Below, in pieces: positions 1-35,993 of a stretch of 35,993 bases of DNA (positions within the stretch are counted from its first letter, which is position 1; every line of letters starts with the position of its first letter). Where the stretch lies: NCBI GenBank assembly GCA_015657575.1, contig JACDQN010000084.1, positions 1-35,993 on the forward strand, given 5' to 3'. Origin of the DNA: Sphingopyxis sp. Its GTDB lineage: Bacteria; Pseudomonadota; Alphaproteobacteria; Sphingomonadales; Sphingomonadaceae. The position numbers were made by a program, and so were the translations under genes. The notes beneath the pieces are model-generated. The model worked only from the letters and a program-made list of their open reading frames with translations, did not search any database and was not told the origin of the DNA.

Positions 1-331
1 CATCGACGAGGCGCGCGAACTGGGCCTGCCGGTCTTTGGCAAGGCCGCGGTTCCGGTCACCGCCCGTGGCCGCGTTGCCGAACATGGCTTCAATCAGCCG
101 ATCACCGTTGCGGGTATCGCAGTCGGCCCCGGCGACTGGGTTCTCGCGGATGGCAGCGGTGTCGTATTTCTGCCGGCGGCAGAGGCAGAGAGCATCGTCG
201 AAGTCGCTGAGGACATCTTCCGCCGCGAACAGGCGATGGCGCACGATATCGATGCGGGGGTTCCGATCGATCAGGTGATGGGCGCCAATTACGAAGACAT
301 GTTGAAGAAGGGCGATGGGAATGGCGGCTGA
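1..331 (+). CDS. RraA-family protein (5' end cut by window edge)
   Basis: The frame beginning at base 2 is open from the window edge to a TGA at 329-331, giving the C-terminal ~109 residues of an RraA/HMG-aldolase-fold protein. The segment ELGLPVFGKAA, followed later by VGPGDWVLADGSGVVFLP, matches the C-terminal half of the family, where GD.D/GS..G residues close the trimer active site. Family members bind a divalent metal and either regulate RNase E (RraA) or act as 4-hydroxy-2-oxoacid aldolases; the N-terminal R-D metal motif lies outside the window, so the activity cannot be judged. The stop overlaps the start of the next RraA gene by 17 bases, so the two are probably translationally coupled paralogues and may form a hetero-oligomer. 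Confidence 0.85.
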   Translation, partial: IDEARELGLPVFGKAAVPVTARGRVAEHGFNQPITVAGIAVGPGDWVLADGSGVVFLPAAEAESIVEVAEDIFRREQAMAHDIDAGVPIDQVMGANYEDMLKKGDGNGG

Positions 332-989
332 AGGGGATCTGGTATCGAGGCTGAATGCAGTCGGGGTCACCGCCCTGTCCGATGCGCTCGACAGGCTGGG
401 GATCGAGGGACAGGCGCTCGGCATCATGCCGGTCGTGCGGTCGATGCGGTTCGCGGGCCGCGCCTTCACGATCCGCATGCTCCCGGTCGGCCTCACCGGC
501 GGATCGGTCGGTGATTATATCGACGATGTCGAGCCGGGGCAGGTCGTTGTGATCGACAATGACGGGCGCCTCGATACGACTGTCTGGGGCGACATCCTGA
601 CCTTCGTCGCGCATAGCAAAGACATCGCCGCAACGGTTATCGACGGCGTTTGCCGCGACAGCGATCGCTGCGTCGAGCTTGGCTATCCCGTGTTTTCGAA
701 AGCGGTGACGATGCGGACCGGCAAGGATCGGGTGACCGCCGATGCCTATAACGTCCCGGTGCAGGTCGCGGGGGTCCGTGTCGCGCCCGGCGATTGGCTG
801 GTGGGCGACGCCGATGGCGTCCTTGCCATTCCAGAAGGCCGTGTGGGTGAGGTGATCGAGATTGCCGAAGCGATCGAGGCCGCCGAGCAGACGATCCGCG
901 ACGCGGTGGCGCGCGGCAGCCGCCTCGACGAGGCGCGCAAGGCTGCAAACTATCATGCGCTTCAGACGCGGGACGGCGCGAACAACTAG
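315..989 (+). CDS. RraA-family / 4-hydroxy-4-methyl-2-oxoglutarate aldolase-like protein
   Basis: This is a 224-residue protein (222 if the second ATG at 321 is used), a typical RraA-family length. Visible family hallmarks are WGDILTFVA, the GVCRD segment whose Arg-Asp pair binds pyruvate and the divalent metal in HMG/CHA aldolases, ELGYPVF, and GDWLVGDADGVLAIP near residue 160. Aldolase-type members cleave 4-hydroxy-4-methyl-2-oxoglutarate or 4-carboxy-4-hydroxy-2-oxoadipate to pyruvate plus a second 2-oxoacid or oxaloacetate. The presence of R-D and the catabolic neighbours favours an aldolase-like role over an RNase E inhibitor. It overlaps the upstream paralogue and is followed 60 bp later by an MFS transporter. 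The substrate is not identifiable. Confidence 0.87.
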   Translation: MGMAAEGDLVSRLNAVGVTALSDALDRLGIEGQALGIMPVVRSMRFAGRAFTIRMLPVGLTGGSVGDYIDDVEPGQVVVIDNDGRLDTTVWGDILTFVAHSKDIAATVIDGVCRDSDRCVELGYPVFSKAVTMRTGKDRVTADAYNVPVQVAGVRVAPGDWLVGDADGVLAIPEGRVGEVIEIAEAIEAAEQTIRDAVARGSRLDEARKAANYHALQTRDGANN

Positions 990-1049
990 ATACGCCGCCC
1001 GCAGCGCTTGCTGCCGGGAACAAGACGGCGGCCGTACGGGAGACTGGAA

Positions 1050-2384
1050 ATGCGCGACGAGGTAATGGAACAGGCGGCCGAGCGGGCGCCAAGCGTCGAG
1101 CGGTGGCGTGCCTGGGCCACCTTGATCCTTCTTGGGCTCCTTTACTTCATGTCGTTCGTCGACCGGTTCATCCTCGCGCTGCTGGTAGAGCCCCTGCGCG
1201 CCGATCTCGACATCAGCAACGTCCAACTGGGGCTGCTATTCGGGACAGCTTTCGCTATCTTCTACGGCGTCCTGGGCTTGCCTCTCGCAAGACTTGCCGA
1301 TCGGTATGATCGCCGCAAACTCATATTCGCAGGCGTCATCCTGTGGAGCCTTGCGACGATCGGATCGGGCTTTGCGGCCAGCTATGCCATGCTGATCCTG
1401 TTCCGCATCGGACTCGCGATCGGCGAGGCGGCGCTATCTCCGTCGGCCTATTCGATGATCGGCGACCTGTTCCCGCGGCATCTTCGGAACCGTGCGGCGA
1501 GCTTCTATTCGGCCTGCGGCATGCTGGGGTCGGGCGGCGCTTATATTCTGGGCGCAGCGCTCATCGCCTATCTGGACGTCCGCCTCGTCGATGGCATGCT
1601 TTGGGGACATCAAATCTGGCAGTTGGTTTTCTTTGCAGTGGGCATCCCGGCCCTGCTGATCGGGATCATCTTTTTCCTCGTCGCGCGCGAACCGGCGCGA
1701 ACCGAAGGCGATGGCGACAAGGTCCCGTCGATCGGCGAAGTATTCGCGCTCATCCGAGGTCGATTCAGCATCTATGGCTTCATGATCATCGGTGCCGGCA
1801 TGTGCCAGATACCGGGGTATGCGCTCGTCGCGTGGCTTCCGACCTATCTCGGCACGCGCTATGGTTATACTATCGAACAGGCCGGGTACCTGCTCGGTCC
1901 GGTCAAGCTTTTGACCGGCTTTCTGGGGTCGCTTTGCGTGCCGCTCGCTGCCGAATTTCTTGCGCGGCGTGGCGTTCGGGCGGCCATCGCGCTTTGCGGC
2001 GGCTTTGCAGCATTGACCGCTGCGGTTTCGATATCGGCTGCGTCGTTCATGCCTACGGCGGTGCCTTTCGTCCTGTTTACGGCCTTCGGCCTGTTCCTGT
2101 TGACGGGTACGACGGCGGCGGTGCTCGCGAGTTTCCAGTTGCTGGTGCCGGGACGCATGCGCGCGACCATGTCGGCGCTCTGCCTGATGAGCATCACGCT
2201 GCTCGGCCTTGGGATCGGGCCTACAACCCTGGGCGCTATGACAGGTTCGTCGCTCGCGGAGACCTATCCAGGCATCGGCATCGCTGCCGTCGCGCTCGTC
2301 GGAGCACTTCCCGGTGCGATCCTCCTGCTCCTGGCAGCGCGCTCCAGCCGCCGCGACTTTCCGCTCGCCGCCGCCGCAACCTGA
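1050..2384 (+). CDS. MFS transporter, Spinster-like
   Basis: This is a 444-residue integral membrane protein with about 12 hydrophobic segments. The ATG at 1050 is chosen because a GGGAG Shine-Dalgarno sits about 7 bases upstream; an upstream TTG at 1008 is also in frame but lacks one. The segment between TM2 and TM3, LARLADRYDRRKLIF, is the MFS signature G/A-x-x-x-D-R-x-x-R-R. The early FVDRFILALLVEPLRADL resembles Spinster-type and sphingomonad catabolic-island transporters. It follows two RraA genes on the same strand and probably imports the substrate of this cluster or exports an intermediate. Confidence 0.87.
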   Translation: MRDEVMEQAAERAPSVERWRAWATLILLGLLYFMSFVDRFILALLVEPLRADLDISNVQLGLLFGTAFAIFYGVLGLPLARLADRYDRRKLIFAGVILWSLATIGSGFAASYAMLILFRIGLAIGEAALSPSAYSMIGDLFPRHLRNRAASFYSACGMLGSGGAYILGAALIAYLDVRLVDGMLWGHQIWQLVFFAVGIPALLIGIIFFLVAREPARTEGDGDKVPSIGEVFALIRGRFSIYGFMIIGAGMCQIPGYALVAWLPTYLGTRYGYTIEQAGYLLGPVKLLTGFLGSLCVPLAAEFLARRGVRAAIALCGGFAALTAAVSISAASFMPTAVPFVLFTAFGLFLLTGTTAAVLASFQLLVPGRMRATMSALCLMSITLLGLGIGPTTLGAMTGSSLAETYPGIGIAAVALVGALPGAILLLLAARSSRRDFPLAAAAT

Positions 2385-2395
2385 CAGGCGGCGGA

Positions 2396-3292
2396 TCAAT
2401 CGTGGCGTGCATATTCGCCTGCGATCGCGAGAAAGTGCTGCGCCTGCGGTGATATCTCGCCGCCGGGCAAGGCGAGGGCGATCCGTGTTTCGATGGCCTT
2501 GTTCGCGGCGGTTATGTCGAGGAAGCGGCCGCGCCCCGGCCCTGCTCGCTGCACACTAGCGGGAAGAAGGGCGATACCCAGCCCGGCTTCCACCAGCGCG
2601 ATCAGCCCGTGGATCTGTGACGCTTCATGCGCGACGCGCGGGGTAAAACCTGCCGCTTCGCAGGCCGAACAGACGATCGCGCGCATATTGGGTACAGCCC
2701 CCAGATCATAAAGGATGAACTGTTGGTCGCGCAGTGCTTCGAGCCGTACGGCGGTTTCGTTGGCGAGCTCATGATCGGCCGAAACCATCAGCATCATGGG
2801 TTCGGCGATGCTGTGAACGATTTGCGCCTCGGTTCGATAGAGGATCGGCGCGCGCACCAGGCCGATATCGATTTCGCGTCTGTCGATCCGTTGCAGCGCC
2901 TGCTGCGATGTCATTTCCATCACATTGAGATCAACGTCGGGGTAGCGGGACCGAAATTCGCGAAGCAGTTCGGGCAGCAAACCATAGCTCGCCGATCCCA
3001 CGAAGCCGATCCGCAGATGCCCGCGCTGGCCCTGTTTGATATCGCCCGCCAGCCGCTTGAGATCGGCGGCGCGCGCGATGATCTCGCTCGCCGGAAGGAC
3101 GAGAGCGCGACCCGCTTCGGTCAGTTCGGCGCCGCGCGCGTGGCGATCGAACAGGCGCAAATCCAGTGCCTCTTCAAGCCGGCGGATCGAAACGGTCAGC
3201 GGCGGCTGGGCGATGGATAGTTCGCGCGACGCGCTCACAAAACTTCCTGTTCGCGCGATCGTGACGAACTGACGCAATTGCCTGAGGTCCAT
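2396..3292 (-). CDS. LysR-family transcriptional regulator
   Basis: This is a 298-residue LTTR, a normal length. The start at 3292 (MDLRQLRQFVTIA) is preceded by AAAAAGGAG about 7 bases away; longer in-frame starts would extend into the intergenic operator. Residues 1-60 form the winged helix (SFVSASRELSIAQPPLTVSIRRLEE), followed by the co-inducer domain beginning near GHLRIGFVGSASYGLLPELL. It is divergent from the MaoC-CoA-transferase genes and convergent with the MFS gene. A perfect inverted repeat containing a T-N11-A core lies between it and the MaoC start, as expected for an LTTR that represses itself and activates its divergent target. The ligand is probably a substrate or CoA intermediate of the island (inference). 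Confidence 0.93.
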   Translation of the reverse strand: MDLRQLRQFVTIARTGSFVSASRELSIAQPPLTVSIRRLEEALDLRLFDRHARGAELTEAGRALVLPASEIIARAADLKRLAGDIKQGQRGHLRIGFVGSASYGLLPELLREFRSRYPDVDLNVMEMTSQQALQRIDRREIDIGLVRAPILYRTEAQIVHSIAEPMMLMVSADHELANETAVRLEALRDQQFILYDLGAVPNMRAIVCSACEAAGFTPRVAHEASQIHGLIALVEAGLGIALLPASVQRAGPGRGRFLDITAANKAIETRIALALPGGEISPQAQHFLAIAGEYARHD

Positions 3293-3340
3293 GACATGCT
3301 CCTTTTTACCGGACATATCTTTTTCGTATGGCCGGGCAAT

Positions 3341-3357
3341 ATCTGAATATTTCAGAT
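3341..3357. promoter_or_regulatory. LysR-type operator candidate (inverted repeat)
   Basis: ATCTGAA-TAT-TTCAGAT is a perfect 7-bp-arm palindrome with a 3-bp spacer. It contains a T-N11-A core and sits between the divergent LysR gene (start 3292) and the MaoC-like gene (start 3409). Position and symmetry fit an LTTR recognition site. A single TTCAGAT half-site recurs at 8348-8354 upstream of the acyl-CoA dehydrogenase genes. Confidence 0.6.
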
Positions 3358-3408
3358 GAAAGCTGCGCGCGCCTATCATCCTTGGAATTGCAAACCGGGA
3401 GAGCAACT

Positions 3409-3874
3409 ATGGGCGACGCTGACGTCAAGCAAATGGGGCAGGGTCCATATTGGCAGGAGCTTGTCGTCGGCGACCGTTTCAGGACGTTTCGCCGGACCGT
3501 CACCGAAACCGACCTCGTCAATTTCATATCCTGCACCGGGATGCTCGAGGTTTTGTCATCGATGAAGCCTATGAAGGGAGGCCGTCGATGGACGGATCGT
3601 CCCGGCGGCTCTGACCTACGGACTCATTGAGGGGATGCAGATGCAAACGCTCGTACAAGGTACGGGCTTGGCACTGCTCGAAGTCGCGATGACGGCTCAT
3701 GCGCCCGTTTTCGTGGGCGACAGCATATCGGCGATCGTCGAGATCGAGGCGGTGCGCCCGACATCGCGGAGCGGGCGCGCGGTGGTTCGTTCGCGCATCA
3801 AGGTCTCCAACCAAGCGGGCGTATTGGTGCTGAGCTACGTCGTCAGCCGCCTGATTGCCGGTCGCCCCGAATGA
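3409..3874 (+). CDS. MaoC-like dehydratase, frame broken by two apparent 1-nt deletions
   Basis: The protein begins at ATG 3409 behind GGGAGAG and reads PYWQELVVGDRFRTF then TETDLVNFISCTGML, typical of the hotdog-fold MaoC/R-hydratase family. The frame then fails. The continuation FVIDEAYEGRPSM lies one frame back from about 3552, and IVPAALTYGLIEGMQMQ one frame further back from about 3596, running to TGA at 3872-3874. Restoring one T in the TTTT run at 3551-3554 and one C near 3593 gives a continuous ~155-residue protein. MaoC proteins hydrate 2-enoyl-CoAs. The stop overlaps the start of the CoA-transferase as ATGA, showing coupled translation in the intact form. It is either a sequencing artefact or a very young pseudogene; the artefact is favoured. 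Confidence 0.75.
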
Positions 3875-5088
3875 ATGTGGCAGCGGGCGGAGAGCCAGAA
3901 GCCGGAGGACCGCTGGCCGGGGTCCGGATCATCGATCTGACGAATGTGGTGATGGGGCCGTTCGCGTCGCATATTCTTGCCGACATGGGAGCCGACGTCA
4001 TCAAGATCGAGGCGCCGGAGGGAGACATATTGCGGGCCTACCACCCAGCACGAAACCCCGGCATGTCGGGCATGTTCCTTCATCTCAATCGAAACAAGCG
4101 CTCGGTCCAGCTGAACCTCAAACGCCCCGACGCGCGCGATGCACTTGACCGGCTGATTGCGGGGGCGGATGTCTTTCTGCATGCTTTGCGCCCGCAGGCG
4201 ATCGAGCGGCTGGGCTATGATTATGAGCGCGTCCGGTCGCTGCGTGAGGACATCGTTTATTGCGGTGCCTATGGCTTCGGCAGCGGGGGCCGGTACGCGG
4301 GCAAGGCGGCGTATGACGACATGATTCAGGCAGGGTCGGGGCTCGCCGCCCTGCAACGCGCGATGCATGGCGCGCCGGGATATTTGCCGACCGTGATCTG
4401 TGACAAGGCAGCGGGGCAGGCGATCGCCAACGCCGTTCTGGCGGCGCTTTTCCACCGCGCGCGTAGCGGGGGCGGGCAGGCGGTCGAGGTGCCGATGTAT
4501 GAGACGATGGTCGAATTCAACATGATCGAACATATGGGCGGCGCCGCTTTCGAGCCCGCGCTTGCGCCGATGGGCTTCGCCCGTGTTTTGAGCGCCAACC
4601 GCAAGCCTTATCGCACAAAGGACGGCTTTGTCTGTATCCTGCCCTACACCGACCGGAACTGGCGGGATTTCCTGCTCCACATCGGGCGCCGTGATCTTGC
4701 CGACGATCCCGCGACATCGACGGTCGATCGCCGCACCGCGATCATCGACCAGCTTTACGGCATTATCGCCGATGCGGCGCTGCGGCACACGACGGCCGAA
4801 TGGATCGAGATTTGCGATCGGATGTCCATTGCGTGCATGCCGATGTTCAACCTCGACGATCTCGTCGACAATCCTCATCTGAACGATGTGGAATTTTTCA
4901 GAATGGAAGATCATCCGAGCGAAGGGGCCTACCGATCGATCCGCGCGCCCACCAGGTTCGGCAAGACACCCTATACGCTGCGCCATCACGCCCCCCGGCT
5001 TGGCGAGCATAATGCCGAATTGCTGAGCGAGGCGGGTTTGACCGAGGCGGAGATCGCCGCGCTGAACGACGTCGATCACTCCGCATGA
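3871..5088 (+). CDS. CaiB/BaiF-family (class III) CoA-transferase
   Basis: This is a 405-residue protein. The N-terminus has LAGVRIIDLTNVVMGP and ADMGADVIKIEAPEGD, the family signature around the CoA site. HLNRNKRSVQLNLK follows, and AAYDDMIQAGSGL near residues 146-158 contains the Asp expected to form the acyl-aspartyl/CoA thioester intermediate. Class III enzymes move CoA between carboxylates, so this one could activate the substrate or recycle CoA from a product acid. The start ATG overlaps the MaoC stop by 4 bases, so the two form one transcription unit divergent from LysR. The gene converges on the P450 gene with only 8 bp between stops. Confidence 0.92.
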   Translation: MNVAAGGEPEAGGPLAGVRIIDLTNVVMGPFASHILADMGADVIKIEAPEGDILRAYHPARNPGMSGMFLHLNRNKRSVQLNLKRPDARDALDRLIAGADVFLHALRPQAIERLGYDYERVRSLREDIVYCGAYGFGSGGRYAGKAAYDDMIQAGSGLAALQRAMHGAPGYLPTVICDKAAGQAIANAVLAALFHRARSGGGQAVEVPMYETMVEFNMIEHMGGAAFEPALAPMGFARVLSANRKPYRTKDGFVCILPYTDRNWRDFLLHIGRRDLADDPATSTVDRRTAIIDQLYGIIADAALRHTTAEWIEICDRMSIACMPMFNLDDLVDNPHLNDVEFFRMEDHPSEGAYRSIRAPTRFGKTPYTLRHHAPRLGEHNAELLSEAGLTEAEIAALNDVDHSA

Positions 5089-5096
5089 TGCAGCCG

Positions 5097-6293
5097 TCAG
5101 GTAAAGCGCATCGGAAGGTGGTCGATCCCGTAAAGGCTGCGATTATTGCCTAGCCGCGGTTCGCCCGCTTCGATGGTCTCGACGCGGTCGAGCAAGGCTT
5201 CGAGCATCACTTCCATCTCCAGACGAGCGAGATGCATGCCCGCGCACATATGCGGGCCGGTTCCCCAGCCAAGCTGACAAACGGGGTTGCGGGTCACGTC
5301 GAAGCGGTCTGGATCGGCATATCGGCGTTCGTCGCGGTTCGCCGATCCATAGAGCAGCATGACGCGCGTCCCGGCAGGAACCTGGACGTCGCCAACGTCA
5401 TAGTCACTGGCGGCAACGCGCGAGAACCAGCGCACGACGGCGCTATGCCGAACCCCCTCGAGCACGGCGCTCGGCACGAGCGACGGATCGGCCTTCAAGG
5501 CGGCCCATTGGTCGGGGTTGCTCGCCAGATTGTACAGAAGGTTGCCCTTGGCATAAATGGTGGTGTCCAGGCTGGGCAGGACAAGGCCGCTGATCGCGGC
5601 ATGCGCTTCGGGCTTTTCCAGCTTGCCGGCATCGACCGCATCGAACAGCGATGCGGCCCATGAACCCGGCCGCAGATGGGCGCGATCGACGGACTGGAAA
5701 TAGGCCTTCACCGACAATGTGGTTTCCAGATCGGCCGCGAGCTCGGGGTCATCCGTATCGATCGTGGTGTAGGGGCCAGCGGAATTGAACGACGCCGACG
5801 CCCAACGCAGCATTTGCTGCCGATCCTCTTCTGGCAGGCCGACGAGATAGGACACAGCCTGAAGCGGCAAATGCTGTGCAACCGTCGTCACGGCGTCGAA
5901 TGTTTCGCCGCCGACCAGTTCATCGATCCGGGTCGCGATCATCGCCTTCAGCATATCGCGCCGTTCTTTCAGAGCAGCCGGCATCAGTGGCTTTGAGAGT
6001 ACGCTGCGCAGCCGCCGATGGCGCGCGCCGTCCGAGCGGATCGTGGGCGGGTTGGGTATCGGAGCGTTGGCGATCGCATTGAAGCCGACACCTTCGCCCG
6101 AAATCAGGATTTCGGGATTGCGGAGCGCCGCCTGCACATCCTTGAAGCGCCCGATGGCGACGACGTCGGGGATATCGAGCTGCACGGCGGCGCCGAGTTC
6201 GCGGATCGCATGATAATGCGGGAAGGGGTCGTTCAGCGCGTCGTCCTGAAACAGATCGACCGAATAGCGGGGCCAAGTGCCGGTTGTGAGCAT
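5097..6293 (-). CDS. Cytochrome P450
   Basis: This is a 398-residue soluble class I bacterial P450. The I-helix oxygen-activation region is LVLPSLDTTIYAKGNLL, the K-helix ExxR is EGVR, and the haem loop is GWGTGPHMCAG with the thiolate Cys at about residue 350. The usual Phe that opens the haem loop is replaced by Trp. Such enzymes hydroxylate hydrophobic substrates with electrons from a 2Fe-2S ferredoxin and an FAD reductase. A ferredoxin gene lies at 10721 in the same island, but no reductase is present. The gene lies 15 bp downstream of an RraA-family gene on the same strand and probably shares its transcript. Confidence 0.94.
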   Translation of the reverse strand: MLTTGTWPRYSVDLFQDDALNDPFPHYHAIRELGAAVQLDIPDVVAIGRFKDVQAALRNPEILISGEGVGFNAIANAPIPNPPTIRSDGARHRRLRSVLSKPLMPAALKERRDMLKAMIATRIDELVGGETFDAVTTVAQHLPLQAVSYLVGLPEEDRQQMLRWASASFNSAGPYTTIDTDDPELAADLETTLSVKAYFQSVDRAHLRPGSWAASLFDAVDAGKLEKPEAHAAISGLVLPSLDTTIYAKGNLLYNLASNPDQWAALKADPSLVPSAVLEGVRHSAVVRWFSRVAASDYDVGDVQVPAGTRVMLLYGSANRDERRYADPDRFDVTRNPVCQLGWGTGPHMCAGMHLARLEMEVMLEALLDRVETIEAGEPRLGNNRSLYGIDHLPMRFT

Positions 6294-6308
6294 CGTCGGC
6301 GCCGCCCG

Positions 6309-6923
6309 TCAGAGATTATAGACGTCGAGCGTAAGCTCGCCGGCCCGGACGCGGTCGAGGATCTGCGCTTCCTTGGCATCGCGCTCAAAGGCGGCGGCAA
6401 TGAATGCCGGCGCGACATCGGGGTTGAGTATCATCACGCCATCGGCATCGCCGACAACGATATCGCCGCGTCGCACGGTGATTGCACCAATGCGGACAGG
6501 CTCGCCGACCGCGCCGTCGAGGTCGGCATTCTTGCCCGTACCCTGAATGCAGATACGGCCCGAAAAGGTGGGAAGACCAAGCTCGACCAACGCCAGCTTG
6601 TCGCGGACGCCGCCGGTGATGACAAGGCCGGCGACGCCGCGTGCAATGCCCGCGGTCGCCATGATTTCTCCCCAATAGCCATAGTCGTCGCCAGGACCGC
6701 AATCGACGACAAGGACATCGCCGGCGGCTGCGTCGGCCAGTGCGCGGTGGATGAAGAGATTGTCGCCGGGAGGGCAGCGAACGGGCAAGGCGCGCCCGAA
6801 AACATGCATGCTGTCGGCCACGGGCTTGATGTGCGATGGCAGGGCGCCGATCCGCCCGGCCGCCTCGTGAAGGCTCGCGCTGGCGGGCTTGGGGCCGTCG
6901 AACCGTATATCGTCTGTCACCAA
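6309..6923 (-). CDS. RraA-family aldolase-like protein
   Basis: This is the third RraA-family gene of the island, 204 residues. The motifs are YGYWGEIMATAGIARG, VITGGVRDKLALVELGLPTF with the Arg-Asp metal and pyruvate pair, and GDIVVGDADGVMILN. The family covers RNase E inhibitors and 4-hydroxy-2-oxoacid aldolases. The intact R-D motif and the company of a P450 favour an enzymatic, probably lyase, role, though the substrate is unknown. It lies upstream of the P450 with a 15-bp gap and about 100 bp downstream of an MFS gene, all on the minus strand. Confidence 0.88.
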   Translation of the reverse strand: MVTDDIRFDGPKPASASLHEAAGRIGALPSHIKPVADSMHVFGRALPVRCPPGDNLFIHRALADAAAGDVLVVDCGPGDDYGYWGEIMATAGIARGVAGLVITGGVRDKLALVELGLPTFSGRICIQGTGKNADLDGAVGEPVRIGAITVRRGDIVVGDADGVMILNPDVAPAFIAAAFERDAKEAQILDRVRAGELTLDVYNL

Positions 6924-7026
6924 TATCTCTCCCGTGAAGTCCTATTATCTGTTATTAAATTTCCCAGTAGGTCGATTTAGTAGAGCAAATGATCGCGGCG
7001 GTAAAGAGGCTCGCGACCTGAAATTG

Positions 7027-8265
7027 TCATGGGTCCACCCGCCCTTCATCGCGGGTCGGCATAGGGGCCGCGAAGCGCAGGAGTAGTGCCGTGGCCAGCA
7101 GCCAAGCTGCGGCGATCAGTGCCGCGGCCTTCAGCGATATCAGGTCTGCAGCGAGACCCAATATATAGGCGCCGGCCGCCATGCCGCCGAACGTGACAGC
7201 CTGATAGATCGAGAGGCAGCGCCCGAGAATGGCATCGGGCGATCGCAGCTGCATGGCGATGTTCAGGGTCGTGAGCGCCGCCACCCAGCCGGTCCCGGCC
7301 ACCGCGGCGGCGGCGAGAATGACGGCGGGATGTCCGGCATAGGCGAGCATCCCCATCGCCGCAGCATAGCTGACGCAAGACGCAGCCAGAATCTTTTCGG
7401 TGCCAAGACGCCGCCGCACGTCACCGATGCAGATCGCGCAGAGAATAGAGCCGACCCCGAAGGCGCCAAGACCGAACCCAAACATCAATTCGCTCCCGAA
7501 ACTTTGATCGCGCACCAGCGAGGGGAGCAGCGCGTGAAAGCTGATCGCGCCGAAACCGAAGGTGAAGCCGCGAAGCATGATGCGGCGAACCGGACTGGAG
7601 CCGGCGCAAAAGACCAGACCCTCCCGCACCGCCGCGAGGATGGGCTTGCGCTCGGGCCTGACATAATCGGGCCGCCAGCGGAGCAGAACGACGATCAGCG
7701 CAATATAGCTTGCCGAGTTGAACGCAAAGGCAGCCGCCGGCCCCTGAAGCGAGAGCATGAGCCCGCCGAGCGCCGGACCGACGCTGCGTCCCAGGTTGAA
7801 CGCAATCGTGTTGAGGGTGATGGCTTGCGGAAGATGCTGCCGGTCGACCTGCACCCGAACCGACGCCTGCCAGGCGGGGGCATTGAGCGCGAAGCCGCAA
7901 CCGATCGCAATCGTGAAGCTGAGAAGCAGGTAAGGCCCGATGGCGCCGAACAGGGTGAAAAGGGTCAAAGCGGTGGAGGCAATCAGCATCGTAATCTGCG
8001 CGGCGAGCATCACGCCGCGCCGGTCATAATGATCGGCGATGACGCCCGCGAATATCCCCAGCACCAGCACCGGGATCGTGACGCTGGCCTGGACCAGTGC
8101 CACAAGGTGATGCGACGGCGTGAGTTCGGTCATAAGCCAGGCGGCACCCACCGACTGGACCATCGCGCCGATCGTCGAGGCCAAATTGGCAAGCCAGATC
8201 GCCCGAAAGACCGGGAAGCCGAAGGGAGCCAACGAGCCGGGCCAGGGTTTGGGGGAGGGCGCCAC
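7027..8265 (-). CDS. MFS transporter (MFS_3 / EntS-like)
   Basis: This is a 412-residue membrane protein of the DHA3-like family. The N-terminus reads FGFPVFRAIWLANLASTIG, with FAGVIADHYDRRGVML as the loop 2-3 signature, followed by repeated hydrophobic segments amounting to about 12 helices. The start is a GTG at 8265, since an in-frame TAA lies four codons upstream; no strong ribosome site is visible, so a slightly later start remains possible. It is divergent from the acyl-CoA dehydrogenase genes and heads a minus-strand run with the RraA and P450 genes. Export of a toxic intermediate or uptake of substrate are both plausible. Confidence 0.85.
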   Translation of the reverse strand: MAPSPKPWPGSLAPFGFPVFRAIWLANLASTIGAMVQSVGAAWLMTELTPSHHLVALVQASVTIPVLVLGIFAGVIADHYDRRGVMLAAQITMLIASTALTLFTLFGAIGPYLLLSFTIAIGCGFALNAPAWQASVRVQVDRQHLPQAITLNTIAFNLGRSVGPALGGLMLSLQGPAAAFAFNSASYIALIVVLLRWRPDYVRPERKPILAAVREGLVFCAGSSPVRRIMLRGFTFGFGAISFHALLPSLVRDQSFGSELMFGFGLGAFGVGSILCAICIGDVRRRLGTEKILAASCVSYAAAMGMLAYAGHPAVILAAAAVAGTGWVAALTTLNIAMQLRSPDAILGRCLSIYQAVTFGGMAAGAYILGLAADLISLKAAALIAAAWLLATALLLRFAAPMPTRDEGRVDP

Positions 8266-8357
8266 ACGCTTTCGTTACACAGGCTCCATGGTGGGTAGCA
8301 AGCTGTATTGACCGAGTGAACAATTTTGTGGCTACGGCCAACTTATATTCAGATCGA

Positions 8358-8381
8358 AATACTATGATTGAATATAGTATT
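8358..8381. promoter_or_regulatory. Palindromic operator candidate in the MFS / acyl-CoA dehydrogenase divergent region
   Basis: AATACTAT (8358-8365) and ATAGTATT (8374-8381) are perfect 8-bp inverted arms around 8 bases, in an AT-rich divergent spacer. A second, interleaved pair TATATTC/GAATATA (8344-8350 and 8370-8376) and a TTCAGAT half-site (8348-8354), matching the LysR palindrome at 3341, lie in the same stretch. This suggests a regulated divergent promoter; which regulator binds cannot be read from sequence. Confidence 0.45.
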
Positions 8382-8405
8382 AGATGAATATGGGTCAGGA
8401 GGCGC

Positions 8406-9604
8406 ATGGCCCGGCGGCTCGCCTATGCCGCCATCGCTTTCAGGAGCGCCCTATTGTTCGAAAACCTGACCATCTCGGCCATTCCGGATGCCGATGAAGC
8501 GCTTCGTCCCGCCATCAGGACGATTGCGCAGAGCGTTGCGGCTACGCTGCCACCGGATCGGCGCGCGCGATCCTGGTCGGGGTTCGACGCGGCATTCAGT
8601 CGTGAACTGGGCGCGGCCGGCTTCCTCGGCCTGACCTTGCCCGAACGCTATGGCGGCGGGGGGCGCGGCGCTTTCGCCCGGTTCGTCGTCGTCGAGGAAT
8701 TGCTCGCCGTCGGCGCCCCCGTCGCGGCGCATTGGATCGCCGACCGGCAAAGCGCGCCCTTGATCCTCCGTTTCGGCAGCGAGGCACAGCGGACGCATCA
8801 CCTTCCGCGGATATGCCGCGGCGAAACGGTCTTTTGCATCGGCATGAGCGAGCCGGGTTCGGGCTCGGATCTTGCGAGCGTCCGTTCGCGGGCCGAGCGA
8901 TGCGCCGACGGATGGCGGCTCAACGGCCAGAAAATCTGGACCACATACGCACATGCTAGCGACTATATGATTGCGCTCGTCCGGACATCGGGGCGGCCCG
9001 AAGATCGCCATGCTGGTCTTTCGCAGCTGATCGTCGACCTCAAGGCTCCGGGCGTGACGATCCGTCCGATTGAGGATCTGGCGGGGGACAGCCATTTCGC
9101 TGAGGTCTTTTTCGACGATGTGCTGCTGCCGCACGACGCGCTCATCGGCGAAGAGGGTGCGGGGTGGAGCCAGGTTTCCGCCGAACTCGCGTTCGAACGA
9201 AGCGGTCCCGAGCGCATCTATTCCAGCGTGATCCTGCTGGACGCCTGGGCCGGGCATATCCGGCGCGTCCGCCCCCACGACACCGCCGCCGCCGAATTGG
9301 CGGGCGCGATGATGGCGCGGCTCTCCGTCCTTCGCGCCATGTCGCTGGCATGCACAGCCCGGCTCGCCGCAGGCGAAAGCCCGGTCTTCGAGGCGTCATT
9401 GGTCAAGGACCTGGGGACCAGTCTGGAGCAGGAAATGCCCCTGGCGATCGGTGACGATCTGGCGGGCCATCCCGACGAGCCGATCGACGAGAATCTGCAC
9501 CGCACGCTCGTCTATATGACCCATATCGCGCCCAGTTTTTCGCTTCGCGGTGGAACCCGGGAGATATTGCGCGGGATCATCGCCCGCGGGATGGCCTCCG
9601 GTGA
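8406..9604 (+). CDS. Acyl-CoA dehydrogenase, large subunit-like; C-terminal frame break
   Basis: The protein shows the full acyl-CoA dehydrogenase fold. It has LGLTLPERYGGGGRG in the N-terminal helical domain, FCIGMSEPGSGSDLASV and WRLNGQKIWTTYAHASDY at the FAD-contacting beta domain, and FSLRGGTREILRGIIARG at the C-terminus. The ATG at 8406 has AGGAGG only 3 bases away; a TTG at 8454 with AGGAG at 7 bases may be the true start (383 residues). In the given sequence the frame runs on to 10433 as non-family sequence. One missing C in the CC at 9598-9599 would end it as MASR at TGA 9602-9604, overlapping the GTG start of the next subunit. The enzyme dehydrogenates acyl-CoA at C2-C3, passing electrons to ETF. 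Confidence 0.88.
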
Positions 9605-10584
9605 GCGCCTTTCTGGAACCGTTCGAACGGATGCTGGTCGCCACCCTCCCGTTGGACGCGGTACGGAGCATCGAGACCGGTGGCGCGACGGCACCGCATT
9701 GGGACACCGTCGCCGCGTCCGGCTTCCTCGATGCGCTCGTCGCCGCCGAGGATGGTGGCTTCGGCCTGTCGCTTGCCGACGTCGGCCCGCTTTGGGAAGC
9801 CTGCGGCCGTCACGCCGTTCCGCTCGCGATCGGCGAAACGATGCTCGCGCGGATGCTGCTCCGCGCGGGCGGCATCGTTCCGCCGGATGGAGCCATTCTG
9901 CTGGTGGTCGCCGAACCCGGTGTTCCGGCGATCGTCCCGCTTGGCCGGACGGCTGCGCACGCCCTTGTCGAGCGCAGCGGAGGCTTGGCGTTGCTCGACA
10001 TATCCAACGTGTCGGCAAGGCCGGTCGAGATCGCGGGCAGCCTCGCCGCACGGCTGTCATGGCCCGACGAAGCCATCGGATCGCAGCTGCTCGCGCCGGT
10101 CGGGGGACTGCGGATATTCGCCGCCATCCTGCGCGCCGCGCTCATCGCGGGAGCGATCGACCGGATCGCCGCGATGACTACGGCCTATGCGAACGAGCGG
10201 GTGCAATTCGGCAAGCCCGTCGCGAGGCAGCAGGCTGTGCAGCAGCAATTGGCTGTGATGGCGGAGGATCTTGTCGCGGCGCGGATTGCCGCTCAGCTCG
10301 GCTATTCGGCTCACCCGGACGTGTCGCTGGCGGCTGCCGCGACGGCCAAATCGGTCGCGGCGCGGTCGGCGTCGCGCGTTGCCGCGACGGCGCATGCGAT
10401 CCACGGAGCGATCGGGATCAGCGCCGAACATGACCTTCATTTCTTCACGCGCCGCCTGCACGAATGGCGACTGGCCGAGGGTTCGCAAAATTATTGGGAT
10501 AGAATGCTGGGGCGGCTGTATCTTAACAGCTCGATGGGTGCCGTCGACTTCGCGCGCCATGTTCATCCGGCCGCCTCTCCGTAG
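9601..10584 (+). CDS. Acyl-CoA dehydrogenase, small subunit-like
   Basis: A GTG start at 9601 (VSAFLEPFERMLVATLP) overlaps the probable stop of the preceding gene as GTGA. The 327-residue product is short for the family and diverged in the N-terminal and middle domains. The C-terminal helical bundle is recognisable: AYANERVQFGKPVARQQAVQ, AATAHAIHGAIGISAEHDLHFF and RRLHEWRLAEGSQNYW. The FAD-binding SEPGSGSD segment is absent. Paired large and small dehydrogenase subunits of this kind form heteromers in bacterial steroid and branched-acid catabolism, with FAD and the catalytic base shared between subunits. That assembly is inferred here from gene pairing and sequence divergence. Confidence 0.85.
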   Translation: MSAFLEPFERMLVATLPLDAVRSIETGGATAPHWDTVAASGFLDALVAAEDGGFGLSLADVGPLWEACGRHAVPLAIGETMLARMLLRAGGIVPPDGAILLVVAEPGVPAIVPLGRTAAHALVERSGGLALLDISNVSARPVEIAGSLAARLSWPDEAIGSQLLAPVGGLRIFAAILRAALIAGAIDRIAAMTTAYANERVQFGKPVARQQAVQQQLAVMAEDLVAARIAAQLGYSAHPDVSLAAAATAKSVAARSASRVAATAHAIHGAIGISAEHDLHFFTRRLHEWRLAEGSQNYWDRMLGRLYLNSSMGAVDFARHVHPAASP

Positions 10585-10720
10585 GCCGTTTGATGGAATC
10601 GCAAAAAGCAGTTGCACCGTGCGCCATCCGATATAAATCGACCATCCGAACAAAATAAATACGAGGTCCGGCGATTGCGCGATCTTGCGGGCGGGGCCGG
10701 GCCGGACACTGGGAGGTAAT

Positions 10721-11038
10721 ATGGTCGATATCGTCGTCGTGGACAGGTCCGGAACAGAGCATATCGTCGCGGCCGACGCCGGAGTGAGCGTGATGGAGGC
10801 GATCCGCGACGCGGGCCTCGACGAACTTCTCGCGCTATGCGGCGGGTGCTGTTCGTGCGCCACCTGTCACGTTATCGTGGATCCGGACTTTGCCGCAGCC
10901 CTGCCGCCGATCGGCGCCGATGAAGATGATCTCCTCGACAGCAGCGATCACCGGAGTCCGACCTCCCGCTTGTCTTGCCAATTGCCGGTGGATGAGGCGC
11001 TTGCCGGTCTGCGTGTCTCCATTGCGCCCGAAGACTGA
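10721..11038 (+). CDS. 2Fe-2S ferredoxin, putidaredoxin type
   Basis: This is a 105-residue ferredoxin with GGGAGG just upstream of ATG 10721. Cluster ligands are Cys40, Cys46 and Cys49 in [14 protein letters not shown], a C-x5-C-x2-C pattern, with the fourth at Cys86 in RLSCQL. An additional Cys43-Cys44 pair lies inside the binding loop. Vertebrate-type ferredoxins of this class carry electrons from an FAD reductase to a P450, so it probably serves the P450 at 5097-6293. It is transcribed with the acyl-CoA synthetase 15 bp downstream. Confidence 0.93.
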
Positions 11039-11053
11039 AGCGGGGACCGGGCA

Positions 11054-12643
11054 ATGACGGAACCCAATCGGCCCAGTCTGACGCAGGGACTGCGCCGCGC
11101 GATCCGTTTGCGCCCCGACGGTGTGGCGGTCATCGACGGCGCCAAGCGTTTCTCGTGGCGCGAGACCGCCGACCGTGTCGCTCGCCTGGCGGCCGTCTTG
11201 CGCGCGCGGGGCCTGGTCGATGGCGGCCGCGTTATTCTGTTGTCGCTGAACACGCATCGTTCGATCGAGACCTTCTTTGTGGCCATCCACGCCGGCGGGG
11301 TGGTGGTGCCGCTGAACCACCGTCTGTCGGAGAGCGAATTGGTTTCGCAGGTCGCCGATGCCGCCCCGTCGATCATCATTCTGGGCGATGGCTTCGGACA
11401 TTTTGCGTCCGCATTCGGGCAGGCGGCGGGCGGAGATCCCCCCATTATATGGGCCGGCGAGACCGACGCGTCCGGCAGGGCGGTCGCTTTCGAGGCGGAG
11501 CTGGCGGCCGCGACGCCCATCGACGATGCCGGCCGTGAGGGCGACGACCTGGCCTGCATACTCTATACCAGCGGGACGACGAGTGCGGCGAAGGGCGTGA
11601 TGCTCAGCCACATGAACCTCATCGCGAACACGCTCAACACCGTCGGCGCGCTCGACCTGGACGAGACCAGCGTGCATCTTCACCACGGGCCGTTGTTTCA
11701 CGTAGCGCCGGCGGCGCGGCTTTTTTCCGTGACCCATGTCGGTGCGACCCACGTCTTGCTGCCGCGCTTCGTCGCGCGGGAGGTGATTGCGGAGATCGAG
11801 CGGACGGGCATAACGCACGCGACCTTCGTGCCGACGATGTTCCGCGCGCTGCTCGACGAACCGGCGCTTGCCGAAAGCGACATGCAATCGCTCAGCGTCA
11901 TCTCCTATGGATCGGCGCCGATGCCCGAGGCGCTGCTCGACGAGATGATGGCCGCGCTTCCCGGGGCCCGCTTCCTCCAATCCTATGGCATGACCGAATT
12001 GTCGCCGGTCGTGACGATATTGGGATGGCGCGACCATTTGCCCGAGAATCGCAGGCCCGGTCTTCTTCGCTCGGCGGGGCAACCGGTCCTGCTGGCAGAC
12101 GTCGCGGTGGTTGGCCTCGACGGAAACCGGCTGAACGATGGACAAACCGGCGAGATCGTCGCGCGCGGGCCGAACCGGATGCTCGGATATTGGAACAAGC
12201 CCGAACTGACGGCCGAGGCGCTGCGCGGCGGCTGGATGCATACCGGGGACGCCGGTTACTTCGACGAATATGGCTATCTCCATGTCGTCGACCGGCTCAA
12301 GGACATGATCATATCGGGCGGCGAGAATGTCTATTCGCAGGAGGTGGAAAATGCCATCGCGACGCACCCCGCCGTTTCGGAGTGTGCGGTGTTCGGTCGC
12401 CCCCATCCGCATTGGGGAGAGGCGGTGCATGCGGTCGTCAGGCTCAAGTCGGGCGCTCAAGTGGAGGCGCAAGGGATCATTGATTACTGCCGCGACCGCA
12501 TTGCCCACTATAAATGTCCGCGGACGCTGGAAATTCGAACCGAACCGATGCCGCTGAGCGGGGCCAACAAGATACTGAAAGCCAAATTGCGGGCGGAACT
12601 GCTGTTAAGCGAGGCAGGATTGATGGGCAGGAGCGGGCAATAG
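11054..12643 (+). CDS. Acyl-CoA synthetase (AMP-forming)
   Basis: This is a 529-residue ANL-superfamily ligase with all core motifs. They are ILYTSGTTSAAKGVMLSH (A3, phosphate loop, around residue 170), SYGMTE (A5), GWMHTGDAGYFDEYGY (A7), VDRLKDMIISGGENV (A8 hinge) and the C-terminal GANKILK containing the catalytic Lys. It adenylates a carboxylic acid and transfers the acyl group to CoA, feeding the dehydrogenase pair upstream. Substrate preference cannot be read out. The gene ends the plus-strand block of the catabolic island. Confidence 0.93.
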   Translation: MTEPNRPSLTQGLRRAIRLRPDGVAVIDGAKRFSWRETADRVARLAAVLRARGLVDGGRVILLSLNTHRSIETFFVAIHAGGVVVPLNHRLSESELVSQVADAAPSIIILGDGFGHFASAFGQAAGGDPPIIWAGETDASGRAVAFEAELAAATPIDDAGREGDDLACILYTSGTTSAAKGVMLSHMNLIANTLNTVGALDLDETSVHLHHGPLFHVAPAARLFSVTHVGATHVLLPRFVAREVIAEIERTGITHATFVPTMFRALLDEPALAESDMQSLSVISYGSAPMPEALLDEMMAALPGARFLQSYGMTELSPVVTILGWRDHLPENRRPGLLRSAGQPVLLADVAVVGLDGNRLNDGQTGEIVARGPNRMLGYWNKPELTAEALRGGWMHTGDAGYFDEYGYLHVVDRLKDMIISGGENVYSQEVENAIATHPAVSECAVFGRPHPHWGEAVHAVVRLKSGAQVEAQGIIDYCRDRIAHYKCPRTLEIRTEPMPLSGANKILKAKLRAELLLSEAGLMGRSGQ

Positions 12644-12718
12644 CGCACGGCGACAGCGAATTAAGCGCCGCGACCTCGTTATAACTTCCGCCATCGGCCA
12701 GCGCCGGCAGAAACGATT

Positions 12719-13924
12719 CTACCGAACCCGCTTGGACGGTTCGATCGCACCGGCCGGACACAGGCGATAGGCCGCCCCCTCCTCGAAGGACCATTTGATC
12801 CGCCCCGAACTTATGGCTTCCACCGTCGAGCCATCCGTCATGATCCAGCCATTTTTGGATTTGCTCGGCTTGCCGACAGCGCCGATAATTCCGGGTTCGT
12901 CCGCTCGATCATAGATCATCCCGTACCGGCGCCCGTCATAATAGAAGACCCCGATCGCATCTCCGCATAGCGAGCCTTCTTCGACATAATAACCAGGCGA
13001 TATGCCCAGCGGCGCGGCGGGCGGAGGCGGCGGCGAAGCGGGGGTGTAAAGGCAAGGACCCAGGGCCTCTCGAATAGTCTTGCTCGAACCGGCCAACGAG
13101 ATGCGGTCTTTCCCCATGGTTCCGAAATCAACCGTGATTGCGTTGCCATGGAAGAGGGATTGGATGACCGCCGAACTTGCCGGCCCGGTCCAGACGTCGG
13201 TTTGGGCTACATGACCCAGCACGAGTTGTGGCTGCCCGCCGTCATCGTCACGGAAGGTAACAGTCAGCCGCGTCCCGCGGGCCTTCGTATGGAGCTGAGT
13301 GTAAAACGTCGCGCCCCCATCGGCTTCGCAAACGAGTCCCATCATTTTCGTCAGCCCACTTCCGGAAAAGATCGCGGCCTTGCCGGACGAGACGGGTTGC
13401 ACTTCCCACGGTAACGAGGGCTGCGACGAGGAGGCAGTCGTTGCCGCCGCGGAAGTCGCCACCGCGAGCGCGGGCGCGAACTGGCGAACCGCCTTTTGCA
13501 TCTTCGGGGACAGGGCTGCGAAGTCGCATCGTACAAGCGTATCGTCTAGTATCTCGAAGCGATCCCGCGACGGCGCACCGACCCGCCAGATCGCGCGATC
13601 GCCGCCCAGGGACTTGATGCGAAAATAGCCCAGACCTCCGGCGTCCGGAAAGCGGAGGTCGGTAAATCCGTCCTTGAGCGCCGTGGTCTTGACGATACGC
13701 TCCATCTCGCCGACCGGTCCCAGGGAAGCGCCTTCGCCATAATAATAAATCTGTCCCCATCGCGCGCCATCATAGGCCTGACCATTGGTCGCGGTTGCGC
13801 AGCGGTCGGTCGAAAGAATCCAGAAGCCCTTGGAAACAGGGAGCGATGCAACCGGCTGGGCGGCCGCCGCCGGCGTTCCGATTGCCATCGCTGCAATGGC
13901 GACAGAAAGGCTTGATGCGCGCAT
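12719..13924 (-). CDS. Secreted protein of unknown function with a duplicated domain
   Basis: The start at 13924 is chosen because it follows GGGGAATAAA. The 401-residue product begins with a signal peptide (MRASSLSVAIAAMA up to AAAAQ). I do not recognise the family. The protein shows an internal duplication: GFWILSTDRCATATNGQAYDG near the N-terminus parallels GYYVEEGSLCGDAIGVFYYDG near the C-terminus. Both are followed by R-W/Y-G-x-I-Y and a GxIGxxG-like turn, with a proline-rich linker (SPPPPPAAP) before the second copy. It is the last gene of a minus-strand set of envelope proteins, 56 bp after the DsbG-like gene. Confidence 0.75.
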   Translation of the reverse strand: MRASSLSVAIAAMAIGTPAAAAQPVASLPVSKGFWILSTDRCATATNGQAYDGARWGQIYYYGEGASLGPVGEMERIVKTTALKDGFTDLRFPDAGGLGYFRIKSLGGDRAIWRVGAPSRDRFEILDDTLVRCDFAALSPKMQKAVRQFAPALAVATSAAATTASSSQPSLPWEVQPVSSGKAAIFSGSGLTKMMGLVCEADGGATFYTQLHTKARGTRLTVTFRDDDGGQPQLVLGHVAQTDVWTGPASSAVIQSLFHGNAITVDFGTMGKDRISLAGSSKTIREALGPCLYTPASPPPPPAAPLGISPGYYVEEGSLCGDAIGVFYYDGRRYGMIYDRADEPGIIGAVGKPSKSKNGWIMTDGSTVEAISSGRIKWSFEEGAAYRLCPAGAIEPSKRVR

Positions 13925-13980
13925 TTTATTCCCCGTCAATTCTGCAAAAAGCTGCCATGTCCCGGCGAGAGGATCTGCCG

Positions 13981-14739
13981 CTAAAAGGCAGTGCCTGTCC
14001 GTGCGAGTTCAGCAAGCTTCTGTTTCACATAGGCTGGTTCGGGGGATCGGATGATCGTGCCGTCGGCGAACAGCGCGGTGGGTTTCGACCCGCCGAACAT
14101 CCCGCTGAGCGTAGCGAAATAGCGGCTGTCATAGCGGCATCCGCTTTTCGCGCGTTGTGGAACGGCGCCGCTTGCAATCGCCTGTTTCCACGCAGCGGAC
14201 CGATCCGGGCTGCACCAGATGTCGGGAAGGAAGCGCTTGTTCGCCGTGGCGATGGTGCTCGGGACGATCGCATAGCGCGTACCCGCGGCACCGAGCGCCG
14301 CCTCCAGCTTTTTGGAGTAGGGGCAGTCATAGGCGGAGAGAAGCAGCATGCGCAGCGGACCCGTGCCGCCCTGCTGGATCAGGTCGCCATAGCGGATGTC
14401 GCTGCGCCACCTCAATATCAGGCTGCCCCATTCGGATGCCGAGAGTGCGGCCCCATTGTCGCCGCGCTGCGCACCGAGCTTGCCGTTGTTGAAGCTATAT
14501 TCGCCGCCGCGGGTGACGAGGATCGGAGCGGTCTCGCGTGGCGAATAGGGGATCGGGCGGTCGATCTCGTACAGACCGGGGAACGGCGTCGCTGCGAACC
14601 GCTCGGCATAGAGGCGCTTGAGTTCGGTGATGTCCTGCTGAATGGTGGCGGCGTTTCCTGAAGATTGTGCGGCCGCCGGCGCGGAAGCGAGAGCGGCCAT
14701 GGGCAGGTAGGCAAGTGCAAAGGCTGCGATAATGCGCAT
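13981..14739 (-). CDS. Periplasmic thioredoxin-fold (DsbC/DsbG-like) protein
   Basis: This is a 252-residue protein with a signal peptide ending near AAAQSS. The central LLLSAYDCPYSKKLEAAL resembles the active-site helix of DsbC/DsbG-type thioredoxin folds, but the second Cys is Ser (C-P-Y-S). A later GSKPTALFADGTII carries the cis-Pro strand and the 'target of DsbC' C-terminal pattern. The single reactive Cys suggests a thiol-binding, sulfenic-acid-reducing or peroxidase-like role rather than disulfide exchange (inference). It lies 9 bp downstream of the previous gene in the envelope operon. Confidence 0.75.
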   Translation of the reverse strand: MRIIAAFALAYLPMAALASAPAAAQSSGNAATIQQDITELKRLYAERFAATPFPGLYEIDRPIPYSPRETAPILVTRGGEYSFNNGKLGAQRGDNGAALSASEWGSLILRWRSDIRYGDLIQQGGTGPLRMLLLSAYDCPYSKKLEAALGAAGTRYAIVPSTIATANKRFLPDIWCSPDRSAAWKQAIASGAVPQRAKSGCRYDSRYFATLSGMFGGSKPTALFADGTIIRSPEPAYVKQKLAELARTGTAF

Positions 14740-14748
14740 CTGTGGGTC

Positions 14749-15255
14749 CTATTTGTACCGGAAAGCGGGAGGGCAGGCAGGATAGTGGCGCTTGCTGGTA
14801 CGCGCGGGTTGAAACCCCGGAACGCAACGGTTCATGTCGGGGGTGATCGACGCATTGAACCGGCGGTCCGACTGGAATACCCAGAAGTTCAGGAAGCGGT
14901 CCTTCGGCGGGTTGAAGAAGATATAATTCCGGATCGTCTTGGTATCGCCATAGCTTTGCCCCGGCTCCAGGACGATCCCGCCATTGTCGCCGACGCGCTG
15001 CGCATAATCCGCGGTCTGGCTGGCGATCAGGACGCTCACTTCGCGGCCGCACCTATTGACCAGCCGAAAATAGACAAGCTGCCTTTCCGGGCTGCTGGTC
15101 GAGGGTCTGGTCAGCGTCTGATGGCTCCACTCGACGCATCCTTTTGCGGTTCCGCCGCTTTCGACGGTCATTGCCGACCCCGTCTGCTGGGCCAGAGCAG
15201 GGGAGGCCAACGACACTCCCAGCGCGGCGAATATCATGAGCGCGGAGCGGATCAT
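14749..15255 (-). CDS. Small secreted protein of unknown function
   Basis: The 168-residue product starts with a clear signal peptide (MIRSALMIFAALG up to ALAQQ). Conserved-looking features are GCVEWSHQTLT, FRLVNRCGREVSV and LEPGQSYGDTKTI, with four Cys residues in the mature part that could form two disulfides. I do not recognise the family. Its start overlaps the upstream lipoprotein stop by 4 bases (ATGA), so it is translationally coupled. Confidence 0.78.
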   Translation of the reverse strand: MIRSALMIFAALGVSLASPALAQQTGSAMTVESGGTAKGCVEWSHQTLTRPSTSSPERQLVYFRLVNRCGREVSVLIASQTADYAQRVGDNGGIVLEPGQSYGDTKTIRNYIFFNPPKDRFLNFWVFQSDRRFNASITPDMNRCVPGFQPARTSKRHYPACPPAFRYK

Positions 15256-15974
15256 GGCGTCACCGTGACCGTTTCGCGGTCGATACGGCTATATTCGGAA
15301 GGTTCGAGATCGAACCCGACAATCTCGCCCTCGATCGTGCCGCCGTTGCCGCTGGGTCGCGAAGCGACAAGGCGAACACGAATGGCGAGGCCGAGATTGC
15401 CGAGCCAGCTGTCGGCCTTGAGGGCAGCAGCCTTGTCCGCGGTCATTTTCCAGATGCGCGCCTTGTCCGCGTTGCGGAATTTGAGCGCGACATCCAGCGA
15501 TCCGTCGCGGAACGGATAGAAAGCGTCGGGCGCGAACGCGCCGAGCGGGATGCCCCCGAGCGTTGCATCATAAGCTTGCGGATCGGCCCGCGTGCGCAGC
15601 GTCACGCAGCGAATATCCTTCACGGCATTCCATTGGGATTCGACCTGGGCATTGGCGCGTTTCCAGGCTTCTTCCGCGCCGAGTGAACGGTCGATGCCCG
15701 AGAGAGCTTCGTCCGCCCATTTCTCGCGCGGCGGGGTGAGGCCCGTCATCCCGTAGTAGACGATCGCCCAGTCTCGGTTCGTCAGGCTGTCGGTGTAGCT
15801 ATCGCAGTTGACGGGCGCCGGGGCGGCCTTTGTTGCCGTCGCAGACTCAAGCGAGGCGCCAACTTGCTTTTCGGCACCTGTGGCGCCGCCCTCGGCAACC
15901 GGAGTGTCGCTGCAGCCGGCGAGGGAGAGAGCGAGAGACGCACCCAAGAGGAGTGGCAAATGGACGCGGGGCAT
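15252..15974 (-). CDS. Lipoprotein of unknown function
   Basis: This is a 240-residue product with a type II signal peptide ending in the lipobox SLAGC. The mature region has CDSYTDSLTNRDWAIVYYGM, suggesting a small globular domain, and IRVRLVASRPSGNG with a beta-rich C-terminus. The family is not recognised. It overlaps both neighbours: its start shares one base with the upstream lipoprotein stop, and its stop overlaps the next start by four. Confidence 0.78.
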   Translation of the reverse strand: MPRVHLPLLLGASLALSLAGCSDTPVAEGGATGAEKQVGASLESATATKAAPAPVNCDSYTDSLTNRDWAIVYYGMTGLTPPREKWADEALSGIDRSLGAEEAWKRANAQVESQWNAVKDIRCVTLRTRADPQAYDATLGGIPLGAFAPDAFYPFRDGSLDVALKFRNADKARIWKMTADKAAALKADSWLGNLGLAIRVRLVASRPSGNGGTIEGEIVGFDLEPSEYSRIDRETVTVTP

Positions 15975-16897
15975 CAGAATTTCCCGCCTTCATTGGCGCC
16001 CGCCTCGGCCGCCTGTGAGGCGCGATACGCGTCGCGTTCCTGCGGAAAGCGATTGACCTCATAATCATAATAGCGGGCGGCATCGATCATCGCGACGCGG
16101 ACACCCTGAGCGAGTTGCGGATTGCCATAGGCGGGCTCGATCTGCGCCACGATGGTCAATCCGCAATCGGGGCGCCAGTTCATCTGCGTGCCATGGATCG
16201 AAATCCCGGCGCTGCACTCGCGGAGCTTGTCGCGATCAAATTCCGGAAGTGGTTTGCCATCGGGACCAAGGAGCCAGAACAACTGGCCCCGGTCGCCGAC
16301 AAGCGCAGGCTTGCCATATTTTTTCTCGAGCGCCGCCTGCTGCGATGCGATGGTCGGCTCGCTGCCCTTCGCGAACGGTTGCGCGAGCCAGAGCGCATAG
16401 AGCTTCTCCTGCCCCGGCATGCCGTCCGCATAAAGGCTCCACTCCGCATCGACCTGGTCGAGACGGGTGCGCGGATTATAGTTCAGGACATCGGTTGATC
16501 CCCACCTCGCCTGATGGCGGCCGGTCGCTACCCTGACGAAGTTCCGGATCTTGAGCCCGGCCTCGTCGCGCGACAAGCGGGGGCCGTCGCCTTCGAGAAG
16601 GATGCTGTCGGCTTCCTTTCCGTCGGGGCATTGGACAAACCGGATCGCGGTATCGAGAGATACGCCGAGGCGCAGCCCTCTCAGATCGTCGACGGGACCG
16701 CCTTCGGGCCGCGGCGGTATCGCAATGCCGCCACACGCTACTTCGATTTTCTTGCCGAAATAGGTCATGGCTCCGGAAGGGCCTTCGCCGGCTGCGAGGT
16801 CGCGGGTTTCGGAAGGTTTTTCCTCGGCGGCACCGCCGCACCCCGCGAGCATGAGAAGGGCCGCGCCGGCCAAGGATGTCGCGCCATATTTCATCAT
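15974..16897 (-). CDS. Lipoprotein of unknown function
   Basis: The start is set at the Met pair near 16897, preceded by AAAGGATTGAT; longer frames run into the upstream gene. The 307-residue product carries a lipobox, MLAGCGG. The mature part includes MTYFGKKIEVACGG and LRLGVSLDTAIRFVQCPDG, then LEKKYGKPALVGDRGQLFWL. The LG.....A.........YG arrangement is seen in many periplasmic proteins of unknown role. No enzymatic motif is visible. It lies immediately downstream of the cold-shock/membrane gene, only 1 bp away. Confidence 0.78.
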   Translation of the reverse strand: MMKYGATSLAGAALLMLAGCGGAAEEKPSETRDLAAGEGPSGAMTYFGKKIEVACGGIAIPPRPEGGPVDDLRGLRLGVSLDTAIRFVQCPDGKEADSILLEGDGPRLSRDEAGLKIRNFVRVATGRHQARWGSTDVLNYNPRTRLDQVDAEWSLYADGMPGQEKLYALWLAQPFAKGSEPTIASQQAALEKKYGKPALVGDRGQLFWLLGPDGKPLPEFDRDKLRECSAGISIHGTQMNWRPDCGLTIVAQIEPAYGNPQLAQGVRVAMIDAARYYDYEVNRFPQERDAYRASQAAEAGANEGGKF

Positions 16898-16898
16898 A

Positions 16899-17651
16899 TC
16901 AATCCTTTGCGAGCGGGTTGCGGATCTTGCCGAGACCCGCGGCGATGAGAGCTCCTCCCACGAGAAGAAGCAGCCAGGTGCCAAGCCCGAGACTGATGCC
17001 TGCCGCCATGCGTTCGCGGGCGAAATCGGGAACCATCGACAGAATGGACGAGCGCAGCATGACTACGAGCAGAAAGGCGAAGACCGCCGCTGCGCCGGAT
17101 ACCAGCATCGGCGTGCGCTCGGCTTTACCTGCCCAGGCGGACCACAGCAGCCACAGCGCGGCGAGCGGTGCGGAGAAGCGCAGAATGAGCAGGGTCTGGA
17201 CTGTGTCGAAACCCGACTTGCCACCGCCCAGCATTTCCTGCGCGGCCGCCGCGCGGCCGAGATCGTCCATGGCGTTGCCGAGACCGATCAGGGTCGCGCT
17301 CTGGACCGGAGAGACGAGAGCGGGAAGAAAGCATCCCAGCAGAAGGACAAGGGCAAGCGGAACAGCAAGGGATTTCGTGAACAACTTGGCGATCCGGGCA
17401 CCCTGCTCCGATTCCGCGAGTCCGCCAATATCGGCGCCGATCGTTCCCAGCGCCGCCAGTGCCGCGCCGGTAACCGGGTAGATTTCCCGTGCCGCGCCAT
17501 CGTCGCTTTCGAAATCGACCGTCATGCCAGAAACTGGCAGCTTCTCGCCGCCGCGCCAATCGGCCCGTTCGAACTTGTGGCGCGTGCCGTCCTCGGCGGT
17601 TATCGCCCCATTGCCGGCCGCGTCGTCGTATCCGAGAATCTTGCCCTTCAT
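16899..17651 (-). CDS. Cold-shock-like domain fused to a four-helix membrane domain
   Basis: This is a 250-residue protein. Residues 1-60 (MKGKILGYDDAAGNGAITAE onward, ending VDFESDDGAAREIYPV) follow the cold-shock/OB-fold pattern of G.I..YD...G.G.I..EDG, but lack the aromatic RNP motifs of true CspA. Hydrophobic segments follow at about residues 92-112, 152-173, 182-204 and 222-244, so four helices are likely. Proteins with this architecture occur in proteobacteria without assigned function. It is the first gene of the envelope operon and its promoter region (17652-17840) is shared with the divergent kinase gene. Confidence 0.8.
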   Translation of the reverse strand: MKGKILGYDDAAGNGAITAEDGTRHKFERADWRGGEKLPVSGMTVDFESDDGAAREIYPVTGAALAALGTIGADIGGLAESEQGARIAKLFTKSLAVPLALVLLLGCFLPALVSPVQSATLIGLGNAMDDLGRAAAAQEMLGGGKSGFDTVQTLLILRFSAPLAALWLLWSAWAGKAERTPMLVSGAAAVFAFLLVVMLRSSILSMVPDFARERMAAGISLGLGTWLLLLVGGALIAAGLGKIRNPLAKD

Positions 17652-17840
17652 ACGCCCCCCTTTCCTCCCCGAAGACCAGCCGTAGCGTTCGGGCGATTGG
17701 CCCGGCGACAGGGTCTTTTCCTACAAGGCGAAGGCGCCGGTGTTACGTGCCTCCCGAAGCGGAAGGGCTATTCCCGAGCGTCCTCAAAGTCTTGAACCGG
17801 CTCTAAAGAATTTCTAAAGTCGGCTTGCAGGGGGAAAGAA

Positions 17841-20560
17841 ATGACGCAATCCGGCTCGTCTCGCCGACGGCGCAGGCTCTGGAAATTCTCGGGTGCGGAG
17901 TTCGACGAGGCGAGCTGGGCGCTCCGCGTCGAGGGGCAGACGGTGACGCTCGAGGGCAAGCCGCTGGAGGTTCTTCACGAACTGCTGCTACGCGCTGGCG
18001 AGGTCGTTACCAAGGACGAGATTCTCGACGCAGTCTGGCCGGGTGTGACGGTCGTCGAAGGTTCGCTTCCGACCGCTATCTCCAAATTGCGCAAGGCGCT
18101 CGGCGCCGGACGCGAGCAGGTCATCGAGACGATTCCGCGCGTCGGCTACAAGCTCGCCAGCCCGGTCGCGATCGAGAGCGTCGAGGCCCCGCTCGCTCCG
18201 CGCTTTACCTTCCTCGCAGGCGATATCGTTCCGGGACGCAAACAGTGGCAACTCGTTGAGCCGCTAGGTGACAGCGGTGCCGAAGATGTCTGGCTTGCCC
18301 GGCATGAAAAGACCGGTGAAACGCGCGTCTTCAAATTTGCCGATGCCCCCGACCGGCTTCGCGGTCTGAAGCGGGAGGCAGCGCTGACGCGGCTGCTGTT
18401 CGCAGGCCTCGGCAAGACGGCTCCGCTGCCACCTCTCCTTGAATGGAATTTCGAGGCTTCGCCTTTCTTTCTGGAATATGGTTATGGCGGCCGCGATCTG
18501 ACCGCATGGGCGGCGGAACATGGCGGGCTTCCGAAAATCCCGCTGGAGAAGCGCCTCGCAGTGGCGGCGATGATCGCGCGGGCCGTGGCGCGCATGCATG
18601 ACCTGGGCGTTCTTCACAAGGATCTGAAACCCGCCAACATCCTTGTCGCGTCCGAAGACGGAATCGATACGATCCGGCTCGCCGATTTCGGGAGTGGCCG
18701 CCTCCTCGATGATACGGTGTTCGCCAGCTTTCAGATTACCGATCCGGGATCGCTCGATCCGGACCTCGCACGAGACGAGCCGCGCTCGGGTACCCTGGCA
18801 TATCGCGCGCCTGAACTTGTCGGCGATGCCGTGCCGACGGTGAAGAGCGATATCTACGCGATCGGCATGATCCTCTATCAATTGGCGGTCGGGGATTTCT
18901 CCGCATCACTCGCTCCGGGTTGGGAGAGCCGTATCGCCGATCCGGTGCTGCGGGGCGACATTCTGGCGGCGGCTGAAGGTGACCCCGAGGCGAGGCTCAC
19001 CAGTGCCATTGTGGTCGCCGAACGACTTGAGACCTTGGAAAAGAGGCAAGACAAAGCTCGGATCGAGGCCGAGCAGAGTGCCGATCGGGAAAGGGCGCGA
19101 CGAGAAGAAGAAAGGCGCGCAGCAAGACGCCCCTGGATCCGGCTCGCTTTTGCGAGCTTGGTGGTGGGATTTGCCGCCTCTGTCCTTTTCGGGCTTTTTG
19201 CATGGCACCAGCGAGGTGCCGCATTGGCTGCGCTTGATCAGGCCGAAACAAGTTATGCCTTTGTTGCAGAAGAGATTCTGTCGAGCCCCGACCCCGCCAA
19301 ATCGGGTGCGGAGGAAACGGTTCTCGACGCGGTGAAACGGGCGAGCGCGAGCATCGATACACGTTATGCGAAATCGCCGGCAACAGCGGCACGGCTCCAT
19401 CTCGCGGTGGCGCGTGCTTTCCACCAGCGGAGTGACTTCGACACAGCCCGCGCCGAATATGCCCGCGCAGCCACGCTGTTCCAGGCGGCCGGCAAGACCG
19501 ACAACGAGGATGCCGTGGTCGGGCGCTCGGCAGCATTCATCTCGACGCCACTTCGGGCCAGCCCGAGCGCCTCGACGCGGCTGGCGCCGCCCTTGCGAAG
19601 GAAGCGGCGCGGCTCGGCGAAAAAACCAACGATGGACGCATCGGTTTTGCGTTCGCGCAGGCAGAAGGTGCCTATGCCTATATGGCCGATGTCGAGCGAT
19701 CGGAGCAGGCGTTTCGCCGGGCTGTCGCAATCGGGTCGGCGTCGGGATCACGTGTGCAGCCGACGCAATTGCTCAAGGCGCGTTCATCACTGGTGCTGAC
19801 GATGTTGCGGTTGGGGCAGGTGAAGGACGCGGAGCCGATGGCGCGCGCTATCGTCGCCGATTCAACCCGTATAAGGGGTGCGTCGCACCCCGATACACTG
19901 GTGACCCGCCAGCATTGGGTCAATGCCCTCTCGATGCTCGGTGAGCATGGCCGCAGTCTCCGCGAAAGCGGTGCGCTTCTTGCGGAGATGCAAAAGCGGT
20001 TCGGTCGCGACCATCGCTTCACCCTGGCTCTCCATTCGGCGCGGTTCGAGAGCCTCGCAGCGCTGGGCCGCCATGACGAGGCCGCCGCGGAAGCGAAAAG
20101 AGTCTGGGAGGGAGCTGCTGTGCAAGCCGGCCCGCTCTCGCACCAGGCGATCGTGGGTCAGAACGATTATGCATCGGCGCTGTGCCAGACCAGTCGGCGG
20201 CGGGAGGCGCTGCCATTGCTTCAGGATGCGGCGGCAAAGACCATGAGCGCATTCGGCCGCGATTACGCCCTGACCCACACGGTTCGATTCTATCTCGGCG
20301 AATGTTTTATAGCCAACCGCCGTTTCGCTGACGCCGAGTCGGCATTTTCAGCGGTCGATTCAAAGAAGGTAGCGGAACTGACCGGACGTCCGCACTTCGC
20401 GGCGACGCTCGCAGTTGCGCGCTCGGAAGCGGTCCTGGGACTGGGCGATCGCCAGAAAGTCCGAGTGCTGCTCGACACCGCCGACAAGGCGAGCGGCGGT
20501 TCGGAAGATCCTGAACTGCAGCAGCGGCTCGGACGGATACGGAAATCGCTCGGGGGATGA
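17841..20560 (+). CDS. Winged-helix / Ser-Thr kinase / TM / TPR-like sensor protein, one apparent frame break
   Basis: After correction this is a ~906-residue protein. Residues 10-115 form an OmpR/CadC-type winged helix (LEGKPLEVLHELLLRAGE, then VIETIPRVGYKLA). Residues ~135-400 are a Ser/Thr kinase with Lys in RVFKFAD (~165), catalytic loop VLHKDLKPANILV (~256-268), ADFGSGR (DFG, ~282) and AYRAPELVG. A charged coiled-coil stretch follows, then one membrane helix at ~433-453 and helical repeats. The first frame ends in non-family sequence, while SIHLDATSGQPERLDAAGAA continues one frame back from about 19532. One base lost near 19520-19531 explains this. The end is TGA at 20558-20560. A GGGGGAAAG site precedes ATG 17841. 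The protein could bind DNA while anchored and phosphorylating; the divergent envelope operon is the obvious target (inference). Confidence 0.85.
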
Positions 20561-20941
20561 AATTCGGATGTCGGTGGTAATGATGATCGAGCGTCCCCGA
20601 CGGATGGGATTCCGACGCTTCGCGACGCAGGTTGGTTCTTTCTCCAACCCGTGAACCGCTCAACTTTCGCAGGCTCGCTGCTAATATCCGAAATGTCCGG
20701 TTCGCGATCGCCCGAGCCACAAGTTGACAGTCTGCCGGCCAGACCCGACCCTACCGGCCGAGCCGGACAGCTCCAAGACCCGCGGTCTGGATGCGAACCC
20801 AAAAAAATACTGGCTAGATCGCGTGGTGCCCGACGGTAGGACTAGGATTGGTCATCTTTCGGTCATGGGCGGATTGAGCGTCGGGGGGAGGTTTCGAATG
20901 CGGGCGATATATAGGGTTTTCGTGTCGGCGGGATTACGCGC
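20561..20941. other. Intergenic region before mlaA
   Basis: No gene is supported here. A GGGGGAGG site at about 20884-20891 precedes ATG 20898, which opens a short frame (MRAIYRVFVSAGLRA) stopping at 20945. With one further missing base this would join the mlaA frame and supply a better signal-peptide start for it. Confidence 0.4.
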
Positions 20942-21984
20942 GTGAGCAGCGTTACAGCCATGACGGCGCTTCTTTTGCTGTCCGGGACACCGCCAGTCTC
21001 CAACGAAGTCATGCAGGATGACGCAGTTAAGACGGAAGCGCATCTGGCGGCGAGCGACCCGCTGCCGCCGGTGGTTCTGCCGCCAATCGAAGTGATCCCG
21101 GTTCCGGATCCCGAGGTAACTTCCACGCCTGAGGAAAAGGCCGCTGTGGAGAGCGCGGCGTCTTCAGATGACATTTTGGTGACCGCGCGCGGTGACGCAC
21201 CTCCGGGCGACCCCCTGCAGGGGTCAACATAACATCATATACGATTGTCCAGTCGGTCGATAAGGCGTTTGTCGCCCCCGTCGCCAAAGGCTATCAAAGC
21301 ATCGTCCCCGAACCCGTTCGCGACGGACTTGGCAATGCGCTGCGGAACCTCAGCGAGCCGGTCAATTTTCTGAATTTCCTGTTGCAGTTCAAGATCGGCA
21401 AGGCTGCCGAGACGTTTGGTCGCTTCGCGGTCAATACGACATTTGGAGTGGCGGGCCTTTTCGATGTTGCAAAAACTAAGCCTTTCAATCTTCCCTACCG
21501 CCGCAATGGCTTTGCCAACACAATGGGCTTCTACGGCGTAAAACCGGGCCCTTTTCTCTACCTTCCGCTCATTGGTCCGACGACCCTGCGTGATTTGGCC
21601 GGCAACAGCATCGATCTGCTCGTTGTGCCGACCGCTGTCGGGAAGCCTTTCGACCGTCCGGCCTATGCGATTCCAACCAACATAATCAGACAGCTCAACG
21701 ATCGTATCGAGCGCGATTCCGAGATCTTACGCCTGCAGCAAGAGAGCCTCGACCCCTACGTCGAGATACGCACTCTTTATCTGGAAATGCGGCAAGGAGA
21801 AATCGAGGCGTTGAAGAGCGGCCGATACGAAAAGCCGATAGCCCACGCGACGGAACCAGCGACTAGCCTGTCCGTGCCTTTGCCTTTCTCCACGAGTTCG
21901 GCTGCCGGCGAACCCGCAGAGGTCGAAACGCCATTGTCGGATTCCTTGTCTTTCACTCCTGCATCATCGGTGACGCCGTTTTGA
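20942..21984 (+). CDS. mlaA: MlaA-family outer-membrane lipid-asymmetry protein, frame broken by an apparent 1-nt deletion
   Basis: The N-terminal part (from GTG 20942, or ATG 20898 if another base is missing) is hydrophobic and then proline-rich, ending GDPLQGST before a TAA. One frame back, from about 21222, it continues NITSYTIVQSVDKAFVAPVA, VPEPVRDGLGNALRNLSEP, FAVNTTFGVAGLFDVA and LIGPTTLRDLAG, all MlaA hallmarks. The family motif DPLxGFN is restored exactly by one extra T after GGGG at 21221-21224 (GGGGTTCAAC), giving DPLQGFN. MlaA sits in the outer membrane as a doughnut and removes misplaced phospholipids from the outer leaflet towards MlaC. No lipobox Cys is seen near the N-terminus. 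The C-terminal tail is low-complexity. It is an isolated gene with no mlaBCDEF nearby. Confidence 0.85.
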
Positions 21985-22173
21985 GGTTGCGACCTGACGA
22001 CAAGAGTTGACGCTTGGCGCCCTAAGTCTCGCAAACCCTTGCCGACGATCGAGCTGGCGCACTCCCATGGTCGCCCAGCAATCCGACCGGCCCAATTTTT
22101 TTTGGGGCATCACACCGCGGTCAAGCATGCCATGGGTTGCAAACGGGCGGGAGGGGCCCGGCATGGGGGCAAT

Positions 22174-22452
22174 ATGTTGGATGCATTTGAGACGGCCAGC
22201 GCATTGACGGCATCACAAAGCCGTCGCTTGACGGAATTGGCACGCGCGCGGCAGGCCATGCCGTGGGTGTCAGGTGACGAGCGGTTGCGCTCCTTGACCT
22301 TGGTCCGCCGGATGGGATGGCTTCACTCTTCAAAAGTGATCGAAATTAGCGGATGGGGCTGGGCGGTTGCACTCCACTTGGAGACTTCCGCAAAGGCCGA
22401 GCGTCCTCGAAGCCGCGGCAAGCGCGAGGGCGGAGCGACCCTGTCTTCGTAG
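22174..22452 (+). CDS. Small hypothetical protein
   Basis: This is a 92-residue reading frame from ATG 22174, with GGGGGC close upstream. It contains LTASQSRRLTELARARQAMP and RRMGWLHSSKVIEISGWGWA. The regular Leu/Arg helix followed by a Gly/Trp-rich strand looks protein-like, but I do not recognise it and its codon use is not decisive. It lies alone between mlaA and the histidine kinase. Confidence 0.4.
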   Translation: MLDAFETASALTASQSRRLTELARARQAMPWVSGDERLRSLTLVRRMGWLHSSKVIEISGWGWAVALHLETSAKAERPRSRGKREGGATLSS

Positions 22453-22567
22453 ACGGAGCTTGTTTTGGGGCGGCCCGAACGGGGACACTTGCGCTGCAGT
22501 TTCTTTGCCTGGCTTCGGCTGATTGAACCTATCTCGCGTCAATATGGGTGTCGCGATTTCACACGTG

Positions 22568-22604
22568 AAACGGGGCCGGGCGCGAATGGCACCCGGCCCC
22601 GTTT
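22568..22604. terminator. Strong hairpin, probable terminator
   Basis: AAACGGGGCCGGG (22568-22580) and CCCGGCCCCGTTT (22592-22604) are perfect 13-bp arms around an 11-base loop. The flanking A and T runs are symmetrical, so it could stop transcription from either side. It lies between the small hypothetical gene and the histidine kinase, which argues against starting the kinase as far upstream as its frame is open. Confidence 0.65.
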
Positions 22605-22843
22605 ACCGAACCGTCCGATCAGGGTCGCGAAGATCGGAGAACCGGCCCGGAAACCAATCTCTTCGGTTGCGGTGCGCCTATATTGGCCAAGGCGGTTGCG
22701 TCTACCCAATGTTTATTGGGGTGGTCGGCGAACGTCCGAGGGTGAGCTTTTCCGGCGCTTACGCGGCAGGCCGCCCGAACGCGCGATGCGGTATTTCAAT
22801 TGCATTTGACTCCGATGAGGCGACCCGCAAGACACTTCGTCCC

Positions 22844-25078
22844 ATGTCGATGGGGCGATTGCTGTTCTTTCTTGCGCTGCTGATCTTTGCAGGCGCCGCG
22901 CATGCTGAGACTGCCCCGTCGGTCGCGCTTCGAGCGGGTGCCGACGCGCCTTCGCTTGCACCCTATATTCGCTATGGGACCGGCCTTGCCGATCCGGGCG
23001 GGATGGACGCGGCGACGCTTCTCGAGCGTGCGGGTGAACGGATAAACGGACCGACTATCCACTTCGGGCCGCCCGGTAGGAAGACAACGGTGGTTCTGAA
23101 GGTCCGCAATGAGGGGCCTTCCCAAGGGAGCTGGATTTTCACCACCGGACGCGGATCGCTGAAATATATCCGGATATACGAGGCTGCAGGTGGCGCGCTG
23201 TCACCGATCGTGGACGGGAACGACCCCGCGGCCGTCAGCGAAAATCTACTGACCTATCAGGCTTTCAGTTCCGAGCTTGTCCTCGATCCCGGACAGGAAA
23301 AGCTGCTCGTCGTCGATTTCCTCTCGGAAAATTCGACCTATATGCCGCTCAAGATCCAGACTTACGGCACCTTCTTCAAGCAACGCCGCGCCAATATCGC
23401 GATGGTGTCGGCGGTCGTTGTCGGGGCCATCGTCCTCATTTTCCTCAACATGCTCTTCTTTGGGGCAAGCGGGCACCGCGAATTCGCATGGCTCGCCGCG
23501 GCGCAACTTTTCTTTGCGCTCAATACCATCCACTCCGAAGGCTATTTCACGATCTTCCTCCTTGCGAACCAGCCGCTCGCCGGGGTGGCGGTCGAGGATT
23601 TCATCAAATGCGGGTTCGCCGCCGCGATGATGCAGTTCGGTAGAAGCTTCCTTGCGACGCGCCGTCATTTCCCGCGCCGCGACCTCGCCCTCCGCTTGCT
23701 GATCGGAGCGGCCGCCGCCATCATGATCCTTCAGTTCGGCCTGGCATTTTATCCGCCCGCCATCCGATGCGCTCCATATCGCTACGTGGCTGGTAACGGT
23801 CGGCGCGGCTCTTTTCTTACCCTTCATAGGGTATGCGGCGATGCGGATCCATGGACGGCAGCTGTGGCCGCTCTTTGCCGGGTGGGGCAGTCTCGCCCTT
23901 TTCATCATCTATGCGCGATCGCGTCGATGGGGTGGTTCGAATGGCTGCCGATCAACTGGCATCTTGCGGGGCCCGTGGGCCTGTTCGAGGCGGTCATGGT
24001 CACGCTCGCTCTCGGCATGAATTTGCGCAAGATCCAGCGAGACAAGCTGGCAGCCGACCAGAACTATGCGCGCTCGCTGAAGGAGCGGGTGCTGATCAGC
24101 GAGGAGGCTGCACGGCTGGCCGAGGACAAGGCGGACGCGCTGGCCACGATCCACAGCCAGAATGCGCTGCTCCATGCCTCCGGGCACGACAGTCAGCAAG
24201 TGATCCTTGCGCTCAACAGCGCCATCGAGGTCTTGGGGCAGGGCAACGCCGAAGACCGCCACGCGGACCTTCGCGCGATGCTCAAAAGCTCGGCAGCCTA
24301 TCTTGAACAGATCGTGTCGACGACGATGTCGGGCGCAGCGATCGGCGGCGACAGCCGGTTCGTCGCGCTTGGTGCTTTCAGGGGCAGCGCGCTGGCGGAG
24401 CCGCTCGTGATGATGTTCAAGGCCCCCTTTGCAGAAAAGGGGCTGACGTTGAGCTATGATATGGAAGGCGACTTCCATCTCGTGACCGACAGGCCGCTGT
24501 TGATGCGTGCGCTTGCCAACCTTCTCAGCAACAGTTTCGAATATAGCGTGGCAGGGGGCACACGGCTGACGATCGGCAGGGAAGCCGAATGGGCGGTCGT
24601 TCGCATCGTCGACACCGGCGTCGGGATGACCGCCGAAACGCTCGCGGCCCTGTCGCGGCCAGCAGACGGCCGACTCTATCCCGGCGAAGGTGCGCGGGGA
24701 AGCGGTTCGGGGTTCCGCGCGGCGCGCAGGCTCGTCGAAGGTCTCGGCGGGACGGTAGAAATATTGTCGTCGACGCGATCGGGTACCGACATATGCGTGA
24801 AGGTCCCGCAAGCCTTTGCCATTGTCGAGCCGTGCGATATCGGCGACCTGCGCGCGGCCTTGCCGGACTGGGAATTTCTGGACTTTGACCATCGCGAAAT
24901 GTTCGATCAGGCGCTCGCGGACAGTCCCAATCCGCGGCGCTGGATCGCAGCTGCCACTTTCGATGAAAGCACGGTGACGCGGGGCCGGCTCGGAGATGCG
25001 GTCGGTCTCATGCTCGTGAAGCCGCTCGTGCACGAAATGACGAGCCATCCGCTTCTTGCAGGTTCAGAGCAGCCCTAG
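22844..25078 (+). CDS. 7TMR-DISM sensor histidine kinase, three apparent 1-nt deletions
   Basis: The start is taken at ATG 22844 (MSMGRLLFFLALLIFAG, signal peptide to AHAET). A periplasmic DISMED2-like beta domain follows (SQGSWIFTTGRGSLKYIRIY), then seven hydrophobic segments. In the middle (about 23757-23925) the main frame encodes non-family sequence, while an adjacent frame gives DALHIATWLVTVGAALFLPF and LWPLFAGWGSLALFIIYA. Adding one C at each of two CC runs (23752-23765) and one near 23917 restores it, for ~745 residues. The kinase core has the H-box HASGHDSQQ (His ~449), N-box LANLLSNSFEYS, G1 VDTGVGM and a glycine-rich G2. The last ~80 residues resemble a degenerate receiver. The 3' end overlaps the convergent response regulator by 15 bp. 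Confidence 0.87.
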   Translation: MSMGRLLFFLALLIFAGAAHAETAPSVALRAGADAPSLAPYIRYGTGLADPGGMDAATLLERAGERINGPTIHFGPPGRKTTVVLKVRNEGPSQGSWIFTTGRGSLKYIRIYEAAGGALSPIVDGNDPAAVSENLLTYQAFSSELVLDPGQEKLLVVDFLSENSTYMPLKIQTYGTFFKQRRANIAMVSAVVVGAIVLIFLNMLFFGASGHREFAWLAAAQLFFALNTIHSEGYFTIFLLANQPLAGVAVEDFIKCGFAAAMMQFGRSFLATRRHFPRRDLALRLLIGAAAAIMILQFGLAFYPPAIRCAPYRYVAGNGRRGSFLTLHRVCGDADPWTAAVAALCRVGQSRPFHHLCAIASMGWFEWLPINWHLAGPVGLFEAVMVTLALGMNLRKIQRDKLAADQNYARSLKERVLISEEAARLAEDKADALATIHSQNALLHASGHDSQQVILALNSAIEVLGQGNAEDRHADLRAMLKSSAAYLEQIVSTTMSGAAIGGDSRFVALGAFRGSALAEPLVMMFKAPFAEKGLTLSYDMEGDFHLVTDRPLLMRALANLLSNSFEYSVAGGTRLTIGREAEWAVVRIVDTGVGMTAETLAALSRPADGRLYPGEGARGSGSGFRAARRLVEGLGGTVEILSSTRSGTDICVKVPQAFAIVEPCDIGDLRAALPDWEFLDFDHREMFDQALADSPNPRRWIAAATFDESTVTRGRLGDAVGLMLVKPLVHEMTSHPLLAGSEQP

Positions 25079-25681
25079 CTCCTGAGCTCGCTCGACGATC
25101 TTCCGATTGCTCGGAGCTTCGAGTTTCCGGCGAAGTTCGGCGATGTGAAAAGAAACGGTCGGCTGGGCTATGGCAAGCCGGTAGCTGATCTCCTTGTTGC
25201 TCTCGCCCTGGCCGAGATAATGAAGGATCGCCATCTGGCGCGAGGACAGGCTGACGGGCAATTGCTGGTGACGCCCGAACGCATCGCGCATGCGCGGCGC
25301 GATATAAAGCTCGCCCGCCAGTGCCGCGTCGCAGGCCTCGATAATCTCCGACGGCGCATCGGCTTTGCTGACCACGCCGCGCGCACCGAGCTTCAGCGCA
25401 TAGTCGACCTCGGCGAATTGCGTTTCGCCGGTGAGAATGATGACGGTCATGTCGTGGGCGCCGACGATGTCGGCGAGGACATTGACGCCGCGAACATCGG
25501 GCATGTTGAGGTCGAGGAGCACCAGATCGACGGGCTCGGACTGTAGAAACGCTCCCACCGTCGCTCCCCTGTCGAGGGTGCCGACGATCCGAAAACGCTC
25601 GTGGGGCGCAAAGAGAAGCCGCAGTCCGGACTGCACGATCGGATGATCGTCGACGATCAAAATCCTGTGGGGTGCAGTCAT
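25064..25681 (-). CDS. NarL/LuxR-type response regulator
   Basis: This is a 205-residue protein starting MTAPHRILIVDDHP. Receiver residues are Asp11, Asp12, phospho-acceptor Asp57 in LLDLNMPD, Thr in IILTGE and Lys in VSKAD. The C-terminal LuxR-type HTH reads LSSRQMAILHYLGQGESNKE then TVSFHIAELRRKL. The start at 25681 has only a weak site (GGAACC). It probably receives phosphate from the convergent histidine kinase. Its own start faces csgF across a 544-bp AT-rich region, so it is a good candidate regulator of curli, the role CsgD (also a LuxR-type protein) plays in enterobacteria (inference). Confidence 0.93.
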   Translation of the reverse strand: MTAPHRILIVDDHPIVQSGLRLLFAPHERFRIVGTLDRGATVGAFLQSEPVDLVLLDLNMPDVRGVNVLADIVGAHDMTVIILTGETQFAEVDYALKLGARGVVSKADAPSEIIEACDAALAGELYIAPRMRDAFGRHQQLPVSLSSRQMAILHYLGQGESNKEISYRLAIAQPTVSFHIAELRRKLEAPSNRKIVERAQELGLL

Positions 25682-26225
25682 CGAGGGTTCCAATCGTTTA
25701 TGGTGCAACGCGAATGCCGCAACCCGTCCAAGTTCCACAACCCGGAAAAAACTTGGGGGCGGCATGCGGTTCGCGCGCTGCACCGCGACCCCAAATTAAT
25801 TCGGGGTTGTTGGCGGCGCGCGCGAGCGGCACAGGGTAAAGGGAAAGCCGGCAGCATGGGGGTGCAAGTGCCGCGGACATGGTGGTGCCTTCGCAGGGAG
25901 CGCGCTTACGTCCTTGGCGTACCATAAATATTGATCGAATATTTTCACAGAAATTCAGGTAAAATGTCACGATACTGAAATAAGAATTTCAGCACGTTGT
26001 GTATTTGTGCCTTATTACCCCTTAACAAGTTTTCATTTGCAACCTATTGTGATGGAACTGTTGGAAATCTATGCCCTGAAAAATGTGATCAATATTTTTT
26101 CCGAAGCCGTACTAAATTGGCACGGGCTCTCATTTCGTCGCAATAGGGCTTCCCATAATAACTTAACTTTCTATTAACTCCGCCACGAGTCGCCGAACCG
26201 GTCCAGCAAAGGCCGGGGGAAATCT
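25682..26225. promoter_or_regulatory. AT-rich divergent control region upstream of csgF
   Basis: This is a 544-bp gene-free stretch that becomes markedly AT-rich from about 25920 to 26190, in contrast to the GC-rich surroundings. It contains three symmetry elements. AAATATT-GATCG-AATATTT lies at 25926-25944 and CTGAAAT-AAGA-ATTTCAG at 25975-25992. A GATCAATATT at 26087-26096 is the reverse complement of AATATTGATC at 25927-25936. Long AT-rich leaders with several binding sites are typical of curli promoters. Confidence 0.6.
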
Positions 26226-26678
26226 ATGCATCAATGTGCCTTGGGGGGACGTGTGACTCGGAGTTTCCGATTTTACGCTGCGGTTGCAGCGAGCCTGGGA
26301 TGTATCCCGGCAGCTTATGCGCAGGATCTGGTGCACGAACCGATCAGCCCGACCTTCGGTGGCAATCCGTTCAACTCGAACCATATTCTCGGCACTGCAA
26401 CGGCGCAGAACGACTATCGCGACCCACGCGCGACGAGCTCCTCGTCGCAGGCCGACATCTTCGCGCGTCAGCTTCAGTCGCGGCTGCTGTCTTCGCTGTC
26501 GTCGCAGATCGTCGATGCCATCTTCGGCGACAACCCGCAGGAAAGCGGGACGATCAGTTTCGGCGGCCAGACGATCGATTTTTTCCGCTCGCTGGACTCG
26601 GTGACCCTCACGATCCGGAACGATGAAACCGGCGAAGAAACCAAGATCGTCGTTCCGCTTTTCGTCGAGGTGAAGTGA
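26226..26678 (+). CDS. csgF: Curli assembly protein CsgF
   Basis: This is a 150-residue precursor from ATG 26226 with GGGGGA upstream; a GTG at 26253 behind GGGGGGAC would give 141 residues with a cleaner signal peptide (FYAAVAASLGCIPAAYAQD). The mature start DLVHEPISPTFGGNPFN is the CsgF signature, the segment that inserts into the CsgG pore. TATAQNDYRD and ISFGGQTIDFF follow. CsgF caps the CsgG channel at the surface and couples export to nucleation. The stop overlaps the csgG start (TGATG). Confidence 0.9.
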   Translation: MHQCALGGRVTRSFRFYAAVAASLGCIPAAYAQDLVHEPISPTFGGNPFNSNHILGTATAQNDYRDPRATSSSSQADIFARQLQSRLLSSLSSQIVDAIFGDNPQESGTISFGGQTIDFFRSLDSVTLTIRNDETGEETKIVVPLFVEVK

Positions 26679-27646
26679 TGCGCCGCCTCGCCCGGATCGC
26701 CCTCGGCCTTCTCTGCGCCTCCTCGCTCGCCGGCTGCATGACCGTCGGCAAGAGCGGCCGCGACACTTTCGCGCCGAGCACGAGCCTCGCCTATTTCCCT
26801 AAGAAGACGCAGACGCAGCTACTTCTCAACGACCTGCCGAAACCGCAGCGTCAGGTCTCGGTCGCGGTATATGGTTTCACCGACCAGACCGGACAGTTCA
26901 AGCCGACCGAAGCCGGGCAGACGCTGTCGCGCGCCGTCACCCAAGGCGCCGGCTCGATGCTGGTCAAGGCGCTGCAGGATGCAGGAAGCCGGTCCTGGTT
27001 CACGATCGTCGAGCGCGAGCGTCTCGATAATCTCCTGAAAGAGCGGCAGATCATCACCGAGATGCGCAAGCGCTACCTCGGCGAGGAAGAGATCGATCGC
27101 AAGGCGCTTCCCGCCTTGCTGTTTGCCGGGATACTGCTCGAGGGCGGCATCGTCGGTTATGACAGCAATACGGTGACGGGCGGCGCGGGTGCGGCCTTCC
27201 TCGGGATCGGCGCGCGGACCCAATATCGCCAGGACACGGTCACCGTCTATCTTCGCGCCGTATCGGTCCGCACCGGCGAGGTACTGACTACGGTCACGGC
27301 GTCGAAGACGATCGCCTCGCAGGCTATTGGCGCGAGCGCTTACCGTTTCGTCGCATTCAAGGAACTGCTCGAGGCCGAATGGGGGATCACGAGCAACGAG
27401 CCCGATCAGGTGGCGCTCCAGCAGGCAATCGAGAAGGCGGTCTATGCGCTAGTGATGGAAGGGGTCGAACTCGACCTCTGGAAATTCCAGGACATGGGCG
27501 TAGCAGGTCCGCTGCGGGACTTTTATCGCCGCGAACGCGACGGTCTCTATGAGGCGCGCGATGTGCAGGAGGCCGTCGAAAAAGCGGGCTCGCTCTCGGC
27601 GCTCAAGATCATCAAGAACAAGCAGAAGGAGAAGGAGGGCTCCTGA
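26675..27646 (+). CDS. csgG: Curli secretion channel lipoprotein CsgG
   Basis: This is a 323-residue precursor, starting at GTG 26675 or ATG 26678. The lipobox SLAGC places the lipidated Cys at ~21. Family segments are VAVYGFTDQTGQFKP, GSMLVKALQDAGSRSWFTIV, ERERLDNLLKERQII, LLFAGILLEGGIVGYDSN with its transmembrane hairpin, and QYRQDTVTVYLRAVSVRTGE. CsgG nonamers form the outer-membrane pore through which curlins pass. The C-terminus is longer and more charged than in enterobacteria. It is coupled to csgF and followed after 190 bp by the curlin gene. Confidence 0.95.
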   Translation: MMRRLARIALGLLCASSLAGCMTVGKSGRDTFAPSTSLAYFPKKTQTQLLLNDLPKPQRQVSVAVYGFTDQTGQFKPTEAGQTLSRAVTQGAGSMLVKALQDAGSRSWFTIVERERLDNLLKERQIITEMRKRYLGEEEIDRKALPALLFAGILLEGGIVGYDSNTVTGGAGAAFLGIGARTQYRQDTVTVYLRAVSVRTGEVLTTVTASKTIASQAIGASAYRFVAFKELLEAEWGITSNEPDQVALQQAIEKAVYALVMEGVELDLWKFQDMGVAGPLRDFYRRERDGLYEARDVQEAVEKAGSLSALKIIKNKQKEKEGS

Positions 27647-27810
27647 AGACATAAGAGGGGGGCAGGCCAATATCTCCGGGCCGGCCTTTAAAACATAAGT
27701 CGTTGGAGAAAAGGCACGCAAAGAAGCGGCAACTTCGATGCGTGCGAATATTAGGCTGCGATAACCTGAAAATGCTCGGCGTCTCTTGCGCCGTGGCACG
27801 CTCGTTATCG

Positions 27811-27824
27811 CCTTTTTGAAAAGG
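27811..27824 (+). promoter_or_regulatory. Hairpin over the curlin ribosome-binding site
   Basis: CCTTT-TTGA-AAAGG forms a small self-complementary element whose 3' arm is part of the AAAAGGTG Shine-Dalgarno of the large curlin (ATG 27836). Its stability is low, so any effect would be modest, for example temperature- or protein-dependent. Confidence 0.3.
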
Positions 27825-27835
27825 TGATGCAATCC

Positions 27836-29410
27836 ATGAAAAGCGTATATCTTACCGCCGTCTCGGCCGTCGCTCTCGCGATCTCGGCTCCGGCAATCGC
27901 CCAGTCGACATCGACCCTCGACCAGTCGGGTCTCGACAACTCCGGCACCGTAACCCAGCTCGGCTCGAACACGAGCGATCTCGACCAGACGGGTAACGAC
28001 AACGTCGCGACCGTCGCGCAGGACGGCGAGAACAGCTCGACCATCTCGCAGGACGCGCTCGGCGCGGGCGCTTTCGTGACCCAGACGGGTACCGGCAACA
28101 GCTCGACGATCGACCAGGACGATGCTTCGACCAACAACTCGATCAATCTTCCGGAAGATCCCGAAGCGACCGTCGTCCAGAACGGCACCGACAATGCTTC
28201 GAACGTCCGTCAGGCTTCGGTGGCGCCGAGCTTCAACCTCGTCGCCAATGCAACGCAGACCGGCGATCTCAACGATTCGAACATCGAGCAATATGCGAAC
28301 GGCCCGGGCTTCACCGGCACGATCCGCACCAACGTCACGCAGACCGAAGCCTCGATCTCGGACGTGATCCAGTCGGCAACGGGCGACAATGCGAAGAATC
28401 TCTTCGCGACCGTCGTCCAGAGCGCTTCGACCTCGACCGTCACCCAGACCGCAACGGGCACCCAGGCTGTCGGCGCGACCGCGATCGTCAACCAGCAGGC
28501 CGGTTCGACCTCGACGATCGACCAGACGATCGATGCCAACGATGCCGGTGACCTGTACGCCAACGTCCGTCAGGACAATGGCGCCTCGTCGACGGTCGAA
28601 CAAAGTGCCTTCGGCAACGGTTCGAACAACGCCGATGCGATCGTCGTTCAGGACGGCGCGAGCAGCTCGTCGATCACGCAGACCTTCGAGAATGTCGGTG
28701 CGAACACCTTCCTCGCCAATGTGACCCAGACCGGCGACGATCACTCGTCGATCATCACGCAGGACGACAAGGCGCCGCTGAACCAGGCGGACTCGAACCT
28801 GATCGCCACCGTCGTGCAGACCGGCGAAGGCAACAGCTCGATCATCGATCAGGACAACAAGGGCGCGACCGCGATCGTGACCCAGGCTGGCCTGAACAAC
28901 GACTCGTCGGTGATCCAGGACGGCGCGGGCCTCAGCGCAGACGTCTTCCAGGCGAACGAAAACAACGACTCGTTCGTGACGCAGATCGGCGCGCTGAATT
29001 CGAGCGTCGATGTCGAGCAGCTCGGCGAAGGCGGCACCTCGACCGTCAATCAGCTGGCCAATGCCCGCAACGACACGGCAACCGTTCGCCAGCTGGCCGG
29101 TTCGATCGGCAACGAATCGACGATCAACCAGTATGGCGCGACCCCGAGCGCTCCGGCGTTCAACGTCGCGACCGTCGAGCAGGGCGGCGAAAGCAACGAA
29201 TCGCTGCTGACCCAGTCGGGCCTCGATAACGTGGCATTTGTCGGCCAGTATGGCATCGGCAACGAAAGCATCGTGACGCAGGTCGGTCTCGACGGCGGCA
29301 ACAGCGCCACCGTCAACCAATATTCGGACGGCAACGTCTCGAGCGTGAATCAGAATGGTGCCGGTAACGTCGCCATCGTCACGCAGGGCGCGGCTCCGAC
29401 GGCCAACTAA
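27836..29410 (+). CDS. Large curlin-repeat amyloid subunit (CsgA-like)
   Basis: The start at 27836 (MKSVYLTAVSAVALAISAPA, then IAQS) gives a signal peptide behind AAGGTG. The 524-residue product is more than three times the length of E. coli CsgA (151). It consists almost entirely of curlin-type units with the spacing S/T-x5-Q-x-G-x2-N-x-[AV]-x3-Q, for example STLDQSGLDNSGTVTQLG, SDLDQTGNDNVATVAQDG and ESIVTQVGLDGGNSATVNQ. At least twenty units are visible, some separated by short irregular insertions. Gln and Asn ladders stack in the amyloid core. It would be exported through CsgG and form the main fibre. Codon use is uniform through the repeats. Confidence 0.92.
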   Translation: MKSVYLTAVSAVALAISAPAIAQSTSTLDQSGLDNSGTVTQLGSNTSDLDQTGNDNVATVAQDGENSSTISQDALGAGAFVTQTGTGNSSTIDQDDASTNNSINLPEDPEATVVQNGTDNASNVRQASVAPSFNLVANATQTGDLNDSNIEQYANGPGFTGTIRTNVTQTEASISDVIQSATGDNAKNLFATVVQSASTSTVTQTATGTQAVGATAIVNQQAGSTSTIDQTIDANDAGDLYANVRQDNGASSTVEQSAFGNGSNNADAIVVQDGASSSSITQTFENVGANTFLANVTQTGDDHSSIITQDDKAPLNQADSNLIATVVQTGEGNSSIIDQDNKGATAIVTQAGLNNDSSVIQDGAGLSADVFQANENNDSFVTQIGALNSSVDVEQLGEGGTSTVNQLANARNDTATVRQLAGSIGNESTINQYGATPSAPAFNVATVEQGGESNESLLTQSGLDNVAFVGQYGIGNESIVTQVGLDGGNSATVNQYSDGNVSSVNQNGAGNVAIVTQGAAPTAN

Positions 29411-29453
29411 GCGGCTCGGAGGGACGGCGCTGGCCCGCCCCTCCATTCCGGCG

Positions 29454-29483
29454 TGCCGGGTCCTCGCCTGCGAGGGCCCGGCA
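29454..29483 (+). terminator. Intercistronic hairpin between the two curlin genes
   Basis: TGCCGGG-T-CCTCG (29454-29466) pairs with CGAGG-G-CCCGGCA (29471-29483) around a four-base loop, with a single T/G pair in the stem. No U-run follows, so it probably acts as a partial terminator or RNA-stabilising element. Either would keep more major-subunit than minor-subunit mRNA. Confidence 0.55.
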
Positions 29484-29526
29484 TGTTCGGAAACGATATG
29501 AAGAGCGATTTTCACAGGAGCATGTG

Positions 29527-30141
29527 ATGCGCCATCGATTGTTTTTTAGCGCTGTGCTGGGGCTTGCCGGAATCGAGGCGGCCGCAGCCGAGCCACTGCC
29601 CACGGACGCGGCTGAGGAAAGCGGCGCCTATATCGCGCAGATCGGGACCGGGAACGAGGCCGAAATCGCTCAGGATGACGCGCGGGCGCGCGCGCGGATC
29701 GTTCAGGATGGCAGCGGCAACAAGGCGACGATCGTCCAGAAGGGAAGCGGCGCGCATCGGGCTGAACTCGTTCAGAGCGGAGCCGACCATGTTGCGGCGC
29801 TCGAACAGGATGGAGGCGGCGCCAATATGATTGCGATTCTTCAAGCAGGCGGCGGCAATCACGCGCGGATCAACCAGTTCAACGACGGCGGCCTCGTCAA
29901 CACGTCGGTGGCGAGTCAGCAGGGACAGAATAATATCCTCTCGCTCGTCCAGGATGGCGCCGACAATCAGGCGAATCTGGTGCAGAATGGCGACGGCAAT
30001 GCTATGACGGCGCTTCAGTCCGGATCGACCAACAGGCTCGACTGGACGCAGAACGGCAGCGGGCTGTCCGACCTCCATGTCGAGCAACAGGGCGGCGCCG
30101 CAATCCAGCTCGTGCAGACCAATGGGCCGGGCGGGCAATAG
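29527..30141 (+). CDS. Curlin-repeat protein (CsgB/minor-curlin-like)
   Basis: This is a 204-residue precursor with AGGAG 7 bases before ATG 29527 and a signal peptide (MRHRLFFSAVLGLAG up to AAAAE). Curlin units such as YIAQIGTGNEAEIAQDD, RIVQDGSGNKATIVQKG and NLVQNGDGNAMTALQSG give about eight repeats. It is shorter and more charged than the large curlin and is encoded directly after it, matching the nucleator CsgB in role or acting as a second subunit. The csgB assignment is functional inference only. Confidence 0.88.
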   Translation: MRHRLFFSAVLGLAGIEAAAAEPLPTDAAEESGAYIAQIGTGNEAEIAQDDARARARIVQDGSGNKATIVQKGSGAHRAELVQSGADHVAALEQDGGGANMIAILQAGGGNHARINQFNDGGLVNTSVASQQGQNNILSLVQDGADNQANLVQNGDGNAMTALQSGSTNRLDWTQNGSGLSDLHVEQQGGAAIQLVQTNGPGGQ

Positions 30142-30152
30142 GGGACAGGCGG

Positions 30153-30725
30153 ATGAGCTTCATGCTGACGACCTTGTTGTTTTTTGCAGAGCCCGCGACG
30201 GTGGCGGTCGAGCAGCTCGGTGCGGCCGACACGCATGAGCCGATCGAGCAGGTCGGCAGACGAGGAGCGTCGGCGTTTGTCGAGGACGCGTCGATTTCGA
30301 ACGCTCCCGGCGGCGATGTCACGCAACTGTCCGTTTCCGACAACGAAATCTCATTGGCACGAGTCGATGGTATCGACCGTTGCAGCGCCGAGCTTTTGTC
30401 TGCTGATCAAAAAGCCTATTGCAGCCGCCGCATCGAAACCCGCTCGGCGGAGTTTCGCTCGGAACTCACGACACCGCTGACCCTTGAGCAGAAGCTTATC
30501 GGCGAGCGGCTTGTCCCGCTGCGAGGTCTTGAAAATGCTGCGCGCGCAAGCGCCGCGTCGCCGACGAACAGCGATGTTCAAGCGCTGGCTTCCGTAACGC
30601 TCGCGCCGACGCCTGTCGGTTTGCCCGACGATGCGGCGAAGTCTGCGCCCGGAAACCTGTCGACAGAAACGCAGGCGCTCGTTGACGCCCTTGTGTCAAA
30701 GCTCTCAAATCCAGGAGGCCAGTAG
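30153..30725 (+). CDS. Unknown protein of the curli operon
   Basis: This is a 190-residue product with AGGCGG upstream, 11 bp after the minor curlin. The N-terminus is short and hydrophobic (MSFMLTTLLFFAEPATVA). VEQLGAADTHEPIEQVGR and DVTQLSVSDNEIS preserve the Q-x-G/Q spacing of one or two decayed curlin units. Next comes DRCSAELLSADQKAYCSRRI, whose two Cys may pair, and then a disordered Ala/Pro-rich tail. No family is recognised. The position suggests an accessory: a fibre-capping, anchoring or chaperone protein. Confidence 0.7.
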   Translation: MSFMLTTLLFFAEPATVAVEQLGAADTHEPIEQVGRRGASAFVEDASISNAPGGDVTQLSVSDNEISLARVDGIDRCSAELLSADQKAYCSRRIETRSAEFRSELTTPLTLEQKLIGERLVPLRGLENAARASAASPTNSDVQALASVTLAPTPVGLPDDAAKSAPGNLSTETQALVDALVSKLSNPGGQ

Positions 30726-30734
30726 GCGTCTCCC

Positions 30735-30757
30735 TATTTTCGCCTCCAGCGAAAATA
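30735..30757 (+). terminator. Terminator of the curli operon
   Basis: TATTTTCGC (30735-30743) and GCGAAAATA (30749-30757) are perfect 9-bp arms around CTCCA, placed 10 bp after the last curli-operon stop. There is no long U-run, but no other gene starts downstream for 700 bp. Confidence 0.6.
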
Positions 30758-31460
30758 CCAGACTTCATGTGACAAGTCAATCATGCTATTGAAATAGAAT
30801 GACTTTTAACAGAATTTTGACCTCCAAAAATTGGCCAGCAATCACCCAGCAATCACCGTTTTCAGGAGCGAAAAAACCTCGTGGCCACGCGCAAATCTGC
30901 TCTTCGATCGGACCTTTCCAAGACCAATCTTGACGACTCTCTGATGGCGAAGGTCACCGGTTCAAATCCTGTAGGTTGCCTCTCATATCCTCCCTCAGTT
31001 AACCTCTCCAAGGTCGCGACAAGTACCGTGCCGTGGGTAAGAATCTGGTGCCTCTCATCAGAAAATTGGATCAGTTCAGGCTAGCACCGCCGGACAGGAT
31101 CAGACGATCTAGCGATCGCCGGTATCGCAGCGCGCAACCCCGCTGGCGCAGCTTTGGACGGCATACTCCAATTAGATCCATTTTCGGTCGCAGTTTTGGT
31201 TGCTGATTGCGGTCGATCTGTTGGAAATAGGCGCGCGCCCGTACAGTCAACTGGGCGAGTGACCGGGTTCCGCCACGTATGTCCAGGCAATTGCTAAAGG
31301 TGGTGGTACGTGCTCCAGACGCGCGTTTCCTTTGCTCGGTCACTTTTTCGCGATGCAACGCCTAGAATAATAATTGGATTATTAAATAGTAGCGCTCTGA
31401 CGCGAGGCATACTTTTCAACTGCGACTCATCTTGGTCGCAACCTTGAAAAGGAACGTGAC
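30758..31460. other. Gene-poor region between the curli and lasso clusters
   Basis: No convincing gene is present in about 700 bp. It contains a tandem duplication of CAGCAATCACC (30836-30846 and 30847-30857), a tRNA T-arm-like fragment (30950-30985) and an AT-rich stretch with AATAATAATTGGATTATT near 31366. A TGCGAC/GTCGCA inverted pair follows just before the lasso precursor. The last part probably holds the lasso promoter. Confidence 0.5.
30950..30985 (+). other. tRNA 3'-end-like fragment (T-arm)
   Basis: ACCGG-TTCAAAT-CCTGT has the stem and TTCRANY loop of a tRNA T-arm, with one mismatch in the stem, followed by AGGTTGCCTCTC where an acceptor 3' strand would lie. No matching 5' acceptor, D-arm or anticodon arm is found upstream. 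It is a relic or an attachment-site copy, not a functional tRNA. Confidence 0.35.
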
Positions 31461-31592
31461 ATGAAAACGCATGACGACATCATCGATCTCGGCGCCGCCC
31501 AGGACGAAACCCTCGGCGCGCTGCCGTCGGGCCAGCAGGACGTACAGCCCGGGGACAAGTTTATCCTCGGCGGCATCAGCGCCGACGATTGA
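31461..31592 (+). CDS. Lasso peptide precursor (sphingopyxin-like)
   Basis: This is a 43-residue precursor behind AAAAGGAAC. The leader is residues 1-18 and ends DETL, with the obligatory Thr at position -2. The core begins at Gly19: ring GALPSGQQD, Gly1 to Asp9, which would close as a nine-residue macrolactam. The tail is VQPGDKFILGGISADD, giving a 25-residue core. The bulky K/F/I/L run at core positions 15-18 is the likely steric plug. The C-terminal GGI-S/T-ADD matches my recollection of sphingopyxin I from Sphingopyxis alaskensis, while the ring differs strongly. The stop at 31592 overlaps a possible TTG start of the B gene, and the processing genes follow directly. Confidence 0.92.
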   Translation: MKTHDDIIDLGAAQDETLGALPSGQQDVQPGDKFILGGISADD

Positions 31593-31648
31593 CTGACGCG
31601 TGGCGTGCAGTCCTCGCACTGCACGCCACCGCTCCGTCGCGCGCTTCC

Positions 31649-32293
31649 ATGATGAATGTCATCACTTCAGCTGCCACGCATTGGTGCAGAGTCGGCGGCA
31701 CCTTCGTCTTTCTGGACTTGTCCCGCGATCGCTATTTCATGCTTGAGCAAAGTGCGGCTGATCGCTTTTCCCGGATTGTCGCCGGAGCGCAAGAGGAGGG
31801 TGACAATGATTGGCTTGCCGCACGCGGCTTGCACCATCTGGCGCCGCCGGTCGATCAATCTAGTTCCGAAAGGATCGCTCCGACCAGCAGTGTTCTCGAG
31901 GAGCCAAATCTCGAAAGGGCTTCGGCGGTTGAGACAGCCCGTTCGGTATGGGTCCTGGCCCTAGCTCAGCGGCATGTTCGGAAACTCGCTCTAATGGAAA
32001 TTCTGCCTAATCTTTTGCACGGCGTGCCAGTAGCTCCGCACGTTCAACGGTCGGATGCACGCCAGGTAGCCGCGGCGTTTAAGCGAGCGCGTCACTATTT
32101 TTCCGGCATGGATGAATGCCTCAGCCGCGGCGTTGCAATGCGCCGTGTGCTGGCCGGAAAGGGGTGCGAGGCCCGGCTGGTGATCGGCGTAACTTTGCCA
32201 TTCGCCGCGCATTGCTGGGTGCAGCTGGGCTCGGCGGTATTGACCGATCCGCTCGATGTGGTGACCCCCTACACACCGATATTGGTCGCCTGA
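31649..32293 (+). CDS. Lasso peptide biosynthesis protein B (RRE + transglutaminase-like protease)
   Basis: The product is 214 residues from ATG 31649, or 234 if translation begins at TTG 31589, which overlaps the precursor stop. The N-terminal ~80 residues (THWCRVGGTFVFLDLSRDRY) form the leader-binding RRE/PqqD-like B1 domain. The C-terminal half is the B2 cysteine protease: Cys in MDECLSRGVAMRRVLAGKG, His in PFAAHCWVQLG and Asp in VLTDPLDVV form the triad. It removes the leader so the cyclase can use the new N-terminal Gly. Its stop overlaps the start of C (TGATG). Confidence 0.92.
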   Translation: MMNVITSAATHWCRVGGTFVFLDLSRDRYFMLEQSAADRFSRIVAGAQEEGDNDWLAARGLHHLAPPVDQSSSERIAPTSSVLEEPNLERASAVETARSVWVLALAQRHVRKLALMEILPNLLHGVPVAPHVQRSDARQVAAAFKRARHYFSGMDECLSRGVAMRRVLAGKGCEARLVIGVTLPFAAHCWVQLGSAVLTDPLDVVTPYTPILVA

Positions 32294-34013
32294 TGCCGGG
32301 GTACTTTCGCATCGAGATTTCCGAGGCGTCGGGACAGGCTGATCGTGACAATGGCGAAGCGGACCCACCCGCCTTATCGCTTCCAGGCGCTCGGCTCTGG
32401 TGCGATCGACAGCCGCTTGCCCTGGGTGGGCATGGATATCTGATCGGCCACCTGTTCGAGCGAGGCGAAATGAGCCGCCGCGTGTTGGATCTGCATGAAA
32501 CGGCGGTAACCAGAATGGCGGCGTCTAGCGGCCGGTCGCTCGTGTCCGACTATTGGGGCGGCTATGTGTCCATCTTGGCGCGGCCCGGTGGAGGTCTCGC
32601 GATATTTCGCGACCCGTCCGGGTTGTTGCCCGTCTATTACCGCGCCGATGGGGCGGGCGTCACAGCGTCGAGCGACGCTGCCGATCTCGGCAGACGTGGC
32701 GGCGTCGATTATCCGGCAGTTGCGCGGTTTCTGGCTAATGGAGGCGCGCCTAGCCGAGAAACCTGCCTCGAAGGTGTCCAGGTACTGCTTCCAGGGGAAT
32801 GTCTGATCATTACTTCGGGATCGCGTCGTCTGGAAAGCTGGTGGTCACCGTGGGATTGGACGCAGGTCCCCCACAAGCGGTTCGAGGTGGCCGCCCGTAA
32901 GCTTCGCGCCGTGGCGCTCGACTGTATCGAAAGCTGGGCGTCCTGCTTTGATTCCATATTGACCGGCGTATCTGGCGGCCTCGATTCCTCGATTGTCGCC
33001 GGCGCCGCATCTCGCCGCGCCGCCGCGCTTCATTGCCTGACGATGATCGAAGACGATGCGATTGGCGATGAGCGCCGCTATGCTTCCATTCTCGCCAAGG
33101 CGATTGGCGTTCCCTTGCTTGAAGCCCACTATGACCTCGGCAAGGTTGAGATTGATCGCGCCGTGGCGCCGCACCACCCTTGGCCGCACGCGCCATTCTA
33201 CATGCAGGCAATCGCGTCGGCTCATGAAGAGCTCCGCCGCGAGCATCAAATCGATGCCTTCTTCTCGGGCAATGGCGGGGACAATATCTTCTGTGCGATC
33301 CGCAGCGCCTCGCCGTTCGTCGATCGTTTCATGGCGCAGGGACCGCGTCACGGGCTTTTCGACACCCTGCGCGATTTGAGCGATCTGACGGGAGCCAGCG
33401 GTGCGACCATCTTGCGGCACGCCTGGGATCGCTATCGTGACTGCAGCCGGCCCGTAAAACTTCATCGCGACACTTCCGGGCTTTCTTCCGCCGCGATCGC
33501 CGAGCTGGATGTGCCGAGGCGCCCCATCCATGGATGGAAGCGCCCGAAGGCACGCCGCCCGGCAAGGCGGCGCATGTCAGGCTGCTGGCGCGCGCGCATC
33601 GCAGCATCGAGCTGTATCCCCGCCGCTCCCATCCGCAGCATGTCGCGCCGCTCCTGTCGCAACCAATCGTCGAAACATGCCTGTCAATCCCGACATGGCA
33701 GTGGATCGAGGGCGGCAGGGATCGCGCCGTCGCTCGGGCGGCATTCAAATCCATCGTCCCTGTGCAATTATTGCGCCGCACGTCCAAGGGCGGGCCGGGC
33801 GGCTTCATGCAGCGCATATTCCAGGCGAACGCGGAACATGCCGGCGACCTGCTGCGCACTGGCCTGCTGGCGCGGGCCGGTCTGCTCGACCTCAGGACCT
33901 TGGAAGGAGCCTCGCAGCCGACGGTGGCGGGCTTCGAAAAGGCGCAGCGCATCCTCGCACTTTGCGCGGCGGAAAGCTGGGTTCGTTGGTGGACGGATGT
34001 TCGCGCGTCATAA
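32293..34013 (+). CDS. Lasso peptide cyclase C (asparagine synthetase-like), one apparent frame break
   Basis: The gene starts at ATG 32293 and is ~573 residues after correction. The N-terminal domain (GYVSILARPGGGLAIFRDPSG, LLPVYYRADG) is a glutamine-amidotransferase-like fold without the catalytic N-terminal Cys. The synthetase domain has the PP-loop TGVSGGLDSSIV and SGNGGDNIF, used to adenylate the Asp9 side chain. Near 33515-33530 the frame moves back by one. One G restored after CCG (about 33513) gives DVPEAPHPWMEAPEGTPPGK, which then continues HVRLLARAHRSIELYPRR to TAA at 34011-34013. It is co-translated with B and ends 2 bp from the convergent peptidase fragment. Confidence 0.87.
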
Positions 34014-34015
34014 GG

Positions 34016-34675
34016 CTATCGCCGCTCGGCGCCTCGCGTCTGCACACACCTTGTTTTCCATTGCGCCGCCATTTTCGCCCAGCGGTCGAATGCGCCTCTG
34101 TCATCCAGATCCCGGTCGCGCCGATCGCGAAGCCAGAAGTCGAACCACGCCAGATTCTCTTGCATCGCGCGCAGCCGATTGGAGGGGATGTGAAACAGAT
34201 GGGTCTCATCGGTGGCGGTGGTCTCGCCAGGATAGAGACTGATCTGCGCAGGAACCTTTGCTTCGCGCAGCGCGGCGTAGAAATCGATCGCTCCCGCAAA
34301 GGGAGAAGCCATTTGCTGAAGGACCGGAGCACACGCCCTATCGGCACGGAGCGAGGGCGACAGCTGGCGATAGGCGTCGAGGTAACGACCTGAAGGTGGG
34401 CCGCCGAAGACGGCGTGATACCCGTCTTTCGGATCTGAATAGGATGCGGGTTCAAGATAATTCCCGTCCCCGCTGGAAGCAGCGCGAAACATCTCCGATT
34501 GGGTCATCGCGACATTCACCATCTGCGATCCCCGACTGTACCCGGCAATGCCAATGCGGTCGGGATCGACAATGCCTTCGCTTGCCAACTCGGCGATCGC
34601 GTCTTCAAAACTATAGACGCCGTTGATCCAGATCAGCTCGCGCAGCTTTTCGGGACCGAGTGTGCCTGGGCCGCC
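34016..34675 (-). pseudogene. S9 peptidase, probable lasso peptide isopeptidase, C-terminal part only
   Basis: Only the alpha/beta-hydrolase end is present. It includes WINGVYSFEDAIAELASEG, VDPDRIGIAGYSRGSQ with the nucleophile Ser, LSPSLRADRACAPVLQQ, and TDETHLFHIPSNRLRAM with the catalytic His, then AWFDFWL. The family has an N-terminal beta-propeller of about 400 residues, which is absent. Upstream of about 34640-34680 the DNA instead encodes the PhyH gene in another frame. Lasso isopeptidases linearise imported lasso peptides and are found beside sphingomonad lasso clusters. The fragment has no start of its own and is probably inactive, unless the junction is an assembly error. Assignment to the isopeptidase subgroup rests partly on context. 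Confidence 0.75.
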
Positions 34676-35040
34676 CGACCCTGGTCGCGGTGCGGGAACT
34701 GCCGCACTTCGCCCGGATGGATTTCGATCGCCTGTGTGAGGTTGAGCTGGATCCGGTCGCAGCCGGTGCCGAGAATGGTCTCCACGGCAGAAAGGATGAG
34801 CGGGTTGAGTACCAGTGCGGCCATGTGCTCCGATCGCTTGAGCAGGCCGCCGAAGCGCTTTGTGCGGCGGCCGTAGAAATTGCCTTCACAAAAGGGCGTC
34901 GCGGCGAAGATGGGGTCGAGATCCCTTGCGAGCGCATGGACACGCGCGACCGCCTCGTTGCGAATTATGCAATAGCCTTTGCGGCGCAGCTCCTCGAAGA
35001 GCAGGCCAGGCAGATCGGCTTCGGTCAGATCCTTTTTCAT
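34633..35040 (-). pseudogene. Phytanoyl-CoA dioxygenase (PhyH)-family protein, truncated
   Basis: The start at 35040 (MKKDLTEADLPGLLFEELRR) has GGGAGG upstream and overlaps the luxI stop by 4 bases. The conserved N-terminal half includes GYCIIRNEAVARVHALARDL and QLNLTQAIEIHPGEVRQ, followed by FPHRDQ with the His-x-Asp pair of the 2-His-1-carboxylate iron site. Family similarity stops after HRDQ at about 34681; a non-family tail ends at TGA 34633-34635. The distal His and the 2-oxoglutarate Arg are missing, so the product is ~118 native residues of about 270. A phyH gene downstream of luxI is a reported feature of sphingomonad quorum-sensing loci. Confidence 0.8.
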
Positions 35041-35663
35041 CGCCCCGCCTCCCCGCCTTCTTCGAACTTGAGGACAAGCGGCGCATAGGTGCCGGTGCGC
35101 TGCAATCCGGGGAGCGTATCCTCGTCGATCGCTATGCTGAGGGCGACTATCCGGCACGCGCTATCCCGGTGAACGGGACCCAGCGTGCGGCATGTCCAGC
35201 CAAATTTGCTGATCGTGTGATACCAACCGGCTTCTGCGACACCGACATATTCGCCTATGCCGTGGCGGAGAGCATAGTCCGCCAGCGCGGTGACCAACTG
35301 GTTGCGCGCGTCGCGGCGCTCGGTGGGCGTTTGTCCGGGGTCGAGGCAGAAGCGACTGATCTCCCACACGCCTTCACCGGACGGCGCCCCGTCGGCGCAA
35401 AGATGCGAATAGATGTCGCCGAGCAGGTGCGGCGCCGTGGTTGGCAGCAGCCGCGCCGACGCCCGGTGGCGCAGATCATCGGGATCGAGCAGGATCAGGT
35501 ACCGCGCGTCCGGGGTGTCGAATTGGTCGAGCTCGAAGCGGCCGTCGAGGGCAGGCAAATCCCATTGCAGCTTGTCGATGAAGACCTGCTTGCGGGCGGC
35601 GAACATGGCGCGAAGCGCCGCATTCCCGGGCGCATCCTGCGCCCGCGTGGATTGAGTGATCAT
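35037..35663 (-). CDS. luxI: Acyl-homoserine lactone synthase (LuxI family)
   Basis: This is a 208-residue protein with AAGGAA upstream of ATG 35663. Family positions are visible: MFAARKQVFIDKLQWDLP with the Arg and Trp of the SAM pocket, ELDQFDTPDARYLILLD with Asp/Phe/Asp, and ASARLLPTTAPHLLGDIY. SGEGVWEISRFCLDP carries the Glu-x-Ser-Arg motif. The enzyme makes an N-acyl-homoserine lactone from SAM and acyl-ACP. It lies between luxR (upstream, same strand) and the truncated phyH gene (overlapping by 4 bases). Chain length of the signal cannot be told from sequence. Confidence 0.94.
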   Translation of the reverse strand: MITQSTRAQDAPGNAALRAMFAARKQVFIDKLQWDLPALDGRFELDQFDTPDARYLILLDPDDLRHRASARLLPTTAPHLLGDIYSHLCADGAPSGEGVWEISRFCLDPGQTPTERRDARNQLVTALADYALRHGIGEYVGVAEAGWYHTISKFGWTCRTLGPVHRDSACRIVALSIAIDEDTLPGLQRTGTYAPLVLKFEEGGEAGR

Positions 35664-35720
35664 GATGGTTCCTTGGCTTGTCGGTGCCAGGATCAGACCA
35701 TCATTCCCACCGCGCGGCTA

Positions 35721-35736
35721 TGCCCAGAAATGGGCA
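35721..35736. promoter_or_regulatory. lux-box-like palindrome upstream of luxI
   Basis: TGCCCA-GAAA-TGGGCA is a perfect 16-bp palindrome in the 99-bp luxR-luxI gap, centred about 65 bp before the luxI start codon. Dyad, size and position fit a LuxR-AHL binding site driving luxI autoinduction. Confidence 0.6.
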
Positions 35737-35762
35737 ATCCCGGGACGATTTATGTGCGAGCG

Positions 35763-35993
35763 TCAGAGCGGGCGCCACCAGTCATAGACATCCGAAAAGC
35801 CGATGACGCCGTCGAACAGGGCGCAGAGGATCAGCATTTGCCGACAAGGCACTGAATAGCGCTCGCGCGCGATCTTGAGATGACGGACCACGGTCTCTTC
35901 GCTGATGCCGAGGATGCTGGCGGTCTCGCCAGCAGTCTTGCCGCGGGCGGACCAGAGCACGCATTCGCGCTGCCGCTCGGTCAGCGCCGCCCG
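35763..35993 (-). CDS. luxR: LuxR-family quorum-sensing regulator (5' part outside window)
   Basis: The C-terminal 76 residues are present, open to the window edge. AALTERQRECVLWSARGKTA and SILGISEETVVRHLKIARER form the LuxR-type helix-turn-helix, ending DVYDWWRPL. The autoinducer-binding domain would lie beyond the edge. Adjacency to luxI and the lux-box-like site make it the cognate AHL receptor (inference). Confidence 0.9.
   Translation of the reverse strand, partial: RAALTERQRECVLWSARGKTAGETASILGISEETVVRHLKIARERYSVPCRQMLILCALFDGVIGFSDVYDWWRPL

Follow-up and report, generated by a model that had tools for sequence, protein, structure and literature searches.

We consider it likely that the stretch of Sphingopyxis DNA analyzed here (35,993 nucleotides, hereafter the window) carries a recently damaged lasso peptide cluster of the isopeptidase type, similar to those of subterisin, benenodin and sphingopyxin I, on an island that travels among Sphingopyxis species, and that the mechanism in its intact twins is the one proposed below. 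The genes and their order, the lesions as assembled, the sharing of the island, the linkage to luxI and the conservation of a hairpin in the precursor leader were established by sequence comparison.

Precursor gene and predicted peptide

The precursor gene A (31,461-31,592, plus strand) encodes an 18-aa leader and the core GALPSGQQDVQPGDKFILGGISADD, with a predicted Gly1-Asp9 ring, and was recognized from its open reading frame (ORF) and the profiles PF24178 and NF033522. The original prediction of a 43-residue precursor with Thr at position -2, Gly1, Asp9 and a GGISADD tail was borne out by this ORF and by the match to PF24178 (Subterisin, Pfam), which scored above the gathering cut-off (32.6 bits vs. 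27; E = 8.3e-8) in a search that gave matches in none of 14 control genomes. The score against the benenodin family NF033522 (NCBIfam) was 28.5 bits, under the curated cut-off of 33. The features that define membership, namely a leader, Gly1 and Asp or Glu at positions 7-9, were all found in the window precursor, as was Thr at -2. The proposed conservation of Thr(-2) and Asp9 gave a mixed picture: all of the close homologues compared, namely L051, L052 and L138, retain Asp9, but L051 has Ile at -2. Lasso precursors with Ile(-2) are already known (PMC10368454). The L051 precursor (9169-9300, in the same record as G315:C207 and L143) has a core identical to that of the window, with Ile(-2) in place of Thr.

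The mass of the cyclised product, suggested earlier as a check, was calculated, and a monoisotopic value of 2466.2026 is predicted for the Gly1-Asp9 lasso form of the window core, which corresponds to m/z 1234.11 for the 2+ ion. Carboxypeptidase stability, the other check suggested, may be misleading on its own, as a table in PMC7549694 has two "No" entries for sphingopyxin I that may concern this property. The ring string GALPSGQQD was absent from the literature searched, a coverage that excludes most subscription journals, and we class the peptide as a novel representative of an established family. The precursor is not unique to the strain, since it was present in 7 of the 80 genomes of the genus set (one genome per species), counting its own genome and G333, and a profile search found no second PF24178 precursor elsewhere in the genome of the window. 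A search of the PDB with the precursor returned a single match, to a small terminase protein, at chance level (E = 0.13).

The B protein and the gene junctions

Gene B (31,649-32,293, plus strand; PF13471, NF033537) encodes, in an open frame, a Cys protease with a possible RRE. The protease assignment of the original prediction was confirmed by a PF13471 match of 71.4 bits, and the Cys-His-Asp triad is present in the window protein: among 12 B proteins compared, Cys157 and His188 were invariant, and Asp200 was found in at least 90%. An RRE in B is possible; a search of the PDB with a B profile gave as best match TfuB1 (6jx3), weakly and over positions 2-59 (E = 0.0058), which may hint at such a domain, and no RRE match to Pfam or NCBIfam was found in the window protein. 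An AlphaFold2 model of B, built from two sequences, was unusable (pLDDT 38.9, pTM 0.30) and was set aside.

A stem-loop lies between A and B (31,594-31,639, plus strand; -27.2 kcal/mol for 31,593-31,650), and the most likely start of B is at 31,649, 3' of this structure. The stop of B and the start of C share a single base (32,293), so the overlapping gene order claimed earlier holds for B and C but not, in the likely reading, for A and B.

Full-length relatives and the shared island

Five other Sphingopyxis genomes with the window precursor showed the full gene order, in which A-B-C faces a convergent series of isopeptidase, TonB-dependent receptor, FecR, FecI, GntR, PhyH, LuxI and LuxR. All eleven genes were found in L049 of G309 (H053), L047 of G347, L050 of G346 (S. 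italica), L048 and L111 of G356 (LC363), and L112 of G367, although the L112 sequence compared stops inside luxR. The same order was observed on plasmids of S. indica, Blastomonas sp. RAC04 and Novosphingobium sp. PP1Y, the last with one extra gene. In the full-length relatives, the isopeptidase (727 aa) had as its best PDB match 5jrk (624.6 bits), which we take to be the sphingopyxin I isopeptidase, and the original placement of the cluster in the class that has an isopeptidase and no exporter was therefore right.

The left end of the shared island was placed at 30,741-30,750 by blastn and boundary comparison, and the DNA to its left differs between genomes; the pieces of left flank that do align, in G367 and G356, are 81-90% identical. 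Within the island, L048, L111 and L112 were 99.98% identical to L049 (12.4-12.8 kb compared), L050 was 99.05% identical and L047 97.7%. By these comparisons, the cluster lies on a mobile island common to several Sphingopyxis species. To the right of luxR, the shared DNA continues into ORFs that appear plasmid-like by eye (e.g., ParB-like), matches of 75.7-77.6% to the DNA of plasmid pMC4 also extend beyond luxR, and no right end of the island was found.

Several copies have suffered deletions. G333 lacks the genes for the TonB-dependent receptor, FecR, FecI, GntR and PhyH and the end of luxI, keeping A, B, C and the isopeptidase gene from its fourth residue, while in G307 and G362 everything from A to luxI is gone and luxR is kept. 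Counting the window, nine genomes have this island end at near identity, five of them with a full-length cluster and four with a damaged one. In G325, a 94% match of ~250 bases was found at the island left end, with the cluster genes absent from the stretch read.

Some further observations concern the same region. The right ends of the deletions in L124 (G307) and L125 (G362) lie a few bases apart, where an inverted repeat separates luxI from luxR. Close to its left end, the island contains a conserved T-arm-like tRNA fragment (30,941-31,010), and ARAGORN called no tRNA in the window. Positions 26,226-30,141 hold a curli-type locus, comprising a CsgF-like gene at 26,226 (NF007469, 34.6 bits, below cut-off), CsgG at 26,675 (PF03783, 207.3 bits) and two repeat-rich ORFs at 27,824 and 29,524 that are curlin-like by eye; G329 matches 26,227-30,689 at 79% DNA identity.

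Linkage of lasso precursors to luxI

In the window, a gene for a LuxI-type AHL synthase (35,037-35,663, minus strand; PF00765, 71.4 bits), whose product is 100% identical in G309 and G347, is followed by the C-terminal part of a LuxR-type regulator (35,763-35,993, minus strand; GerE, 34 bits), cut by the contig end and corresponding to residues 122-197 of a 197-aa ORF in L049. Across the genus set, PF24178 precursors gave 129 rows in 57 of the 80 genomes, and luxI gave 96 rows in 44 genomes (60 of the 80 searched, E up to 1e-20). Among the 101 precursor rows located in those 44 genomes, 71 were within 20 kb of a luxI row and the other 30 were not, compared with about 2 expected by chance to be that close (a hand estimate from 96 luxI rows in 44 genomes of ~4.4 Mb); these rows share descent and so are not independent, and some luxI genes were counted with two precursors. 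Conversely, 34 of the 96 luxI rows had no PF24178 precursor within 20 kb.

The linkage could also have arisen because two modules with no functional relation are carried as cargo by the same mobile islands and plasmids, with no regulation between them, a reading that is quite conceivable if less than probable. Both luxI and lasso modules occur on mobile DNA, and clusters with the same upstream region are found with no luxI row nearby (G333:C1:3414644, G317:C4 and G224:C50). Against it, the 71 linked rows showed just two of the four possible layouts, none being found in the other two, and the spacing was tight: luxI lay upstream on the same strand in 46 rows, at 1.63-1.89 kb in 41 of these, and downstream on the opposite strand in 25, at 10.1-10.8 kb in 17 of these. 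Inspection of six loci by eye and with four patterns yielded neither an ECF promoter nor a lux box, and no luxI was seen in the stretch examined of the plasmid clusters of Sphingopyxis sp. DBS4 and Sphingobium indicum UT26S, for which the gene table is incomplete. Regarding previous work, PMC9716278 mentions a Sphingomonas strain with a hybrid lassopeptide-homoserine lactone cluster, and phyH adjoining luxI is described in Novosphingobium, Sphingomonas and Sphingopyxis in PMC3704786.

Lesions of the window copy as assembled

Comparison with L047-L050 revealed a deletion junction at 34,680, where 7118 bases of the relatives are absent, corresponding to the rest of the isopeptidase, the TonB-dependent receptor, FecR, FecI, GntR and the rest of phyH. 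To the left of the junction remains a truncated isopeptidase gene (34,016-34,678, minus strand) for the last 220 of 727 residues, 100% identical to residues 508-727 of the full-length protein; an AtxE2-type isopeptidase is thus incomplete in the window and full length in the relatives. The remnant scored 93.4 bits against NF033523 (cut-off 400), a profile that also matches weakly, always under its cut-off, in 11 of the 14 control genomes, so the name of the remnant rests on its full-length twin. To the right, a truncated phytanoyl-CoA dioxygenase gene, phyH (34,681-35,040, minus strand), covers the first 120 of 292 residues; the ORF that contains it (34,636-35,157) had no Pfam or NCBIfam match, and the family name was taken from an annotated plasmid relative.

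The second lesion affects the cyclase gene C. Its N-terminal part (32,293-33,525, plus strand; Asn_synthase, 39.8 bits) is 100% (rounded) identical to L047-L050 over 411 residues, and its C-terminal part (33,522-34,013, plus strand), 100% identical to residues 411-573 of the full-length protein, lies in another frame (Asn_synthase, 36.2 bits for 33,534-34,010). Frame comparison with the relatives located the site of frame loss at 33,515-33,530. The matching cyclase gene of the original prediction therefore stands as to family, both parts matching Asn_synthase, but not as to an intact frame; an intact AsnB-like cyclase is found at full length in the relatives, and no further match to the cyclase query was detected in the genome of the window. 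As to function, the original prediction was incomplete: with the cyclase broken, the isopeptidase truncated, and the TonB receptor and FecI/FecR missing, the assembled window has no working cluster, and no peptide would be expected from this strain.

The assembly consists of 561 contigs and is 77.8% complete, and with such fragmentation each of the lesions could stem from faulty sequencing or assembly, while the missing 7.1 kb could lie outside the assembly. That the strain has an intact cluster, with errors behind both the loss of frame and the join at 34,680, is unlikely though far from negligible, considering that the two lesions lie ~1.2 kb apart in sequence otherwise 99.95-100% identical to L049 and that the contig terminates inside luxR. 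However, only one base is common to both sides of the join, unlike the repeats that usually mislead assemblers (chimeric molecules could still produce such a join). Moreover, the other deletions occur in less fragmented genomes (5 contigs in G333, ~30 in G362 and ~70 in G307), and nothing closely similar to the missing segment was found in the rest of the window's genome, G000 (best 72% over 276 bases). We infer that the source strain probably does carry both lesions.

Upstream region and leader hairpin

The region upstream of the precursor gene (31,293-31,459, plus strand; ~165 bases) was conserved in an alignment of 14 clusters. A sequence-only model of it (R1) was trained on these 14 sequences (nine from Sphingopyxis) and matched 55 places in 38 of the 80 genus genomes; since eight training sequences lie in genomes then searched, hits in those genomes are not independent. 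Directly 5' of a PF24178 precursor were 45 of the 55 hits; five of the other ten precede a precursor-like ORF (L143, L153-L156), and the remaining five were left unused. The model excluded two plasmid clusters that did not align (L140 and L142), and by eye the conserved region was absent from the DBS4 and UT26S plasmid clusters. Proximity of R1 hits to luxI was computed for 34 of the 96 luxI rows and judged by eye for the rest, which altered none of the hits reported here. R1 had no match at the 1.63-1.89 kb spacing of the same-strand layout (46 rows), which may therefore have another leader.

Just 5' of the start codon, a hairpin was predicted in the leader RNA (31,412-31,451, plus strand) by folding and pair counts, with compensatory changes in its inner stem and an outer stem reaching into the Shine-Dalgarno (SD) region; its folding energy was -17.3 kcal/mol (z = -3.72) in the L049 stretch, identical to the window. 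To evaluate its conservation, 52 loci (14 + 38) were scanned, and after setting aside seven with no precursor by pattern, ten identical leaders and L178 (wrong start), 34 distinct leaders remained. In these, 97.5% of the hairpin cells were paired, and three of the seven pairs had changes on both sides (4 cells), counts that are inflated by relatedness. The covariation score was 0.253, compared with at most 0.062 when the hairpin was slid, and was reached by 1 of 500 shuffles; further pair types were not unusual (97 of 500 shuffles as high). The fold z-score averaged -2.86, with 25 leaders at -2 or below and 9 above. The SD region was mostly paired in 20 leaders and mostly unpaired in 14; the column-by-column counts cover the inner stem. 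According to these results, a conserved hairpin can fold in the precursor leader, close to where the ribosome binds. At gathering scores, Rfam gave no match in the window; five sub-threshold matches (E up to 5, 31,200-31,700), one of them on the minus strand over the hairpin site, were not taken.

A dyad in this position might instead be a DNA operator for a LuxR, GntR or other regulator. This is rather unlikely, even though its arms of 6-7 bases give it the size of many operators, there is another palindrome upstream of it, 14 of the 34 SD regions are mostly unpaired, and near matches (up to 2 mismatches) occur elsewhere in some loci, one of the four extra ones in L104 preceding FecI. The hairpin pairs of the 34 leaders include 43 G-U, six other mismatches and no A-C, an asymmetry expected of a sense-strand RNA; moreover, the outer stem reaches the ribosome site in many leaders, and the sole other near match in L049 falls in GntR coding DNA. 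The RNA hairpin is thus the preferred reading.

Proposed mechanism

We infer every biochemical and regulatory step of the mechanism from sequence. In the intact twins, the 18-aa leader would be removed by B and Gly1 closed onto Asp9 by C; the threaded peptide would be imported by the neighboring TonB-dependent receptor and opened by the isopeptidase, with FecI/FecR reporting import to transcription. LuxR-LuxI, with PhyH and GntR, would link the module to cell density, and translation of the precursor would be tuned by the leader hairpin. The copy in the window is probably dead, the pathway as assembled probably stopping at the cyclase. That the two cyclase pieces, otherwise intact, function through programmed frameshifting is extremely improbable, given that a 110-base stretch at the frame-loss site is mutually identical in six other genomes (G309, G367, G346, G333, G356 and G347) and that the cyclase of L047-L051 reads through without a stop.

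More tentatively, the lasso peptides of this branch may be the output of a dedicated circuit, in which LuxI/LuxR would sense density, FecI/FecR would sense re-import and a new class of hairpin could mask the ribosome site; the module would move between species on islands and plasmids and be lost repeatedly, by different deletions that keep luxR, in the way that a shared good would be. For specialists, any novelty may lie in the leader hairpin and in the linkage to luxI, judging from a literature search that covered few subscription journals. With luxI in two fixed layouts, a leader RNA found across different cores, near-identical copies between species and deletions that keep luxR, the system offers handles on what isopeptidase-type lasso peptides do for their makers, since it makes testable whether expression depends on AHL, whether the peptide feeds back and how strains with the intact cluster compete with those that have deletions.

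Comparison with known systems

With respect to the subterisin/benenodin family, the window precursor lies over the PF24178 cut-off and under that of NF033522. The sphingocin cluster (PMC11006600) shares the A-B-C order, a divergent isopeptidase with a TonB receptor and the lack of an exporter, and differs in its core; a transposon in its B gene led to loss of phenanthrene use, and the terms "luxI", "quorum" and "homoserine" do not appear in the main text of that paper. The cluster on pMC4, a conjugative plasmid of Sphingopyxis indica (L138), has the same gene order, including luxI and luxR, and a precursor that differs from the 43-residue one of the window at 5 positions, of which 3 fall within the core; unlike the window copy, it is full length and on a plasmid, with 77.0% DNA identity to G309 over 12.5 kb.

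Locus L104 is, as we take it from its core, the sphingopyxin I cluster of Sphingopyxis alaskensis. A second precursor-like ORF is located between its isopeptidase (E) and C genes (11,375-11,518), and rows matching it at the same spacing were seen in G308 and G347. L104 differs from the window in its core, its C, B and E proteins are 45%, 38% and 42% identical to those of L049, respectively, and it is intact in order where the window copy is broken. It shares with the full-length relatives the order LuxR-LuxI-PhyH-GntR-FecI-FecR-TBDT-E-C-B-A, as well as the upstream region and the hairpin, and the likeness of tails noted in the original prediction was correct, GGI(S/T)ADD being common to the window and the sphingopyxin I locus.
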